Source: Duganella sp. SG902 (GTDB lineage Bacteria; Pseudomonadota; Gammaproteobacteria; Burkholderiales; Burkholderiaceae_D). From it: a stretch of DNA of 64,000 nt. The notes under the pieces were generated by a model. It made no database searches and had not been told where the DNA came from. It saw only the letters and a program-made list of their open reading frames with translations. Positions 1 to 64,000 of the stretch are shown here, in pieces. The stretch is from assembly GCF_013376005.1 (NCBI RefSeq), contig NZ_JABMJK010000006.1:310001-374000 (forward strand), in the 5' to 3' direction. Position 1 is the first letter of the stretch; each line of letters begins with the position of its first letter. Position numbers and translations under genes: made by a program.

Positions 1-365
1 TCGAACTCGCCGATGGTGTCGGTGCGGTCGGCCCGCACTTGCAGGCCGTGCGCGTACAGTTGGCCCTGCTGAGCGAAGTAGAACGCCATCAGTTTTTCGG
101 CGTACAGGCCGAGGCGGGAGTAATGCTTGTCACCCAACGCGGCTTGCAGCGGAGCGGGATCGCGCTCCAGCGCGGCCAGCCAGTCGGCGGCCAGCGGCGA
201 GGCCGGGCCGAGCGAGGCGATGCGGCCTTGCCACTGTGGCGCGGCCGCATCGAGCAAGTCCGGCGCGTCCAGCAGCCAGGCCAGCGCCCGCACGTGGGGA
301 TGGTTCAGCTGGGGCCAGCGGCTTTCAAACCAGGCTTGATAGCCGCCGGGCGGCCGCTCAGGCAT
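1..365 (-). CDS. DUF1853 family protein (3' end outside window)
   Basis: Only the first ~121 codons are in the window; the gene runs off the left edge. Translating the reverse complement from the ATG at 365 gives a start MPERPPGGYQAWFESRW followed by a stretch with VRALAWLLDAPDLLDA and APQWQGRIASLG, which I recognise as the N-terminus of the DUF1853 family (function unknown). The start codon overlaps the last eight bases of the uracil-DNA glycosylase-like gene, so it looks translationally coupled as the fourth gene of the tsaB-rimI-UDG operon. No function is assigned. The family call rests on recall of the N-terminal pattern only. Confidence 0.7.
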   Translation of the reverse strand, partial: MPERPPGGYQAWFESRWPQLNHPHVRALAWLLDAPDLLDAAAPQWQGRIASLGPASPLAADWLAALERDPAPLQAALGDKHYSRLGLYAEKLMAFYFAQQGQLYAHGLQVRADRTDTIGEF

Positions 366-1371
366 GGCTGGCTTTCGCCAGGCAGAGGTCGGCCCAGGCC
401 TTGGCCTTGTCTTCCGGTTTGCGCAGCAGGTCGTCCGGATGGTAGGTCGCCACCACCGGCAACTCCGCCGCGCCGTAGCGCATGACCTTGCCGCGCGCGG
501 CCGGGCCCATCATCAAGCCCCGGGCGGCGAACTGGCCGAAGGTGATGGCCATGGTGGCGCCGCTCAGCGCCAGCTCGCGGTCCAGGAATGGACGGCAGGC
601 GATGACTTCGTCGGCGGTCGGCATGCGGTCGGCGCCGTCTGGCGTCGACGGGCGGCATTTGACCACGTTGGTGACATAGACGTCGGACTCCGGCTGGAGT
701 TCGATCGCTTTCAGCATGTTGTTCAGCAATTGGCCAGCCTCGCCGGTGACGACTTCGCCAGCCTCGTCGTCGGCGCGCGACGGCAAGCCGCTGATGGCGA
801 TCCAGCGCGCACTCTGCGCGCCGCGACCGTTGACGGCATTGCGGCGCGTCTGACACAGCGCGCAGCGCGTGCAGCTGGCCACGGCGGCCTGCAGCGCTGT
901 CCAGTCCATGGCAGCGATCGCCGTGTCGCTGAGCGGCTCGGCAGGGGCCGGAGCGGTGGGCGGAGTGGCGGCGACTGGCGGCGCCGCCGGCGCGTCGTCG
1001 AACCATGCGGTCGACTCCTCGTCTGGCGCGGCGGCCGGCGCCTCCGCTGGCTGACGTGCGCTGGTGGCCGGCGCGGGACGGGTGGCGATGGCGGCAGGAC
1101 GGGCGGCAACTGGCGCCGGTGCAGGTGCCGGCGCTGGCGCATCGTCGAACCACGCGGTCGCATCATCGTCGGCTGGGGCTGCGGGCGCCGGCATTGGCAC
1201 GGGCGCCGCCGGCTGTGGCACGGGCGGCGGCGCCTGCTCCGGCAAGCCATCCGCCAGTGCCTGCACGGCCGTCACGAAGGCATCGCCCTCCTCCGCGCCA
1301 TGCCGCAATTTCCATTGCACGCCGATCCCCATCTCCTGCAGGAACACCTTATTCCGAGACAACTGACTCAT
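358..1371 (-). CDS. Family-4-like uracil-DNA glycosylase with HolD-like N-terminal peptide
   Basis: 337 aa in three parts. Residues 1-35 contain FLQEMGIGVQWKLR, which resembles the N-terminal clamp-loader-binding peptide of DNA polymerase III psi (HolD). Residues 45-148 are a Pro/Ala-rich linker with the motif TAWFDDAP twice (72-79 and 121-128). Residues 155-337 are a family-4 uracil-DNA glycosylase-like domain, with candidate 4Fe-4S cysteines C167, C170, C239 (VVKCRP) and C259 (ACRPFL), a GEAGQLLNNML segment and the C-terminal TYHPDDLLRKPEDK motif (H311). The usual GEAPG active-site loop is replaced by ISGLPSRADDE, so uracil excision is uncertain. Its start overlaps the rimI stop (ATGA). In E. 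coli holD lies next to rimI, so position and N-terminus agree. It may be a replisome-tethered repair protein or a psi analogue. Confidence 0.85.
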   Translation of the reverse strand: MSQLSRNKVFLQEMGIGVQWKLRHGAEEGDAFVTAVQALADGLPEQAPPPVPQPAAPVPMPAPAAPADDDATAWFDDAPAPAPAPAPVAARPAAIATRPAPATSARQPAEAPAAAPDEESTAWFDDAPAAPPVAATPPTAPAPAEPLSDTAIAAMDWTALQAAVASCTRCALCQTRRNAVNGRGAQSARWIAISGLPSRADDEAGEVVTGEAGQLLNNMLKAIELQPESDVYVTNVVKCRPSTPDGADRMPTADEVIACRPFLDRELALSGATMAITFGQFAARGLMMGPAARGKVMRYGAAELPVVATYHPDDLLRKPEDKAKAWADLCLAKASHA

Positions 1372-1841
1372 ATGCCAAACCGCATCACAATCGCGTCCTC
1401 ACGTTGCCCATTCGCCGCCGGGTAGTAGCCCCTGCGACGGCCAATCTGCTTGAATCCATAGCGCTCGTAAATCTCCAGCGCCCGCGTATTCGACGGCCGC
1501 ACCTCCAGCAGCACCGATTCCATGCCCAAGCCGCGCGAACAAGCCACCGCCTGGTTCAGCAAAAACCGTCCCAGGCCCTGGCCCTGCCTTTCGGCCGACA
1601 CGGCGACGTTCAGCAAATGCGCCTCGTCCACCACCGCCATCAGCAGGAAATATCCCAGCAAATCGCCATCGCGATCGCGCAGGATCCAGGCTTCGTAATT
1701 GCTGTTCAGCGAATCCTCGAAATTGGCCATGCTCCACGGATGCGGATAGACGCTCTGCTCCAGCGCAAACACATCGGGCAGATCGGACTTGCGCATCGGC
1801 TCGTAGTTGAGCCGCGCCAGATCCCATACCGGCGCCGTCAT
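1368..1841 (-). CDS. rimI: Ribosomal protein bS18-alanine N-acetyltransferase RimI
   Basis: 157 aa GNAT enzyme that acetylates the N-terminal alanine of ribosomal protein bS18 with acetyl-CoA. The acetyl-CoA-binding motif A is visible as VSAERQGQGLGRFLLNQA near residue 80, and the C-terminal half has NTRALEIYERYGFKQIG and RRRGYYP, both characteristic of RimI. Length is normal for the family (~150 aa). It overlaps tsaB upstream and the UDG-like gene downstream by four bases each (ATGA), so the three are translationally coupled. Linkage of tsaB and rimI is widespread in bacteria. Confidence 0.93.
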   Translation of the reverse strand: MTAPVWDLARLNYEPMRKSDLPDVFALEQSVYPHPWSMANFEDSLNSNYEAWILRDRDGDLLGYFLLMAVVDEAHLLNVAVSAERQGQGLGRFLLNQAVACSRGLGMESVLLEVRPSNTRALEIYERYGFKQIGRRRGYYPAANGQREDAIVMRFGI

Positions 1842-2530
1842 GCGCCGCCGTCCTTGTTGGCCGCCATCTCGCGACGCTCGGCCTGCGTGTAAGCGACCTT
1901 GTTACGCAGATACAGCGGTTGCGCGTCCGCCGCCGCGACCGTGTGGCCGGCCGCGAAGGCCACCGCCGCCAGCTGCGCGATCTGCTCCGCATGCGGCATC
2001 ACCTCGGCAAAGCCGCCGTCCGGGAACGCCTCGGCATAGGCCGACAAGCCATTGCCGCACGCCACCGGCGCGCCTTGCGGCAGCACCTCGGCCGGCGCCG
2101 ACAGCACCGGCGGCAGCACCGCCACCGGCTGGCCGTCCTCGAAACGATACTGCGCCCAATACACCTCGCCCATGCGCGCGTCCAGCACCACCAGCACCTC
2201 GGCGGCGCCGTGCCGTTGATGGCAGGCGAGCGCCATCGCATCCAGCGTGACCACCGGCACGGCCGGGATCTTGCCGCCGAACGCCAGCCCTTGCGCCACG
2301 CCGCAGGCGGTGCGCACGCCGGTGAACGAGCCCGGCCCGGAGCCATAGGCCACCGCATCGCAATCCTGCAGGCTGATGCCGGCCTCGGCCAGCAATTCTT
2401 GAAGCATCGGCAATACCGACTGGGAATGGGTGCGCACGCCGCTGGAGACGCGGCTGGTCAGGGCATCGCCGCGCAGCAGGGCACAGGAGGCGGTTTCGGA
2501 CGAGGTTTCAATGGCAAGAATATTAGGCAT
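1838..2530 (-). CDS. tsaB: tRNA threonylcarbamoyladenosine biosynthesis protein TsaB
   Basis: 230 aa, first gene of the minus-strand operon. TsaB is the ASKHA-fold partner of TsaD and TsaE in making t6A at position 37 of ANN-decoding tRNAs. Family marks are the N-terminal ILAIETSSETASCALL, the SQSVLPMLQELL segment and AYGSGPGSFTGVRTACGVAQGLA near residues 60-85. Like other TsaB proteins it has no metal-binding histidine pair, unlike TsaD. Length matches E. coli TsaB (231 aa). The promoter should lie in the 94-bp gap shared with the divergent thioredoxin-like gene. Confidence 0.95.
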   Translation of the reverse strand: MPNILAIETSSETASCALLRGDALTSRVSSGVRTHSQSVLPMLQELLAEAGISLQDCDAVAYGSGPGSFTGVRTACGVAQGLAFGGKIPAVPVVTLDAMALACHQRHGAAEVLVVLDARMGEVYWAQYRFEDGQPVAVLPPVLSAPAEVLPQGAPVACGNGLSAYAEAFPDGGFAEVMPHAEQIAQLAAVAFAAGHTVAAADAQPLYLRNKVAYTQAERREMAANKDGGA

Positions 2531-2624
2531 CCCGTATTTTAACCCGGCACGCCAGCAGGCGCGACCCCGCGCGGGGAGGTAAAATACCGCTTTAGCGCCG
2601 AGCGCGCTGTTTGCTATTCACCCT

Positions 2625-3050
2625 ATGGCTAGCCTGACCCTGAATTCCGAAAACCGCGAAGACGTCGCCGCCGCGCTGGCCGGCGAGCGCTGGATCGTCG
2701 CCTGCCTGTGCGCGGCCTGGTGCGGCACCTGCGCCAGCTACCGCGCCACCTTCGACGAGGTGGCCGAGCGCCATCCGGACAAATTCTTCGTCTGGATCGA
2801 CATCGAGGACCACGCCGACATCGTGGGCGACCTCGATGTCGAGAACTTCCCCACCCTGCTGATCCAGCACCACGAGCTGGTGGCCTTCTTCGGCACCATG
2901 CTGCCGGACGCCGGCATCGCCCACCGGCTGGTGCAGTCGACCGCGATGCAAAGCGACGAGGAACTGCAGGAACTCATCATCAACAACACCGAGCGCGCCC
3001 AGTGGCAGCGCGACTGCAACCTGCGCGCCCTGCTACGCGACGCCCTGTAA
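2625..3050 (+). CDS. Thioredoxin-fold protein with WCGTC active site
   Basis: 141 aa cytoplasmic thioredoxin-like protein without a signal peptide. The redox motif WCGTC follows the second beta strand (WIVACLCAAWCGTC, residues ~26-39), and the cis-proline loop is NFPTLLI. The central dipeptide is GT rather than the GP of TrxA, and an additional cysteine lies in CLCAAW just before the motif. The C-terminal ~50 residues are helical and charged. The gene diverges from tsaB, and its 3' end overlaps the convergent molybdenum hydroxylase gene by 18 bases. The substrate cannot be read from the sequence. Confidence 0.85.
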   Translation: MASLTLNSENREDVAAALAGERWIVACLCAAWCGTCASYRATFDEVAERHPDKFFVWIDIEDHADIVGDLDVENFPTLLIQHHELVAFFGTMLPDAGIAHRLVQSTAMQSDEELQELIINNTERAQWQRDCNLRALLRDAL

Positions 3051-5318
3051 CGTCAGCGGCAAACTGCGCAGGCGCTTGCCGGTCAGCTTGAACACCGCGT
3101 TGGCCACGGCCGGCGCGACCGGCGGCGTGGCCGGTTCGCCCATGCCCTCGGGATGCTCGGCGCTGGGCAGGATGACGGTCTCCACCTCCGGCGCCTGGTT
3201 CAGGCGCACCACCGGGTAATCGTGGAAGTTGGATTGTTCGACCTTGCCATCCTTGATGGTGACCGCGCCGAACAGCGCCGCCGACAAGCCGAACACCACG
3301 CCCGATTCGGCCTGCTGGGCGATGATGTTCGGGTTCACCGCCAGCCCGCAATCGATCGCGCACACCACGCGGTGCACGCGGATCTCCGTGCCCTCGACCG
3401 ACACTTCCGCCACCTGCGCGACGATGGTGCCGAACGACTGGTGCAGCGCCACGCCGTGCGCGCGCCCCTCGGGCGCCGTGCCGGCCTTGGCCACCGCCGC
3501 ATTCAGCACCGCCAGGTGGCGCGGGTGCTGGGCCAGCAGCTCGCGCCGGAACGCCACGCTGTCCTTGCCCGCCGCGTGCGCCAACTCGTCGATGAAGCTC
3601 TCCTTGAAGAAGGCGTTGTGCGAATGCCCCACCGAACGCCAGTAGCCGATCGGCACCGCGCTGTCCACGATCACGTGGCGGATGCGCTGGTTGGGGAAGT
3701 GGTACTGCATATCGAACTCGCCCTCGGCGGTGGTCTTGTCCGGACCTCCCGGCGGCAGGCCGAGATTGCGCTTGAAGAACTGATGGGAGATCGAGCCGCT
3801 GGCCGACTTGTTGTCGTAGCCCAGCACATTGCCCTTGGCGTCCAGCGTGGCGCTGAAGCGCGCCAGCGCCGCCGGGCGATACACGTCGTGCGTGGTGTCG
3901 TCCTCGCGGCTCCAGATCAGCTGCACCGGGTGGCCGTCCGCCTGCCTGGCGACGGCCACGGCCTGCGCCACCATGTCCACGTCCAGCCTGCGGCCAAAGC
4001 CGCCGCCAAGCATGGTCACGGTCAGCACCACGTTGTCGGTGGAGACCCCGCCCACCTTGGCCGCCACCTCCACCGCGAAGCCCGGCGACTGGGTCGGCGC
4101 CCACACATGCACCTTACCGTCCTTGACCTGCGCGGTGCAGTTGACCGGCTCCATGGCCGCATGCGCCAGAAACGGCGCGCGGTACTCGGCCCGCACAGTC
4201 TTGGCCACACCGGCGGCCTTGCCTTCCACCGCGTCCATGTCGCCGGCCTTGTAGTAGGCGTAGCCGTCTTCCTTGTCCAGTTTCGCCGCGAAGTCGGCGT
4301 AAATGGCGGCGCTGGACAGCGCGGCCTGCGGGCCGTCGTTCCACTTGACGTCCAGCGCCAGCGCCGCCTGCTTCGCCTGCCAGTAGCTGCGCGCGATCAC
4401 GGCGACGCCCGCGCCGGCGCCGGTCCTCTCCGGCAGCGCGCCATCGTAATTCACCACCTTGACCACGCCCGGCATCTTGAGCACGGCGGCGCTGTCGACG
4501 CTCGCCACCGTGCCGCCGATCACCGGCGACATGCGCACGGCCGCGTACAGCATGCCCGGCGGACGCGCGTCGATGCCGAAGATGGCCGTGCCATTGACCT
4601 TGGACGGCGTGTCGCGGCGCGGCTGCGGGCGGCCGATCAACTTGAATTCCCGCAGCGACTTGAGGCGCACCTCGCCCGGCTTGGCATCGACCGCCTTGGC
4701 GGCCAGCGCGCCGTAGGCCAGCTTGCGGCCGTCGGCATGCAGGACGTGGCCGTCTGCGGTGCGCAGCCCCCCGGCATCCGTCTTCCACTCGGCGGCGGCG
4801 GCGGCCACCAGCATGGCGCGCGCGGTGGCGCCGGCTTCGCGCATCGGCTCCCACGCATCCTTGATGCTGGACGAGCCGCCGGTGATGATCAGCCCCAGTT
4901 CGCGCGCCACCTTGCCGACCACCCAGCTGACGCTGGATTTCAAGCGTCCGGTATCGTCGGGATGGAACGGCAGCCCGTCCTTGAGCATGGCGATATTGCC
5001 GAAGATCTTATCGTTCGGCGCCTGCACCAGCCGCACGGCGGACAGCGGCACGTCCATCTCCTCCGCCACCAGCATCGGCAAGGCGGTGTATACGCCCTGC
5101 CCCATCTCGCTGCGCGGCATGGCCACGCTGACGGTGCCGTCCTTGTCGATGCCCACCCAGCCGTTCAGCGCGACGCTGTCGCCGCCGAGCGGCAGCGGGT
5201 GTGATCCGTTCAGGCGCTGGCGCGGCGGCGTCACGCCCCAGCCCACCACCAGCGCCCCCGTTACCGCCAGGCCGCCCAAGATAAAGCGGCGCCGCCCTTT
5301 GCTCTTCGCTCCCTGCAT
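3033..5318 (-). CDS. Xanthine dehydrogenase-family molybdopterin subunit (IorB-like, orphan)
   Basis: 761 aa large subunit of a molybdenum hydroxylase, most like the beta subunit of isoquinoline 1-oxidoreductase (IorB). The N-terminus RRRFILGGLAVTGALVVGWG is a twin-arginine signal with a hydrophobic core, so export to the periplasm with cofactor inserted is expected. Molybdopterin-binding regions are seen as GGGFGRRLDVDMVAQA (around residue 430) and MEPVNCTAQV, and the C-terminus has the family ending RLRSLPLT. No [2Fe-2S] IorA-type subunit or cytochrome c partner lies beside it, so the electron-acceptor subunit must be elsewhere. The physiological substrate is unknown; aldehydes or N-heterocycles are usual for the family. 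Confidence 0.88.
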   Translation of the reverse strand: MQGAKSKGRRRFILGGLAVTGALVVGWGVTPPRQRLNGSHPLPLGGDSVALNGWVGIDKDGTVSVAMPRSEMGQGVYTALPMLVAEEMDVPLSAVRLVQAPNDKIFGNIAMLKDGLPFHPDDTGRLKSSVSWVVGKVARELGLIITGGSSSIKDAWEPMREAGATARAMLVAAAAAEWKTDAGGLRTADGHVLHADGRKLAYGALAAKAVDAKPGEVRLKSLREFKLIGRPQPRRDTPSKVNGTAIFGIDARPPGMLYAAVRMSPVIGGTVASVDSAAVLKMPGVVKVVNYDGALPERTGAGAGVAVIARSYWQAKQAALALDVKWNDGPQAALSSAAIYADFAAKLDKEDGYAYYKAGDMDAVEGKAAGVAKTVRAEYRAPFLAHAAMEPVNCTAQVKDGKVHVWAPTQSPGFAVEVAAKVGGVSTDNVVLTVTMLGGGFGRRLDVDMVAQAVAVARQADGHPVQLIWSREDDTTHDVYRPAALARFSATLDAKGNVLGYDNKSASGSISHQFFKRNLGLPPGGPDKTTAEGEFDMQYHFPNQRIRHVIVDSAVPIGYWRSVGHSHNAFFKESFIDELAHAAGKDSVAFRRELLAQHPRHLAVLNAAVAKAGTAPEGRAHGVALHQSFGTIVAQVAEVSVEGTEIRVHRVVCAIDCGLAVNPNIIAQQAESGVVFGLSAALFGAVTIKDGKVEQSNFHDYPVVRLNQAPEVETVILPSAEHPEGMGEPATPPVAPAVANAVFKLTGKRLRSLPLTLQGVA

Positions 5319-5341
5319 GAAAGGCCTCCCGTGCCCAGATA

Positions 5342-8300
5342 TTATTTTTGCCAGCGGGTGAGCATATCATCCGCCGCCAGCGGCCTGCTGTAGAAGTAGC
5401 CCTGCGCCAGGTTGCAGCCATGGCGCAGCAGGAAGGCCGCCTGCTCCTCGGTCTCCACGCCCTCCGCGATCACCGACAGGTTCATGCTCTTGCCCAGCTG
5501 GATGATCGCGATCGCGATCGCCTCGTCATTGACGTCGGTCGAGATGTCCTTGATGAAGGAGCGGTCGATCTTCAGCGTCTGCACCGGCAACTGCTTGAGG
5601 TAGGCCAGCGAGGAGTAGCCGGTGCCGAAATCGTCGATCGCCAGCGCCACGCCGATCGAGTGCAGGTCGTTGATGAAGACCATGGCGTCGCCGGTGTTCA
5701 TGATCACCGACTCGGTCACCTCCAGCTGCAGGCGCTGCGGCTCCAGGCCCGTGTCGCGCAGGATGTCGGCCACCATGTTGACGATGGAGCCGCGCTCGAA
5801 CTGCTTGGCCGAGAGGTTGACCGCGATCTTCGGCACATGCAGGCCGGCCTCCTGCCAGCGCACCATCTGGCGGCAGGCCTCGTGCAGCACCCATTTGCCC
5901 AGCTGGTTGATGAAGCCCGTGTCCTCGGCCAGCGGGATGAAGCGGATCGGCGGAATCAGGCCCAGTTCCGGATGGTTCCAGCGCACCAGCGCCTCCACCC
6001 CGATCAGGCGGCCGGTGTCGATCTCCACCTGCGGCTGGTAGTTGAGGAAGATCTCTTCCTTCTCGATCGAGCGGCGCAGGAAGGTCTCCAGCCGCAGGCG
6101 CTCGACGCCCTCGCCGGTCATCGACGGCGCGTAGAAGCTGAAGCCATTGCGGCCGCGCGCCTTGGCCTGGTACATGGCCACGTCGGCGTTACGGATCAGC
6201 ATATTCAGATCGGAGGCGTCGTCCGGGAACAGCGAGATGCCGACGCTGCACGTCACGAACAACTCGTGGCCGGCCACCATGAACGGTTCCTCGAACATCT
6301 GCACCAGCTTTTCCGCCACCTGGCTGGCGCCGTACTGGTTGTCGATATTCTCCAGCAGGACGATGAATTCGTCGCCGCCCAGGCGCGCCAGCGTGTCGCC
6401 TTCGCGCAGGCGGTCCTGCAGCGCCTTGGCCACCTGCTTGAGCAGCTCGTCGCCGATGTGGTGGCCCAGCGTGTCGTTGACGTTCTTGAAGCGGTCAAGA
6501 TCGATGAACAGCAGCGCCAGTTGTTCGCCCTCGCGCGAGGCGCGCTGCAAGGCGTGCTGCAGGCGGTCGTGGAACAGCAGGCGGTTCGGCAGCGCGGTCA
6601 GCGGATCGTGGTGCGCCAGGTGGTCCAGCTTCTCCTGCGACTCCTTGGCCTTGGTGATGTCGCTGAACACGCCGACATAGTGAGTCGCCTCGCCGCGCGT
6701 ATCGCGCACCGCGCTCACGGTCAGGAACTCCAGATACAGCTCGCCGTTCTTGCGCTTGTTCCACAGCTCGCCGCGCCAGAAGCCCTTCGCCAGCTGCTCC
6801 TGCCACATCTCTTCGTAGAAGGCGGCGTCGTGCCGGCCGGAACGCGTCAGCGTGCGGTCCTTGCCGAGCGCCTCGGCCTCGGTGTAGCCGGTGATCAGCG
6901 TGAAGGCCGGATTGACCGCCACGATGGTGCCCTGCGCGTCCAGCACCACCACGCCGTCGGCGATGTGCTCGATGACGGTGGCCGACAGGCGCAGCTTCTC
7001 TTCCGCTTCCTTGCGCTCGGTGATGTCGGCGAACACCCAGATGCTGCCCTCGTTGGCGCGGTTGTGGTCGAGCGCATAGCCGCTGACCAGGCACCAGAAC
7101 ACGCTGCCGTCCTTGCGGCGGTACTGGCGCTCCTCGCTGAAGTAGTCGCCATGCGACAGCGAGGGGTACTGGCGCGCGCCGGACGACTCGAAGTCGAACT
7201 TGTCCAGGAACAGGATGGAGGTCGAGGCGCCGGTCATGGCGCCCGGCTCGTAGCCGAACAATTCCTCGCAGCGGCGGTTGACCGAGACGATGGAACGGTG
7301 GCGCACGAACATCACGCCGAACATCACGTTGTCCAGAATCGCGCTTTGCTCCGCCAGCAGCGCCTCGATGCGCATTTCATTGTGCTTGCGCTGGCTGATG
7401 TCGGAGATGATGCCGTCCACCCACGGCGCGTCGCGGTCGCCGTCGGGCAGCTGCGGCTGGCCGTTTTCCTGCACCCAGCGCTCGGCGCCCGAGGCGTCCA
7501 GGATGCGGTATTCGATTGCGTAGGGCTGGCCGTCGCGGATGGCCTGGCCGATCACGCGGCGCTGCTTCTTGCGGTCCTCCGGCGCGATCAGGTTGGTCCA
7601 GGAATGGGTGGTGCTGCGCATGAACTGCGCCGCCGAGTAGCCGGAGATGTCCTCGATGGCGTCGGACACGAAGTCGATCGGGCCGTCCGGGCGGAAGCGG
7701 AACACCGCGCCCGGCACCTGGGTCACGATGGTGCGGAAGCGCTCCTCGCGCTGGCCGATGTCCTCGAACAGGCGCTTGATCGCCACCCGCATCTGCTCCA
7801 GCTGCTGCGCCAAGCGGCCCAGCTCATCGCTGCCGGTGACGTCCAGGCGGGTTTCGAAATCGCCGCGCGACAGGCGGTCCGAGAAGCGCATCAGCTTGCG
7901 CAAGGGCTTGATCAGGCGAGCGTTCAGGAACAGCACGATCAGCAGCAGCGACACCATCAGCTGCGCCGCCAGCACGAACACATAGGACAGCTGCTTCTCG
8001 CGCAGCTCCTGCTGGCTGCGGGCGTCGTCCATCTCCACCATGATGCGGCCGATGCGCTCGCCGCGCACCAGGATCTCGCGCTCGGCGCGGTAGACGTTGC
8101 CGCTGGCCACGCGCGGCGAGCGCACGTGCATGAACTGGGTGTCGGCCTGGCCCACCACCTGCACCTGCAGCACCGAGCGGTCGCGCATCACCGACTCGAC
8201 CAGCGAATGGGCCGACTCGGCGTTCATATTCCACAGCGATTCCTGCATGCCCAGCGCCAGGATGTCGGCATTGCGCTGCAGCGACTCATTCAGGGCGACG

Positions 8301-8461
8301 CGCGCCGACTGCTGCTCGTGCACGCCGATCAGCAGATAGCTGCCGATGATGGCGGGAATCACCAGCCCGCCAAACACCACCAGCAGCAGCGCGCCATAGA
8401 TGGACAGACCGTACAACGCGCTCAGGCGGGCGCGCACTCGCTTATAAAGAGCACTAGTCAT
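5342..8461 (-). CDS. Membrane PAS-GGDEF-EAL cyclic-di-GMP protein
   Basis: 1039 aa. Layout: membrane segment ~18-46, periplasmic sensor ~47-160, second membrane segment ~165-187, HAMP-like linker to ~240, three PAS/PAC repeats ~245-620, GGDEF ~625-785, EAL ~795-1035. The GGDEF motif is intact (LGGDEF) and is preceded at the canonical five-residue spacing by an RxxD inhibitory site (REGD). EAL-domain catalytic elements are present: EALVRW, VNLSAKQF, EVTES, DDFGTGYSS, LKIDRSF and AEGVET. Both synthesis and hydrolysis of c-di-GMP are therefore possible, with the periplasmic and PAS inputs deciding the balance. It appears monocistronic. Confidence 0.95.
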   Translation of the reverse strand: MTSALYKRVRARLSALYGLSIYGALLLVVFGGLVIPAIIGSYLLIGVHEQQSARVALNESLQRNADILALGMQESLWNMNAESAHSLVESVMRDRSVLQVQVVGQADTQFMHVRSPRVASGNVYRAEREILVRGERIGRIMVEMDDARSQQELREKQLSYVFVLAAQLMVSLLLIVLFLNARLIKPLRKLMRFSDRLSRGDFETRLDVTGSDELGRLAQQLEQMRVAIKRLFEDIGQREERFRTIVTQVPGAVFRFRPDGPIDFVSDAIEDISGYSAAQFMRSTTHSWTNLIAPEDRKKQRRVIGQAIRDGQPYAIEYRILDASGAERWVQENGQPQLPDGDRDAPWVDGIISDISQRKHNEMRIEALLAEQSAILDNVMFGVMFVRHRSIVSVNRRCEELFGYEPGAMTGASTSILFLDKFDFESSGARQYPSLSHGDYFSEERQYRRKDGSVFWCLVSGYALDHNRANEGSIWVFADITERKEAEEKLRLSATVIEHIADGVVVLDAQGTIVAVNPAFTLITGYTEAEALGKDRTLTRSGRHDAAFYEEMWQEQLAKGFWRGELWNKRKNGELYLEFLTVSAVRDTRGEATHYVGVFSDITKAKESQEKLDHLAHHDPLTALPNRLLFHDRLQHALQRASREGEQLALLFIDLDRFKNVNDTLGHHIGDELLKQVAKALQDRLREGDTLARLGGDEFIVLLENIDNQYGASQVAEKLVQMFEEPFMVAGHELFVTCSVGISLFPDDASDLNMLIRNADVAMYQAKARGRNGFSFYAPSMTGEGVERLRLETFLRRSIEKEEIFLNYQPQVEIDTGRLIGVEALVRWNHPELGLIPPIRFIPLAEDTGFINQLGKWVLHEACRQMVRWQEAGLHVPKIAVNLSAKQFERGSIVNMVADILRDTGLEPQRLQLEVTESVIMNTGDAMVFINDLHSIGVALAIDDFGTGYSSLAYLKQLPVQTLKIDRSFIKDISTDVNDEAIAIAIIQLGKSMNLSVIAEGVETEEQAAFLLRHGCNLAQGYFYSRPLAADDMLTRWQK

Positions 8462-8544
8462 GCACCAGCAGCGTAATAATAAATTGGCATCATCGGTCTG
8501 AAATAGTTACTTGCTAGGAATTATGCCCGGAAAAAGTACCGGCG

Positions 8545-8574
8545 TGAGCAAAAATCCGCCAGCCGCGCTATGAT
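8545..8574 (+). promoter_or_regulatory. Candidate sigma-70 promoter of the DUF1993 gene
   Basis: A good -10 box TATGAT (8569-8574) lies 18 bases after a weak -35 match TGAGCA (8545-8550). It sits 33 bases before the DUF1993 start, which has an AGGA ribosome-binding site. Moderate support only. Confidence 0.4.
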
Positions 8575-8606
8575 CGCGACTCTTTTTCCCACACATAGGA
8601 ATCGCC

Positions 8607-9116
8607 ATGACCACCTTCTCCATGTACTCCGCCTCCATTCCTGTGTTCAAGCAGATTTTGAACAGCCTGCACGCCATCCTGGACAAGGCCGAGGCCCACG
8701 CCGCCGACAAGAAGATCGATCCGGCCGCGCTGCTGCAATACCGCCTGTTCCCGGACATGCTGCCGTTCACGCGCCAGATCCAGATCGCCTGCGATTTCGC
8801 CAAGGGCGCGGCGGCGCGCCTGGGCGGCCAGGAAGTGCCGTCGTATGAAGACAAGGAAGCCACGTTCGCCGAGCTGAAGGCGCGCATCGTCAAGACGCTG
8901 GCCTACATCGACAGCGTGCCGCAGGCGCAGATCGAGGGCAGCGAAGGCCGCGCCATCACCACCGGCAGCGGCGAGAAGACCAAGCACTTCGTCGGCCAGA
9001 CCTACCTGTTCCACTACGCGCTGCCGCACTTCTACTTCCACGCCACCACCGCCTACGACATCCTGCGCCACAACGGCCTGGAAATCGGCAAGAAGGACTT
9101 TATCGGCACCTATTGA
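8607..9116 (+). CDS. DUF1993 domain-containing protein
   Basis: 169 aa soluble protein covering the whole DUF1993 family, a DinB-like four-helix-bundle family of unknown activity. Recognisable parts are the N-terminal MTTFSMYSASIPVFKQ, the LFPDMLPFTRQIQIACDFAKG segment (residues ~50-70) and the C-terminal HFYFHATTAYDILRHNG. The histidines in HYALPHFYFH are where related DinB proteins bind metal, but this is inference. Start chosen at the ATG after AGGAATCGCC. Monocistronic, divergent from the GGDEF/EAL gene. Confidence 0.88.
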   Translation: MTTFSMYSASIPVFKQILNSLHAILDKAEAHAADKKIDPAALLQYRLFPDMLPFTRQIQIACDFAKGAAARLGGQEVPSYEDKEATFAELKARIVKTLAYIDSVPQAQIEGSEGRAITTGSGEKTKHFVGQTYLFHYALPHFYFHATTAYDILRHNGLEIGKKDFIGTY

Positions 9117-9123
9117 TCAAATA

Positions 9124-9312
9124 TCAAGTATTGCGGCGCGGGTAGCCCTGCGCCAGGATGCGCTGCCAGACCACCTCCTTCTGTTCGGCGCTCATGGCCA
9201 CCCAGTGCGCCACCTCGACCACCGTGCGGCCGCAGCCGCGGCAGATCTCGTCGAAGGTGGTCGAGCACACCGCCACGCAGGGGGTGTCGGGACGGATCGG
9301 CAGGTCGCTCAT
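9124..9312 (-). CDS. DUF1289 domain-containing small Cys-rich protein
   Basis: 62 aa. The core CVAVCSTTFDEICRGCGRT carries four cysteines, typical of DUF1289 proteins and suggestive of a small metal site, followed by EVAHWVAMSAEQK. Its ATG overlaps the stop of the upstream DUF1415 gene (ATGA at 9309-9312), so it is translationally coupled. Function unknown. Length is normal for the family. Confidence 0.88.
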   Translation of the reverse strand: MSDLPIRPDTPCVAVCSTTFDEICRGCGRTVVEVAHWVAMSAEQKEVVWQRILAQGYPRRNT

Positions 9313-9863
9313 GGCTTCTCCATGAGTTTGTCCCAGCCGTCGTGGCCGAGCTGCTCCAGCTTCTCGATATTCTTCTCGAAAATATCGGACGCGTCCGGGA
9401 AGGCCTCGACCGCGCGGTCGATGCTGTCCTCGCGCAGCAGGTGCAGCGTCGGGTACGGCGAGCGGTTGGTGTAGTTGCCGATGTCGTTCTTGTCGGTGTC
9501 GGCGAACTGGTAGTCCGGGTGGAAGCTGGCCACCTGCAGGAAGCCGTCCAGGCCGAGATCCTCCAGCGCGGCGTCGGCCACGTCGAGGAATTCGTTGTAG
9601 TCGAAGAAATCGGTCAGCACATGGGGATGGATCAGCAGCGTGGTGTCGATCTTTTCCGGATCGGCGTCGGCCAGGTGCTGTAGCTCCTCCATCAACTTTT
9701 CCAGCAGCTCCTCCGGCGTTTCCGCCTCGCTGACCACGTAACGCACCTGCCGCTTGACGTGCACCGCCTTGGCGAACGGGCACAGGTTCAGGCCGATGAC
9801 AGCCTTCTCCATCCAGTGAACGGTGTCGGCGATGACCACGTCGCGATCGATGGGACTACTCAT
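9309..9863 (-). CDS. DUF1415 domain-containing protein
   Basis: 184 aa. Recognised as DUF1415 by DTVHWMEKAVIGLNLCPFAKAV near the start, LLIHPHVLTDFFDYNEFLD in the middle and NRSPYPTLHLLRE in the C-terminal third. An in-frame ATG at 9884 would add seven residues, but the start at 9863 is preferred because GAGGA lies eight bases upstream of it and the family begins here. It heads a two-gene unit with the DUF1289 gene. Function unknown. Confidence 0.88.
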   Translation of the reverse strand: MSSPIDRDVVIADTVHWMEKAVIGLNLCPFAKAVHVKRQVRYVVSEAETPEELLEKLMEELQHLADADPEKIDTTLLIHPHVLTDFFDYNEFLDVADAALEDLGLDGFLQVASFHPDYQFADTDKNDIGNYTNRSPYPTLHLLREDSIDRAVEAFPDASDIFEKNIEKLEQLGHDGWDKLMEKP

Positions 9864-10069
9864 ATTGCAATTCCTCAGTTTCAATGACTACTCAAAAGCA
9901 GGATTGTACGCAAATTTGCTGCGATCTCGCTCTTATTTCCCGGGAACTGTTGCATATAAGAATTTGTCATAAGGGTGACATATTCCTTGACTCGCCCGGA
10001 TGACCTTCGTACACTCCACGTTTAATTCATAGTCCACGCGACGTTTCTTATCGCTAACCATGGAAAACT

Positions 10070-11449
10070 ATGCAAGCACGAATTCCTAAATCTGCCGCCC
10101 TCGCCGCACTGCTCGCGCTGCTCGCGCCGGTGCTGGCCCAGGCGCATGACGAGGCGCCGGGCCTGCCGACGGTCACCACCGCGCTGTCCCCCCTGCCGAA
10201 ATCCCCCATCCCCGATGTCTCCTCCCTGAAAATCGCCAAGCCGGCCAAGATGGTCGACGAAGAGGCGTTCCGCGAGAAGGACGTCTGGGGCCGCATCCGC
10301 AGCGGCTACGCGATTCCCGATGTGAACAACGAGCTGGTGGCCAAACACATCAACTGGTACGCCACCCGCCCCGATTACATCGCCCGCACCACCGCGCGCG
10401 CGTCGCTGTACCTGTTCCACGTGGTGTCCGAGCTGGAAAAACGCGGCATGCCGACCGAGCTGGCGCTGCTGCCGTTCATCGAGTCCGCCTTCAACCCGAC
10501 CGCCGTGTCCAGCGCCAACGCCGCCGGCATGTGGCAGTTCGTGCCCGGCACCGGCCGCGACTTCAACCTCAAGCAGGACGCCTTCAAGGACGAGCGCCGC
10601 GGCATCCTGGCCTCGACCGACGCCGCCCTGACCTATCTGCAGCGCCTGTACGACATGTTCGGCGACTGGCAGCTGGCCCTGGCCGCCTACAACTGGGGCG
10701 AGGGCTCGGTGCAGAAAGCCATCAAGCGCAACCAGGCCGCCGGCAAGCCGACCGACTTTGAAAGCCTGGCCGACCTGATGCCGGCCGAAACCCGCAATTA
10801 CGTGCCCAAGCTGCAGGCGGTCAAGAACATCGTGGCCAACCCGCAGCAGTTCGGCCTGAACCTGCCGGCGATCGACAATTCGCCCTACTTCACGGCGGTC
10901 GACAAGACCAGCGACATCGACCTGACCGTGGCCGCCCACCTGGCCGAGCTGTCGGTGGACGAGTTCAAGGCGCTCAATCCGCAGTTCAAGCGCCCGGTGA
11001 TCGTCGGCGGCGAGGACACCAAGATCCTGCTGCCGAAGGAGAACGCCGAGAAGTTCCACATCAACCTGGCGCAGTGGAGCAAGGAGTTGTCGACCTGGAG
11101 CACGCACAAGATCACCAGCGCGCGCGAATCGATCCGCTCGCTGGCCTCGCGCTTCCACACCTCGCCCGAGGTGATCCGCCAGGCCAACAATATTCCGCAG
11201 AACTCGGTGCTGAAGGCCGGCTCCACCATTCTGGTGCCGAAGATCTCGGCCTCCGCCGGCGGCAACATCGGCGCCGACGTGGCCGACAACGCCACCGTGG
11301 CGTTCGAGTCCGAGAGCGACAAGTCGGCCGCCAAGGGCTACAAGCGGGCCAAGGCCGGCAAAGCGGACAAATCCAGCCCGGTCGCGCTGGTCAAGGCGCG
11401 CGTGCCGCGCGACGCCAAATCCCAAAAACACCGCAAGAGCAATCAATGA
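10070..11449 (+). CDS. mltD: MltD-like membrane-bound lytic transglycosylase with LysM
   Basis: 459 aa. Cleaves the MurNAc-GlcNAc bond of peptidoglycan with 1,6-anhydro product formation. A signal peptide covers residues 1-25 (ALAALLALLAPVLAQAHD). The SLT goose-lysozyme-like domain spans ~95-270, with the catalytic glutamate E138 in LLPFIESAFNPTAVSS followed by AAGMWQFVPGTGRDF and the AYNWGEGSVQKAI motif. A LysM-like peptidoglycan-binding domain lies around residues 345-385 (ESIRSLASRFHTSPEVIRQANN). The C-terminus is a basic tail. There is no obvious lipobox, so anchoring differs from E. coli MltD or is absent. Confidence 0.92.
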   Translation: MQARIPKSAALAALLALLAPVLAQAHDEAPGLPTVTTALSPLPKSPIPDVSSLKIAKPAKMVDEEAFREKDVWGRIRSGYAIPDVNNELVAKHINWYATRPDYIARTTARASLYLFHVVSELEKRGMPTELALLPFIESAFNPTAVSSANAAGMWQFVPGTGRDFNLKQDAFKDERRGILASTDAALTYLQRLYDMFGDWQLALAAYNWGEGSVQKAIKRNQAAGKPTDFESLADLMPAETRNYVPKLQAVKNIVANPQQFGLNLPAIDNSPYFTAVDKTSDIDLTVAAHLAELSVDEFKALNPQFKRPVIVGGEDTKILLPKENAEKFHINLAQWSKELSTWSTHKITSARESIRSLASRFHTSPEVIRQANNIPQNSVLKAGSTILVPKISASAGGNIGADVADNATVAFESESDKSAAKGYKRAKAGKADKSSPVALVKARVPRDAKSQKHRKSNQ

Positions 11450-11455
11450 CAAAGG

Positions 11456-11484
11456 TTGCAGTCGCGGCCTAGTCGCCCTACAAT
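11456..11484 (+). promoter_or_regulatory. sigma-70 promoter of fabI
   Basis: TTGCAG (11456-11461), a 17-base spacer and TACAAT (11479-11484) form a near-consensus promoter with a start expected near 11491, giving a ~80-nt leader before fabI. Confidence 0.65.
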
Positions 11485-11570
11485 CTCGGTCTTAAAAAAA
11501 CACAACCCACCTGCCGTGCCAGCCAGCCCACCGGGCAAGCGAGCGCACGGCGGTCGCACCCGGAGTCCCT

Positions 11571-12362
11571 ATGGCGTTCTTGCAAGGCAAAAAAATCCTC
11601 ATCACTGGTTTGCTGTCGAACCGTTCCATCGCTTACGGCATCGCCCAAGCCTGCAAACGCGAGGGCGCCGAACTGGCGTTCACCTACGTCGGCGAGCGCT
11701 TCAAGGACCGCATCACCGAATTCGCCGCCGAATTCGGCAGCAAGCTGGTGTTCGACTGCGACGTCGGCAGCGACGAGCAGATCGAGGCGCTGTTCGCCGA
11801 CCTGGGCAAGAGCTGGGACCATCTGGACGGCCTGGTGCACGCGATCGGCTTCGCGCCGCGCGAGGCCATCGCCGGCGAATTCCTGGATGGCCTGACCCGC
11901 GAGAACTTCCGCGTCGCGCACGACATCTCGGCCTACAGCTTCCCGGCGCTGGCCAAGGCCGCGCTGCCGCTGCTGAAGGAAGGCTCGTCGGTGCTGACCC
12001 TGTCCTACCTGGGCGCGGTGCGCGCCATCCCCTACTACAACACCATGGGCCTGGCCAAGGCCTCGCTGGAGGCGTCGGTGCGCTACCTGGCGGAAAACCT
12101 GGGCAAGAAAGGCATCCGCTCGAACGGCATCTCGGCCGGCCCGATCAAGACTCTGGCCGCGTCCGGCATCAAGGACTTCGGCAAGCTGCTGGGCTTTGCC
12201 GCCTCGCACGCGCCGCTGCGCCGCAACGTCACCATCGAGGAAGTCGGCAACACCGCCGCCTTCCTGCTGTCCGACCTGGCCTCGGGCATCACCGGTGAGA
12301 TCACCTACGTCGACGGCGGCTTCTCGCACGTCATGGGCCTGAACGCGGAAGACTACCAGTAA
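11571..12362 (+). CDS. fabI: Enoyl-[acyl-carrier-protein] reductase FabI
   Basis: 263 aa, the same length as E. coli FabI. Catalyses the NADH-dependent last reduction of the fatty-acid elongation cycle. The dinucleotide-binding start is [19 protein letters not shown], and the catalytic Tyr-x6-Lys pair is in [18 protein letters not shown]. The conserved [11 protein letters not shown] substrate-loop motif follows, and the C-terminus has [13 protein letters not shown]. It has its own promoter upstream and an intrinsic terminator just downstream, so it is monocistronic. This is the target class of triclosan and isoniazid-type inhibitors. Confidence 0.97.
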
Positions 12363-12387
12363 GCCGGTCCCGCCCCCAGCCCGCATA

Positions 12388-12411
12388 AAGCCCTGCTCGC
12401 AGGGCTTTTTT
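12388..12411 (+). terminator. Intrinsic terminator after fabI
   Basis: AAGCCCTG CTCG CAGGGCTT hairpin followed by a run of T, 26 bases after the fabI stop. Confidence 0.9.
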
Positions 12412-12490
12412 CTTATCCGGAAGATATCTTCCCGCGCGAAAAAAGCTTATACTTTCTGGAAGTAAAAATAACATCATACTAGGGCAGCAA

Positions 12491-13069
12491 GTGAATCGAA
12501 ACTCTTCCGTCGATCAACTGATCGCGCCGGACCAGACGCGCATGCGCAAAGTGCTTTTCATCCTCAGCGAGCTGGAGGATGAGGACGTGGAATGGATCGC
12601 CAACAACGGCGACCGCCTGCGCTACCCGGTCGGCGCCGACATCATCGCCTTCAACAGCCACGTCGACAGCGTGTATTTCGTGCTGGACGGCACCTTCTCC
12701 GTGCTGAGCGGCGCCGGCGAGCAGATCGTCGAGCTCAGCAGCGGCGAGATCATCGGCGAGATGTCGCTGGTCGACCCGGCCCGCACCAGCGCCTCGGTGC
12801 GCGCCAACGAGGGCGCGGCCGCGCTGCGCCTGTCGCACGCGCGCCTGCGCGAGAAGCTGGCGGCCGACGCGCCGTTCGCCGCGCGCTTCTACCGCGCGCT
12901 GTCGGTGTTCCTGGCGGCGCGCATGCGCCAGACCACGCGCCGCTTCGGCTACGGCAATGCCGACCAGCAGCCGGCGCCGCAAACCGACGAGATCAGCGAG
13001 GAAATGCTGGCCAAGGCCCACCTGGCCAGCCTGCGTTTTGAGCGCCTGTTGAAGCGCATGGCCAGCTGA
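12491..13069 (+). CDS. Cyclic nucleotide-binding domain protein without HTH
   Basis: 192 aa. A Crp-type cNMP-binding beta barrel covers ~15-135, with VDSVYFVLDGTFSVLSG, the phosphate-binding-cassette-like GEIIGEMSLVDPARTSASVRA and a following helix. The usual C-terminal winged helix of Crp/Fnr regulators is absent; residues 135-192 form a charged helical tail (RMRQTTRRFGYG... LRFERLLKRMAS). It is therefore a stand-alone sensor domain rather than a DNA-binding regulator. The start is GTG at 12491, preceded by AGGG; no ATG lies nearby upstream, and the first internal ATG (12541) would clip the domain. Ligand (cAMP, cGMP or none) cannot be told. Confidence 0.82.
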   Translation: MNRNSSVDQLIAPDQTRMRKVLFILSELEDEDVEWIANNGDRLRYPVGADIIAFNSHVDSVYFVLDGTFSVLSGAGEQIVELSSGEIIGEMSLVDPARTSASVRANEGAAALRLSHARLREKLAADAPFAARFYRALSVFLAARMRQTTRRFGYGNADQQPAPQTDEISEEMLAKAHLASLRFERLLKRMAS

Positions 13070-13071
13070 AC

Positions 13072-13100
13072 TATACAAGCGCGTCAAACTAGGGCATAAT
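13072..13100 (+). promoter_or_regulatory. Candidate promoter of the DEAD-box helicase
   Basis: TATACA (13072-13077), 17 bases, CATAAT (13095-13100). Transcription from here would give a leader of about 270 nt before the helicase start. Confidence 0.45.
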
Positions 13101-13377
13101 AACGGCCTTGCGCTGAAATCCCCGTGTCGGTTGATAGCAATTCGATACCAAAGATTCAGCCAGTGATAGTTAAGCAGCTACGCAAGCCTCACAGCGCATC
13201 ATCCGGATGCCCTTATAAAGCCCTCCCGCCTCTGGTGTCGTTGATCTGACACCGTCCCGGCGCAAAGCTTTTGTGCCGAAATTTCTTTCGATTCTGATTG
13301 AGTCATTTCGTTTTGGTAGGCGTTGCTATTTCGCGTTCCGCTTCGGCGTGGACGCTGCATTTTTACGAAAGAAAAGC
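13101..13377 (+). other. Long structured 5' leader of the helicase
   Basis: This gene-free stretch of the 308-bp gap holds two neighbouring hairpins: GGTGTC/GACACC with an 8-nt loop at 13234-13253, and CGGCGCAAA pairing with TTTGTGCCG at 13258-13278. A ribosome-binding site is not clear (GAAAGAAAAGC precedes the ATG). Long structured leaders are known for cold-induced RNA helicases and allow autoregulation; that role here is inference. Confidence 0.4.
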
Positions 13378-14799
13378 ATGACATTTGAAGCACTAGGTCT
13401 CAACACGTCCATCCTCAAAGCCCTGACCGACGCCGGCTACACCGCGCCGACTCCCGTTCAGCAGCAGGCCGTCCCCGCGGCGATCGCGGGCAAGGACTTG
13501 TTGGTATCCTCGCAAACCGGTTCCGGCAAGACTGCGGCGTTCATGCTGCCGTCGCTGCACCGTTTGGCCTCCATCGAGCCGGCCGCCGCCGGCAAGACCC
13601 CGAACCAGGAAATGCAAGCCGCCCGTGCGCGCGGCGAGCGTCCACGTTTTAAAGCAGCCCAGCCAAAAATGCTGGTGCTGACCCCGACCCGCGAACTGGC
13701 GCTGCAAGTCACCACCAACACCGACAAATACAGCGTCAACCTGCGCCGCATCAAGGCCGTGTCGATCCTGGGCGGCATGCCCTACCCTAAGCAGATGCAA
13801 CTGCTGGCCAAGAATCCCGAGATCCTGGTGGCCACCCCTGGCCGCCTGATCGACCACATGGAATCGGGCAAGATCGACTTCTCGCAACTGGAAATCCTGG
13901 TGCTGGACGAGGCCGACCGCATGCTGGACATGGGCTTCATCGACGATATCGAGAAAATCGTCGCCGCGACTCCGGAAGGCCGCCAGACCATGCTGTTCTC
14001 GGCCACGCTGGACGGCGTGGTGGGCAACATGGCGCGCCGCATCACCAAGGACCCGCAGATCATCCAGATCATGAGCGCGGCCAACAAGCATGAGAACATC
14101 ACCCAGCGCGTGCACTTCGTCGACGACCTGTCGCACAAGAACCGCCTGCTGGACCACCTGCTGCGCGACGAGACCATGGCCCAGGCCGTGGTGTTCACCG
14201 CCACCAAGCGTGACGCCGACACCATCGCCGACCGCCTGAACATCGCCGGCTTCTCGGCCGCCGCGCTGCACGGCGACATGCACCAGGGCGCGCGCAACCG
14301 CACCCTGGACAGCCTGCGCCGCGGCCAGGTCAAAGTGCTGGTGGCCACCGACGTCGCCGCGCGCGGCATCGACGTGCCGACCATCACCCACGTGTTCAAC
14401 TACGACCTGCCGAAGTTCCCCGAGGACTACGTGCACCGCATCGGCCGCACCGGCCGCGCCGGCCGCAACGGCCTGGCGATCTCGCTGGTGAACCACGCCG
14501 AGGGCATGCACGTGAAACGCATCGAGCGCTTCACCAAGCAAATGATCCCGGTGAACGTGATCGAAGGCTTCGAGCCGAAGAAAACCAGCTTCCCGCCACG
14601 TTCCTCGCGTCCGGGCGGCTGGAAGCCGGGCGACAACCGCGGCGGCAACAAGCCAGGCCAGCGCTCGTTCAGCAAGCCAGGCGGCGCGCCGCGCCGTGAC
14701 GGCGTCACCGGCTCGAACGAAGGCTACAAGGGTCCCGGCTTCAAGGCCAACAACCCGTACAACAGCGACCGTCCACGCCGCAGCTACGGCGACCGTTAA
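13378..14799 (+). CDS. DEAD-box ATP-dependent RNA helicase (RhlE-like)
   Basis: 473 aa. All core helicase motifs are present: Q motif (FEALGLNTSIL... TPVQQQAV), motif I SQTGSGKTAAF, Ia PTRELALQV, II VLDEADRMLDMGF, III FSATL, IV VVFTATK, V ATDVAARGIDVP and VI HRIGRTGRAGRNG. A basic, Gly/Pro/Arg-rich C-terminal tail (residues ~400-473, ending RPRRSYGDR) is typical of RhlE-type enzymes and aids RNA binding. An in-frame ATG upstream at 13273 would add 35 residues not seen in the family, and the ATG at 13378 starts exactly at the conserved MTFEALGL. An intrinsic terminator follows. Confidence 0.95.
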   Translation: MTFEALGLNTSILKALTDAGYTAPTPVQQQAVPAAIAGKDLLVSSQTGSGKTAAFMLPSLHRLASIEPAAAGKTPNQEMQAARARGERPRFKAAQPKMLVLTPTRELALQVTTNTDKYSVNLRRIKAVSILGGMPYPKQMQLLAKNPEILVATPGRLIDHMESGKIDFSQLEILVLDEADRMLDMGFIDDIEKIVAATPEGRQTMLFSATLDGVVGNMARRITKDPQIIQIMSAANKHENITQRVHFVDDLSHKNRLLDHLLRDETMAQAVVFTATKRDADTIADRLNIAGFSAAALHGDMHQGARNRTLDSLRRGQVKVLVATDVAARGIDVPTITHVFNYDLPKFPEDYVHRIGRTGRAGRNGLAISLVNHAEGMHVKRIERFTKQMIPVNVIEGFEPKKTSFPPRSSRPGGWKPGDNRGGNKPGQRSFSKPGGAPRRDGVTGSNEGYKGPGFKANNPYNSDRPRRSYGDR

Positions 14800-14819
14800 T
14801 CCGGTCAGCGCGTGAACAA

Positions 14820-14853
14820 ACGGCCGCCAGAGCAATCTGGCGGCCGTTTTTTT
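14820..14853 (+). terminator. Strong terminator between convergent genes
   Basis: ACGGCCGCCAG AGCAAT CTGGCGGCCGT hairpin with a 7-T tail serving the helicase. The opposite strand of the same hairpin follows the DUF4126 gene stop, so it probably works in both directions. Confidence 0.92.
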
Positions 14854-15322
14854 AGTTCCTGGCCCGCGTCGACAGCGCCACGATGGCGGCGCCGGCGGCG
14901 ACGATCAGCGCGTCCTCGATCAGGCCGCTGCGGGTCTGGCCGATGCTGGCCATCGCCCGCTTGCGCCCGGCCAGCGTGAGGTAGGCCAGCGGCACGGCGG
15001 TGGCCACCGCGAGCGCCGCGCCGGACGGCTCCTTGCCGCGCGGCGCCAGCGCGGCGCCGGCGATGCCCGCGCTCATCACGCGCGCCAGCAGGCCGAGAAA
15101 AACCGTGCGGTCGGGCGCGGTCTTCATCTTGTCGCCGACCAGTTCGCCGGCGCCCATGGCCAGCGCGCCGAGTTTGAACAGCGGCTTGTCCAGCAGCACC
15201 AGCTTGCCGCTGGTCTGGCGGTCGGCCAGCCGCGCCATGGCGATGGTGGCCATCGGCGTCATCGAGCGCGCGCTGGCCACGGCGCCGATCAATGCGGAAG
15301 GAAGCAGGCTGCGAGCGGTCAT
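14852..15322 (-). CDS. DUF4126-like membrane protein
   Basis: 156 aa, mostly hydrophobic Ala/Gly-rich helices with four or five probable membrane segments (SLLPSALIGAVASA, ALAMGAGELVG, LLARVMSAGIAGAAL, ALAVATAVPLAYLTLAG, DALIVAAGAAIVAL). The composition and the GDKMKTAPDRT segment fit the DUF4126 family. An upstream ATG at 15355 adds 11 residues, but GGAG seven bases before 15322 supports the shorter form. Convergent with the helicase. Function unknown. Confidence 0.65.
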   Translation of the reverse strand: MTARSLLPSALIGAVASARSMTPMATIAMARLADRQTSGKLVLLDKPLFKLGALAMGAGELVGDKMKTAPDRTVFLGLLARVMSAGIAGAALAPRGKEPSGAALAVATAVPLAYLTLAGRKRAMASIGQTRSGLIEDALIVAAGAAIVALSTRARN

Positions 15323-15401
15323 CGTGATCTCCGGTGATGGTATGGATGACTTCACTTTACGGGCTATCGCGCATCGCCTCCGTTAGACACCTAGCATAGG
15401 C

Positions 15402-16445
15402 TTACTTCAAAACGGTCGCCACGTCGACAATATCCACGCCTTGCAGCTGCCCCAGCCAGGCGTCGAACCACGGTTTGTGGGTGACGCCGACGATGGACAG
15501 CACGCGCGCGCCGGGGCGTTCGCGGAAGGTTTCGCGGATGTTGGCCACCATGCGCAGGTTGCGGATTTCCCAGCCAGCCACCCACATCTGCGGATAGCCT
15601 TCGGGCGACGCGGCGCGCAGGGCGGCGCGCACGTTGCCGTCGGCGCGCACCAGCAGATCGGCCGGGTGGTTGATCTGGCGGTACAACGGCAACAGGTCGG
15701 GCTCCAGCGCCATGGCGTCGTAACGCTGGTCCTGCGCCTGCAAGGCCGCGCCACCGGCCTTCCACGCCGCCTCCACCGAGCGGCCGAACGCCTTCTCGTC
15801 CGCCACCGCGATGAGGTCGCCAGTGTGATTGTCGACCTGATGCACCCGCTGCAGGCCAAGGCGCGCGGCCAGGCGGGCGGCGATCTGATAGTCCTCGTTG
15901 CGATTGCCGGCGAGTTGAGTGAGCTTGTTGACCAGGGCGGCGTCGAGCCCATCCCCCGCGCGGCGTTCGGTTTCCGGCAGCTGCAGCCACTGCACATAGG
16001 CCGAGGCGCGGTCGTTGGCCGCCAGCAGCAGCGCGGCCAGATGGCGGCGCTGCGCCGGCGTCGGCCGCGCCGGCCAGGTTTTGAAGGTCTTGTGTACCTC
16101 GGCGATGGCCGCCGTGAGGTCCAGTCCGGTGGCGGCTTTGGCGTCATCGGTCGGCGCGCAGTAGTCGGGGTCGTACCTGGCCGGTTGGCGCGCGGCCAGA
16201 TCGCACTCCTCGCCCGGCAATGACTCGATGGTGATGATATCGGGCTTGAAGGCTTCCAGCCGCTTCAGCACGCCGTCCAGCGCGGCGGGGTTGAAGGTCT
16301 TCGGCAATTGGCTCAAGTGCACCGTGCCCAACACCAGCACCTGCGACCGCGCCCCGGCCATATCCCGGTCCAGCGCCGACAAATCGCCCTGCGCCTGCGC
16401 CGCCAGCGGCAGCGCCAACCCCAAAATGAAACGCCACTTGCCCAT
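15402..16445 (-). CDS. DUF5694 / TraB-like periplasmic protein
   Basis: 347 aa with a short signal peptide (FILGLALPLAAQAQG). Motifs VLVLGTVHL, ITIESLPGEECDL and the C-terminal NIRETFRERPGARVLSIVGVTHK resemble the DUF5694 family and, more distantly, TraB/PrgY/GumN-type proteins with conserved GxxH and glutamate positions thought to form a metalloprotease-like site. The middle region is helical and variable. It stands alone, with a 118-bp gap upstream. Function unproven. Confidence 0.7.
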   Translation of the reverse strand: MGKWRFILGLALPLAAQAQGDLSALDRDMAGARSQVLVLGTVHLSQLPKTFNPAALDGVLKRLEAFKPDIITIESLPGEECDLAARQPARYDPDYCAPTDDAKAATGLDLTAAIAEVHKTFKTWPARPTPAQRRHLAALLLAANDRASAYVQWLQLPETERRAGDGLDAALVNKLTQLAGNRNEDYQIAARLAARLGLQRVHQVDNHTGDLIAVADEKAFGRSVEAAWKAGGAALQAQDQRYDAMALEPDLLPLYRQINHPADLLVRADGNVRAALRAASPEGYPQMWVAGWEIRNLRMVANIRETFRERPGARVLSIVGVTHKPWFDAWLGQLQGVDIVDVATVLK

Positions 16446-16563
16446 TTCGCCTCCTTACATTGAAAGAACCGCCAGTGTAAGCAAGCACAAGCCACGCCTC
16501 GGCCAGTTTTAGACAGAACGCCGATTCAATACCCCGAAATGCCAAAAATGCAGCATTTTCAAG

Positions 16564-16818
16564 TCACTTCAAGATCCATTCCCCATTGCGGCGTATCTGA
16601 TCATGCATCGCGTCCGGCGCCAAGTCCAGCTCACCGGGCCAGGTGACTACACCTTCGGTAACCGATACCCGACTGAACTCGGCCGGGTTGCTGAGGCGAG
16701 CGAAAACGCCACGGAATGCGGACGGCATGAATTTGACCAAGCCCTCCACGCCATCCCTAAATCGAACCCGCAGGGCATGATCGCCCTCCGGTCGCACATC
16801 GATAACGTCCCAGTTCAT
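16564..16818 (-). CDS. DUF2442 domain-containing protein
   Basis: 84 aa. Family marks are WDVIDVRPEGDHALRVRFRDG and the C-terminal WPGELDLAPDAMHDQIR. DUF2442 genes are often paired with a DUF4160 gene in a toxin-antitoxin-like arrangement, but no intact DUF4160 ORF lies upstream here. The start is the ATG at 16818, directly after an in-frame GTG; GGAG lies nine bases upstream. Function unknown. Confidence 0.85.
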   Translation of the reverse strand: MNWDVIDVRPEGDHALRVRFRDGVEGLVKFMPSAFRGVFARLSNPAEFSRVSVTEGVVTWPGELDLAPDAMHDQIRRNGEWILK

Positions 16819-16938
16819 CACGATTTACTCCAAGTCGCACAAGATTCGGTGCCTTAGGTGATAGGCTACCACGTTGGCATAATTGTTCCTTTAAGCGTAG
16901 GCGCACAATAATCGGCGTTCTGGATCGTCCTCCAGTCT

Positions 16939-17496
16939 ATGACTGCACCAATAACAACATCTGAGCAAGATCAGGACATCACCGAGACTGTGTTGCGCGA
17001 GCGTTCGCGGTTGTGGAACTTCATCCGCCGCCGGGTGGCCGACCAGACCGACGCCGACGATATCCTGCAGGACGTGTTCTACGAGTTCACCCAGGCCTAC
17101 CGCCTGCCCGACCCCATCGAGCAGGCCAGCGCCTGGCTGTTCCGCGTGGCCCGCAACCGCATCATCGACCGCTTCCGCAAGAAGAAGGAAGTCGCGTTGG
17201 ACGACCTCGCCCCCTGCGACGAGGACGACGACTGCCGCCTCGACCTGCTGCTGCCCTCGCCCGACGCCGGCCCCGAGGCCGCCTACGCCCGCGCCATGCT
17301 GCTCGAGGAACTGCAGCTCGCGCTGGACGAACTCCCCGCCAACCAGCGCGAGGTCTTCATCGCGCACGAGCTCGATGGCGTCAGCTTCAAGGAGATGGCC
17401 GCGCAAACGGGCGTCTCCATCAACACCTTATTGGCGCGCAAGCGCTACGCCGTGCTTTATCTGCGCCAGCGCCTGCAAACCCTGTATGACGAATGA
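16939..17496 (+). CDS. ECF-type RNA polymerase sigma factor
   Basis: 185 aa sigma-70 family member with region 2 (DADDILQDVFYEFTQAYRLP, then ASAWLFRVARNRIIDRFRKK) and region 4 (LDELPANQREVFIAHELDGVSFKEMAA, TGVSINTLLARKRYAV) and no regions 1 or 3, hence ECF. An acidic linker (DDLAPCDEDDDCRLD) separates them. No classical anti-sigma gene follows; instead a small two-helix membrane protein starts 25 bases downstream with a very strong Shine-Dalgarno. The ribosome-binding site of the sigma gene itself is weak. Confidence 0.92.
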   Translation: MTAPITTSEQDQDITETVLRERSRLWNFIRRRVADQTDADDILQDVFYEFTQAYRLPDPIEQASAWLFRVARNRIIDRFRKKKEVALDDLAPCDEDDDCRLDLLLPSPDAGPEAAYARAMLLEELQLALDELPANQREVFIAHELDGVSFKEMAAQTGVSINTLLARKRYAVLYLRQRLQTLYDE

Positions 17497-17521
17497 AAGA
17501 TTGAAAGGAGGTATTTGTAAA

Positions 17522-17872
17522 ATGCGTCACCATGACCTGAGCTACAAGAAATTCAAACTGATGAAGGGCCTCTTCATCCTTGCCGCCGCCGGTGTGCTGG
17601 GCCTGATTGTGATGGCCCTGTGGAACTGGCTCATCCCGGCGATCTTCCCCGGCGCCAATGCCGTGAATTATTGGCAATCGGTCGGATTGCTGCTACTCTG
17701 CCGCATCCTGTTCGGCGGTTTCCGCGGCCATCACCGCGACTGGCACGAGAAGCGCGAACACTGGCAGCGCTGGCAAGCCATGACGCCCGAGGAGCGCCAG
17801 GCCTTCTTCAAGCACCGCGCCAACTTCTGCCGCCCTGATCGCGCCGCACCGCCACCTGAATCGAAAGAATAA
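17522..17872 (+). CDS. Small two-TM protein with His/Trp-rich tail, sigma partner candidate
   Basis: 116 aa. Two membrane segments, ~14-35 (KGLFILAAAGVLGLIVMALW) and ~50-66 (WQSVGLLLLCRILFGG), are followed by a cytoplasmic or periplasmic tail rich in His, Trp and Arg (GHHRDWHEKREHWQRWQAM, then TPEERQAFFKHR). AAAGGAGGT upstream of the ATG is close to a perfect Shine-Dalgarno. It lies between the ECF sigma gene and the MFS gene with tiny gaps, so the three are probably one operon. It could modulate the sigma factor or sense metal or envelope stress; no family name is recalled. Confidence 0.75.
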   Translation: MRHHDLSYKKFKLMKGLFILAAAGVLGLIVMALWNWLIPAIFPGANAVNYWQSVGLLLLCRILFGGFRGHHRDWHEKREHWQRWQAMTPEERQAFFKHRANFCRPDRAAPPPESKE

Positions 17873-17875
17873 CGC

Positions 17876-19114
17876 ATGCAAAAAACACCAGCGCCGCCGT
17901 TCAGCGGCTATCAAAAACAAGTGGTGGCCATGCTGGCCTTCCTGCAGTTCGCCGTCATCCTCGACTTCATGATCATGTCGCCGCTGGGTGCCGTCATCAT
18001 GCCGGACCTGAAAATCGCGCCCGCGCAGTTCGGCCTGGTGGTGTCGGCCTACGCCTTCAGCGCCGGCCTGTCCGGCCTGCTGACGGCCGGCTTCGCCGAC
18101 CGCTACGACCGCAAGAAGCTGCTGCTGTTCTTCTACACCGGCTTCATCGTCGGCACCGTCTGGTGCGGCCTGGCGCAGAGCTTCGAAAGCCTGCTGGCCG
18201 CGCGCGTGTTCACCGGCCTGTTCGGCGGCGTGATCGGCTCCGTGGTGCTGGCCATCTCCACCGACCTGTTCCCGCCGCAGATGCGCGGCCGCGTGATGGG
18301 CCTGATCCAGACCGCGTTCGCCGCCAGCCAGGTGCTGGGCATCCCGGCCGGCATCTACCTGTCCAACCAGTGGAACTGGCATGTGCCGTTCATGGCCATG
18401 GCCGCCTTCGGCCTGGCCGGCGGCCTGTTGGTGGCGTGGAAGCTGCAGCCGGTGAACGCCCACCTGGCCCAGCCGCAGGAACACAGCCCGTTCATGCACC
18501 TGTTCCACACCGTGACGGAAAAGCGCTACCTGCTGGCCTTCTGCGTGACCGCCCTGCTGACCACCGGCGGCTTCATGCTGATGCCGTTCAGCAGCGCCTA
18601 CATCGTCAACAACATGGGCATCGACCTGCATCATCTGCCGACCGTGTACCTGGTCACCGGCCTGTGCACCATCTTCATCGGCCCGATGATCGGCCGCGCG
18701 GCCGACGCCTTCGGCAAGTTCCGCGTGTTCCTGTTCGGCACCGCGCTGTCGATCGCCATGGTGCTGATCTACACCCACCTCGGCCACGTTCCGCTGTGGA
18801 TGCTGGTGGTGGTCAATTCGGTGATGTTCGTCGGCATCTTCTCGCGCATGATCCCGTTCCAGGCCATTTCCTCGACCGTGCCCAGCATGACCCAGCGCGG
18901 CTCGTACAACGCCATCAGCGCCTCGATCCAGCAGTTGGCGGGCGGCGTGGCGTCGGTGGTGTCCGGTCACATCGTGACCCAAGCCGCCGATGGCCGCCTG
19001 CAGCATTTCGACACCGTGGGCTACGTGGTGGTGGCCACCTCGCTGGTGGCGACCACGCTGCTGTGGCGTCTGCAGCGCGGCCTCCCAAGCGCGGCGGCGG
19101 CGCGCCCGGCTTAA
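17876..19114 (+). CDS. MFS transporter (DHA1-type)
   Basis: 412 aa, about 12 membrane helices. The first helix region AMLAFLQFAVILDFMIMSPLG and the loop GFADRYDRKKLLLFF (motif A, GxxxDRxxRR-like) are typical of drug/metabolite proton antiporters. A motif C-like stretch is seen in ASQVLGIPAGIYLSNQWNW. It starts three bases after the small membrane protein gene and is presumably cotranscribed from the ECF sigma gene. The substrate is unknown. Confidence 0.9.
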   Translation: MQKTPAPPFSGYQKQVVAMLAFLQFAVILDFMIMSPLGAVIMPDLKIAPAQFGLVVSAYAFSAGLSGLLTAGFADRYDRKKLLLFFYTGFIVGTVWCGLAQSFESLLAARVFTGLFGGVIGSVVLAISTDLFPPQMRGRVMGLIQTAFAASQVLGIPAGIYLSNQWNWHVPFMAMAAFGLAGGLLVAWKLQPVNAHLAQPQEHSPFMHLFHTVTEKRYLLAFCVTALLTTGGFMLMPFSSAYIVNNMGIDLHHLPTVYLVTGLCTIFIGPMIGRAADAFGKFRVFLFGTALSIAMVLIYTHLGHVPLWMLVVVNSVMFVGIFSRMIPFQAISSTVPSMTQRGSYNAISASIQQLAGGVASVVSGHIVTQAADGRLQHFDTVGYVVVATSLVATTLLWRLQRGLPSAAAARPA

Positions 19115-19216
19115 GGTAGAATCAATTTTATTGCCGCACGGCACTATTTCGAATTATAATAATTTCAGTTAGTCGTAATCCACCACCAACTATCTGAATC
19201 GAAAAGGGAGAAGTGC

Positions 19217-19405
19217 ATGAATTCCAGAAATATGGATGCCGCCTGTCTGCGCGCACTGCGCCGCCGCGGGCATTCCGACGCCAGTATTGCCGCCATGACG
19301 CCGGAGGAAGCGTTTTGCGAGTATTGCGCCTACCACGGGATCATGAACCTGTCGCCGTCCACGCTGGCCATGCTGGACAAGCTGCGCGGCGAAGCCGGCA
19401 AATAA
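19217..19405 (+). CDS. Small hypothetical protein (62 aa)
   Basis: 62 aa, start supported by AAAAGGGAG upstream and end by an intrinsic terminator immediately after the stop. The sequence contains ALRRRGHSDASIAAMTPEEAFCEYCAYHGI, a helix-rich stretch with two cysteines (CEYC). It is an independent transcription unit. I do not recognise a family with confidence. Confidence 0.65.
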   Translation: MNSRNMDAACLRALRRRGHSDASIAAMTPEEAFCEYCAYHGIMNLSPSTLAMLDKLRGEAGK

Positions 19406-19406
19406 G

Positions 19407-19434
19407 AAAAGCCACCGTCAAGGTGGCTTTTTTG
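19407..19434 (+). terminator. Intrinsic terminator
   Basis: AAAAGCCACC GTCA AGGTGGCTTTTTT directly after the 62-aa gene; its location also suits the convergent DUF3297 gene. Confidence 0.9.
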
Positions 19435-19457
19435 TTGAGCGCTGAGCTCGCTACCGA

Positions 19458-19706
19458 TTAACGGTAGAACGGCTCGACCGTGCCTTTCAGCTTGATCAGC
19501 ATGGGGTTGCCCTTGCGATCCAGCGCCTTGCCGGCCGGGACCTTGATCCAGCCTTCGCTGATGCAGTATTCATCCACATCGTTGCGCTCTTTGCCGTTGA
19601 AGTTGATGCCGATGTCGTGTTCGAACACGGCGGCAACGTGGAATTTGCTGCGCGGATCGATCGACAGGCGGTCCGGCAGGGGTGGGAGTTGAGTAGTATC
19701 GTTCAT
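19458..19706 (-). CDS. DUF3297 family protein
   Basis: 82 aa. The family signature is almost complete: PLPDRLSIDPRSKFH, then FEHDIGINFNGKERNDVDEY and PAGKALDRKGNPM. An upstream in-frame ATG would add 16 residues, but the start at 19706 fits the family. Function unknown; the protein is soluble and conserved among beta- and gammaproteobacteria. Divergent from the marR-like gene. Confidence 0.92.
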   Translation of the reverse strand: MNDTTQLPPLPDRLSIDPRSKFHVAAVFEHDIGINFNGKERNDVDEYCISEGWIKVPAGKALDRKGNPMLIKLKGTVEPFYR

Positions 19707-19754
19707 CCCGCCATTATATCGCACACCACACGCTGATACGATAATCCTTGCCAT

Positions 19755-19774
19755 ATACTTGTTTACTCAAGTAT
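19755..19774. promoter_or_regulatory. Palindromic operator upstream of the marR-like gene
   Basis: ATACTTG TTTACT CAAGTAT is a perfect 7-6-7 inverted repeat 31 bases before the MarR start. Further TACTCAA half-site copies follow at about 19785-19792. Autoregulation by the downstream MarR protein is the likeliest use. Confidence 0.6.
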
Positions 19775-19805
19775 TATTCAAGGAATACTCAACCAAGGAC
19801 TTGCT

Positions 19806-20261
19806 ATGGACGAACCCACCCCGATCAGCCCCAGCCTCGAATTCACCCTGCGCCTGGCGCGCGCGCAAGCCACGCTGGTGCGCCGCTTGGACCAGGTGCT
19901 GGGCGGCTACCACGGCATCAGCTTCAGCGACTTCATGCTGCTGCACTACCTGAACCGCGCGCCGGGCGGCCGATTGCGCCGCGTCGACCTGGCCGAGCGC
20001 CAGGGCCTGACCGCGTCCGGCGTCACCCGCACCCTGCTGCCGCTGGAAAAAATCGGCTTGGTCGAACGCCAGCAGGACCCGCGCGACGCCCGCGTGGCCT
20101 ATGCCGCCATCACCGCCACCGGCCGCGAGATGCTGACCAACGCCACCACCGTGGCGGACCAGATCAGCAAGGACCTGCTGCGCAGTTGTCCGCCGGCGCA
20201 GTTCGATGACATCAGCAACGCGCTGGCGCTCATCGCCGGCATGAACGCCTCCAACTCATGA
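19806..20261 (+). CDS. MarR family transcriptional regulator
   Basis: 151 aa winged-helix regulator. The recognition region reads RRVDLAERQGLTASGVTRTLLPLEKIGLV, followed by the wing ERQQDPRDARVAYAAITATG (DxR motif typical of MarR). The N-terminal helix supports dimerisation. It overlaps the start of the downstream MFS gene by four bases (ATGA), so the pair is coupled, as for many MarR-controlled efflux systems. A palindrome in its promoter is a likely self-operator. The ligand is unknown. Confidence 0.93.
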   Translation: MDEPTPISPSLEFTLRLARAQATLVRRLDQVLGGYHGISFSDFMLLHYLNRAPGGRLRRVDLAERQGLTASGVTRTLLPLEKIGLVERQQDPRDARVAYAAITATGREMLTNATTVADQISKDLLRSCPPAQFDDISNALALIAGMNASNS

Positions 20262-21577
20262 ACGCGCTCAAACAGGATGCCAACTTCAACTGGCTGATGC
20301 GTGGCGGCGCCATCTCCGCGCTGGGCGACCAGTTGACCATGATCGCCCTGCCCTGGCTGGTGCTCAAGCTGACCGGCGACACACTGGCCCTCGGCCTGGT
20401 GATCGCGCTGATGAGCGTTCCGCGCGCGGTGTTCATGCTGATCGGCGGCGCGCTGGTGGACCGCCACTCGCCCAAGCGCGTGCTGATGCTCACCAAGTAC
20501 ATCAACGCCGCGCTGCTTGCGCTGCTTACGCTGCTGGTGCTGAACGTCTCGGCCATGCCCACCGTGGCCTTGGGTTCATCGCTGTCGCTCACCGTGGCGG
20601 TGACGCCGCAACTGGCGCTGCAGGTGATCTATGTGCTGGCGTTCGGCCTTGGACTGGCGCAGGCGTTCGCCATGCCATCCGGGATGTCCATCATGCCGCT
20701 GGCGATCGCGCCCGAGCACCTGCAGGCGGCCAACGGCATGATGATGGGGCTGCGCCAGGTCACCATGCTGGCCGGGCCGCTGCTGGCGGCCGCCCTGCTG
20801 GCGATCAGCGGCGGCGACGCCGGCGATGGCGCGTTGCACGACGCGCACGGCCTCGCGCTGGCCTTCGGCTTCGATTGCCTGAGCTATCTGGTGTCCGCGT
20901 GGACGCTGTCCAGGGTGACGCTGCGCACGTCCGGCGCTACCCCGGCGGCCGCGCCGCAATCGGTGCTGCGCTCCGTCGGCGCCGGCCTGCGCATGGTGTG
21001 GGACGACGTGCCGATGCGATTGTGCTTCATCTACTGGGGCACCGTGTCGCTGTTCATCGGCGGCGCGATGCAGGTGGCGATACCGGTGCTGGCGAGCGAA
21101 CTGCATGGCGCATCCACGCTGGGCCTCATCATGGGCGCGCACGGCGCCGGCACGCTGCTTGGCATGGGCGTGGCCGCGAAACTCGGTCAACGCCTGCGCT
21201 TCGCCAGCTTCGGCGCGATGATACTGGCGGTGGACGCCATCGCCGGCCTGCTGCTTGCGCCCATGGGGATGCTGCACGCGGTCTGGCAGGTGTCGCTGCT
21301 GATGCTGGCACTCGGCCTGCTGACCGGCTACATCCAGATCAAGGTCTTCACCTGGATACAGCAACGCGTGCCGCCGCACATGATGGGCCGTGCCATGAGC
21401 ATCTTCATGTTCATCTTCATGGGTCTGGCGCCGTTGTCGGCGGCGGCCACGGGATGGTTGCTCACCTTGATCACGCTGTCGCAATTGTTCCTTGGCGGTG
21501 GCATCATACTGGTGCTGTTCGCGGCGGGCGCCTATCTGTTCACGCCGATCCGCGGCATCACCGCCAACGCATCATAA
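20258..21577 (+). CDS. MFS efflux transporter (EntS/MFS_3-like)
   Basis: 439 aa with ~12 membrane helices. The N-terminus FNWLMRGGAISALGDQLTMIALPWLVL and the loop GGALVDRHSPKRVLMLTKYI are typical of the MFS_3 branch that includes exporters of siderophores and drugs. It is translationally coupled to the MarR gene and precedes the LysR gene by nine bases. The MarR-MFS pairing suggests inducible efflux of a small toxic molecule; substrate unknown. Confidence 0.9.
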   Translation: MNALKQDANFNWLMRGGAISALGDQLTMIALPWLVLKLTGDTLALGLVIALMSVPRAVFMLIGGALVDRHSPKRVLMLTKYINAALLALLTLLVLNVSAMPTVALGSSLSLTVAVTPQLALQVIYVLAFGLGLAQAFAMPSGMSIMPLAIAPEHLQAANGMMMGLRQVTMLAGPLLAAALLAISGGDAGDGALHDAHGLALAFGFDCLSYLVSAWTLSRVTLRTSGATPAAAPQSVLRSVGAGLRMVWDDVPMRLCFIYWGTVSLFIGGAMQVAIPVLASELHGASTLGLIMGAHGAGTLLGMGVAAKLGQRLRFASFGAMILAVDAIAGLLLAPMGMLHAVWQVSLLMLALGLLTGYIQIKVFTWIQQRVPPHMMGRAMSIFMFIFMGLAPLSAAATGWLLTLITLSQLFLGGGIILVLFAAGAYLFTPIRGITANAS

Positions 21578-21586
21578 GGAAAACGC

Positions 21587-22549
21587 ATGGAAACCAAATG
21601 GCTGGAAGACTTCATCTCACTGGTGGAGACCAATAACTTCAGCCGCTCGGCGGCGCTGCGCCACGTAACGCAGCCCGCCTTTTCGCGCCGCATACAATCG
21701 CTGGAAAACTGGCTCGGCACGGACCTGATCGACCGCACCTCCTACCCCACGCGCCTGACGCCGGCCGGCATCGTGTTCTACGAGCAGGCGCTGGAGATGC
21801 TATCGAAGATCAACGGCGCGCGCGAGATGCTGCGTTCCAAGCGCGCGGCCGCGCAAACCAGCATCGACCTCGCGGTGCCGCACACCTTGTCGCTGACCTT
21901 CGTGCCGAAGTGGCTAACCAAACTCGAAGAAGACTTCGCGCCGATCCGCAGCCGCCTGATGGCGCTCAACGTCCACGACGCCGTGCTGCAACTGGTGGAA
22001 GGCGGCTGCGACCTGCTGCTGTGCTATCACCATCCGCGCCAGCCGGTGCAGCTGGATCCAGGCCGCTACGACATGCTGGTGCTGGGCCGCGAGTCGCTGC
22101 GCGCCTACGCCCGCTGCGATAAAAACAAGGTCCCGGAATTCACCCTGCCCGGCACCAAGCGCGCGCCGCTGCCCTTCCTCTCCTACACCAACAACGCCTA
22201 TCTCGGACGCATGGTGGAGCTGATACTGAGCGACGCGAAAACCCCGCTGCACCTCGAGCCGCACTACGAAACCGACATGGCCGAAGGCCTGAAGATGATG
22301 GCGCTGGAGGGACGCGGCGTCGCCTTCCTGCCCGAATCCGCCGTCACGCGCGAGCTCAAACAAAAGCAGCTGGCGCGTGCCGACGGCGACACCTCGGACT
22401 GGGAAATCGAGATGGAGATCCGCCTGTACCGCGAGCGTCCGTCGTCGCAGCGTCGCGGCAAGCCGATCGTCGAGCGGCTGTGGGAATTCCTCGAATCGCA
22501 GCAAAAACACAGCGGCCGAAAACGCCAGATTCCGGTATCGGAGCGCTAA
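21587..22549 (+). CDS. LysR-type regulator, HypT/YjiE-like
   Basis: 320 aa. The N-terminal HTH is unusual for LysR proteins in its start, METKWLEDFISLVETNNFSRSAALRHVTQPAFSRRI, which matches the HypT (YjiE) branch, as do LPFLSYTNNAYLGRMVEL and MALEGRGVAFLPESAV in the effector domain. HypT in E. coli responds to hypochlorite through methionine oxidation; whether this protein does so is unknown. It lies just upstream of gdhA in the same orientation, with paired palindromes between them, so control of gdhA is an alternative role. Confidence 0.9.
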   Translation: METKWLEDFISLVETNNFSRSAALRHVTQPAFSRRIQSLENWLGTDLIDRTSYPTRLTPAGIVFYEQALEMLSKINGAREMLRSKRAAAQTSIDLAVPHTLSLTFVPKWLTKLEEDFAPIRSRLMALNVHDAVLQLVEGGCDLLLCYHHPRQPVQLDPGRYDMLVLGRESLRAYARCDKNKVPEFTLPGTKRAPLPFLSYTNNAYLGRMVELILSDAKTPLHLEPHYETDMAEGLKMMALEGRGVAFLPESAVTRELKQKQLARADGDTSDWEIEMEIRLYRERPSSQRRGKPIVERLWEFLESQQKHSGRKRQIPVSER

Positions 22550-22588
22550 CTATGCATTTTTTGCATAGCCGAATGCGCATACAGCATT
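22550..22588. promoter_or_regulatory. Paired inverted repeats upstream of gdhA
   Basis: CTATGCA TTTTT TGCATAG (22550-22568) begins right after the LysR stop, and AATGC GCATACA GCATT (22572-22588) follows. Both have the T-Nx-A dyad form of LysR-type binding sites. The first could also weakly terminate the LysR transcript, but it lacks a T tail after the stem. Confidence 0.45.
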
Positions 22589-22677
22589 GGCCGCTCTAAA
22601 GGCTACAGGCCTATGATTCGTCCACTTGAGCGCTGCCACGAGCAGCGTTCATTAACGAATCCACGGGAGCCTTGAGC

Positions 22678-23973
22678 ATGACCAACGTACCAGCACAACA
22701 CGCACTGCCTTCCTACCTCAACGCCGAAGACCTCGGCCCATGGGGCGTCTACCTGCAGCAAATCGACCGCGTTACCCCGCACCTCGGCAACCTGTCGCGT
22801 TGGGTCGAAACCCTCAAGCGCCCGAAACGCATCCTGACCGTTGACGTGCCGATCGAGCGCGACGACGGCAGCATCGCCCACTACGAAGGCTACCGCGTGC
22901 AGCACAACATGTCGCGCGGCCCGGGCAAAGGCGGCGTGCGCTTCCACCAGGACGTGACCCTGTCCGAAGTGATGGCGCTGTCGGCGTGGATGACGGTGAA
23001 GAACGCCGCCGTCAACGTGCCATACGGCGGCGCCAAGGGCGGCATCCGTGTCGATCCGAAGACCCTGTCGCGTGGCGAACTGCAGCGCCTGACCCGCCGC
23101 TACACCAGCGAAATCAGCCTGATTATCGGCCCTAACAAAGACATCCCCGCACCGGACGTCAACACCAACGAACAAGTGATGGCATGGATGATGGACTCCT
23201 ACGCCATGATCGAAGGTAATCTGTCGACCGGCGTGGTGACCGGCAAACCAATCTCGCTGGGCGGCTCGCTGGGCCGCCGCGAAGCGACCGGCCGCGGCGT
23301 GTTCGTGGTGGGCCGTGAAGCCGCCGCCAAGCGCGGTGTGGCGATCGCCGGCGCCCGCGTCGCGGTGCAAGGCTTCGGCAACGTCGGCGGCGTGGCCGCG
23401 ACCATGTTCGCGGAAGCCGGTTCCAAAGTGATCGCCGTGCAGGATCACACCGCCACCGTGGTGCATCAAGGCGGCCTGGATATCGCCCGTCTGCACAAGC
23501 ACGTGGCGGAAACCGGCGGTGTCGCCGGCTTCCCGGGCGCCGAAGCGGTACTGGATCGCGACGCGTTCTGGGACGTTGAATCCGACATCCTGATCCCGGC
23601 CGCGCTGGAACAGCAGATTACTGCGGCTAACGCGTCGCGTATTCGCACCAAAATCATCCTGGAAGGCGCCAACGGCCCGACCACGCCGGAAGCGGACGAC
23701 ATCCTGACCGACAAGGATGTGCTGATCGTTCCCGACGTGCTGGCCAACGCGGGTGGCGTAACCGTGTCATACTTCGAGTGGGTACAAGATTTCTCCAGCT
23801 TCTTCTGGACCGAGGATGAAATTAATGCCCGCTTAACCCGCATCATGCAAGATGCATTCAATGCAGTATGGACCGTAGCGCAGGACAAGAAAGTCACGCT
23901 GCGAACCGCCACCTTCATCCTCGCTTGCACCCGTGTGTTGCAAGCCCGTGAAGTGCGTGGTCTGTATCCATGA
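22678..23973 (+). CDS. gdhA: Glu/Leu/Phe/Val dehydrogenase (glutamate dehydrogenase)
   Basis: 431 aa. Interconverts glutamate and 2-oxoglutarate plus ammonia with NAD(P). Substrate-domain motifs are [13 protein letters not shown] and [16 protein letters not shown] with the catalytic lysine region; the Rossmann motif is [11 protein letters not shown] around residue 230. Length suits the hexameric small type. The ATG at 22678 is chosen over an in-frame TTG six bases upstream because GGGAG is correctly spaced for it. A terminator follows. Possibly controlled by the adjacent LysR protein. Confidence 0.95.
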
Positions 23974-23996
23974 TGTACTGAATTCCCAGAAGTTTG

Positions 23997-24030
23997 CGCC
24001 TGCACCGGCTTTCGCCGTGCGGGCGTTTTT
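23997..24030 (+). terminator. Intrinsic terminator after gdhA
   Basis: CGCCTGCACCGGC TTTC GCCGTGCGGGCG with one bulged C, then TTTTT. Confidence 0.8.
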
Positions 24031-24051
24031 CGCATTTGTAAGGAACAGAAT

Positions 24052-25284
24052 ATGAGCACCATCGAACAAAAAGCACTGGCCTACCACCGCGCGGGCAGCG
24101 CGGGCAAAATCGCCATCGAAATCACCAAGAGCGTGAGCACGCAGGAAGACCTGGCGCTGGCTTACTCGCCGGGCGTCGCCGCGCCGTGCGTGGAGATCAA
24201 GCGCGAGCCGGCCAAGGCTTACGAATACACCGCCAAGGGCAACCTGGTGGGCGTCATCACCAACGGCAGCGCGGTGCTCGGTCTGGGCAACATCGGCGCG
24301 CTGGCCGGCAAGCCGGTGATGGAAGGTAAAGTAGTCCTGTTCAAAAAATTCGCCGGCATCGACGCGTTTGACATCGAGATCGACGAGAGCGATCCGGATA
24401 AACTGGTGGACATCATCGCCGCCCTGCATCCGACCTTCGGCGGCATCAACCTGGAAGACATCAAGGCGCCGGAGTGCTTCTACATCGAGCGCAAGCTGCG
24501 CGAGCGCCTGTCGATTCCGGTGTTCCATGACGACCAGCACGGCACCGCCATCGTGGTTGGCGCGGGCATGCTGAACGCGATCGAAATGACCGGCCGCGAT
24601 ATCGCGACGGTGAAAATCGTCTGCTCCGGCGCCGGCGCGGCGGCCATGGCTTGCCTGGAACTGCTGGTGGACCTGGGCGCGCAGCGCAAGAACATCTACG
24701 TCTGCGACAGCAAAGGCGTGCTGACCACCGCGCGCAACCTGGACGGCGAAAAAGCCGCATGGGCGCAGGACACCACCGCCCTAGCCCTGTCCGACGTGAT
24801 GGAAGGTGCGGACGTATTCCTCGGCGTGTCCGGTCCGGGCGTGTTGTCGCAGACCGACATCCAGCGCATGAAGGCGCAGCCTATCGTGTTCACGCTGGCG
24901 AATCCGGAACCGGAACTGCGTCCGGAACTGGTGCGCGAAGTGGCGCCTGATGCCATCATCGCCACCGGCCGTTCGGATTATCCGAACCAGATCAACAACG
25001 CACTGTGCTTCCCGTACCTGTTCCGCGCCGCGCTGGACTCGGGCGCGACCACCATCAACCAGGAAATGAAGCGCGCCTGCGTGGTGGCGCTGGCCGACAT
25101 GGCGCGCAGCGATGCACGCTTCAGCAAGGACTACATCGTCCCGGGCCTGCTGGATCCTCGCCTGCTGAGCGGCGTGACGCCAAAGATCGCCACCGCCGCC
25201 TGGCGCAGCGGAGTCGCCCGCAAGCAGCTGGTGGAACTGGAATACGCTGACGACCTGAAGGACCTGGCGGAGTCGCTGCTCTAA
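24052..25284 (+). CDS. Malic enzyme, short form without phosphotransacetylase domain
   Basis: 410 aa. Oxidative decarboxylation of malate to pyruvate. Motifs: [44 protein letters not shown] and the dinucleotide-binding [18 protein letters not shown]. The MaeB-type NADP enzymes of many proteobacteria are ~760 aa with a C-terminal phosphotransacetylase-like domain; here the protein ends after the NAD(P) domain with a normal stop at 25284, and no such domain follows. A ribosome-binding site AAGGAAC precedes the ATG. Confidence 0.93.
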
Positions 25285-25317
25285 GCCGGGCAACACAAGC
25301 ATCCATTAACGTTGAGC

Positions 25318-25349
25318 GCCGCCGCTTGCTCCATGTGGCAAGCGGCGGC
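25318..25349. terminator. Perfect 12-bp hairpin between convergent genes
   Basis: GCCGCCGCTTGC, 8-base loop, GCAAGCGGCGGC. It lies between the malic enzyme and ynfA, which converge. There is no T tail on either strand, so intrinsic termination is unproven. Confidence 0.5.
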
Positions 25350-25375
25350 TATAAATAAGATGTGCGAGTTTCGTG

Positions 25376-25708
25376 CTATCGCTCAGGTTGTAATGCAATG
25401 ACAGCCATGCCTGACAAGGCCAACACTGCGCCAAGCGCGTCGAAGCGTGTCAGCGCCACACCGTCGACGAACCTGAGCCACAACAGCGCGACGCAAATGT
25501 ACGCACCGCCATACGCGGCATAGGTACGTCCCGCCGCTGCGGGATGCAGCGTAAGCAGCCACGCAAAAACCGCGAGCGACACCGCCGCCGGCACAAACAG
25601 CCAGGCGGATTTTCCTTGCTTCAGTACGAGCCAAGGCAAATAGCAGCCGATAATCTCGGCCAACGCCGTCACAAAAAACAGCGCCGCGAGTTTAAGAAGT
25701 TCCGTCAT
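25376..25708 (-). CDS. ynfA: YnfA/UPF0060 family membrane protein
   Basis: 110 aa with four membrane helices. Family motifs are [16 protein letters not shown] near the start, [17 protein letters not shown] in the middle and [17 protein letters not shown] at the end. It resembles small multidrug resistance proteins in fold and size; YnfA proteins have been implicated in drug efflux in some bacteria. Start at 25708 (GGGGGAGAA upstream) is preferred over 25723. Confidence 0.93.
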
Positions 25709-25766
25709 TTCTCCCCCGGCCATCTGCCAAGCCTCATGTACACCTTCTGACCTGCCTCGCCCGCAA

Positions 25767-26363
25767 TCACTTTCTCGCCTTTCGCGCTTCGTTGAAGGAG
25801 CTAATCATTTGCGCTTCCGTTTTCCTTGCTTCCTCCAGCGTCGGCACATCCAACTCCGATCGCAACATATCAGGAACGTTGGGATCGACAGTTGCCAGCT
25901 GCGGTGGCAGGAATGCTCTCTTGGATTGATACTGGGTCCCGAAGCGTTGCGGACGGCCTATAGCAAGCAGGAATCTGTCAAGGCTCGCGGCGGCCAGCCA
26001 CTTCGCTTTGTTCTCCCCTTTGCTGATAGCGATGACGCAAAGATCGTGCGCCAAGAGGTAGTCATCCGGCGTACTCGCATGCTGCAGCACCATGGCCGCA
26101 TGGTAGTAGGCGGTTCCGTCGCCGAGCGGGCCTGCGGCGAGCAATTGCTTAACACGGAGCTCTCTCCGTTCATCCCGGATGCCGATCGCTTCCCAGTCCA
26201 GCACCTGACCAGACGAGGAATCCCGGTCTGCCTGATCTTCTTTATAGAGCTTCGCAAGCTCATTGGAGGTTGCCGACAGATCCACCGCAATCGCCACGTG
26301 GGCGACGCCAGCGAACACCGTTCCAGCGACCATACGCATCAGATTTTTACTCAGTTCAGACAT
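25767..26363 (-). CDS. DUF6624-like hypothetical protein
   Basis: 198 aa, with a hydrophobic N-terminal segment ([20 protein letters not shown]) that looks like a signal peptide. The body has [13 protein letters not shown] and [13 protein letters not shown], which recall the DUF6624 family (EDQ.DR and GTQ motifs), plus [23 protein letters not shown]. Its start overlaps the GNAT stop by eight bases, making it the last gene of a four-gene coupled operon. Family assignment is tentative; no activity known. Confidence 0.6.
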
Positions 26364-26802
26364 GCTGAATCCTTTTCGCGAGCATATAGAAAACATCGCT
26401 TCCTTCTAGCCGTTCCTGAGTCCAGCCTTGTGCGGCATAGAATTGGCTGGCCCTCGTGTTCGCGCCGGTGCTCAATCGAACGCATTCCGCGCCTTGCTCG
26501 AACAGCCAGCCGGTCGCCAAATCCAGCAGTCGCTTGCCGAGGCCTCGTCCCTCATATTCCGGCGCGATGAACAGCGCCCAGATCGACGCATCGGTTTTGT
26601 TCGCGTAGCTGAATCCCACGACCTGCCCATCGATTTCCGCCACCCAGCCGCGCCCCAGCAACTCAAGATAGTCTTCGTACATTTGCGGCGTGATGCGGCC
26701 CGGATTGGAAAGGACGTTCTCGCGAACCGCCAGCCGGACCGCCGACATCGCGGGAATATCATGCGAAGTGGCGCGGCGAAAAAGCGCCAAGGATTCTGTC
26801 AT
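26356..26802 (-). CDS. GNAT family N-acetyltransferase
   Basis: 148 aa single GNAT domain. Motif A is IAPEYEGRGLGKRLLDLA, preceded by the beta-bulge strand ASIWALF, and the C-terminal strand region is TRASQFYAAQGW. The N-terminus LFRRATSHDIPAMSAVR is the usual first strand-helix. It overlaps the glycosyltransferase stop by ATGA and the DUF6624-like start. In this context it may acetylate a small molecule or a toxin-like compound, but the substrate is unknown. Confidence 0.85.
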   Translation of the reverse strand: MTESLALFRRATSHDIPAMSAVRLAVRENVLSNPGRITPQMYEDYLELLGRGWVAEIDGQVVGFSYANKTDASIWALFIAPEYEGRGLGKRLLDLATGWLFEQGAECVRLSTGANTRASQFYAAQGWTQERLEGSDVFYMLAKRIQHV

Positions 26803-28052
26803 GCGATTCTTTCGTTGATTAGCCGGATGGCGGTGGCGACACCATCTTCGGCCGCCATCGCGCGCGCGACCTCCGCCGCCCGAATTTGCATCCCAGGCCG
26901 CAGCGCCTTGATGCGCGCCGCGAGCTGTTTGGCGGTGATGCTGCTGCGGTGCGCCGCTTTACCCGCGATGCCAAGCCGCCTCAATTCCTTGCCCCAGTGC
27001 TCCTGCTCGCTGATGTGGGCCACCACCACCGACGGCTTGCCCGCCAGCGTCGCCGACTGCGTCGTGCCAGCGCCGCCGTGGTGCACCACCGCCGCGCAGC
27101 GCGGAAAAATCAGATGATGCGGCGAAGCGCTCACGTACAGGATCTGGTCAGTCGACCGGAAGCCGCATGCCGCCGCGTCATGCGTCTGAATGATGGCTCG
27201 GCATCCGGCCAGACTGGCCGCCTCGGTGAACAAGCGAAGGCTCTCGCTCTGATTGCCGATCTCGCGCGGCGTCCAGCTGCCAAAAGTCATGTACACCGGC
27301 GGCGCGCCTGCGGCGAGGAAGCGCTCAACCGCCTCCGTCAGCCGTCCCTCCAGCTGCATATTCGGCATGTCAAGGAAACCGCACACCTGCAACGACGGCG
27401 CCCAATCCGGCTGCCTCATGCAAATTTGCGGACTCACCGCCACCAGCGTAAGCCACGACGACAACCACACCTGCGTGACGAAATCCCCGGTCGGCGCCAT
27501 GCCCAACCGCGCGCGCAGACGGTCCGGATACGGGCTGGCCGCCTTGTGCAAGGCCCACCTGCTCAACCACCACAGGAAGCCCTGCCCGAACGGCAAGCCC
27601 GTAGGATGGCTATGCGCGCTCGGTATCGCCACATGCGACAGCAATACGCTCACATACGGCTTGCCGGCCTGCTCCGCCGCCACCTGCAAGGGATACATAA
27701 AGTAATGCCCGATCAGCAGGTCCGATTCCGCAGCCAGCGCCAGTGCCGCCGCGAACATTTCCTCTTCGGAGGGCACAAAGCAGCGATCCAGCAGCATCCG
27801 CATTTGTGTCAGCGGATTGCGCATCTCCAGCGCCGCCATGCCGATCTTCTCCGCCTCCTCCGGTCCATTCACCGGCGATCCCACCACGCGGAGCCTCACA
27901 CCCGCCGCCGATGCCACGCCCGCGTAAATATCACTATCGACGCAGGTGATCACCAGCGTCACTTCATGCCCCGCCAGTTGCAAGCCCTCCGCCAAGGCCA
28001 GGAAAGGCCGGATATCGCCGTGGCTGCCCCACGTTTGCATTCCTATCTTCAT
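26799..28052 (-). CDS. MGT/UGT-type glycosyltransferase
   Basis: 417 aa GT-B enzyme of the GT1 type. The N-terminus MKIGMQTWGSHGDIRPFLALAEGL is the classic acceptor-domain start of macrolide, vancomycin and sterol glycosyltransferases. The nucleotide-sugar-binding region has HHGGAGTTQSATLAGKPSV followed by EQEHWGKELRRLG. An upstream ATG at 28076 is less likely because the start at 28052 overlaps the DUF885 stop exactly (ATGA). Likely glycosylates a lipophilic small molecule, either made by the cell or encountered as a toxin. Confidence 0.88.
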   Translation of the reverse strand: MKIGMQTWGSHGDIRPFLALAEGLQLAGHEVTLVITCVDSDIYAGVASAAGVRLRVVGSPVNGPEEAEKIGMAALEMRNPLTQMRMLLDRCFVPSEEEMFAAALALAAESDLLIGHYFMYPLQVAAEQAGKPYVSVLLSHVAIPSAHSHPTGLPFGQGFLWWLSRWALHKAASPYPDRLRARLGMAPTGDFVTQVWLSSWLTLVAVSPQICMRQPDWAPSLQVCGFLDMPNMQLEGRLTEAVERFLAAGAPPVYMTFGSWTPREIGNQSESLRLFTEAASLAGCRAIIQTHDAAACGFRSTDQILYVSASPHHLIFPRCAAVVHHGGAGTTQSATLAGKPSVVVAHISEQEHWGKELRRLGIAGKAAHRSSITAKQLAARIKALRPGMQIRAAEVARAMAAEDGVATAIRLINERIA

Positions 28053-29869
28053 GCCTGCTTGCGCTTCGCCACCCAATCGTTGATCACGCGCTCCAGCACC
28101 GACAGCGGCAAGGCGCCATGCGACAGCACCTCGTTGTGGAACTGCTTGAGGTCAAACTTATCCCCTAGCTCCCGCTTCGCCTGCTCGCGCAAGGCCAGGA
28201 TCTTCAGCATGCCGACTTTGTACGCCAAAGCCTGGCCGGGATTGACGAAGTAGCGCTCAACCTCCGCCGTCACATCGCCTTCCGCCATGCCGGTGTTATC
28301 CATCATGTAGCTGATGGCCTGCTCGCGCGTCCAGTGCTTGTAGTGGATGCCGGAATCGACCACCAGCCGCGTGGCGCGCATCATCTCGTCGCGCAGGCGG
28401 CCCAGGTTATCCAGCGGATCCTTCTCGAAGCCCAACTCGTACGCCAGCCGTTCCGCGTACAGCGCCCAGCCTTCCTGATACGCGGTGAACGGCACCACGC
28501 GGCGGAAGAACGGCACGCCCTGCAGCTCCTGCGCCAGCGTGATCTGGAAATGGTGGCCCGGTATGCCTTCGTGATAAGCCAGCGTGCGCATGGCGAACTT
28601 CGGCGTGTCGCCCGGATTGCGCATGTTCGCATAGAACACGCCCGGACGGGTGCCGTCGAACGCGCCCGGCATGTAGTAGGCGCCCGGCGCGGTCGCCTCC
28701 GATGATGGCGGCACCTGCTCCACCTTCACGCCCAGCTTGGGACGGATATCGAACGCGCCATCGAGCCCCTTGTTCACCTCATCGAGTATCGCCTGGTATT
28801 GCGCCAGCATGGCATTCTTGCCCTCGGGCGTATTCGGATACTGCTGGGCGGGCGTGCGCGCCAACTGCTGCACGCGCGCGCCGATGCTGCCATCGCCGAG
28901 GCCTTGCGACTTGAGGATGGCGTCCATTTCCGCGCTCACGCGCGCCACTTCCGCCAGCCCCAGTTCATGCACCTGTTGCGGCGTCATGTTGGTGGTGGTG
29001 TGCATGCGCACGGCCCAGGCGTAGAACGCATCGCCGTTCGGCAGGCTCCACGCGCCATTGTTTTCCTTGGCCTTGGGCTCCAGCGCGGTAAAGTAGCTGA
29101 TCAAACCGTGGTAGGCCGGGTACACCTGATCCTTCACAGCCGCGGCGGCGGCGGCCAGCAGGCGGGTACGCGTCCCGGCGTCCATTTCCGCCGCCGGAAT
29201 CTTGTCCAGTTTCGCCTTGAAGCTGACGTACAGCGGATGCTGCTCCGGCGCCATCGCGATCATGCCGTTCATCTGCTTGAGCACCTTCTCCACCGTGAAG
29301 CGCGGCGGCAGAATGCCGCGCGATTCGCGCAGGCGCAGGCCTTCGGCCAGTTGGGTAAATTTGGTCGGGAACAGTTTCAGGCGCGCGATGTAGTTCTCCG
29401 CCTCCGCCTTGCTGCCTACCTGGTGCACCTGCACCATGAAGTCCGGCAGCGCGCTTTGCACGCCCTGCATCTGGTTGACCGGGAAGTTATGCTTGTCGTA
29501 CGGCTCGCCGTCGACCTGGATCTGCAGGAAGTAAGTCAGCGTGTCGTAGGAGAGTTGGCCTTCGCGGTCCAGCTTCTCGCGGTCGTACTGCTTGATGGTG
29601 GCCAGGCTGTTCTTCATCAGGTCCACCATCTTCTGCTCGTGGGCCGGCGACGCGTCATCCAGCCTGGCGCTGTAGAAGTCCGCCCAGCCGGGCAGGATGC
29701 GCATTGACGACAGCATCTCGGGACTATCGATGGCGAATGCGGCGAACACCTTGGTGTAGAACCAGTCCAGCTTCAGCGGCTTGAAGTAAATGGTGTGGAC
29801 GATCAGGGCCGCCACCACCAGTACCACCGAGGCCAGCGCGATCGCCAGCCACTTGAATGCACGTTTCAT
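28049..29869 (-). CDS. DUF885 family predicted metallopeptidase
   Basis: 606 aa with an N-terminal hydrophobic segment (LAIALASVVLVVAALIVHTIY) that anchors or exports it. The C-terminal half has YHEGIPGHHFQITLAQEL, the HExxxGHH-like zinc-binding motif of DUF885 proteins, followed by YQEGWALYAERLAYELG. First gene of the four-gene coupled minus-strand operon. Length matches the family (~580-620 aa). Peptidase activity is inferred from family fold relations. Confidence 0.88.
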   Translation of the reverse strand: MKRAFKWLAIALASVVLVVAALIVHTIYFKPLKLDWFYTKVFAAFAIDSPEMLSSMRILPGWADFYSARLDDASPAHEQKMVDLMKNSLATIKQYDREKLDREGQLSYDTLTYFLQIQVDGEPYDKHNFPVNQMQGVQSALPDFMVQVHQVGSKAEAENYIARLKLFPTKFTQLAEGLRLRESRGILPPRFTVEKVLKQMNGMIAMAPEQHPLYVSFKAKLDKIPAAEMDAGTRTRLLAAAAAAVKDQVYPAYHGLISYFTALEPKAKENNGAWSLPNGDAFYAWAVRMHTTTNMTPQQVHELGLAEVARVSAEMDAILKSQGLGDGSIGARVQQLARTPAQQYPNTPEGKNAMLAQYQAILDEVNKGLDGAFDIRPKLGVKVEQVPPSSEATAPGAYYMPGAFDGTRPGVFYANMRNPGDTPKFAMRTLAYHEGIPGHHFQITLAQELQGVPFFRRVVPFTAYQEGWALYAERLAYELGFEKDPLDNLGRLRDEMMRATRLVVDSGIHYKHWTREQAISYMMDNTGMAEGDVTAEVERYFVNPGQALAYKVGMLKILALREQAKRELGDKFDLKQFHNEVLSHGALPLSVLERVINDWVAKRKQA

Positions 29870-29938
29870 GCAGCACCCTCCCCATCGTCATAATTATTTT
29901 TCAATTATGTAATGGGCAACGTGCCGCTTGCAAGTGAT

Positions 29939-31189
29939 TTAACGGCTCCGCGTGACGTTGATGGCCAGCAGCCGGTTGTCGTCGCCAACCAGCAGCACGG
30001 CGTGGTCGGCAAACAGCGTCTGGCGGAAGATCGGCGTTGGTCCGAGCAAGGCACGGCCCGGCAAGGTGAAACGCAATACCGTCTGCGCCTGCGCAGACAG
30101 CGGCTCCGTGCCCACCGCATAATCCGCCAGCACCAGCACGTCGCCAATCGCGTCGCCAGGATTGAACGCGCCAACCACGCTGCCTGCGATGGTGATGCCG
30201 CCACTGAAGGCATGCGCATCGATCTCCGAGGTGCGCACATTGCCGGCCCACTTGCCGGACAAGGACTCCTGCGTCAGGTCGGTGCGCCCGGCAGCCAGCA
30301 CGGGCGCGCCATTGTTATCGACCGCCACACCCATGATGCCGCCGCTGCTGGTGGTCGTCGCTTTGCCGTTCCACAGCACGCCCATCTTGCCGGCCGTGTT
30401 GAGCGCGACCGGATAGGGTTGAGACCCGCCGGTATTGATGGACCGGATAGCCGGGGCACCGGCGCCCCTGGCCCACATGGCCAGCATGCCGCCGCCCCCT
30501 TCCATCCACCCCGCGAGCACAGCGCCGTTTGCCGCCGCCACGCGCGGATGCAAGGCGGACGTGGAAATCATGAACGGTGGAGTGAGTTGCCTGCCGTTGA
30601 AATCGAATTTGCACAGCTTGAGCACATACTGCGTCTTGTCGGTGACCGGCAGCAGCGAAAAGGTGGTGGCCAGCCAAAAGCCGTTACCATCCGCCGCGCC
30701 GCCATTCTCGGCGGCGGCATATTCGGTGCTGGAAGTCGCCGCCACAGGCGGATAGAGATTGGTGGCGCCGCCAAGCAGTTTGGCTTGCGCGTCAAAGCGC
30801 AGCAAGGCCGTGCCCTTGGCGGCTTGCACCATGACGAAGCCATCGGGCGACGGCATCATCAGCCAGTCGCCCGTATAGCCGGCGGCCAGCGAGAAACCAT
30901 AATCGGTGCTGGACACCAGCTTGCCCTGCTTATCCAGCACACTCAGACGCGTGCCCGCATACACCGGCTGGCCGTTGGTGGTAACGAAGGAGTCGGAACG
31001 CGAGCGCACCACGATGTGGTCACCAACCACCAGCGCGTCGGACATGCCGGCCAGCGAGCCAACGGTGACGGTATCGGAAACGGTGATGGGGGCAGCGGCC
31101 GCAGAGCCAGTGGCGGTTCCAGAGGAGGAGTTGGAACCGCCACCGCAAGCGCTCAGCACCGCAAAGACAAAGAGAAGAAAGACACGCAT
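29939..31189 (-). CDS. Hypothetical lipoprotein (416 aa)
   Basis: 416 aa. A lipoprotein signal is visible: MRVFLLFVFAVLSAC with lipobox LSAC, followed by a Gly/Ser/Ala-rich linker. The rest is beta-rich with repeated short hydrophobic strands and many Gly-Asp turns (for example LSVLDKQGKLVSSTDYG, LLRFDAQAKLLGGATN), consistent with a beta-propeller. I do not recognise a named family. Monocistronic between DUF885 and the amidohydrolase. Confidence 0.75.
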   Translation of the reverse strand: MRVFLLFVFAVLSACGGGSNSSSGTATGSAAAAPITVSDTVTVGSLAGMSDALVVGDHIVVRSRSDSFVTTNGQPVYAGTRLSVLDKQGKLVSSTDYGFSLAAGYTGDWLMMPSPDGFVMVQAAKGTALLRFDAQAKLLGGATNLYPPVAATSSTEYAAAENGGAADGNGFWLATTFSLLPVTDKTQYVLKLCKFDFNGRQLTPPFMISTSALHPRVAAANGAVLAGWMEGGGGMLAMWARGAGAPAIRSINTGGSQPYPVALNTAGKMGVLWNGKATTTSSGGIMGVAVDNNGAPVLAAGRTDLTQESLSGKWAGNVRTSEIDAHAFSGGITIAGSVVGAFNPGDAIGDVLVLADYAVGTEPLSAQAQTVLRFTLPGRALLGPTPIFRQTLFADHAVLLVGDDNRLLAINVTRSR

Positions 31190-31271
31190 GCAGCCAGTAT
31201 AAGAAGAAAAACAACTTCCCCCTACACCGCCCGCATGGCCTGGCGAGCCAGCGTGATGACCTGTCAGCCCA

Positions 31272-32552
31272 TTACTGCTGGCGGATCACCGCGCCGCCCT
31301 TCATCACGAACGACACCTTGGTTAGTTCGGTGGCGTCTTCCGCGGCATTGCCCTTGACGGCGATGATGTCGGCGTACTTGCCGACGCTGATCGAACCCAC
31401 ACGGTCCTTCCAGCCCAACAGGTCGGCCGCGTTGATGGTGGCGGCCTGGATGGCCTGCATCGAGGTCATGCCGTACTTGGTCATGTAGTAGAACTGCTTG
31501 GCGTTGTCGCCGTGCGGATAAACGCCGGAGTCGGAGCCGAAGGCCATTTTGGCGCCGCCCTGGAAGGCCTTGCGGAAGTTATCGCGCTGCAGCTGGCCGA
31601 TGACCTTCTCCTTCTCGATCGATTCCGGCAGCATGCCGGCCTTGATGCCCTCCTGCAGGATGAAGTCATCGTTGTAGATGTCCATCACGAGGTAAGTGCC
31701 CTTCTCCCTGGCCAGCTTGATGTTGGTGTCGTCGATCAGGCTTGCGTGTTCGATCGAATCCACGCCGGCGAGGATGGCGTCGTGAATGGCGCTGGTGCCG
31801 TGCGCGTGCGCGGCCACCTTGCGGCCCAGCTTATGCGCCTCGTTGACGATGGCTTGCATCTCTTCCAGCGTGTACTGCTGCGCACCTGGCTCATCGCCTT
31901 TCGACAGCACGCCGCCGGAGGCGCAGATCTTGATCACGTCGGCGCCATACTTGGCCATCTCGCGCACCTTGGCGCGCGCTTCCCATGGGCCGTCCGCCAC
32001 GCCACGGCCGGTGAAGTTCGCGTCCGGCGGCAGCAGGTTCTCGTCGCAGTGGCCACCCTTGATGCCGATGGCGTAACCGGCGGTGCGCATGCGCGGGCCG
32101 ATGAAATCGCCGTCGTTGATGGCGTCGCGCAGCGCCACGTCGCCAAAGCCGCCGGCGCCGACGTTGCGCACGGTGGTGAAACCGGCTTCCAGCGTCTTGC
32201 GCGCCGCCCGCACGCCATACAGCGCGGCGCGCGTGTCGGACACGCCCAGCGAGTTGTAGCCGCTCATGAACGGGTCGGCGGTCAGGTGGGTGTGCATGTC
32301 GATCAGGCCAGGCAGCACGGTTTGCGCCGACAGATCGATCAGCTGCGCGCCGGCCGGCACCTTGGTTGAAGCACTCGGACCGACCGCGCTAATGCGCTCG
32401 CCGGTGATGATGATGGTCTGATCCTTGAGCACCGTGCCGGCCACAACGTCCACCAGTTTGCCGGCGCGGATGGCGGTCACCTGCTCGGCCGCGCAGGCTT
32501 GCGCCGCCGCGCCCAGGACAGCTGCGGAGATCAGGAAGTGCTTCAGTTTCAT
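31272..32552 (-). CDS. Exported amidohydrolase (imidazolonepropionase/prolidase-like)
   Basis: 426 aa with a signal peptide (FLISAAVLGAAAQACAAE). Amidohydrolase-fold metal ligands are all in place: LIDMHTHL, the carboxylated-lysine candidate in ADVIKICASGGV, AAHAHGTSA, DSIEHASL and FGSDSGVYPHG. The C-terminus returns to the beta-sandwich with VGSISVGKYADIIAVKG. Members of this exported branch hydrolyse dipeptides such as Xaa-Pro or Xaa-Arg. It ends 63 bases from the senA 3' end in the opposite sense of reading order but same strand; co-transcription with senA is possible. Confidence 0.88.
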   Translation of the reverse strand: MKLKHFLISAAVLGAAAQACAAEQVTAIRAGKLVDVVAGTVLKDQTIIITGERISAVGPSASTKVPAGAQLIDLSAQTVLPGLIDMHTHLTADPFMSGYNSLGVSDTRAALYGVRAARKTLEAGFTTVRNVGAGGFGDVALRDAINDGDFIGPRMRTAGYAIGIKGGHCDENLLPPDANFTGRGVADGPWEARAKVREMAKYGADVIKICASGGVLSKGDEPGAQQYTLEEMQAIVNEAHKLGRKVAAHAHGTSAIHDAILAGVDSIEHASLIDDTNIKLAREKGTYLVMDIYNDDFILQEGIKAGMLPESIEKEKVIGQLQRDNFRKAFQGGAKMAFGSDSGVYPHGDNAKQFYYMTKYGMTSMQAIQAATINAADLLGWKDRVGSISVGKYADIIAVKGNAAEDATELTKVSFVMKGGAVIRQQ

Positions 32553-32614
32553 GGAGGGCGCCCTTGTCGAGGTTTAAAACAAAAAGCATAGCAGAGCCCC
32601 CGCCAAATGCGAAG

Positions 32615-33808
32615 CTACCCGGGCCAGGCGCAGGTGCGGAAACCTGCAAAGATATCGTCGCGTTCCGGCAGGTAGAAATTACGGAATTTGGCCGAGCCAA
32701 AGCGCGACGGCGTGACGAACGACGCCCCGCGCAGCACCTGGTGCGTGTGGAACCACGGCTCCGAGTATTCAAGGTAGCGATCCGCCTTGAAGTCCGGATA
32801 AGGCTCGAACGGCGACGCCGTCCACTCCCACAGCTGCCCCCAGCGAAACGCCGGATGACCCGACAAAGCCGCGTATTCCCACTCGGCCTCGGTCGGCAGG
32901 CGGCGACCGGCCCAGGCGCAATAAGCCTGGGCTTCATATAGATTCACGTGCCGCACCGGCTCCGCGCCGGCCAGGGTGCACAGCTTCCCGAAGCGCACGG
33001 TGCGCCACTGCCCGCCGTCGCGCTGCCAGTAGCGCGGCGCCGAACGCTCCTGGCGCATCAGCCAGTCGGCGCCGGCCTGGCTCCAGAACTGGCGGTTGTC
33101 ATAGCCGCCATCGGCGACGAAATCCGCATACTGGGCGTTGGTCACCAGTGTGCTATCCATGCGAAACGGCGCCACGTGGAAGGCATGCGACTGGCGCTCG
33201 TTATCGAACACAAAGCCGGTGCCGGCCTTGCTGCCCAGTTGGATAATCCCGCCGGGGAAGCTGATCTCCGACGGCGCAAACGCGCCCAGCACCTCGCCGG
33301 TCTGCGGCAGCGGCGTGGGCAGGCCCAGTGTCTGCAAGGTGTAGTGGAATGCCTCGCCATGCATGTCCTCATGCGCCAGCGCCAGCCGATATGGGTACAA
33401 GGCCTCGTCGGTATTAGCCTCGCGCGAGAGCTTGTCGAGCACGCGGTCCAGCACTTCGTGACAGTAGGTCTTGACGCCGCCGGTGCTGGGCAGATCCAGC
33501 GTCCAGCGGCTGCGGTGCGGCACGCGCGCGGAGTCGAACCAGTCGTCCCCCTTGGTCAGCAGGCAGTTGCCGTTGGCGTCCGCCGGATGGCTGGACGCGG
33601 CCTCGCGCAGAATAAACCATTCGGCAAACCACGCCGTATGACCCAGCTCCCACAGCGGCGGATTGATGATGCGCAGCTGCGGCACGCGCGTCGGCGCGTC
33701 CATGCCCGCCGCGACAAAACTATCGAACAGCGACAGCGTATAATCCCGGGCATGCTGAAGGGCTTCAGCCATCTGCTGCGAGGTGGCGTTCCTGAATGAA
33801 GAAGTCAT
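32615..33808 (-). CDS. senA: Selenoneine synthase SenA (EgtB-type non-heme iron enzyme)
   Basis: 397 aa EgtB homologue. The N-terminal DinB-like domain has H57 in LWELGHTAWFAEWF and the HX3HXE iron motif AHEDMHGE (H146, H150, E152). The C-terminal formylglycine-generating-enzyme-like domain has AGRRLPTEAEWEYAA and VLRGASFVTPSRF. It diverges from senB and senC/selD. SenA is known to join hercynine to a selenosugar, leading to selenoneine. A second, more canonical EgtB lies 4.2 kb away, which supports separate roles. The ORF stays open 49 codons further upstream, but that part is antisense to senB; the ATG at 33808 matches the family start. Distinguishing SenA from EgtB rests mainly on context. 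Confidence 0.88.
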   Translation of the reverse strand: MTSSFRNATSQQMAEALQHARDYTLSLFDSFVAAGMDAPTRVPQLRIINPPLWELGHTAWFAEWFILREAASSHPADANGNCLLTKGDDWFDSARVPHRSRWTLDLPSTGGVKTYCHEVLDRVLDKLSREANTDEALYPYRLALAHEDMHGEAFHYTLQTLGLPTPLPQTGEVLGAFAPSEISFPGGIIQLGSKAGTGFVFDNERQSHAFHVAPFRMDSTLVTNAQYADFVADGGYDNRQFWSQAGADWLMRQERSAPRYWQRDGGQWRTVRFGKLCTLAGAEPVRHVNLYEAQAYCAWAGRRLPTEAEWEYAALSGHPAFRWGQLWEWTASPFEPYPDFKADRYLEYSEPWFHTHQVLRGASFVTPSRFGSAKFRNFYLPERDDIFAGFRTCAWPG

Positions 33809-33842
33809 GCGACGATTGTAACCACTTTCAAGCAAAACACCA

Positions 33843-34826
33843 GTGAGCCAAGCACATATCTGGATCGTCAGCCCCGCCTCCGCCCGCAACAACAATGGCA
33901 ACTGGCAGAGTGCCAGCCGCTGGGCGCGATTCCTGCGCACGCGCCACCGCGTCACCCTCGCGCCGCAGTGGCCTGCGGAAGCGGAGACCCAGGCCCCGGC
34001 CGCGCCGCCCGACCTGTTGATCGCCCTGCACGCGCGCCGCTCCGCTCCCTCGCTCGACGCCTGGACGCGCGCCTACCCGACGCGCCCGTCCATCCTGCTG
34101 CTGACCGGCACCGACCTGTATCGCGACATCGAAACCGACGCCAGCGCCCAGCGCTCGCTGCGGCAGGCCGATGCCCTGGTGGTGCTGCAGCGGCATGGCC
34201 TGCAGGTCCTGCCCGCGTCGTTGCGCGCCAAGGCGCGGGTCATCCATCAATCGGCAGCCTCGCTGCGGCCCTTCGTCGGCCTGCGGCGCCACGCCGACAT
34301 CTGCATGGTCGGCCACCTGCGCGAGGAAAAAGACCCGCTCACCTTCATGCGCGCGGCGGCGCTGGTGCGGGCGCCTTCGGCACGGCTGATCCACATCGGC
34401 GGCGCGCTGGAGCCAGCGCTGGCGGCGGCCGCGCAAGCCACCGCCGCCCAACATCCGCGCTATCGCTGGCTGGGCGCGATGCCGCACGCGGCTACGCGTC
34501 AGCGTCTCAAGCGCAGCCGCGCCATGGCGCTGACCTCGCACATGGAGGGCGGCGCCAACGTCATCATCGAAGCCGTGTGCGCCGGCGTGCCGGTGCTGGC
34601 CAGCGACATCGGCGGCAATCGCGGCATGCTGGGCGACGATTACGCCGGCTACTTCCCGGCTGGCGACGCCGCCGCGCTGGCGCGGCTGATCGACCGCGTC
34701 ACCGAAGACCATGACTTCCATGCCATTCTGCGCGCCCAGTGCGACGCCCGCGCGCCGCTGTTCGCGCCGGCCGCCGAGCAAGCGGCGTTGCTGGAGTTGG
34801 TGGATAATCTGCTGCATAAGACTTAA
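33843..34826 (+). CDS. senB: Selenosugar synthase SenB (TIGR04348-type glycosyltransferase)
   Basis: 327 aa GT-B-like protein of the TIGR04348 family, now known as SenB, which makes a selenosugar from selenophosphate and a UDP-sugar. Family motifs are IVSPASARNNNGNWQSASRW at the start, IALHARRSA, LLLTGTDLYRDIETD, MVGHLREEKDP, EGGANVIIEAVCAGVPV and GNRGMLGDDYAGYF. The start is GTG at 33843, only 34 bases from the divergent senA start. The selD/senC gene follows after 15 bases. Cytoplasmic, no signal peptide. Confidence 0.92.
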   Translation: MSQAHIWIVSPASARNNNGNWQSASRWARFLRTRHRVTLAPQWPAEAETQAPAAPPDLLIALHARRSAPSLDAWTRAYPTRPSILLLTGTDLYRDIETDASAQRSLRQADALVVLQRHGLQVLPASLRAKARVIHQSAASLRPFVGLRRHADICMVGHLREEKDPLTFMRAAALVRAPSARLIHIGGALEPALAAAAQATAAQHPRYRWLGAMPHAATRQRLKRSRAMALTSHMEGGANVIIEAVCAGVPVLASDIGGNRGMLGDDYAGYFPAGDAAALARLIDRVTEDHDFHAILRAQCDARAPLFAPAAEQAALLELVDNLLHKT

Positions 34827-34841
34827 CCAAGGATGCCAACC

Positions 34842-35888
34842 ATGAGCGACGCCCCCATCAAACTCACCTCCTTCTCGCACGGCGGCGGCTGCGGCTGCAA
34901 AATCGCGCCCGGCGTGCTATCCGAGATCCTGAAGAACTCCAACGGCTTCCCGGTGCCCAAGGAACTGCTGGTCGGGATCGAGACCGCCGACGACGCCGCC
35001 GTCTATAAACTGAATGACGAGCAGGCGCTGATCGCCACCACCGACTTCTTCATGCCGATCGTGGACGACCCGTACGACTTCGGCCGCATCGCCGCCACCA
35101 ACGCCATCTCCGACGTGTACGCCATGGGCGGCACGCCGATCATGGCACTGGCACTGGTGGGCATGCCGATCAACAAACTGCCGGTTGAGACCATCGGCCA
35201 GATCATCAAGGGCGGCGAATCGATTTGCGCCGAAGCCGGCATCCCCATCGCCGGCGGCCACACCATCGACTCGGTCGAGCCGATCTACGGCCTGGTGGTC
35301 ATGGGCCTGGTCCATCCCTCGAAAGTCAAGCGCAACGCGGACGCCCAGGCCGGCGATGTGCTCATTCTCGGCAAACCGCTGGGCGTGGGCGTGCTGTCGG
35401 CGGCGCTGAAGAAGGACGCGCTGGACGCGGCAGGCTACCAGGCCATGATCGCCAACACCACCAAGCTGAATAAACCGGGCAAGGCGCTGTCCGAGCTGCC
35501 GGGCGTGCACGCGCTGACCGACGTCACCGGTTTCGGCCTGCTGGGCCACCTGCTGGAGCTGGCGCGCGGCGCCAGGCTGGAGGCGCATCTGGAAATGAGC
35601 AAGATCCCGCTGCTGCCGGGCGTCGAACAACTGGCGCACGACGGCTATTTTACCGGCGCCTCCGGCCGCAACTGGGCCGCCTACGGCGCCGAGGTCACGC
35701 TGGCGGAATCGATCACGCCCGCCCAGCACTCGCTGCTGACCGACCCACAGACCTCCGGCGGCCTGCTGGTCTCCTGCGACGCGGCCAGCGTGGACCAGGT
35801 CCTGGCCCTGTTCCATCGCGAAGGCTTCGGCGAAGCCGCCGTCATCGGCCGCATGGCCGCCGGCCCGGCGCGTGTCAATGTAGCCTAA
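34842..35888 (+). CDS. selD: Selenide, water dikinase SelD (SenC)
   Basis: 348 aa. Makes selenophosphate from selenide and ATP. The flexible N-terminal loop SHGGGCGCKIAPG holds the catalytic Cys (Cys, not selenocysteine) and a lysine; ATP-binding motifs include DDAAVYKL, TTDFFMPIVDDPYDFGRIAATNA, GGHTIDSVEPI and TDVTGFGLLGHL. The length matches E. coli SelD (347 aa). The ATG at 34842 is preferred over 34833 because AAGGA is eight bases before it. It sits directly after senB, so its product is likely channelled to SenB as well as to other selenophosphate users. No selA, selB or Sec tRNA gene is present in the window. Confidence 0.96.
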   Translation: MSDAPIKLTSFSHGGGCGCKIAPGVLSEILKNSNGFPVPKELLVGIETADDAAVYKLNDEQALIATTDFFMPIVDDPYDFGRIAATNAISDVYAMGGTPIMALALVGMPINKLPVETIGQIIKGGESICAEAGIPIAGGHTIDSVEPIYGLVVMGLVHPSKVKRNADAQAGDVLILGKPLGVGVLSAALKKDALDAAGYQAMIANTTKLNKPGKALSELPGVHALTDVTGFGLLGHLLELARGARLEAHLEMSKIPLLPGVEQLAHDGYFTGASGRNWAAYGAEVTLAESITPAQHSLLTDPQTSGGLLVSCDAASVDQVLALFHREGFGEAAVIGRMAAGPARVNVA

Positions 35889-35910
35889 ACGACAACCCCG
35901 CCAATTTCGC

Positions 35911-35940
35911 TTGACGACATCGGCGGGGATCGCTTACATT
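35911..35940 (+). promoter_or_regulatory. sigma-70 promoter of the leuL-leuA unit
   Basis: TTGACG (35911-35916), 18 bases, TACATT (35935-35940). The predicted start point is near 35947, the A of the leader-peptide ATG. An inverted repeat CCCCGCC (35896-35902) / GGCGGGG (35922-35928) spans the -35 box and could serve as an operator or as the end hairpin of the selD transcript. Confidence 0.6.
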
Positions 35941-35946
35941 CTAGGA

Positions 35947-36033
35947 ATGATCTCGCATCTGCACCTATCCGCTTTCCTGCTATCGCCTGCCAGCGCCCTA
36001 TCGCTAGCAGCGCGTCTACTAGCGCGCGTTTAA
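35947..36033 (+). CDS. leuL: Leu-rich leader peptide of leuA (LeuL-like)
   Basis: 28-codon ORF MISHLHLSAFLLSPASALSL... ending ARV, with eight leucines of which six are CTA, the rarest leucine codon in this kind of GC-rich genome; codons 24-25 are CTA CTA. It is the first ORF after a good promoter and lies 201 bases upstream of leuA. The peptide has the composition expected of a leucine attenuation leader. There is no spaced Shine-Dalgarno (AGGA abuts the ATG), and the predicted transcription start coincides with the ATG, so it may be leaderless. It is too short to be found by ordinary ORF calling. Confidence 0.72.
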   Translation: MISHLHLSAFLLSPASALSLAARLLARV

Positions 36034-36183
36034 TCCGCGCCTCTGTTGTACCCCGGTGCCGGCCATAAGCCGCACTCGACTCCCCAAAATCAGGAAAGTT
36101 GTACCGATGCTCCCAGCTTTTTCGCACCTGCTAAAACTACCGATCGGTTGCCGCGCCTAGTGTCCCGTGGCCGCGCCGCAGCC
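36002..36183 (+). promoter_or_regulatory. Possible attenuator of leuA
   Basis: Hairpins that compete or follow one another: CGCTAG/CTAGCG (36002-36024), GCGCG/CGCGC (36024-36040, sharing a base with the first), GTGCCGGC/GCCGCAC (36056-36075) and a long imperfect GGTTGCCGCG/CGCGCCGCAGCC (36146-36183) followed by TTT. None has a strong T tail, so termination could be Rho-dependent. The gene-free gap 35889-36234 contains this, the promoter and the leader peptide. Confidence 0.4.
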
Positions 36184-36234
36184 TTTCGCCACATCGTTTA
36201 GCACACCCCACATACAGAATTCAGGAGCACTACC

Positions 36235-37929
36235 ATGATGTTGCAGAACCCAGCGAGCAAATACCGCGCCTTCCCAGCCGTCCAGTTGACCGACCGTACC
36301 TGGCCCAACGCCGTCATCAGCAAACCGCCGATCTGGATGAGCACCGACCTGCGCGACGGTAACCAGGCCTTGATCGAGCCGATGAGCATCGAGAAAAAAC
36401 TGCGCATGTTCGACCTGCTGATCAAGATCGGCCTGAAAGAGATCGAAGTGGGCTTCCCTTCCGCCTCGCAGACCGACTTCGATTTCGTGCGCAAGCTGGT
36501 GGAAGAAAAGCGTATTCCGGACGACGTCACCATCATCGTGCTGACGCAGTCGCGCGATGAGCTGATCCGCCGCACCGTGGAATCGTGCGTCGGCGCCAAG
36601 CGCGCCATCATCCACCTGTATAACTCGGTGGCGCCGGTGTTCCGCAAAGTCGTCTTCGGCATGTCGCGCGAGGAGATCACCAACATCGCCACCACCGGCG
36701 CCAAGCTGGTGAAGGAACTGACCAGGCAGCACCCGGACACCGACTGGGGCTACGAATACACCCCGGAATCCTTCTCCACCACGGAACTGGATTTCTCCAA
36801 GCATATCTGCGACGCCGTGATCGCCATCTTCGAGCCGACCCCGAACAAGAAGATGATCATCAACCTGCCGTCCACCGTGGAATGCAGCACGCCGAACGTC
36901 TACGCCGACCAGATCGAATGGATGTCGCGCAAGCTGACCCGCCGCGACTCGCTGATCATCTCGGTCCACCCGCACAACGACCGCGGCACCGCCGTCGCCT
37001 CGGCGGAACTGGCCGTGATGGCGGGCGCCGACCGCGTCGAGGGCTGCCTGTTCGGCAACGGCGAGCGCACCGGCAACGTCGACCTGGTCACGCTGGCGCT
37101 CAACCTGTACACGCAGGGCGTGCATCCGGGCCTGGACTTCTCCGACATCGACGAAGTGCGCAAAGTGGTCGAGGAGTGCAACCAGCTGCCGGTGCATCCG
37201 CGCCATCCCTACGTGGGCGACCTGGTGTTCACCGCCTTCTCCGGCTCGCACCAGGACGCGATCAAGAAAGGCTTCGCCAAGCAGGAAGCAGGCGCGATCT
37301 GGGAGATCCCTTACCTGCCGATCGACCCGCAGGACCTGGGCCGCAGCTACGACGCCGTCATCCGCGTCAACAGCCAGTCCGGCAAGGGCGGCATGTCCTA
37401 TCTGCTCGAGCAGGACTATGGCCTGGTGCTGCCGCGCCGCCTGCAGATTGAATTCAGCCGCGCGGTGCAGGCCGTGGCCGACCAGACCGGCCTCGAAATC
37501 ACCGCCGAAGGCATCTACGACATCTTCAGCAAGGAATACTTCGAGCAGTCCACGCCGTACGCCTACCAGTCGCACAAGATGGTGGAAGACACCAGCAGTG
37601 ACGAGCCGGTGCAGATCGACATCGCCCTGATCCATCGCGGCGCGCCACTGGCGCTGCAGGGCGGCGGCAATGGTCCGATCGACGCCTTCGTCGACGCACT
37701 GGGCCTGGACATCAAACTGATGGACTACCATGAGCACTCGATCGGCTCGGGCGCCAACGCCAAGGCGGCGTGCTATGTCGAACTGCGTCTGGCCAACGGC
37801 CCGACCCTGTTCGGCGCGGCCACCGACAGCAACATCCTGACCGCCTCGTTCAAGGCCGTGCTGAGCGCCGTCAACCGCCAGCTGGCGCGCGTGGAAGCAG
37901 GCCAGGCGCAAGGCCAGGTAGCGGCATAA
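36235..37929 (+). CDS. leuA: 2-isopropylmalate synthase LeuA
   Basis: 564 aa. First committed step of leucine synthesis: acetyl-CoA plus 2-oxoisovalerate. The catalytic start [16 protein letters not shown], the metal-binding [17 protein letters not shown] and [19 protein letters not shown], and a C-terminal regulatory domain (~430-560) for leucine feedback are present. This is the longer ~560-aa class common in betaproteobacteria and actinobacteria. Two consecutive ATGs occur; AGGAG is eight bases before the first. The leader peptide upstream suggests control by leucyl-tRNA supply. Its place between the selenoneine and ergothioneine genes shows no evident functional link. Confidence 0.96.
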
Positions 37930-37940
37930 CCCCACCCTAA

Positions 37941-38026
37941 TGCCGCTAATCTAAGTTTTTTTGACCGCAAACTAACGAGCCGTCATTCCCGCGCAGGCGG
38001 GAATGACGGCTCGTACTTAGCGGCAT
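37941..38026. repeat. Nested REP-like palindrome between leuA and egtB
   Basis: A perfect 18-bp inverted repeat (37975-37992 and 37997-38014, loop GCAG) carries the GTCATTCCCGC/GCGGGAATGAC core seen in dispersed palindromic repeats of many proteobacteria. It is enclosed by a second 9-bp pair TGCCGCTAA (37941-37949) / TTAGCGGCA (38018-38026). A 7-T run lies on the plus strand before the inner stem. It probably ends transcription of both convergent genes. Confidence 0.8.
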
Positions 38027-38047
38027 AGGACCCGCCCCCGGAGTTGC

Positions 38048-39295
38048 TTAACCGTCGATCTGGCGGGCCAGGCGGATGCCGGTGAATTGCCAGCGGGCGC
38101 CGGCCGGGAAGAAGTTGCGGTAACTGGCCCGCGCATGGCCTTCCGGTGTCGCGCACGAGGAACCGCGCAGCACGTACTGGTTCAGCATGAATTTGCCGTT
38201 GTATTCGCCCAGCGCCCCCTCGGCCGCCGCAAAGCCGGGGTATGGCGCGTAGCTGCTGCTGGTCCATTGCCAGCAATGGCCGAACATTTGCCGAAGCCCG
38301 CCTCCCGCCCCCGCGCCGGCGGGATGCAGCGAGCCGGTTTCGATCGATGCCCGCCCGTGCGCGGCGGCGTATTCCCATTCCGCCTCGGTCGGCAGGCGCG
38401 CATCGGCCCAGTGGGCATAGGCGTCCGCCTCGAACAAGGATACATGCGTGACCGGTCGCTGCAAGTCCAGCGGCCGCGGACCATGCAGCGTAAACTCCTG
38501 CCACCCGCCCTGCTCGTCCTGGAACCAGTAGATCGGCGCTTTCAGGTTTTGCGCGCGCACCCAGTCCCACCCTTCGGCCAGCCACAGCGCGGCGTTGAAG
38601 TAGCCGCCAGCGTTGATGAAGGCCAGATACTCGCCATTGGTCACCAGCCGCGAGGCCAGCGCGAACGGTGCCACGTATTGTTTGTGGCGCGGAAGTTCGT
38701 TGTCGAAGCTGAAGCCGTCGCCATGATGGCCGATCTCCGCCAGGCCCCCCTCGAACGCCTGCCATGCCAGCGGCGCCGCGACCGCGGCGGCCGGCAGCGG
38801 TATCGCCATGTAGGCCGGCCGCAGCAGGCTTTGCGCCAGCAGGTGCTTGACGTCGGTCAGCATCAATTCCTGGTGCTGCTGCTCGTGCTGCATGCCCAGC
38901 GTGATTAGCATCGACAGCTCGGCGCGCCGCGCCGCATCCAGCTCACCCGCCAGCAGCCGCGCCATGCGTCCATCCACATTGGCGCGGTAGGCGCGCACCT
39001 CGGCCATCGAGGGCCGCGTCAGCAGGCCGCGCTGCGCGCGCGGGTGCTTTTCGCCAATGCCGTTGTAGTAGGAGTTGAACAGGATGCGGAACGCCGGATG
39101 AAACGGCGCGAAGCCGCGTTCCATGCGTTCCAGGATGAAGGTCTCGAAGAACCAGGTGGTGTGCGCCAGGTGCCATTTGATCGGGCTGGCGTCGGGCATC
39201 GATTGCGCGCCGCAGTCTTCGTCCGACAGCGGCTCGGCCAGCGCCAGCGTGTGTTTGCGTACCGCGTCGTAGCGGGCGCCCAGTTGGTCCATCAT
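38048..39295 (-). CDS. egtB: Ergothioneine biosynthesis protein EgtB
   Basis: 415 aa non-heme iron sulfoxide synthase that joins a thiol donor to hercynine. The DinB domain has H45 in WHLAHTTWFFETF and the HX3HXE motif GMQHEQQHQELML (H137, H141, E143). The FGE-sulfatase-like domain has DARLPTEAEWEYAAA, FGHCWQWTSSSYAPYPGF and LRGSSCATPEGHARASYRNFF. It begins two bases after the egtD stop, so the two are one operon. No egtA, egtC or egtE is nearby; enzymes using cysteine directly, with a promiscuous C-S lyase, would explain that. The start could also be the next ATG (39292). More canonical than the SenA protein. Confidence 0.93.
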   Translation of the reverse strand: MMDQLGARYDAVRKHTLALAEPLSDEDCGAQSMPDASPIKWHLAHTTWFFETFILERMERGFAPFHPAFRILFNSYYNGIGEKHPRAQRGLLTRPSMAEVRAYRANVDGRMARLLAGELDAARRAELSMLITLGMQHEQQHQELMLTDVKHLLAQSLLRPAYMAIPLPAAAVAAPLAWQAFEGGLAEIGHHGDGFSFDNELPRHKQYVAPFALASRLVTNGEYLAFINAGGYFNAALWLAEGWDWVRAQNLKAPIYWFQDEQGGWQEFTLHGPRPLDLQRPVTHVSLFEADAYAHWADARLPTEAEWEYAAAHGRASIETGSLHPAGAGAGGGLRQMFGHCWQWTSSSYAPYPGFAAAEGALGEYNGKFMLNQYVLRGSSCATPEGHARASYRNFFPAGARWQFTGIRLARQIDG

Positions 39296-39297
39296 CC

Positions 39298-40299
39298 TCA
39301 AATCACCCGTGCGTGAATGACGGCGAACCAATTGTCTTCATCGGTCCACATGCGCGTGGTGGCGAAGCCGGCCCGCTCCAGCAAACCGACAAGGGACTGG
39401 CGCGTGTATTTGTAGCTGTCTTCCGTGTGTATGCGCTCGCCGCGCGCGAAATCGCGCTCGCCGCCACGCCAGCTCACCGTCAGCGGGCAGCGCGCCTCCA
39501 GGTGCATCTCGATGCGGCTATGCTCGAAGTCGAAGAAGGCCACGTGCTTCCACTGCTCGACATCGAAGTCCGCCCCCGCCAGATGGTTCAGGTGGCGCAG
39601 CATGTTCAGGTTGAAGGCGGCGGTCACGCCCAGCGCGTCGTCGTAGGCCGCATCCAGCACGGCGTGATCCTTGATCAGGTCGACCCCGATCAACAGGCCG
39701 CCGTCCGGCCCCGCGTTGGCGCGCAGCCCGCGCAAGAATTCCACCGCCTGCGCCGGCGCGAAGTTGCCGATCGAGGAACCAGGATAAAAGAACAGGCGGC
39801 GCCCAGTGTGCACGCTGTCCGGCAAGCTGAAGCCGTTGGAAAAATCCAGCCCCAGCGCCGTCATTTCAATCTGCGGGAAGCGCTGCCGCAATTGCGCCAC
39901 GGCGCCCTCCAGGAAGTCGCGCGAGATATCGACCGGCACGTACTGCGCCGGCCGCAGCAGCGGGAACAGCGACGCCGCCTTGGCGCAGTTGCCCGCGCCC
40001 AGGTCGATCATGGTGGCGCCGGGGCCAATCGCATGCGCCATGTCGGCGCCATAGGCCTTGAAGATGGCGGCCTCGGTGCGGGTGGGATAATACTCGGGCA
40101 GTTCGCAGATCGCTTCAAACAGCTTGGACCCCAGGCCGTCGTACAGGAACTTGGGCGAGGTATGCGCCTTGGCCGCCAGCAGGCCGGCGCTGATTTCCGC
40201 GATCACCTCCGGGCTGCCATGGGCGGGCCGTGGCGGCGGCGGCATGTTGCTGTCTACGGGCGACACAACACGAATCGCCGGGGAGCGGGACATATGCAT
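39298..40299 (-). CDS. egtD: L-histidine N-alpha-methyltransferase EgtD
   Basis: 333 aa. Trimethylates histidine with three SAM to give hercynine, the shared precursor of ergothioneine and selenoneine. Motifs: SPKFLYDGLGSKLFEAICELPEYYPTRTE cut here into its recognisable parts (LYDGLGSKLFE; LPEYYPTRTE), the SAM loop MIDLGAGNCAKAA, and FFYPGSSIGNF. Followed immediately by egtB. In-frame ATGs occur at 40329, 40299 and 40293; 40299 is chosen as giving the usual length, though the ribosome-binding site is weak (AAAGG 11 bases away). Divergent from the selenium-type ABC importer. Confidence 0.93.
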   Translation of the reverse strand: MHMSRSPAIRVVSPVDSNMPPPPRPAHGSPEVIAEISAGLLAAKAHTSPKFLYDGLGSKLFEAICELPEYYPTRTEAAIFKAYGADMAHAIGPGATMIDLGAGNCAKAASLFPLLRPAQYVPVDISRDFLEGAVAQLRQRFPQIEMTALGLDFSNGFSLPDSVHTGRRLFFYPGSSIGNFAPAQAVEFLRGLRANAGPDGGLLIGVDLIKDHAVLDAAYDDALGVTAAFNLNMLRHLNHLAGADFDVEQWKHVAFFDFEHSRIEMHLEARCPLTVSWRGGERDFARGERIHTEDSYKYTRQSLVGLLERAGFATTRMWTDEDNWFAVIHARVI

Positions 40300-40345
40300 G
40301 GGATGCTCTGCCTTTATTCTGGGGGTCATCGGTGGAGATGATTTT

Positions 40346-40354
40346 TGCTATGAT
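40346..40354 (+). promoter_or_regulatory. Extended -10 promoter of the ABC importer operon
   Basis: TGCTATGAT is an extended -10 element 74 bases before the substrate-binding-protein start, inside the 128-bp divergent gap with egtD. The -35 region at the expected distance is weak. Confidence 0.45.
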
Positions 40355-40427
40355 AGCCGAATATCCATTTTTGCAGCGCCGTACCAAAAGTTCCGTGCGT
40401 CCTTTCACACTCAAGGGGTAAATCACA

Positions 40428-41288
40428 ATGAAAATCTCCCTCAAATCCGTTCTCGCCGCAGGCATGATGCTGGCCGCTTCCTGGTCCCACGCGCAATCGG
40501 CCGATCACGTGTTCCGCGTGTCCGCCATTCCGGACGAAGCGCCGACCGAGTTGCAGCGCAAGTTCAAGCCGCTGGGCGAGTACCTGGAGAAGAAGATCGG
40601 CATGAAGGTCGAGTTCACGCCGGTGACCGACTATGCCGCATCGGTGGAGGCGCTGATCAACAAGAAGGTGGACATGGTCTGGTTCGGCGGCTTCACCTTT
40701 GTGCAGGCCAATGATCGCAGCAAGGGCCAGATCACGCCGCTGGTGCAGCGCGCCGAGGATGAGAAATTCCGCTCCGTGTTCGTCACCACCAACAAGGGCA
40801 TCAACAGCCTGAATGACCTCAAGGGCAAGACCCTGAGCTTCGGCTCCGAGTCCTCGACCTCCGGCCACCTGATGCCGCGCTACTACCTGCTGCAGGCGAA
40901 GATCAATCCGGACACCGATCTGAAACGCATCGCCTTCTCCGGCGCGCACGACGCCACCGTGGCCGCCGTCGCGGGCGGCAAGGTCGATGCCGGCGCGCTG
41001 AATATCTCGGTGTGGGAAAAACTGGTGGAGGCCAAGAAGGTCGATCCGGCCGTGGTGCGCGTGTTCTACACCACGCCCGGCTACTACGACTACAACTGGT
41101 CGGTGCGCACCGACATGAACGCGGACCTGAAGAAAAAGCTGACCGATGCCTTCCTCGCGCTGGACATCAACAAGCCTGAGGACAAGGTCATCATGGACCT
41201 GCAGCGCACCGTCAAGTTCATCCCGACCAAGGCGGAGAACTACAAGAACATCGAAGCGGCGGCCAAGAACGCCGGCCTGCTGAAGTAA
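40428..41288 (+). CDS. PhnD-type substrate-binding protein, putative selenate/selenium ABC importer
   Basis: 286 aa periplasmic protein with signal peptide SVLAAGMMLAASWSHAQ. It belongs to the phosphate/phosphonate/phosphite-binding PhnD superfamily (VSAIPDEAPTELQRKFKPLG; LINKKVDMVWFGGFTF; SFGSESSTSGHLMPRYYLL). Proteins with this N-terminus are, as I recall, annotated as putative selenate ABC transporter binding proteins, and the nearby selD, senA and senB support selenium. Phosphonate or phosphite uptake is the main alternative; no phn lyase genes are in the window. First gene of a five-gene operon with overlapping or abutting ORFs. Confidence 0.82.
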   Translation: MKISLKSVLAAGMMLAASWSHAQSADHVFRVSAIPDEAPTELQRKFKPLGEYLEKKIGMKVEFTPVTDYAASVEALINKKVDMVWFGGFTFVQANDRSKGQITPLVQRAEDEKFRSVFVTTNKGINSLNDLKGKTLSFGSESSTSGHLMPRYYLLQAKINPDTDLKRIAFSGAHDATVAAVAGGKVDAGALNISVWEKLVEAKKVDPAVVRVFYTTPGYYDYNWSVRTDMNADLKKKLTDAFLALDINKPEDKVIMDLQRTVKFIPTKAENYKNIEAAAKNAGLLK

Positions 41289-42107
41289 ATGCCGGCTTAC
41301 CAACTGCAAAACCTCACCGTGCGCCACCTCGGCGCGCGCTCGTCGTCCGCGCTGCAAGCGATTAACCTGACCGTGGAACAGGGCGAGCAACTGGCCCTGA
41401 TCGGCCCATCCGGCGCCGGCAAGACCACCCTGCTGGCGACGTTGTCGCTGTCCCACAAGCCGGCGGAAGGCAGCTTCCAGGCCTTCGGCACGGATCCGTG
41501 GGCGCTGGGCGAGGCCGCGCGCCACCGCCTGCGCGCGCAGTTGTTCCTGGCCCCGCAAACTCCGCCACTGCCGCCGCGCCAGCGCGTGGTGACGGCGGTG
41601 CTGGCCGCGCGCCTGCCGCAATGGAGCGTGTGGCGCGCGCTGGCCTCGCTGTTCAAGCCCGCCGATCCGGAAGCCGCATGGCGGGCACTGTCGCGCTTCA
41701 ATCTTGGCGACAAACTGTATTCGCGCGTCGACCGCCTGTCCGGAGGAGAACGCCAGCGCTGCGGGCTGGCGCGTCTGCTGCTGTCGCCGGCCAAGGCGCT
41801 GCTGGTGGATGAGCCCTTGTCCGCGCTGGATCCAGCGCTGTCCGAGCTGACCCTGAACACGCTGCGCGAGGAAGCCAGCGCGCGCAACGCCACGCTGATC
41901 TGCAGCCTGCACCAGGTGGACCTGGCGCTGGCCCACTTCCCGCGCATCGTCGCCCTGCGCGACGGCCGCATCGAATTCGACCTGCCGCGCGAACAGGTCA
42001 CACCGCAAATGATCGCCGCCCTGTACCAGGGCGAACAACCGGCCGCCAGCGCCCCCCGGCAAGACGACGCCATGGCGGTCAAGCTGGGCGTGGGCGCCTG
42101 CCTGTAA
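41289..42107 (+). CDS. ABC transporter ATP-binding protein (PhnC-like)
   Basis: 272 aa. Walker A GPSGAGKTTLLATL, signature LSGGERQRCGLARLL, Walker B ALLVDEPLSALDP and the H-loop SLHQVDLAL. It starts immediately after the binding-protein stop and overlaps the first permease by one base (TAATG). The similarity to PhnC agrees with the PhnD-type binding protein. Presumed to energise import of the selenium oxyanion or related ligand. Confidence 0.9.
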   Translation: MPAYQLQNLTVRHLGARSSSALQAINLTVEQGEQLALIGPSGAGKTTLLATLSLSHKPAEGSFQAFGTDPWALGEAARHRLRAQLFLAPQTPPLPPRQRVVTAVLAARLPQWSVWRALASLFKPADPEAAWRALSRFNLGDKLYSRVDRLSGGERQRCGLARLLLSPAKALLVDEPLSALDPALSELTLNTLREEASARNATLICSLHQVDLALAHFPRIVALRDGRIEFDLPREQVTPQMIAALYQGEQPAASAPRQDDAMAVKLGVGACL

Positions 42108-42955
42108 TGGCCACCCAGCCCTCACCGGCCAGCCTGGCCGCCATCCGTCGCGATCCCGCCCTGCGCGGCCGCGTCGCCGCCATCGTCGTCGCGCTGCTGG
42201 TGCTGTGGCCAACGCTGGTGATCAGCGAATTCAAGCCGTGGATACTGCTCGACGAACAAAGCCTGGGCGCCACCGGCCGCTTCCTGACGGACTTCCTGGT
42301 GCCCGCGCACAGCGCGGAATTCCTGCAGATGCTGCTGCGCGAAACCTGGAACACCATGGCCATCGCCACCGCCGGCCTGGCGCTGGCCCTGCTGGGCGCC
42401 ATCCCGGCCACGCTGGTGATCAACGAGCAGTTGTCGATCTCCGCGCTCGGCACCGGCCGCATGCGCCCCGCCGCGCGTGTGGTGCGGCAAGCGGTGCGCT
42501 GGCTGCTGGTGGTGCTGCGTTCGGTGCCGGAACTGGTGTGGGCGCTGCTGTTCGTGCGCATCATCGGCCTCGGGCCCACGGCCGGGGTGCTGGCGATCGC
42601 CCTCACCTACTGCGGCATGCTGGGCAAGGTCTACGCCGAGATCCTTGAATCGTCCGACGCCCACGCCAGCGACACGCTGCTGGCCAATGGCGGCGGGCGG
42701 CTGGCCGCGCTGCTGTACGGCGTGCTGCCGGAAGCCGCCTCGGAGCTGATGTCCTACACCGTCTACCGCTGGGAGTGCGCGATTCGCGGCTCGGTTGTGA
42801 TGGGCTTCGTCGGCGCCGGCGGCCTGGGGCAGCGCATGGACGAATCGATGAAGATGCTGGCGGGCGCCGAAGTGGCCTCCATGCTGCTGGTGTTCGTGGC
42901 CTTGGTGGCGCTGGCCGACCAGTTCTCCAAAGTCCTGCGGAGGCGCCTCGGATGA
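42107..42955 (+). CDS. ABC transporter permease 1 (PhnE-like)
   Basis: 282 aa with about six membrane helices. The cytoplasmic coupling loop is NGGGRLAALLYGVLPEAASELMSY, the EAA-type motif of PhnE permeases, followed by YRWECAIRGSVVMGFVGAGGLG. The region VVLRSVPELVWALLFVRIIG is also typical of PhnE. It overlaps the second permease by ATGA, and both probably form a heterodimeric channel. Confidence 0.9.
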   Translation: MATQPSPASLAAIRRDPALRGRVAAIVVALLVLWPTLVISEFKPWILLDEQSLGATGRFLTDFLVPAHSAEFLQMLLRETWNTMAIATAGLALALLGAIPATLVINEQLSISALGTGRMRPAARVVRQAVRWLLVVLRSVPELVWALLFVRIIGLGPTAGVLAIALTYCGMLGKVYAEILESSDAHASDTLLANGGGRLAALLYGVLPEAASELMSYTVYRWECAIRGSVVMGFVGAGGLGQRMDESMKMLAGAEVASMLLVFVALVALADQFSKVLRRRLG

Positions 42956-43740
42956 ACCACATGCCCAAGCCGCCGCGCCGCGACTGGACCGTCATCGTGC
43001 TGATGGCCATGCTGGCCGCGCTAGTCATCGCCAGCTTCGCCACGCTGCCATTGAAGTGGCGCGAATTCTTCACCGTGGAAGCCATCAACAGCAGCCTCGA
43101 ACTGCTGGCCGGCTTTGCGCCGCCGGAGACCGGCCTGCCCTTCCTCGCCAAGACCTTCTGGGCCGCGATTGAAACGCTGGCCATGTCCGGCCTTGGCACG
43201 CTGCTGGCCGTGGCCTTCGGCCTGGCCTTCTCGCTGCCGGCCTCCGGCCGCTTCGGCGCCGCGCCGCGCGCCGCCATGCGCGCCGTGCTCAATGTGCTGC
43301 GCTCCATCCCGGAACTGGTGTGGGCCTCCATCATGCTGATCGCCGCCGGCCTTGGCCCGCTGGGCGGCACGCTGGCGCTGGCCGCGCACACCGCCGGTGT
43401 GCTGGGCCGGCTGTTTGCCGACTCGCTGGAAAACGCCGCGCCGCTGCCCGAGCAAAGCCTGCGCACCAACGGCGCCAGCGCCACCGCCGCCTTCCTCTAC
43501 GCCACGCTGCCGCAAACGCTGCCGCAGATGATGTCCTACACCCTGTACCGCTGGGAGAACAACATCCGTGCCGCCGCCATCCTGGGCGTGGTGGGCGCCG
43601 GCGGCTTGGGCCAGATGCTCAAATACCACCTGTCGCTGTTCCAGATGCCGCTGGCCGCCACCGTCATCATCGCCATGCTGTTGCTGGTGGCGCTGGTCGA
43701 TGGCGTCAGCTTTGCCATGCGCCGCGCGCTCACACGATAA
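42952..43740 (+). CDS. ABC transporter permease 2 (PhnE-like)
   Basis: 262 aa paralogue of permease 1, sharing LRSIPELVWASIMLIAAGLG, the EAA loop TNGASATAAFLYATLPQTLPQMMSY and YRWENNIRAAAILGVVGAGG. The ATG at 42952 overlaps the permease-1 stop and has GGAGG upstream. The last base of its TAA stop is the first base of the next ATG. Two different permeases indicate a heterodimer. Confidence 0.9.
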   Translation: MNHMPKPPRRDWTVIVLMAMLAALVIASFATLPLKWREFFTVEAINSSLELLAGFAPPETGLPFLAKTFWAAIETLAMSGLGTLLAVAFGLAFSLPASGRFGAAPRAAMRAVLNVLRSIPELVWASIMLIAAGLGPLGGTLALAAHTAGVLGRLFADSLENAAPLPEQSLRTNGASATAAFLYATLPQTLPQMMSYTLYRWENNIRAAAILGVVGAGGLGQMLKYHLSLFQMPLAATVIIAMLLLVALVDGVSFAMRRALTR

Positions 43741-44420
43741 TGCTCGAACTACGCAACCTCTCCAAATCCTACGGCGGCCGGCCTGTGCTGGACCAGCTAT
43801 CATGGACCTTCAAGGCTGGTGAATTCGTCGCCATCATGGGCGATTCGGGCGTCGGCAAATCGACGCTGCTCAATCTCATCGCCGGTCTCGATACGCCGGA
43901 CGCCGCGCCCGGCGCGTCGCCGATCGTCGTCGACGGCATCCCGATGTCCGGCCTCGACGACGACGCCGCCACCAAACTGCGGCGTTCGCGCATGGGCTTC
44001 ATCTTCCAGGCCTTCCACGTGCTGCCGCATCTGACCCTGCTGCAGAATGTGGCGCTGCCGCTACTCCTGAACGGTTTGTCCACGACACGCGCTGCGGAAA
44101 TGCTGGAGGCGGTCGGCCTCGGCGGCCGCGAGCACGACTTTCCACATCAGATTTCCGGCGGACAAATGCAGCGCGTGGCCATCGCCCGCGCGCTGGTGCA
44201 CCGGCCGGCGCTGGTCCTGGCCGATGAACCAACTGGTAACTTAGATCCTGATACCGCCGAAGCCATCCTTAACCTGTTGCAGCGCGAAATTAAAGCCACC
44301 GGCGCGTGCGCGATCATGGTGACACATTCGCAACTTGCTGCTAAAAAGACAGACAAAGTCCTACATTTATCTCGCAACGGCATACAAGAAACAACAATCG
44401 TCAATCCGTTTGCGCAATAA
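43740..44420 (+). CDS. Second ABC ATP-binding protein (LolD/MacB-like)
   Basis: 226 aa. Walker [17 protein letters not shown], signature [15 protein letters not shown], Walker [14 protein letters not shown]. The sequence [24 protein letters not shown] places it with LolD/MacB/FtsE-type ATPases, not with the PhnC type of the first ATPase. No FtsX-like permease accompanies it, so it probably pairs with the two PhnE-like permeases or acts on another system. A T-rich tract follows at 44451-44459. Confidence 0.88.
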
Positions 44421-44602
44421 CTAACATAATTTATTTAGCAAACCCTGCACTTTTTTTTTAACCGTAGTATTATTGAAAATAACTTGCATGGTTATCAAGA
44501 ATGTTGAGTCGCGTACCACATTCGGACCAGAAAGAACTGTGGGCGCTAGCCTTGCCGGGAAACGTAACTTTATTAACGTTTAGAGCAAAGGAGGAGCAAA
44601 CC
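44421..44602. other. AT-rich intergenic region before a small regulator
   Basis: 182 bp, clearly lower in GC than the neighbours, with a 9-T run (44451-44459) after a short GCA/TGC hairpin that may end the importer transcript. No ORF of note. Contains TTGAAA near 44473 as a possible -35 box, without a clear -10. Confidence 0.4.
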
Positions 44603-44890
44603 ATGAACGTACGGCAAAAGAAGCTGGAACTGATTGAAGCCATGAATCGTGCGCGGGCACTGGAGCCATCCAGTTTTGTCCCAAACAAGCTTCTTGATAC
44701 TTTGATCGAAAAGATGAACTTGAAGAACGATGCAGAGTTGTGCCGGGTGCTGGAAGTTCAGCCTCCCATCATCAGCAAGATCCGACACCGCAAGCTGGCA
44801 GTAGGTGCGACGATCCTGTTGCGTATGCATGAGAAGTCAGATATCAGCATTCGCGAGCTGAAAGATCTGTCAACCGCGTCCATGCATTGA
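44603..44890 (+). CDS. Small HTH-type regulator
   Basis: 95 aa. The middle shows LNLKNDAELCRVLEVQ-like helix followed by PPIISKIRHRKLAVGATILLRM, consistent with a compact helix-turn-helix of XRE type. AAAGGAGG lies ideally upstream of the ATG, better than any other start. GC content is lower than the surrounding genes. It sits just after the selenium-type importer operon, but the link is unproven. Similar small proteins recur in Oxalobacteraceae as far as I recall. Confidence 0.7.
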   Translation: MNVRQKKLELIEAMNRARALEPSSFVPNKLLDTLIEKMNLKNDAELCRVLEVQPPIISKIRHRKLAVGATILLRMHEKSDISIRELKDLSTASMH

Positions 44891-44990
44891 TCGACCTAGT
44901 CTATCGTGCCATGCCAGGCGCCGGCATGCGGTATCCGGCGCCCCCTCAGCGCCTTAGCGACCAGCCCAAACCCCGCTGAACGCTAACCTC

Positions 44991-45593
44991 TCAACACTTC
45001 TCGTATTTCCAATTTCTCGACTTCCCCTCGGCGATCCACGCGATGGCTTGCTCGCGCCTGCGCGCGCGGGTGGCTTCGGTCTTCGCTTCCGTCAGCCACT
45101 CGGCATAGTCGCGCTGCTTGCTTGGGCTGAAGGCGTCGAAATGCCGGCGCGCGGCCGGCACCGCGTCCAGCGCCGCGCTCAGGTCATCGGGAATCTCCAG
45201 CGCGCGCGGCGTGGCCGGCTTGGCGCGCGCCGGCGCCGCCACACCGTCGTCATTCAGCTTCATGGCCTGCTTGATGTACCCTGCCAGCACCTTCTTCGAT
45301 GGCAGATCCTTGACCGAGGTGATACGGCCGAAATGGCCCATCGCCTCGCGCTTGACCTCATCGTCCGCCATCAGCAGCTCCGCCTTCCAGAAACCGAAAG
45401 CGCAATGCGCCTTGAAGGAAGCCATGCTGCACATCATGCCCTTGTACATGAAGTGCGGGAAGCTCCATTTCATGGTCTCCTCCACCTCGGGACAGGCCGC
45501 ATGCACCACCGCGCGCAGATGTTCCAGTATCGGCTGCGCGAAGTCGGCGGATTTGGCGATGTAGGCGTCGACGCGCGGATCGGTGGTGGGCAT
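44991..45593 (-). CDS. YdeI/OmpD-associated (DUF1801-like) protein
   Basis: 200 aa. The DUF1801 part is in the N-terminal half (YIAKSADFAQPILEHLRAVVHAACP, then EETMKWSFPHFMYKGMM), and the C-terminal half has the YdeI-type AARRHFDAFSPSKQRDYAEWL. Start at 45593 (TTTAAAGAGAACACC before ATG) rather than the 43-codon extension. It begins ten bases after the upstream periplasmic protein gene, so both may be one operon. Function unknown. Confidence 0.85.
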   Translation of the reverse strand: MPTTDPRVDAYIAKSADFAQPILEHLRAVVHAACPEVEETMKWSFPHFMYKGMMCSMASFKAHCAFGFWKAELLMADDEVKREAMGHFGRITSVKDLPSKKVLAGYIKQAMKLNDDGVAAPARAKPATPRALEIPDDLSAALDAVPAARRHFDAFSPSKQRDYAEWLTEAKTEATRARRREQAIAWIAEGKSRNWKYEKC

Positions 45594-45603
45594 GGTGTTC
45601 TCT

Positions 45604-46872
45604 TTAAAAGTATTCCGGCTGATTCGCCGCCAGCTCGGCCTCGAATTTGTTGATTTTATCGAAGAGCACAAAACCGGGCACCAGGCGGCGGCCCGTGTCC
45701 CAGCAGCGCCAGGCACGCGCACTATCGTACTGCATCAGGAACATCTCGCCCAGATCCTCGTAGACGCCGGCCAACAGCGGGTTGGTCTGCAGCGCCTCGG
45801 TCAGCAGCCGCGAGGCCTCCTTCACCTGCTTCAGTCTTCCGCGCTGGCCAGCCTCGAATACCTTCAGCATATAGGTCTTGCGCGGCGCCTGCTCGCGCAA
45901 GGCGGCCAGTGTTTTCAAGGCGTTTTCGGAATCCTTGCCGGGATCGAGGGCGGCGAACAGCAGCTTCACCGACGGTGATGCGAGCGCCGCCTGCTTCACC
46001 TCGGGCGTCATCGACAGCGGCGTGCCATAACTGAGCCGGCACTCCAGCTTGCCCAGCACGGTATCGAGCACCTGCGCCGCGCCGACGTCGTCGCCGATGT
46101 CGCACGGGTACTGGCCGCGCAGCGCCGCCAGCTGCTCCGGCGTCAGCGCCGCGAGGCGATCGAACACGCCGTCGATGCCGCCGCCATCCCGCTCCGGCGT
46201 GTAGGGCTTGAGATCATAGGCTTGCGGCGGCACGCTGCGCACCGCGCTGACGTCCAGGCTCACACTGCGGTCGCCGCTCACAAAAAAAGTGATCTGCTGC
46301 GGAATAACGCTGCCCTTGGCGAGCATATCGAGCAGCTGCGGATGGCCGCCCTCGGCGTAGCGCAGGAAGCGCGCGAACTGCGCGGCATCGGCCGCGTCGA
46401 CCTTGGCGCCGGCTTCGCTCCACGTGGCCAGCTTGACGCCGCCGATCGAGAAGGTGCGCAGGCCGCCGCCGTCCTGCTCCTCGACCACGCCCGGCGCGCC
46501 GGCGAGCAGCGACAGCTCGTTTTCCTGCAGCGGCATGCCCGGCATAGGCGTCCCGGCTTTGATCGCGCCCAGCGCCCCTTGTAAAACACGCCGGTTCTGC
46601 ATTTCCCTCACCCGGAAACCCACCACGTCGTAGAGCGAGTAATCGACATACTGCTTGCGCGCCGTGTCGATGGCATACCGCCGCCGTGTCTTAAAATCGT
46701 AGATCATGCGCCCCTTGGGGGTATCGATCGCCAGGTAGCTGCCGCCCAGCGTCACATCCATTTGCGTGGCGCCCTCCTTGGCGGCGACACTGACGTGCAG
46801 GTTGATATCGGCCAGCGCCGGCGATGCCGCCAGCGCCAGCAGGACTGGAAAAATCAGCGTGGCGAGACGCAT
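45604..46872 (-). CDS. Hypothetical periplasmic protein with TPR-like C-terminus
   Basis: 422 aa. Signal peptide LIFPVLLALAASPALAD. The middle is beta-rich (DVTLGGSYLAIDTPKGRMIYDFKTRRRYAID) and the C-terminal ~100 residues look like two or three TPR helices (AALREQAPRKTYMLKVFEA, SRLLTEALQTNPLLAGVYEDLGEMFLMQYDSARAW). GGGAGG six bases upstream fixes the start at 46872; the same frame is open much further but runs antisense to the DUF1800 gene. No named family recognised. Confidence 0.8.
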   Translation of the reverse strand: MRLATLIFPVLLALAASPALADINLHVSVAAKEGATQMDVTLGGSYLAIDTPKGRMIYDFKTRRRYAIDTARKQYVDYSLYDVVGFRVREMQNRRVLQGALGAIKAGTPMPGMPLQENELSLLAGAPGVVEEQDGGGLRTFSIGGVKLATWSEAGAKVDAADAAQFARFLRYAEGGHPQLLDMLAKGSVIPQQITFFVSGDRSVSLDVSAVRSVPPQAYDLKPYTPERDGGGIDGVFDRLAALTPEQLAALRGQYPCDIGDDVGAAQVLDTVLGKLECRLSYGTPLSMTPEVKQAALASPSVKLLFAALDPGKDSENALKTLAALREQAPRKTYMLKVFEAGQRGRLKQVKEASRLLTEALQTNPLLAGVYEDLGEMFLMQYDSARAWRCWDTGRRLVPGFVLFDKINKFEAELAANQPEYF

Positions 46873-46992
46873 GCAAGCCTCCCTGGATAAAAATCCATCA
46901 TAGATGAAAGCGGGCGCCGGCTTGTAACATTTCGTAGCACCATACACATGGTTCATATACCAAACGGCGGAATCTGGCATATTCTGCGAATT

Positions 46993-48525
46993 ATGCATAC
47001 TCGACCTATCGCCCGCTGCGTGGCCGCCCTGCTGCTGTTGGCCGGCTGCGCCACCCCTCCCACGCCACCGGCGCCGCCGGCGGATCCGGCGGCCCTGAGC
47101 CGCGCGCTGGATCGCGTCACCTGGGGCGTCAACATGACGACCTACCGCCAGGCCGAGAAGATCGGCTACGACGCCTGGCTGGAGCGGCAACTGCATCCCG
47201 CTCCGGCGCAGCTGCCCGCCGCGGCGCAGGCGCAGATCGACGCCATGACCATCTCGCAAAAGCCGCTGCCGCAATTGGTGAAGGAGCTGGAAGACCAGCG
47301 CCGCGACTACGACAAGGCCATGGTCGACGACGACGCCAAGAAGGCCGCGCAACGCGCCTACCAGCAGGAGTTGAACCGGCTGGCGAAGGAGGCCGCCACC
47401 CGCTCGCTGCTGCGCGACCTGTACTCCCCCAACCAGTTGCAGGAGCAGATGACGTGGTTCTGGATGAACCACTTCAATGTCCATCAGGGCAAGAGCAATC
47501 TGCGCGTGCTGGTGAGCGACTATGAAGAACAGGCGATCCGCCCGCACGCGCTGGGCAAGTTCCGCGACCTGCTGGCCGCCACGCTGCGCCACCCGGCCAT
47601 GATCCGCTATTTGGACAACGAACAAAACGCCGCCAACCGCGTCAACGAAAACTACGCGCGCGAAATCATGGAGCTGCACACGCTGGGCGTGGACGGCGGC
47701 TACTCGCAGAACGACGTGCAGCAGCTGGCGCGCATTCTCACCGGCGTCGGCGTCAACCTGGGCGACAAGACGCCCAACGTCCGCAAGGACAAGCAGGACC
47801 AGTACGTGCGCAAAGGCCTGTTCGAGTTCAATCCCAATCGCCACGACTACGGCGACAAGGTGTTCCTCGGCCAGACCGTGAAGGGGCGCGGCCTGGCCGA
47901 AGTGGACGAGGCGCTGGACCGGCTGTGCCGCCATCCCGCCACCGCGCGCTACGTCAGCCGCAAGCTGGCGATCTACTTCGTGGCCGACGAACCGCCGCCG
48001 CAGCTGGTGGAACGCATGGCCGAGCGCTTCCAGTCCAGCGATGGCGACATCGCCGCCGTGCTGCGCGTGATGCTGACCTCCCCCGAGTTCACGCAATCGC
48101 TGGGCCGGAAGTTCAAGGACCCGGTGCACTACGTGGTCTCCGCCGTGCGCCTGACCTACGACGACAAGATCATCCTCAACGCCGGCCCGATGCTGAACTG
48201 GCTCAATCGCATGGCCGAACCGCTGTACGGTCGCCAGACGCCGGACGGCTATCCGCTCACGCAATCCGGCTGGGCCAGTCCGGGCCAGATGACCACCCGC
48301 TTCGAAATCGCCAAGGCCATCGGCGGCGGCGCGGCCGGTTTGTTCAAGACCGATGGCGCGCAGCCGCTCGAAAAGCCGGCCTTCCCGCAGCTGCAGAACG
48401 CGCTGTACTACCAGTCGCTGCAAGCGTCGTTGGCGCCGGCCACGCGCCAGGCGCTGGAGCAAGCCACCTCGCCGCAAGAATGGAACACGCTGTTCCTGTC
48501 GTCGCCGGAACTGATGCACCGCTAG
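46993..48525 (+). CDS. DUF1800 domain-containing lipoprotein
   Basis: 510 aa. Lipobox LLAGC after a short hydrophobic stretch gives a lipid-anchored protein with a Pro-rich linker. The DUF1800 body has RVTWGVNMTTYRQAEKIGYDAWLERQL, EQMTWFWMNHFNVHQGKSN, VNENYAREIMELHTLGVDGGY and FVADEPPPQLVERM. These proteins are encoded next to DUF1501 proteins, as here. An upstream ATG at 46948 adds 15 residues and destroys the compact signal; 46993 is preferred. Function unknown. Confidence 0.92.
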   Translation: MHTRPIARCVAALLLLAGCATPPTPPAPPADPAALSRALDRVTWGVNMTTYRQAEKIGYDAWLERQLHPAPAQLPAAAQAQIDAMTISQKPLPQLVKELEDQRRDYDKAMVDDDAKKAAQRAYQQELNRLAKEAATRSLLRDLYSPNQLQEQMTWFWMNHFNVHQGKSNLRVLVSDYEEQAIRPHALGKFRDLLAATLRHPAMIRYLDNEQNAANRVNENYAREIMELHTLGVDGGYSQNDVQQLARILTGVGVNLGDKTPNVRKDKQDQYVRKGLFEFNPNRHDYGDKVFLGQTVKGRGLAEVDEALDRLCRHPATARYVSRKLAIYFVADEPPPQLVERMAERFQSSDGDIAAVLRVMLTSPEFTQSLGRKFKDPVHYVVSAVRLTYDDKIILNAGPMLNWLNRMAEPLYGRQTPDGYPLTQSGWASPGQMTTRFEIAKAIGGGAAGLFKTDGAQPLEKPAFPQLQNALYYQSLQASLAPATRQALEQATSPQEWNTLFLSSPELMHR

Positions 48526-48535
48526 GAGAAGCACC

Positions 48536-49708
48536 ATGAAACGCCGCACCCTGCTCAAATCCCTGGCCGCCGCCTCGGCCGTGTCATTCGCCGGCCAGTT
48601 GTGGGCCGCGCCGGCCAGCAAGACGCGGCTGCTGTTCGTCTTCATGCGCGGCGGCTACGACGCCACCAGCCTGCTGGTGCCGATCTCCAGCCAGTACTAC
48701 TACGAGGTGCGGCCCAACATCGCCATCGCCAGGACGGCGGTGCTGCCGCTCGACGCAGACTGGGGCCTGCACCCCGCCCTGCGCGACACCATCCATCCGC
48801 TGTTCACTGCCGGACAGGCGGCCTTCGTGCCGTTCGCCGGCACCGAGGATCTGTCGCGCAGCCACTTCGAAACGCAGGACAGCATCGAACTGGGACAGGC
48901 GCTGGACCGCAAGCGCGACTACCGCTCCGGCTTCCTCAACCGCCTGGCCGCCACGCTCAACGCCGACCGCGCCAGCGCCATCGCCTTCACCGACCAGCTG
49001 CCGCTGATCATGCAGGGCGAACTGCAAGTGCCCAACACCGCGCTGCGCAACGTCGCCAAGCCGGCGGTCGACGCCAGGCAGGCCCGGATGATCGCCGCCA
49101 TGTACGACGGCACCGCGCTGGCGCAACCGGTGCGCGACGGCTTCACCGTGCGCGAGGATGTGATGAAGGACATGATCGGGGAAATGGACGCCGCCAACCG
49201 CAACGCCATCACCGCCAAGGGCTTCGAGCTGGAGGCGCGCCGCATCGCCAAGGTGATGAAGGAGCACTACAACATCGGCTTCGTCGACGTCGGCGGCTGG
49301 GACACCCACGTCGGCCAGGGCAACGCCACCGGCTACCTCGCCAACCGGCTGGAGGAACTGGGCAAGGGCCTGGCCGGCTTCGCGCAGGAGATGGGGCCGG
49401 ACTGGAAGGACACGGTGGTGGTGGTGGTCAGCGAATTCGGCCGCACCTTCCGCGAGAACGGCAATCGCGGCACCGACCATGGCCACGGCACGGTGTACTG
49501 GGTGCTGGGCGGCGGCATCGACGGCGGCAAGATACGCGGCGAACAGGTGCGGCTGGAACAGCCCGCGCTGTTCCAGAACCGCGACTACCCGGTGCTCAAC
49601 GAATACCGCGCCATGTTCGGCGGCCTGCTGGCGCGCATGTACGGCCTGAATGCCGGCCAGGTCGAGAAAATCTTCGGCACACCGGGGCGCGACCTCGGGC
49701 TGGTGTAG
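48536..49708 (+). CDS. DUF1501 domain-containing exported protein
   Basis: 390 aa. N-terminus MKRRTLLKSLAAASAVSFAG resembles a twin-arginine signal. The body (LLFVFMRGGYDATSLLVPI, FVPFAGTEDLSRSHFETQDSI, VDVGGWDTHVGQGNATG, VVVVSEFGRTFRENGNRGTDHGHG) is typical of DUF1501, a relative of the sulfatase/alkaline phosphatase fold. It follows the DUF1800 gene by ten bases, forming a conserved two-gene unit whose role is not established. Confidence 0.93.
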   Translation: MKRRTLLKSLAAASAVSFAGQLWAAPASKTRLLFVFMRGGYDATSLLVPISSQYYYEVRPNIAIARTAVLPLDADWGLHPALRDTIHPLFTAGQAAFVPFAGTEDLSRSHFETQDSIELGQALDRKRDYRSGFLNRLAATLNADRASAIAFTDQLPLIMQGELQVPNTALRNVAKPAVDARQARMIAAMYDGTALAQPVRDGFTVREDVMKDMIGEMDAANRNAITAKGFELEARRIAKVMKEHYNIGFVDVGGWDTHVGQGNATGYLANRLEELGKGLAGFAQEMGPDWKDTVVVVVSEFGRTFRENGNRGTDHGHGTVYWVLGGGIDGGKIRGEQVRLEQPALFQNRDYPVLNEYRAMFGGLLARMYGLNAGQVEKIFGTPGRDLGLV

Positions 49709-49718
49709 CCCGGCGCCT

Positions 49719-51431
49719 CTACGGCGCGCCGTGGTCGCGCAGCCAGTCGGTGGCGTCGTCCGGATTCAGCGCCGGTGAATACAGATAGCCCTGGAACGCG
49801 GTGCAGCCGGCATCGCCCAGGAAGGTGGCTTGCTCAATGTTCTCCACCCCTTCCGCCACCACGTTCAGGCGCAGGTCCTGCGCCAGCCGGATCACCATCC
49901 TGACCACCGCGTTGGCGTCGTCATTGCCTGGCACGCCGCGCAGGAAGCTCTTGTCCAGCTTGATGGTGTTGACCGGCAGCGCGCGCAAATAGCTGAGCGA
50001 GGAATAGCCGGTGCCGAAGTCGTCGAGCGACACCATGAAGCCGCGCAGGCGTAATTGCTCGATCATATGGCTGCCGTTGCGCTCCAGCTCGATGGCGTCC
50101 CGCTCGGTCAGCTCGATCTCCACGTCGCCGGCGGCCAGCCCGGACTCGGCCATCACGACGTCGATCTGGGCCAGATAGTCCTTGTCCAGCAATTCCTTGG
50201 CGCAGGTATTGATGCAGATGCGCAGCCCGCGCAGACCGGCGTCGCGCCAGTGCCGCAGTTGCGCGCAGGCGCGCCGCAGCACACCCTTGCCCAGCTCCGG
50301 CAAGGCGCCCAGCTCGCCGGCCAGGCCGATCACGTACTCCACCGGCTGCTGGCCGAGGAAGTCCGGCAGCCGCAGCAAGGCCTCCATGGCGAACGGACGG
50401 CCATCGGCCGTCAGGATCGGCTGGTACTCCAGCCAATAGCTGCCCGTGCGCAGCACGTGGCGCAGCTCGTTGTGGTCGGCGCTTTTGCGATGGGCGATCT
50501 CGTCCAGCGCCTGGGTGTAATAGTGATAGCGGTTGCGGCCGGCGTTCTTGGCATGGTACAGCGCCAGGTCGGCCTTCTTCAGCAGCGCGTCGGGCGAGGT
50601 GGCATCCACCGGGCATACGGCGATGCCGATGCTGGCGCTGATCTTGATCTCGCGCCCATTGATCATGAACGCCTGCGCCATTTCCTGCAGCAGCTTTTCC
50701 GCCAGCACGCCGCCGCTGGCGGGCGACGGCGCGTACGGCTGCAACAACGCGAACTCGTCGCCGCCAAGGCGGGCGATATAGTCGCTCTCGCGGCTGACGG
50801 CACGGATGCGCTGGGCGGCCTGCTGCAGCAACTGGTCGCCGGCCTGGTGGCCGAGCATGTCGTTGACCTCCTTGAACTGGTCGAGGTCGACCATCAGCAA
50901 CAGCAGTTGCTGCCCGGTGCGCTCGGCCAGCGACACCATCTCCGAGCGGCGCGCGTCGAAGGCCGCGCGGTTGGCCAGGCCGGTCAACACGTCCACCGTG
51001 GCCAGGCGGCGTATCTCGTCCTGCGCCAGCTTGCGCTCGGTGATGTCGCGCAGGATTTTCAGGTAACCGGACGGCTGACCGTCGCCGCCCGGAATCGGCG
51101 TGAGCACGCCGTCGGCCCAGAACATGGAATGGTCCTTGCGCTGGTGCCAGCGGTAATCGGAGGCGCGGTCACACTTGGCGGCCAACTCCATCTCCAGCCA
51201 CTGTTCGCCATCGCGCTGGTCTTCCGCGGTGAACAGGCAAGCGACGTTCTGGCCGATGATCTCGTCCGGCGCGAAGCCGAAAATCAGCTCGGCGCCAAGG
51301 TTCCAGCTGGTGACCCGGCCCTGCGTGTCCATGGTGAAGATGGCGAAATCACGCACGTTCAGGTAAATCTGCTGCAACAGGATGTCCGGCGCCAGGCCGG
51401 GAGCGATTACATTCGTCAACGGAGGTGTCAT
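49719..51431 (-). CDS. Cytoplasmic PAS-GGDEF-EAL protein
   Basis: 570 aa, no membrane segments. PAS/PAC ~20-140 (NVRDFAIFTMDTQGRVTSWNLGAELIFG), GGDEF ~145-310 with LGGDEF and an RxxD site (RESD) at the usual spacing, EAL ~320-565 with MEALLRL, INTCAKEL, ELTERD, DDFGTGYSS, IKLDKSF and AEGVEN. The asparagine usually in VNLS is kept as INTC. Either enzyme activity is possible. Its start is 52 bases from the TetR gene stop, on the same strand. Confidence 0.93.
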   Translation of the reverse strand: MTPPLTNVIAPGLAPDILLQQIYLNVRDFAIFTMDTQGRVTSWNLGAELIFGFAPDEIIGQNVACLFTAEDQRDGEQWLEMELAAKCDRASDYRWHQRKDHSMFWADGVLTPIPGGDGQPSGYLKILRDITERKLAQDEIRRLATVDVLTGLANRAAFDARRSEMVSLAERTGQQLLLLMVDLDQFKEVNDMLGHQAGDQLLQQAAQRIRAVSRESDYIARLGGDEFALLQPYAPSPASGGVLAEKLLQEMAQAFMINGREIKISASIGIAVCPVDATSPDALLKKADLALYHAKNAGRNRYHYYTQALDEIAHRKSADHNELRHVLRTGSYWLEYQPILTADGRPFAMEALLRLPDFLGQQPVEYVIGLAGELGALPELGKGVLRRACAQLRHWRDAGLRGLRICINTCAKELLDKDYLAQIDVVMAESGLAAGDVEIELTERDAIELERNGSHMIEQLRLRGFMVSLDDFGTGYSSLSYLRALPVNTIKLDKSFLRGVPGNDDANAVVRMVIRLAQDLRLNVVAEGVENIEQATFLGDAGCTAFQGYLYSPALNPDDATDWLRDHGAP

Positions 51432-51483
51432 GGCGGTGCCCGGCTGGTCTAAACTCGGTTAGACCGCGACGGCGCCGCTGAGT

Positions 51484-52047
51484 TCACCCGGCAGTCAGCA
51501 AGCGCTGCCGCATGCGCCGCAGCGCCCGCATGAAAAGGTCCGGCTCGTCGGCCGCGCGCGCCAGCACCAGCGCGCCCTGGATGCCGCCCACCACGTCCTC
51601 GGCCAGCGCCAGCGCGGTGTCGGCGTCCCGCCCGCCGCGCTGGAGCGCCGTGGCCAATGCCTGCACCCACTCGGCAAAATACGCTTGCACCTTGACGGCG
51701 AAGCGCTCGCGCTCATGCCCGAGCGCGAACACGCCCACCAGGCAGACCTTGCGGCCCGACAGGAAATAGCGGCCGACCGCGGTGAACATGCGCTCCACGC
51801 CCTGCGCCACGTCCTCGGTGGCGCGCAGCGGCTGGAACACTTGCTGGCGGAACCAGTCGTCGATCTCGCTCAGCACGGCCTCCGCCATCTCCTCCTTCCC
51901 GCCCGGGAAGAAGTTATACATGCTGCCCTTGCCCATGCCCGTCCCCTCGGCGATCCGCGCCAGGCTGGCGCCTTCAAAACCGTAGGTGCGGAACACTTCG
52001 GCCAGCAGCGGCACGACGTCGCGCCGCTCTCCCATTACTCGTGGCAT
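51484..52047 (-). CDS. TetR/AcrR family transcriptional regulator
   Basis: 187 aa. N-terminal HTH: VVPLLAEVFRTYGFEGASLARIAEGTGMGKGSMYNFFPGGKEE. The C-terminal part is the TetR_C-like ligand domain with LSGRKVCLVGVFALGHERERF. It starts three bases after the DUF1348 stop, so it is the second gene of a two-gene operon, and a palindromic site precedes that operon. Autoregulation of the operon is likely. The ligand is unknown. Confidence 0.93.
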   Translation of the reverse strand: MPRVMGERRDVVPLLAEVFRTYGFEGASLARIAEGTGMGKGSMYNFFPGGKEEMAEAVLSEIDDWFRQQVFQPLRATEDVAQGVERMFTAVGRYFLSGRKVCLVGVFALGHERERFAVKVQAYFAEWVQALATALQRGGRDADTALALAEDVVGGIQGALVLARAADEPDLFMRALRRMRQRLLTAG

Positions 52048-52050
52048 TGC

Positions 52051-52518
52051 TCAGAAACCAAAATCGCTTAATCCCGGATGGTCAGCCGGGCGCGGTGCGT
52101 TGATATCCCAGTGGAACTTGCGGTCGGCGGCGGCGATCGGGTGCTCGTTGATGCTGGCCAGGCGGCGCTGCATCAAGCCGTCTGGGGCGAACTCCCAGTT
52201 CTCGTTGCCGTAGGCGCGATACCACTGGCCGGAATCGTCATGGTATTCGTAGGCGAAGCGGACCGCAATGCGGTTGCCGTCATGCGCCCACAGTTCCTTG
52301 ATCAGGCGGTACTCCAGCTCGCGCGTCCATTTGCGCTTGAGCAGGCCGATGATCCCGGGGCGGCCGGTGACAAATTCGCCGCGATTGCGCCAGTAGCAAT
52401 CCTCGGTGTAGGCCAGCGCCACCTTTTCGGGGTTGCGCGTGTTCCAGCCGTCTTCGGCGGCGCGCACTTTCTGGGCGGCGGTTTCAAGGGTGAACGGCGG
52501 TAATGGGGGGCGGGTCAT
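52051..52518 (-). CDS. DUF1348 (SnoaL/NTF2-like) protein
   Basis: 155 aa. Almost the full DUF1348 pattern is present: [64 protein letters not shown] and [16 protein letters not shown]. The NTF2-like cone fold with a central pocket suggests a small-molecule enzyme or carrier. Start at 52518 with AAGGAAA upstream. First gene of the operon with tetR and directly behind the palindrome. Confidence 0.92.
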
Positions 52519-52532
52519 GATGATTTCCTTTA

Positions 52533-52552
52533 GTTGTACCAATCGGTACAAC
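52533..52552. promoter_or_regulatory. TetR-type operator
   Basis: GTTGTACC AATC GGTACAAC is a perfect 8-4-8 inverted repeat 15 bases upstream of the DUF1348 start, the position and form expected for a TetR-family operator. Confidence 0.75.
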
Positions 52553-52603
52553 AACTCTAAACCTTGCCGGCCCGGGATGCAAGAGAAATTTGCGGCCGGC
52601 TGC

Positions 52604-53560
52604 CTAGTTAAAAATTTGCTTCAACGATTGCGCCGCCGCCAGGGCATCGCTCCAGGCCTCCAGTTGCGCCAGGCTGGCCTGAGCCAGTTTGTTGCTGACG
52701 GCGCGCGGCAGAGGGCCGAAACGCTGCACCAATTGCCGCTCCAATAACGCGACGGCTCCCTCCTTGCGTCCTTGCTCGAGGCCTATCTTGATGCCGTCGT
52801 TGATCAACATTTGCTCCAATGGGTTAAATAACTTCTTCATCTCGCTCCCCTTTGCCAACCAGATGACCTCCTGCAAATAGCGCCGCTCATATGCCTCGGG
52901 CAAGACCATCATCCAGTTAATCACATCGAATAAAACCATTATGCGCCGCTCCCGCCAGCCATGCTGGAACAGCAATTGGGTCAGGTGGCGCTTGGCCGTA
53001 TACAGCTCGTCGGCGTCGTGATGCGCCTGCTGAGTCAGCGCATGCGCGTGAGTGACCCAGGCAATAGGATTATCCGAAGCTTCCAACGCGTCGATATCCG
53101 CCGCGCAATCGAGCAGCTTGGCGGTGCCGAAAGAGAACGTCATCGCCGTACCGTGCAACGCCTCATGGAAGCCCTCCGGACGCCAGCTCGGATGGTCATC
53201 AGCCAGCAGCACCAGGCTGATTACCGGGAGGCCGTAGGTTTCCCTGATGCGGGAGTAGTAGTCGCGCATGCGACGCGCCAGCCTGGAGTCATGCTGCGCC
53301 TGGATTTCGACGTGGATCAACACCCGGCGCGCGCCATCGCGCAGACGCACCTCGACCAGCTTGTCGGCCACCATCACGTCGGGCGCCCTGCCCAAACCCA
53401 ACCGCGCCAGTTCCTTGTCGCGGAAACGCGGGCGCTGCCGCCAGTCGATCAGGGCGCTGAGATCCGCAAAATAGAAATCGAGGAAGCGCCGGAAAGCATG
53501 CGACAAGGCGGCTTTCCATGGCAAATCATAACGGGCAGGCGGGGTGGCGGCGGTCGACAT
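52604..53560 (-). CDS. Rpn/PD-(D/E)XK nuclease-family protein with DUF4351 tail
   Basis: 318 aa. The N-terminal domain has the Rpn/transposase_31-like pattern: [20 protein letters not shown], then [16 protein letters not shown] and [12 protein letters not shown], where D and ExQ are candidate nuclease ligands. The C-terminal ~55 residues ([16 protein letters not shown] ... [17 protein letters not shown]) are a DUF4351 domain. Start at 53560 is chosen; an extension to 53602 is possible. Such proteins are often mobile and multicopy, but no flanking repeats are seen here. Confidence 0.85.
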
Positions 53561-53634
53561 CTTCCCAGTCTGCGGCCAACTCACACCCCTCGGCATGACC
53601 AATTACAAGATATGCCCCGACAATCCTGGAATTT

Positions 53635-53883
53635 CTAATGGCCCAGAAGTTGCCGTCCGGTCGGGCTCAGCTCGATGGTGCCGGTGACGCCGCCATCGTC
53701 CAGCGTCAACGCGACGAGGCCGGCCTCCTCCAGCAGCGTCAGCTGGCGGCGCAGCGCGCTCATGGGCAGGCCGGCCTGCTTGCTCAGTTTGGCCAGCGAA
53801 CAAGGCTTGCCGGGCCGCTCGGCCTCGATCCGCCCGAGGGCCTCCAGCAGGCCGGCCAGGGCGGCCATCACGTTATCATCCAT
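53635..53883 (-). CDS. Small winged-helix protein (ArsR/MarR-like)
   Basis: 82 aa. A compact winged helix: GLLEALGRIEAERPGKPCSLAKLSKQAGLPMSALRRQLTLLEEAGLVALT, then a wing with GGVTGTIELSPTG. It diverges from the FdhF/YdeP-type gene with only 61 bases between starts, so it is the natural candidate to regulate that gene. Start at 53883; the open frame extends further, but that part is antisense to the molybdoenzyme start. Confidence 0.75.
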   Translation of the reverse strand: MDDNVMAALAGLLEALGRIEAERPGKPCSLAKLSKQAGLPMSALRRQLTLLEEAGLVALTLDDGGVTGTIELSPTGRQLLGH

Positions 53884-53944
53884 GGGAACACATCGCTTAG
53901 TTGAAAATGCAATATACTCGCAGAAAATATTACCGGACCGCAAC

Positions 53945-56263
53945 ATGAACAAAAAGCCCGAATCAGGCCACATCGAACCCTACACCCATCCGGCCGCCGG
54001 CTGGGGCGCGCTGAAACAGGTAGCCATCAACCTCGTGCGCGAACGCGTCGCTGGCGGCAATTATAAGACGCTGCTCAAGCAAAACCAGCCGGACGGCTTC
54101 GACTGCCCCGGCTGCGCCTGGCCCGACCGCGAGCACGCCTCCACCTTTGAATTCTGCGAGAACGGCGTCAAGGCGGTGGCCGCCGAGGCGACCAGCAAGC
54201 GCGTCAGGCCGGAATTCTTCGCCGCCCACACCGTCACCGAACTGCTGCGGCAATCGGACTACGAACTGGAACAGCACGGCCGCCTGACCGATCCCATGGT
54301 CTACGACGCCGCCAGCGACAAATACCGGCCGATCGGCTGGGACGACGCCTTCGCGCTGATGGCGCGCCACCTGAACGCCCTGCCCGATCCCAACCAGGCC
54401 ACCTTCTACACCTCGGGCCGCACCGGCAACGAGGCGGCCTTCCTGTTCCAGCTGTTCGTGCGCATGTACGGCACCAACAACTTCCCGGACTGCTCCAACA
54501 TGTGCCACGAGCCGACCAGCCGCGGCCTGCCGGGCACGGTCGGCATCGGCAAGGGCACGGTCACGCTGGAGGACTTCGAACATGCCGACACCCTGCTGAT
54601 CTTCGGCCAGAACCCGGCCACCAACCACCCGCGCATGATGGGCGAGCTGCGCGATTGCGCACGCCGCGGCGCCACCATCGTCTCCATCAACCCGCTGCGC
54701 GAGCGCGGACTGGAACGCTTCACCTCGCCGGCGCACGCGCTGGAAATGCTGACCGGCTCGACCACCCACATCGCCTCGCTGTTCATCCAGCCCAGGCTGG
54801 CCGGCGACTTCGCGCTGATCAAGGCCATGGCCAAGCGCCTGGTCGAGCGCGACGACGAGGCGCTGGCGGCCGGCCAGGCCAGCCTGCTGGACCGCGAATT
54901 CATCGAGCGCCACACCAGCGGCTACGCCGCCTTCGAGCAAGACCTGCGCGCCGAGAGCTGGGACGTGCTGCTGCGCGAATCCGGCGTGCCGCGCGCGCAG
55001 ATCGAACAACTGACCGACATCTACATCAAGGGCAAGAACGTCATCAGCACCTGGGGCATGGGCCTGACCCAGCACAAGGGTGCGCTCAAGACCATCCAGA
55101 TGCTGTCCAACCTGATGATGATGCGCGGGCAGATCGGCCGCAAGGGCGCGGGCCTGTGCCCGGTGCGCGGCCACTCCAACGTGCAGGGCGACCGCACCAT
55201 GGGCATCGAGGAAAAGCCGACCAAGGCCTTCCTCGACCGTATGCAAAAAGTATTTGACTTCGAGCCGCCGCGCGAACACGGGCTGGATACGGTGGACAGC
55301 ATCCAGGCCATGCTGGACGGCCGCGTGAAGGTGTTCATCGCCATGGGCGGCAACTTCGCCATGGCCACGCCGGACACCGCCCTCACCTTCGAGGCGCTGC
55401 GCAAGTGCGAGCTGACCGTGCACGTCGCCACCAAGCTCAATCGCAGCCACCTGGTGATGGGCAAGGACGCGCTGATCCTGCCGACGCTGGGGCGCACCGA
55501 GATCGACCTGCAAAACGGCGTGCCGCAGGGCGTGACGGTGGAAGACTCGATGAGCATGGTGCACCTGTCCTTCGGCATGAACAAGCCGGCCTCGGACAAC
55601 CTGCTGTCGGAAACCGCGATCGTGGCGCGCCTGGCGCACGCCACGCTGGGCAGCGGCAAGATCGACTGGCTGGCCTGCGCCGCCGACTACGCCAGCATCC
55701 GCGAGATGATCGAAAAAGTCTTCGACGACTTCCACGACTTCAACGCGCGCGTGGCGCATCCGGGCGGCTTCCACCTGCGCGTGGCCTCGCGCGAGCGCGA
55801 ATGGCGCACCGCCAGCGGCCGCGCGCAGTTCGTGCCGCACGCGGTGGATCTGGACACGCCGATTCACCGCGCCCGCGCATTGCACGGCGAGCGCCTGATG
55901 GTGCTGATGACGGCCCGTTCGCACGACCAGTACAACACCACCATCTACGGCCTGGACGACCGCTACCGCGGCGTGTACGGCCTGCGCCGCGTGGTCTTCA
56001 TCAACAAGGAAGACCTGGCGATGCTGGGCCTGAGGAACGGCGAATACGTGGACATGGTGAGCGTGTGGGACGACAACGTCACGCGCCGCGCCGAGCGCTT
56101 CCTGCTGGTGGAATACGACATCCCGCGCGGCTGCCTGGGCGCCTACTTCCCCGAGACCAACGGCCTGGTGCCGCTGCACAGCACCGCCGACGGCGCCGGC
56201 ACCCCCACCTCCAAGTCGATCCCGGTGCTGCTGGAGCGCTGCGCGACGGCGCCGGCCGACTAG
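53945..56263 (+). CDS. FdhF/YdeP family molybdopterin oxidoreductase
   Basis: 772 aa. N-terminal cysteines FDCPGCAWPD and a further cysteine in FEFCENGVKAV fit an Fe-S site. Mo-bis-MGD domain motifs are TFYTSGRTGNEAAFLFQLF, PDCSNMCHEPTSRGLPGTVG, IFGQNPATNHPRMM and INPLRERGLERF, all YdeP-like. No in-frame UGA, so there is no selenocysteine despite selD in the window. A C-terminal molydopterin dinucleotide-binding domain is seen around residues 650-770 (MTARSHDQYNTTIYGLDDRYRG). It needs FdhD for sulfuration; fdhD lies 5.2 kb away. Substrate unproven; in E. coli YdeP has been tied to acid resistance. Confidence 0.9.
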   Translation: MNKKPESGHIEPYTHPAAGWGALKQVAINLVRERVAGGNYKTLLKQNQPDGFDCPGCAWPDREHASTFEFCENGVKAVAAEATSKRVRPEFFAAHTVTELLRQSDYELEQHGRLTDPMVYDAASDKYRPIGWDDAFALMARHLNALPDPNQATFYTSGRTGNEAAFLFQLFVRMYGTNNFPDCSNMCHEPTSRGLPGTVGIGKGTVTLEDFEHADTLLIFGQNPATNHPRMMGELRDCARRGATIVSINPLRERGLERFTSPAHALEMLTGSTTHIASLFIQPRLAGDFALIKAMAKRLVERDDEALAAGQASLLDREFIERHTSGYAAFEQDLRAESWDVLLRESGVPRAQIEQLTDIYIKGKNVISTWGMGLTQHKGALKTIQMLSNLMMMRGQIGRKGAGLCPVRGHSNVQGDRTMGIEEKPTKAFLDRMQKVFDFEPPREHGLDTVDSIQAMLDGRVKVFIAMGGNFAMATPDTALTFEALRKCELTVHVATKLNRSHLVMGKDALILPTLGRTEIDLQNGVPQGVTVEDSMSMVHLSFGMNKPASDNLLSETAIVARLAHATLGSGKIDWLACAADYASIREMIEKVFDDFHDFNARVAHPGGFHLRVASREREWRTASGRAQFVPHAVDLDTPIHRARALHGERLMVLMTARSHDQYNTTIYGLDDRYRGVYGLRRVVFINKEDLAMLGLRNGEYVDMVSVWDDNVTRRAERFLLVEYDIPRGCLGAYFPETNGLVPLHSTADGAGTPTSKSIPVLLERCATAPAD

Positions 56264-56548
56264 CCGCCACAAGTCCCCTTCCGCCCGTCCGTCCCGATGG
56301 GCGCCTCATCCTCCTCGCACCACAGGCGCGCCGCGCGCGCGCCAAAAACTTCCTCCCGTGAAATCGTTTGCATCATTCTGGTGAAGGGTCAGATTTTCCT
56401 TACACGGCTTTAAGGTAGTTCTGATGGTGCACCGCAGCAAACACTGATAGCGTGACTTTTGCCATGCAAGCAAGGCATGTCCGGCCACGAGCCGGCCAAT
56501 CTTCCAACGGTATCGAACCGCTGGTGTCACAACAATCGGAGGGAGCTT

Positions 56549-59500
56549 ATGTTGAAGAAAACGGAAATGGCGCGTACTTTGTCTGTGGCATACGCGGCGG
56601 CTGTGATGGGAGCGGTGGTCGCGCCGGTGGCGCTGGCGCAGTCCAACGCATCGGGCAATATCTATGGCCGCGTGGAAGCGCCGGCCGGCGCCACGATCCT
56701 GCTGACCAATACCGACACGGCGCTGAAACGGCTGGTGACACCGGCCGCCGACGGCAGCTACACGGCCACCGCCATGCCCATCGGACACTACAAGATCGAG
56801 TTGCAGCGCGACGGCAGCGTCGTCAACACCGTCGAGATCGACGTGCTGGTGGGGCGCGGCGTGGAGGCCTCGTTCGTCGCGCCAGGCGCGAAAACGGTGC
56901 GCATCACCGGCCACCGCAGCAGCATCGACGTCTCCAGCGCCAACAACGGCGCCACCTTCACCGCCAAGGAGCTGGCCGCGCTGCCGATCGCGCAAAGCGT
57001 CGAGGCCATCGTCCAGCTGGCGCCCAACACCACCCGCGCCGACCCGCGCTACCCGGCCGGCGCCAGCATCGGCGGCGGCGGCGCGTCGGAGAACGCCTAC
57101 TACATCAACGGCTTCCCGGTCGCCAACCCGCTGACCCAGCTGGGCGCCTCGGAGCTGCCGTTCGGCGCCATCGCCCAGGCCCAGGTGATGACCGGCGGCT
57201 TCGGCGCCGAATTCGGCCGCTCCATCGGCGGCGTGATCAACATCACCACCAAGAGCGGCACCAACAACTGGGAAGTGGGGGCGCAGTACAGCATCGAGCC
57301 GAACGCGCTGCGCGCCAAGGCCAAGGACGTGTATTACGCGCGCACCGGCGATCCGAACAACACCGCCACCGATGGCACGATCCACGCGATCAACCACCTC
57401 AACACCGACACCGTCAAAAAGTATGGCGCCTATGTCGGCGGCCCCATCATCGAGGACAAGCTGTTCATGTTCATCGCCGCCGAGCAGACCCGCGAGAACA
57501 GCGGCAAGGTGGCCGACACCATCGACGGCTCGCCCGAGGTGTCGGGATGGCAGGACGATCGCAACAAGACCACCCGCTACCTCGGCAAGTTCGACTGGAA
57601 CATCACCGACAACCACCGCCTCGAATGGACCACCATCGGCGACAAGCCGGTCACCGACCGCACGCTGTCCGGGTTCGACTACGCCAGCGGCAGCCGCACC
57701 GGCGTGGTCAGCGGCACCGCGCATTACGAGAGCCTGGCCAACATCACGCCGACCATCGGCGCCCGCTCCAATATCCTCAAGTACACCGGCAACCTGACCG
57801 ACGCCCTGACCGTGACCGCGCTGTATGGCCGCAACCACACCAGCCACGTGTCGTCGCTGGGCGGCTATGATCCGGCCATCCCGCAAATCATCATCACGGC
57901 CACCGGCAAGAATCCGGACTTCCCGATGGATAACATCAACCGGCAACCGTTCAGCGGCACCATTTCGTCGCCATCGTCGTACGACAAGGTGACCTCGCAG
58001 CGCTTCGACCTGGAATACAAGCTCGGCCAGCACCTGATCCGAGGCGGCTTCGACAACAACAAGCTTTCCTCGTACGGCGCCGGCGACATGACCGCCGGCG
58101 GCTCGAGCTGGAACTACGACCACACCGCCACGCCGAACGCGCCGATCACGCTCAACGGCTACAGCACCACCGTGGCGGCCGGCAGCGGTTCCGGCGCGAC
58201 CGGCTATTTCGTCAGCCACCGCATCTTCAACGACATCACCGCGGCGTTCTCCGACCAGTCGGCGCAATACCTCGAGGACCGCTGGCAGTACAACAAGGAT
58301 CTGCTGCTGACCATCGGCCTGCGCGATGAGCAGTACAAGAACAAGAACGGCCTGGGCCAGACCTTCCTGGAGGTGAACAACCAGCTCAATCCGCGCTTCG
58401 CGGCGGTCTGGGACGCCAACGGCGATTCGAGCTTGAAGGTGTACGGCAGCGCCGGGCGCTACTCGATCCAGATCCCGACCCACGTGGCGATCCGCGGCGC
58501 GTCGGTGTCGACCCTGACCCGCCAGTACTTCACCTACACCGGCATCGGCGCCAACGGCGTGCCGACCGGCCTGACCGCCATCACGCCGGTGACCTCGGCC
58601 GACAACGAGTTCGGGCAACCCAAGCTGTACCAGACCGTCGCGGCGCAAAACCTGAAGCCGAGCTATCAGGACGAGATCACGCTGGGCTTTGAAAAAGCCT
58701 GGTCGCCGGACTTCAACTTCGGCGTCAAGGGCACCTACCGCAAGCTGCGCTCCACCATCGACGATTTCTGCGACCAGCGTCCGTTCGACGCCTGGGCGGC
58801 GGCGCACAACGTCGACACCTCGAACTGGAACGGCTTCGCCTGCGCCTCCATCAATCCCGGCCGCACCAACGACTTCCTGGTGGACTTCTCCGGCACCGGC
58901 ACCAACCTCACCCCGGTCAGCCTGACGGCCAAAGACATGGGTTTCGACAGCCCCAGCCGCACCTACGCAGCGCTGGACTTCCTCGCCGAACACCCGATGC
59001 ATAACGGCTGGTACGGCAAGATCAACTACACGCTGTCGCGCAGCCGAGGCAACACCGAAGGCCAGACCCTGTCCGCGGTGGCGCAAACCGACGTCGCCGC
59101 GACCGAGACCTGGGACCACCGTGAGATCATGGAGCATGCCAGCGGCCTGCTGCCGAACGACCGCCGGCACCAGATCAAGGCGTTCGGCATCTATGAGATC
59201 AACCGCCAATGGTCGCTGGGCGGCAATGCCCTGATCGCCTCGGGCCAGCCGGAGAGCTGCCTGGGCAACTATCCGCAAGCGCTGCAGGACGCCGATCCCG
59301 GCTTCCCGGACTACGGCTCCGCCTACCATTATTGCGGCGTCGGCGGCGCCAACACGCCGGCCCCGCAAGGCAGCGCCGGCCGCCTTCCGTGGGACGTGCG
59401 CTTCGACATGGATGTGGTCTACAAGCCGGCGCGGCTGAACGGCCTGTCGTTCAAGCTGGACATCTTCAATCTGTTCAACAAGCAGACGGTGCAGCAAATC

Positions 59501-59623
59501 GACCAGGTCTACAACACCGCCTCGGGCGCCATCTCGCCGACCTACGGCACGCCGGGCGCGTTCGTCGGCTACACGGCGCCGCGCAGCATGAAGTTCACGG
59601 CGGAATACAACCACCGCTTCTGA
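56549..59623 (+). CDS. TonB-dependent receptor with CarboxypepD_reg-like N-terminal domain
   Basis: 1024 aa outer-membrane protein. Signal peptide ~1-30 (VAYAAAVMGAVVAPVALAQ). Residues ~35-115 are a carboxypeptidase-regulatory-like beta domain (GNIYGRVEAPAGATILL). The plug follows, with AQSVEAIVQLAPNTTRADPRYP, GGGGASENAYYINGFPVANP and GGFGAEFGRSIGGVINITTKSG, then a large barrel to the C-terminal aromatic residue (EYNHRF). GGAGGGAG sits five bases before the ATG; an upstream ATG at 56459 would add 30 non-signal residues. Ligand unknown; such receptors in this lineage often take up peptides or glycans. Confidence 0.92.
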   Translation: MLKKTEMARTLSVAYAAAVMGAVVAPVALAQSNASGNIYGRVEAPAGATILLTNTDTALKRLVTPAADGSYTATAMPIGHYKIELQRDGSVVNTVEIDVLVGRGVEASFVAPGAKTVRITGHRSSIDVSSANNGATFTAKELAALPIAQSVEAIVQLAPNTTRADPRYPAGASIGGGGASENAYYINGFPVANPLTQLGASELPFGAIAQAQVMTGGFGAEFGRSIGGVINITTKSGTNNWEVGAQYSIEPNALRAKAKDVYYARTGDPNNTATDGTIHAINHLNTDTVKKYGAYVGGPIIEDKLFMFIAAEQTRENSGKVADTIDGSPEVSGWQDDRNKTTRYLGKFDWNITDNHRLEWTTIGDKPVTDRTLSGFDYASGSRTGVVSGTAHYESLANITPTIGARSNILKYTGNLTDALTVTALYGRNHTSHVSSLGGYDPAIPQIIITATGKNPDFPMDNINRQPFSGTISSPSSYDKVTSQRFDLEYKLGQHLIRGGFDNNKLSSYGAGDMTAGGSSWNYDHTATPNAPITLNGYSTTVAAGSGSGATGYFVSHRIFNDITAAFSDQSAQYLEDRWQYNKDLLLTIGLRDEQYKNKNGLGQTFLEVNNQLNPRFAAVWDANGDSSLKVYGSAGRYSIQIPTHVAIRGASVSTLTRQYFTYTGIGANGVPTGLTAITPVTSADNEFGQPKLYQTVAAQNLKPSYQDEITLGFEKAWSPDFNFGVKGTYRKLRSTIDDFCDQRPFDAWAAAHNVDTSNWNGFACASINPGRTNDFLVDFSGTGTNLTPVSLTAKDMGFDSPSRTYAALDFLAEHPMHNGWYGKINYTLSRSRGNTEGQTLSAVAQTDVAATETWDHREIMEHASGLLPNDRRHQIKAFGIYEINRQWSLGGNALIASGQPESCLGNYPQALQDADPGFPDYGSAYHYCGVGGANTPAPQGSAGRLPWDVRFDMDVVYKPARLNGLSFKLDIFNLFNKQTVQQIDQVYNTASGAISPTYGTPGAFVGYTAPRSMKFTAEYNHRF

Positions 59624-59638
59624 GCCCGGCCCGGCGGC

Positions 59639-60049
59639 TTACGGTATCGTCAGGATCACCTTCACGGTATCGTCGGCCGCCGATTTCTCGATGTAGCCGA
59701 TGGCGTTGGGGTCGGCCGCGACGGCCTTCTTCACCTCGGCGCTGGAGCCCAGCTCCTTGGGCGCCGTGGCCTTGCCGGTAAACACCAGCTTGGACCAGAT
59801 CGCCTTGACCTGGGCGGTGTCCTTGTCCAGCACCTTGCGGTAGAACTCCGTGCGCAGCGGACCGTCGGTATGCTCGACCGGCGTGAACAGCGTGGATTTG
59901 CCCACGAAGAACTGGCCCGCCTGTTCGCTGAACATGCGCGTGGCCGGATTCTTGGGATTGACGATCACCACGATTTCCGTCGCAAACACGGAGGTGGCGG
60001 CCAGCCAGGCGCCGGCCGCCAGCAACAGCTTGCCCATAGACGTATTCAT
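59639..60049 (-). CDS. PstS-like small periplasmic protein
   Basis: 136 aa with signal peptide LLLAAGAWLAATSVFAT. Contains IVVIVNPKNPATRMFSEQAGQFFVGKSTLF and the C-terminal KAVAADPNAIGYIEKSAADDTVKVIL, typical of short PstS/phosphate-binding-like proteins. It is half the size of normal binding proteins and has no ABC genes alongside. Ten bases after the porin gene, same strand, so cotranscribed. It may be a solute scavenger or a structural partner of the porin. Confidence 0.85.
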   Translation of the reverse strand: MNTSMGKLLLAAGAWLAATSVFATEIVVIVNPKNPATRMFSEQAGQFFVGKSTLFTPVEHTDGPLRTEFYRKVLDKDTAQVKAIWSKLVFTGKATAPKELGSSAEVKKAVAADPNAIGYIEKSAADDTVKVILTIP

Positions 60050-60059
60050 AGCGCGCTCC

Positions 60060-61250
60060 TCAGAAGACGAAATCGATGGCGGCGGCGTACACGGTCACCG
60101 GCCCCGTAAAGCCCGGCTGCGCGTTGAGGAAATAGCCCGGTCCATCCTTCGGCTTGACGCGATCGATCTGCACCTTGAACGCGGCCGACTTGTAGAAGTC
60201 CCACCGCAGGCCCACCGCGTCGGTGGTTTGCAGCCCGGCTTTGATGGCGCCGTTGATGCCGGCGCTCAGGCCGGCCAGCGGGCCGGTCGTGGGCAGGCCG
60301 GCGAAATTGCGGACGCTGTCCTGCTTGGCATTGCCGTGCACGTAGTAAGGCACGAACGCTTGCCAGCGGTAACCGAGCATCAGGTACCAGGAGGTGGTGT
60401 CGGGGATCAGGCGGGTGTCGGTGGTGCGCTTGGCGTATTCGGCCTGGGCCAGCACGTTGCGATAATCCATCGTCAGGCCGAGCGAGGTGAACTTGCCGGT
60501 GAAATCGATCACGTTCAACTGATCCGCGATCGGCAGATTGACGGCCCTGGCGCCGGCCACCAGCTGCGCCAGGCCGGCGTTGTGGATGCTGACGTTGGCC
60601 TGCGAGCGGCCGATACGGTAGGTGAACGGACCGTTCTCCAGCAGCAGCTGGGCCGCCATGGTGCTGGAATTGACCAGGGTGCTGTTGCGCGAATGGTCCT
60701 TGGCCACGCCGGTGGCGAACTGCGCGGTCACCGTGGTCTCGCCGAAGCTGTGCTGGTAGATGACGTCGCCGCCGTTGGCGTTATCCAGCGGCACCTGCTG
60801 ATAGACCTCGGTCGGCGGACGCAGCATGGTGTTGGCGTAGCCGATGTTGCGCGAGTCGGAAATCATATAGATCGGCAAGCCGATGCGGCCGAGGCGCACC
60901 GAGAAGTCGTCGCTGAGCTTGTACTTGGCGAACGCCCACGCCAGCTCGGCGGTGTACTGGTCGCTTTCGCCATGCTTGCGCACCAAGCCCTGCGCGGTGA
61001 ACGACAGCCGGTCATCCCATTTGGCGGTGGCCTGCAGCCCAAAGTTCGAGTCGACCCCGGTGCGGGCATCCTTGCCGACGCCGGAAGCCTGGCTGGGCCG
61101 GCTGAATTCGGCGAGGTCGGTATTGGTCTTGGTCAGGGCGCCGGTGCCGAAGCCGGCGATGGTGATGGGTAAGGAGTCTTGCGCGTGTGCGGTAGCGGCA
61201 ACTACGCCGCATGCCGCGAGGATGGATAGGGCCAGCGTGGTCTTCGTCAT
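60060..61250 (-). CDS. Outer-membrane porin-like protein
   Basis: 396 aa. Signal peptide LALSILAACGVVAATAHAQ, then alternating beta-strand pattern across the protein and a terminal phenylalanine (AAAIDFVF), as required for BAM assembly. LSDDFSVRLGRIGLPIYMISD and WYLMLGYRWQAFVPYYVHG are porin-like strands. GGAGGGAACG precedes the ATG at 61250; an open frame upstream is not used. Followed by the PstS-like gene. Confidence 0.85.
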   Translation of the reverse strand: MTKTTLALSILAACGVVAATAHAQDSLPITIAGFGTGALTKTNTDLAEFSRPSQASGVGKDARTGVDSNFGLQATAKWDDRLSFTAQGLVRKHGESDQYTAELAWAFAKYKLSDDFSVRLGRIGLPIYMISDSRNIGYANTMLRPPTEVYQQVPLDNANGGDVIYQHSFGETTVTAQFATGVAKDHSRNSTLVNSSTMAAQLLLENGPFTYRIGRSQANVSIHNAGLAQLVAGARAVNLPIADQLNVIDFTGKFTSLGLTMDYRNVLAQAEYAKRTTDTRLIPDTTSWYLMLGYRWQAFVPYYVHGNAKQDSVRNFAGLPTTGPLAGLSAGINGAIKAGLQTTDAVGLRWDFYKSAAFKVQIDRVKPKDGPGYFLNAQPGFTGPVTVYAAAIDFVF

Positions 61251-61420
61251 CGTTCCCTCCGGTAGTTGTGGTCGCTTCTTTTGGCGCTGAATCACGACCT
61301 CAGTGTGTATCGGGAAAGATCTTTTTTGTGTAATTTTCGATTGGAATGTGACTTCGCCGTTGCGCGAAGGCAACGGCTAGCCGCATGAAAGCGGTATCAT
61401 GCGTGGCTGACGGCCACGCG

Positions 61421-62224
61421 TCAGGAATATTCGACGCAGCCGTCCTGGCGGCAAAAGCTCAGCAGCTTGATGCCGGCTTCGGCGGCGATATCGATGGCCA
61501 GCGTGCTGGGCGCGGAGATGGTGGCCAGCATGGGAATGTTCATGCGCGCGGCCTTGCGGACCAGCTCGTAGCTGGCGCGGCTGGACATGAAGACGAAGCC
61601 GTTGCGCATGTCGACGCCCTCCAGCGCCAGATGGCCGATCAGCTTGTCCAGCGCGTTGTGGCGGCCGACGTCCTCGCATACTTTCAGCACGGCGCCATCG
61701 ACGCCGCACCATGCGGCGGCATGCACGCCGCCGGTGGCGCGCTGCAGTTCCTGGTACTGTCCCAGTTCCGAAGCCGCGCGGGCGACGGCCGGTTGCAGCG
61801 GCGCCGGCAGCGGCGCGGCCTGGATGCGCTGCGGCCGCAGGTCGAGCAGCTCCAGGCTTTCGATGCCGCACACGCCGCAACCACTGCGGCCCGCCATCGA
61901 ACGGCGCTGCTGCTTGAGCTGCACAAAATCCTCGCTGGCGATGGTGATGTCGATTTCGAAGCTGCGCGCATGCTCGCGCACCTCGATGTCAAACACGTCG
62001 GCCGGCTTGGCCACCAATCCCTCGGTCAGCGCAAAGCCCATGGCGAACGGTTGCAGGTCACGCGGCGTGACCATCATGACGGCATGCGAGATACCATTGA
62101 ATACCAGCGCCACCGGCACTTCCTCGATCACACGGTCGCCGGCGCGAGCGGCGTCGGCGCCGCGATGGCGCGTTACCTGGCGTTCCTGAAAACCCGCCTT
62201 GTCCGACTCCAGATCCAACTTCAT
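61421..62224 (-). CDS. fdhD: Formate dehydrogenase accessory sulfurtransferase FdhD
   Basis: 267 aa. FdhD transfers sulfur from IscS to the Mo-bis-MGD cofactor of formate dehydrogenases and relatives. The key pair of cysteines is in RSGCGVCGIESL, and other family regions are PVALVFNGISHAVMMVTPRDL, CEDVGRHNALDKLIG and FVFMSSRASYELVRKAARM. It is likely to serve the FdhF/YdeP-type enzyme encoded nearby. Start at 62224 rather than 62248 by family alignment from memory. Confidence 0.95.
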   Translation of the reverse strand: MKLDLESDKAGFQERQVTRHRGADAARAGDRVIEEVPVALVFNGISHAVMMVTPRDLQPFAMGFALTEGLVAKPADVFDIEVREHARSFEIDITIASEDFVQLKQQRRSMAGRSGCGVCGIESLELLDLRPQRIQAAPLPAPLQPAVARAASELGQYQELQRATGGVHAAAWCGVDGAVLKVCEDVGRHNALDKLIGHLALEGVDMRNGFVFMSSRASYELVRKAARMNIPMLATISAPSTLAIDIAAEAGIKLLSFCRQDGCVEYS

Positions 62225-62281
62225 CACAGCCCCGCGGAATAAGCACAACGGCTTATTCTACACGGGGCCGCGCGGGCGCGT

Positions 62282-63052
62282 TCAAGCCGCCTGCAGCTCG
62301 CCCACGCCGTAGTGACGGGCGTAGCGCGCGTCCAGGTTTGCCAGTGGCATCAGCAGGAACAGGTCGGCGCTTTCGAAATCAGGATCCCATGCCGGTTCGC
62401 CGCAGATCCACGCGCCCGAACGCATATAGCCTTTCAACAGCGCGGGCACTTGCGGTTTTTGCGCGGCTTCCAGCTTCGAGAACGGGAATGGCAGGTGCGG
62501 CGTCACGCGGTATTCGATCGGCGCCAGGTTTTTGGCTGCCAGCTGCTGGTACACGGCGACGGCATTGTGACCGCCGTCGGCCAGCGAGATGCTAGCGCAG
62601 CCGACCAGGAATTCGGCGTTCTCGCGGCGCATGTACTCGGCCAGGCCGGACCACAGCAGCATGATCACGCTGCCGCCACGATAATCAGGATGGATGCAGG
62701 CGCGGCCGGCTTCCACGATGCGGCCGCGAATGTTGTTCAACCGGCCCAGATCGAACTCGCCTTCCGAATACAGGCGGCCCAGCTTGCGGGCGCGGGTGGC
62801 GTTCAGCAGGCGGTAGGTGCCGACCACCATCAGGCTGTCGGCATCACGCACGATCAGGTGGTCGCAGTGCTCGTCGAATTCGTCGCTATCCAGGCCGTCG
62901 GCGCGTTCCAGCGCGCTCAGGCCCATGGACTCGATAAACACCTTGTAGCGCAGGCGCTGCACTTCGCGCAGTTCTTCCGGCGTGCTTGCCATACTGAGTA
63001 CCAGCTTGCCGGACGCCGCGCGCACGTCCGCTTGTATGATCGAGGTTTGCAT
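62282..63052 (-). CDS. OlsB-like acyltransferase (GNAT fold)
   Basis: 256 aa. Recognised by LREVQRLRYKVFIESMG, DEFDEHCDHLIVRD, VVGTYRLLNATRARKLG, FYSE-like LYSEGEFDLGRL, EAGRACIHPDYRGGSVIMLLW and LVGCASISL. This is the pattern of OlsB-type N-acyltransferases that attach a 3-hydroxyacyl chain from ACP to ornithine to start ornithine-lipid synthesis; the related N-acylamino-acid synthases are an alternative. No olsA (PlsC-like) gene is adjacent. Cytoplasmic or membrane-associated. Confidence 0.75.
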   Translation of the reverse strand: MQTSIIQADVRAASGKLVLSMASTPEELREVQRLRYKVFIESMGLSALERADGLDSDEFDEHCDHLIVRDADSLMVVGTYRLLNATRARKLGRLYSEGEFDLGRLNNIRGRIVEAGRACIHPDYRGGSVIMLLWSGLAEYMRRENAEFLVGCASISLADGGHNAVAVYQQLAAKNLAPIEYRVTPHLPFPFSKLEAAQKPQVPALLKGYMRSGAWICGEPAWDPDFESADLFLLMPLANLDARYARHYGVGELQAA

Positions 63053-63151
63053 GCTTCATCCCTTTTTTGTGGAAGACGAAGCAAGCGTAACCAGCGAATA
63101 CTTCAGGAAAATGACAGTGAAATGTCATTTTCGTGACATGTTGTTTTTTAA

Positions 63152-63652
63152 TCAGGCCTTCTTCGGACGGCCTGTCTTCAGTTGCGGCAGGCTGGCCAGC
63201 ACTTTCTTCAGCGTCGCCAGGTCGATTTGCGAAATCAGGGCGACGCCGACGCGCAGCAGTTCGCTCTTTTTCACTTCGAAGCCGGCCTTCAGGGCGGTTT
63301 TCTTCACCTGGCCCAGCACCGCGTATTCGGCTTCCGGCATGGTGAAGCTGTCGCGTACCAATTTCTCTTTTGGCGCTTTGACCTTGGCTTCCACAGCGGC
63401 GGTTTTCGGCTTGGCGGCGGCTTTTGGCGCGGTCGGCTTTGGTGCCGCTTTCGGTGCGGCCTTAGGCGTGGCTTTCGGCGCCGGCTTGGCGGTGGTCGCG
63501 CGGCTGGCCGGCTTGGCGGCGGCTTTCGGCGCGGGCTTGGCGACGGCTTTGGGTGCCGCTGGCTTGGCGGCTGGCTTGGCGGCTGCCGGCTTGGCGGCGG
63601 TCTTGGTCGCGGTGGTTTTCGGGGCTGCTTTGGTGGCTGCTTTGGTGGCCAT
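63152..63652 (-). CDS. Histone H1-like Lys/Ala/Pro-rich DNA-binding protein
   Basis: 166 aa. Residues 1-98 are repeats of short KPAA/KAAPK-type units as in bacterial H1-like and AlgP-like proteins. Residues ~100-166 form a small folded domain (KLVRDSFTMPEAEYAVLGQVKKTALKAG, KKSELLRVGVALI, ending TGRPKKA) with a ribbon-helix-helix flavour. ATG at 63652 with GGAG five bases before it is preferred over GTG at 63658. Probably a nucleoid-associated protein; binding target unknown. Confidence 0.8.
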   Translation of the reverse strand: MATKAATKAAPKTTATKTAAKPAAAKPAAKPAAPKAVAKPAPKAAAKPASRATTAKPAPKATPKAAPKAAPKPTAPKAAAKPKTAAVEAKVKAPKEKLVRDSFTMPEAEYAVLGQVKKTALKAGFEVKKSELLRVGVALISQIDLATLKKVLASLPQLKTGRPKKA

Positions 63653-63690
63653 ACTCACTCCAATTTAATCAACAATATAAACAGTATATA

Positions 63691-64000
63691 TCATTTCAGC
63701 TGAGCAGCCACACGGGCGAACAATTGATCTGGATTAACCGGCTTGCGCAAAAAGTCGGCCGCGCCCACGCTGCGGCCCAGCGCCTCGTCTTCCTGCTGGC
63801 TCTTGGCGGTCAGGAAAACCACCGGAATCCCCACGCTGGCGGGATCGGCCTTGAGACGGCGGCAGGTTTCGATGCCATCCACGTCCGGCATCATGATATC
63901 GAGCAGGATCAGATCCACCTTGGACGACGCCACGATCTGCAGCGCCGTGGCGCCGCTGGTGGCCACCTTGGTGTTGTATTTGTCCTTCAACAGCGTGGAC
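63691..64000 (-). CDS. Response regulator receiver domain (5' end outside window)
   Basis: The last ~100 residues of a CheY-like receiver, ending LKstop. Phosphoacceptor aspartate in DLILLDIMMPDVDGIETCRRL, the conserved threonine in PVVFLTAKS and the lysine in FLRKPVNPDQLF are visible. The N-terminus, including the acidic pair, lies beyond position 64000. It ends after the receiver fold, so any output domain must be upstream of the receiver or absent; a sensor-kinase fusion is possible. Confidence 0.85.
   Translation of the reverse strand, partial: STLLKDKYNTKVATSGATALQIVASSKVDLILLDIMMPDVDGIETCRRLKADPASVGIPVVFLTAKSQQEDEALGRSVGAADFLRKPVNPDQLFARVAAQLK

Follow-up and report, generated by a model that had tools for sequence, protein, structure and literature searches.

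What does the DNA upstream of leuA in Duganella sp. SG902 encode, and how might it make expression of this gene depend on leucine? An earlier note on the locus had drawn attention to a 28-codon, Leu- and CTA-rich reading frame that it took for a possibly leaderless attenuation peptide. We followed up this proposal in a 64,000-nucleotide stretch of the genome (hereafter the window), whose numbering is used throughout; all leader features described lie on the + strand. The gene downstream of the reading frame is indeed leuA: it occupies positions 36235-37929 of the + strand, follows a Shine-Dalgarno site CAGGAG at 36222-36227, and encodes a protein of 564 aa assigned to 2-isopropylmalate synthase by NCBIfam models NF002991 and TIGR00970, both above cut-off. 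It is flanked by a selenoneine cluster (SenA, SenB, and SelD; 32618-35885) and by the ergothioneine genes EgtB and EgtD (38051-40329), all of these assignments also scoring above NCBIfam cut-offs. Just 3′ of leuA, at 37975-38014, lies a perfect inverted repeat with 18-nt arms (ACGAGCCGTCATTCCCGC and GCGGGAATGACGGCTCGT) separated by 4 nt, which could be either a dispersed repeat or a terminator.

The first leader reading frame, uORF1 (35947-36033, from ATG to TAA), would encode the predicted leaderless leader peptide MISHLHLSAFLLSPASALSLAARLLARV. As the earlier note had counted, eight of its 28 codons specify leucine, and six of these eight are CTA. In the window, CTA accounts for only 11 of the 1533 Leu codons (0.7%) in 33 long ORFs, which were chosen by length and GC3 and represent codon usage of the window rather than of the whole genome; against this background, the binomial probability of at least six CTA codons among eight Leu codons is about 4e-12. 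Among the 2917 start-to-stop frames of fewer than 60 codons in the window, with nested starts counted apart, the uORF1 frame holds six or seven CTA codons depending on the start codon, and the runner-up holds four. CTA also makes up 620 of the 1026 Leu codons (60%) in 135 uORF1 sequences (134 from the family of the window plus L039), and none of the 2565 Leu codons in the 56 leuA genes that were readable throughout. Purifying selection on the amino acids of uORF1 is mild, with pN/pS values of 0.64 in label g1 (the genus of the window) and 0.73 in label g30.

uORF1 is preceded by the promoter TTGACG-18-TACATT at 35911-35940 (-35 hexamer at 35911-35916, TACATT at 35935-35940), which had been described before and which our scan recovered as the sole promoter-like site in 35800-36300 (shuffle mean 0.2). 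TACATT ends 6 nt before the ATG, and transcription is therefore predicted to start at or adjoining 35947, on the start codon itself. For comparison, leuA upstream regions were drawn from 60 relatives, 59 of which gave some match, and from 245 family genomes, 178 of which matched at 1e-180; the regions analyzed were 142 from the family, representing part of the 178 matched genomes, and seven from other families of the order. In a scan of the family loci with a 700-nt limit, a TTGAC promoter followed after 3-12 nt by a Leu-rich ORF was found in 141 of 142 upstream regions, spread over 21 genus labels, and the same scan of the opposite strand found it in 0 of 142. An earlier scan for promoter and ORF, with a 520-nt limit and covering the family together with the other families, had found 135 of 149. 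The promoter spacer is 18 nt in 133 of the 141 loci and 17 nt in the other eight. As scored, the -10-to-ATG gap is 6 nt in 100 loci and 7 nt in 35, with 5 nt in one, 9 nt in three, and 12 nt in two; in both loci with the 12-nt gap (L027 and L074), the scan overlooked an ATG closer by, at 6 nt. The sole miss, L106, has a visible TTGACA...TTACAGT and ATG outside the scan criteria. Nine loci from other families (L247, L250, L252, L253, L254, L256, L258, L259, and L260) likewise carry a Leu-rich uORF1, mostly ending like LLRxxR, 6 to 9 nt after a -10-like hexamer. With 135 of the family loci showing a gap of 6 or 7 nt, we predict that the uORF1 peptide is leaderless. The conservation of the Leu-rich ORF before leuA in relatives, which the earlier note had named as a check, was thus borne out, with a nearly constant distance between promoter and ATG. 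The proposed leaderless leucine attenuation peptide holds up in that its start codon coincides with the predicted transcription start across 21 genus labels, but it accounts for only the first half of the leader: the interval under discussion also contains a second Leu- and CTA-rich ORF and a covarying RNA element, neither of which had been mentioned.

The second reading frame, uORF2 (36107-36160), follows its own Shine-Dalgarno site CAGGAAAG at 36091-36098 and would encode the peptide MLPAFSHLLKLPIGCRA, which ends in LKLPIGCRA before a TAG at 36158-36160. Like uORF1, it is enriched in codons for leucine, the end product of the pathway, and CTA accounts for 284 of the 743 Leu codons (38%) across 114 uORF2 sequences. 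Tandem uORF1 and uORF2 are the usual arrangement in the family. By sequence pattern, uORF2 was recognized in 117 of the 142 family loci; the 25 others include five loci that have uORF1 only and all six of label g51, and in the remainder, as far as they were read, the frame stops earlier or continues beyond the RNA element's main helix (S1, below). Since the RNA element is present in 18 of these 25 loci, uORF2 either ends elsewhere or is dispensable there. An AGGAA-type site was found in 77 loci, and in all 77 the ATG that follows it shares the reading frame of the conserved CTA-CCG-ATC-GGT codons, free of stops, although the distance varies from 30 to 126 nt. Many uORF2 sequences in labels g27, g40, g42, g46, and g48 have 38 codons and resemble one another up to the start (MHFKxxPVTF...LLPLPIGCLASR), with a pN/pS of 0.54 over codons 1-26 in 12 distinct sequences. 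No clear Shine-Dalgarno site for uORF2 was seen in these five labels. The last CTA codon of uORF2 (36137-36139 in the window) is nearly invariant: it is present at the equivalent position in 103 of 104 aligned sequences and lies 9 nt 5′ of helix S1 in 100 of 104.

The end of uORF2 enters an RNA element for which we built a covariance model, R1; the window matches it at 36119-36194 with 79.1 bits and an E-value of 1.8e-14, its sequence having been in the model-building set. Covariation defines two helices. Helix S1 pairs GGTTGCCGCGC (36146-36156), the first six bases of which pair unbroken in the window genome, with GCGCCGCAGCC (36173-36183). Helix S2 pairs GTGGC (36167-36171), inside the S1 loop, with GCCAC (36188-36192), and so crosses S1 in the leader RNA. 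In alignment A1, which comprises 104 of 145 distinct sequences hand-picked to thin close relatives, 97.3% of the cells of the 11 S1 pairs are paired, with changes on both sides in 8 of 11; the percentages paired in A1 are inflated by the choice of loci through a scan that demanded at least six S1 pairs, G[TC]GG[CT], and GCC[AG]C. In A2, which consists of 24 matches of a model holding the S1 pairs only, though its sequence profile covers the S2 positions, 97.3% of S1 cells are paired with both-side changes in 6 of 11 pairs, and 94.8% of S2 cells are paired with both-side changes in 3 of 5. For S1 and S2 in A1, none of 500 shuffles attained any of five measures; related sequences may beat such shuffles without structure, but slid controls, which preserve relatedness, dropped to 22-61% paired. 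S2 varies as CGGCA/TGCCG in L259 (a shift of one pair) and as CTGGC/GCCAG in L251, is imperfect (mismatch or gap) in L246, L253, L254, L256, and L258, and does not form in L255. The uORF2 stop codon falls in the S1 loop in the window. Of the 104 A1 sequences, 87 have the stop of this frame beyond the S1 5′ arm but no farther than the last base of the S2 5′ arm, seven have it inside the S1 5′ arm, and two have it farther on; in eight no stop was met.

The loop between the S1 3′ arm and the S2 3′ arm measures 4 nt in 45 of the 104 sequences and 5 nt in 30 (median 4, range 2-9 nt). For an H-type pseudoknot, such a short loop seems too small to let both helices form in full. Because this median of 4 nt looks too short, we infer that S1 and S2 are probably alternatives rather than helices that both form in full; a pseudoknot of S1 and S2 may form instead. 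A further candidate helix, S3, in which the Leu codons (GCTAC) would pair with GTGGC, was rejected: 89% of its cells are paired, and its covariation is not above shuffles. Nor did RNAalifold find a consensus fold between uORF1 and uORF2 in a MAFFT alignment of 76 loci. Two features recur by eye at 36046-36076 and at the equivalent place in relatives: a motif resembling TTGTACC and a small hairpin of the form CGGC...GCCG (CCGGC/GCCGG-type). Rfam 15 gave no match in the whole window at the gathering score, and none in 35880-36260 at E-values up to 10.

We next describe the distribution of the R1 element. The model matched 135 of the 142 family loci (86 of 92 and 49 of 50), many of these being sequences from which it was built. 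It was absent from seven: L030, L033, L036, L071, L073, L089, and L106. The first five of these, all in label g1, have uORF1 only, ending 81-100 nt before leuA. Across the order, 30 of 399 genomes, from families f1, f4, f20, f21, f25, f31, and f35, carry the element in a search with stricter filters that lose weak matches, and all 31 of the 31 matches precede a leuA homologue. The family genomes with leuA but no match in this search are G077, the source of L089, and G072. R1 matched one genome of family f4 twice, both times ahead of a leuA homologue (L262, G506:C6:214500-215805, match at 1200-1258). In the genome of SG902 itself, the leader match alone is significant; a second, at an E-value of 0.19, is not near a leuA homologue. 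Of 80 named records, 39 gave an R1 match, including Duganella, Pseudoduganella, Rugamonas, Janthinobacterium, Massilia, Herbaspirillum, Noviherbaspirillum, Herminiimonas, Undibacterium, several Alcaligenaceae (Achromobacter and Bordetella trematum among them), a Pandoraea MAG, and others. One of the 39 is partial and weak: L229, 1413-1449, from a Parvibaculum MAG outside Burkholderiales, where it lies before leuA (E-value 7e-4). Neither the Pseudomonas records among the 80 nor Duganella sp. CF458 (L159) gave an R1 match. In L042, a distant member of the order that likewise has no R1 match, the 94 nt directly ahead of leuA show by eye a Leu-rich uORF and, after it, a hairpin carrying a T-run, possibly a classical terminator.

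From these comparisons of sequence, we propose that the leader works as a leucine attenuator in which ribosomes translating two leader peptides act as the sensor, a reading to which we give a probability of roughly 70%. Transcription would begin on or adjoining the uORF1 ATG, ribosomes would load at the RNA end, and they would then meet a run of CTA, the rarest Leu codon here. uORF2, with its own Shine-Dalgarno site in the window genome, would be translated next. With ample charged leucyl-tRNA, ribosomes would complete uORF2 and depart, S1 would form, and leuA would be held down. When leucyl-tRNA is scarce, a ribosome would presumably halt on CTA with its leading edge over the foot of S1. A ribosome covers about 12-13 nt onward from its A-site codon. 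As S1 begins 9 nt after the near-invariant CTA, its foot would be covered by a ribosome halted on that codon, and the covarying helix is thus placed where a ribosome stalled on Leu codons would alter it. With the foot covered, the crossing helix S2 or open RNA would take the place of S1 and leuA would be expressed, the direction of this switch being the one we consider most plausible. Several observations count against an attenuator of two peptides: the 25 family loci in which uORF2 is missing by pattern, the mild amino-acid selection on uORF1, the seven family loci without R1, and the many labels other than that of the window in which uORF2 has no clear Shine-Dalgarno site.

As to how S1 might lower leuA expression, Rho-dependent termination, pausing, and a block of translation are all conceivable. 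An intrinsic terminator was rejected as the output of the switch, because the window scan found no GC-rich hairpin with a U-run after S1 or S2. The scan returned two sites (shuffle mean 0.4), one on the - strand and one weak candidate on the + strand, a stem of 5 bp (36024-36040) that overlaps the uORF1 stop, in keeping with the previous impression that no strong intrinsic terminator follows the peptide. We lean toward Rho-dependent termination: no U-run follows, and the flanking RNA on either side is rich in C and poor in G (0.37 and 0.36 C vs. 0.22 and 0.18 G in the two leader spacers), a base composition that fits Rho and proves nothing.

The strongest competitor of the two-peptide attenuator is a leader whose halves act independently, with uORF2 and S1 forming one leucine sensor and uORF1 not acting through uORF2; uORF1 would then be an attenuator of its own, through structure right after it, or a leaderless loading ramp. 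That each half can stand alone is suggested by the existence of both single-ORF S1 leaders and uORF1-only loci. In the Alcaligenaceae and Pandoraea sequences that were read, a single leader ORF ending in LPIGCRA or similar enters S1, and no separate uORF1 was seen by eye; conversely, L030, L033, L036, L071, and L073 retain uORF1 without an R1 match, and in the window the weak stem over the uORF1 stop has a T-containing tail. The single ORF may also be leaderless, judging from L249, where TTGACA-18-GATAAT ends 8 nt before its ATG; most of the other single-ORF sequences have a poor -10 only, e.g., TTGACT or TAGACT. However, uORF1 (141 of 142) and R1 (135 of 142) occur together in nearly all family loci, and CTA is concentrated in both ORFs; we regard independent halves as a tentative alternative, possible and somewhat less than an even bet.

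In another arrangement, uORF1 would gate uORF2. The segment CTTTCCTG (35972-35979) within uORF1 emerged from a pairing scan as the exact complement of the uORF2 Shine-Dalgarno site. Stalling of a ribosome on the CTA just upstream would mask this segment, free the site, and allow translation of uORF2 to open S1. At least eight contiguous pairs of this type were found in 38 of 42 tested loci of the genus of the window, in each of which no more than 6% of codon shuffles equal the pairing, and fold prediction for the window leader also contains the pairing. It shrinks to four pairs in L025, L026, and L029 and to six in L031, however, and in label g30 all 17 of 17 loci have six pairs, a number that 27-49% of codon shuffles attain as well. 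The pairing is likewise not above shuffles in most other labels, and it was rejected as a family-wide rule. These results suggest a relay in the genus of the window at most, and there we consider it unlikely; we are equally doubtful of the full two-stage switch it would amount to, in which a first peptide, leaderless and rich in CTA, decides whether ribosomes can reach the start of a second, and translation of the second in turn controls the crossing helices. Least probable, to our minds quite improbable, is that the S1/S2 element binds a protein or metabolite and the ORFs merely keep the RNA open. The element is compact and conserved with crossing helices, and a binding protein has likewise been proposed for the actinobacterial LEU element in the part of that report available to us (PMC1262725), but the CTA bias and the 9-nt spacing suit a ribosome and would not be expected for a ligand.

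How does the two-peptide leader compare with known systems? The classical leu operon attenuator of enterobacteria combines an intrinsic terminator with alternative hairpins; the Duganella leader shares with it a leader peptide with Leu codons ahead of leuA, and has no Rfam match. A 2004 comparative study is said to have covered proteobacterial attenuators. Our literature search, which reached few subscription papers, found no paper on a betaproteobacterial leuA leader, and in the literature searched neither a tandem two-peptide design nor a leader in which one ribosome sensor relays to another was found. The nearest parallels are leaderless LeuL1, treated below, and the actinobacterial LEU element upstream of leuA, in which, in the sections consulted, the Leu codons pair with the Shine-Dalgarno site of leuA to form a base stem (Seliverstov et al., 2005; PMC1262725). 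Both are leuA leaders with a Leu-rich peptide, two crossing helices, and no classical terminator as far as that description goes; the Duganella leader differs in its two ORFs and CTA codons, the comparison having been made with the description of LEU rather than with a sequence model (PMC1262725). Pairing of the Leu codons with the leuA Shine-Dalgarno site was rejected here: it reached 0.05 or less in 10 of 167 loci, and on average a fraction of 0.71 of the shuffles paired as well as the observed sequence or better. Because this base stem is not above shuffles, we assign the Duganella leader to leader-peptide attenuation, as a variant, rather than to the LEU elements.

The other parallels concern the first peptide. 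The earlier note considered a leaderless leucine peptide in this lineage to be of interest; the kind had already been reported, since LeuL1 before leuA of Streptomyces lividans is described, in the passages of that paper we drew on, as leaderless and as lacking a typical Rho-independent terminator (PMC8079986). The Duganella uORF1, with its predicted leaderless start, resembles LeuL1 in both respects; LeuL1 differs in being a single 15-residue actinobacterial peptide, with no tandem ORF reported in those passages (PMC8079986). For Sinorhizobium meliloti trpL, the excerpts consulted describe an RNA that begins with the ATG of the leader peptide, as predicted here, but one that serves tryptophan with a single 14-aa peptide and a terminator hairpin (PMC7298713). 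Campylobacter jejuni LeuL, according to the parts of the reports available, is also a 28-aa leader with rare Leu codons including CUA, standing before leuABCD there; it differs in that it was sought with a ribosome binding site, that its RNA ends shortly after the stop, and that it is a single peptide (PMC3847290, PMC11955535).

Our findings thus provide Burkholderiales with a candidate leucine-responsive leader, whose covarying RNA is without an Rfam 15 match in the window. They raise the question of why two leucine sensors should be arranged in tandem, the first apparently leaderless and the second provided with a Shine-Dalgarno site. The natural loss of either half among relatives offers ready comparisons, and the five uORF1-only genomes amount to a natural deletion experiment. 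Leaderless leucine leader peptides, reported in Actinobacteria, would extend to the betaproteobacteria.
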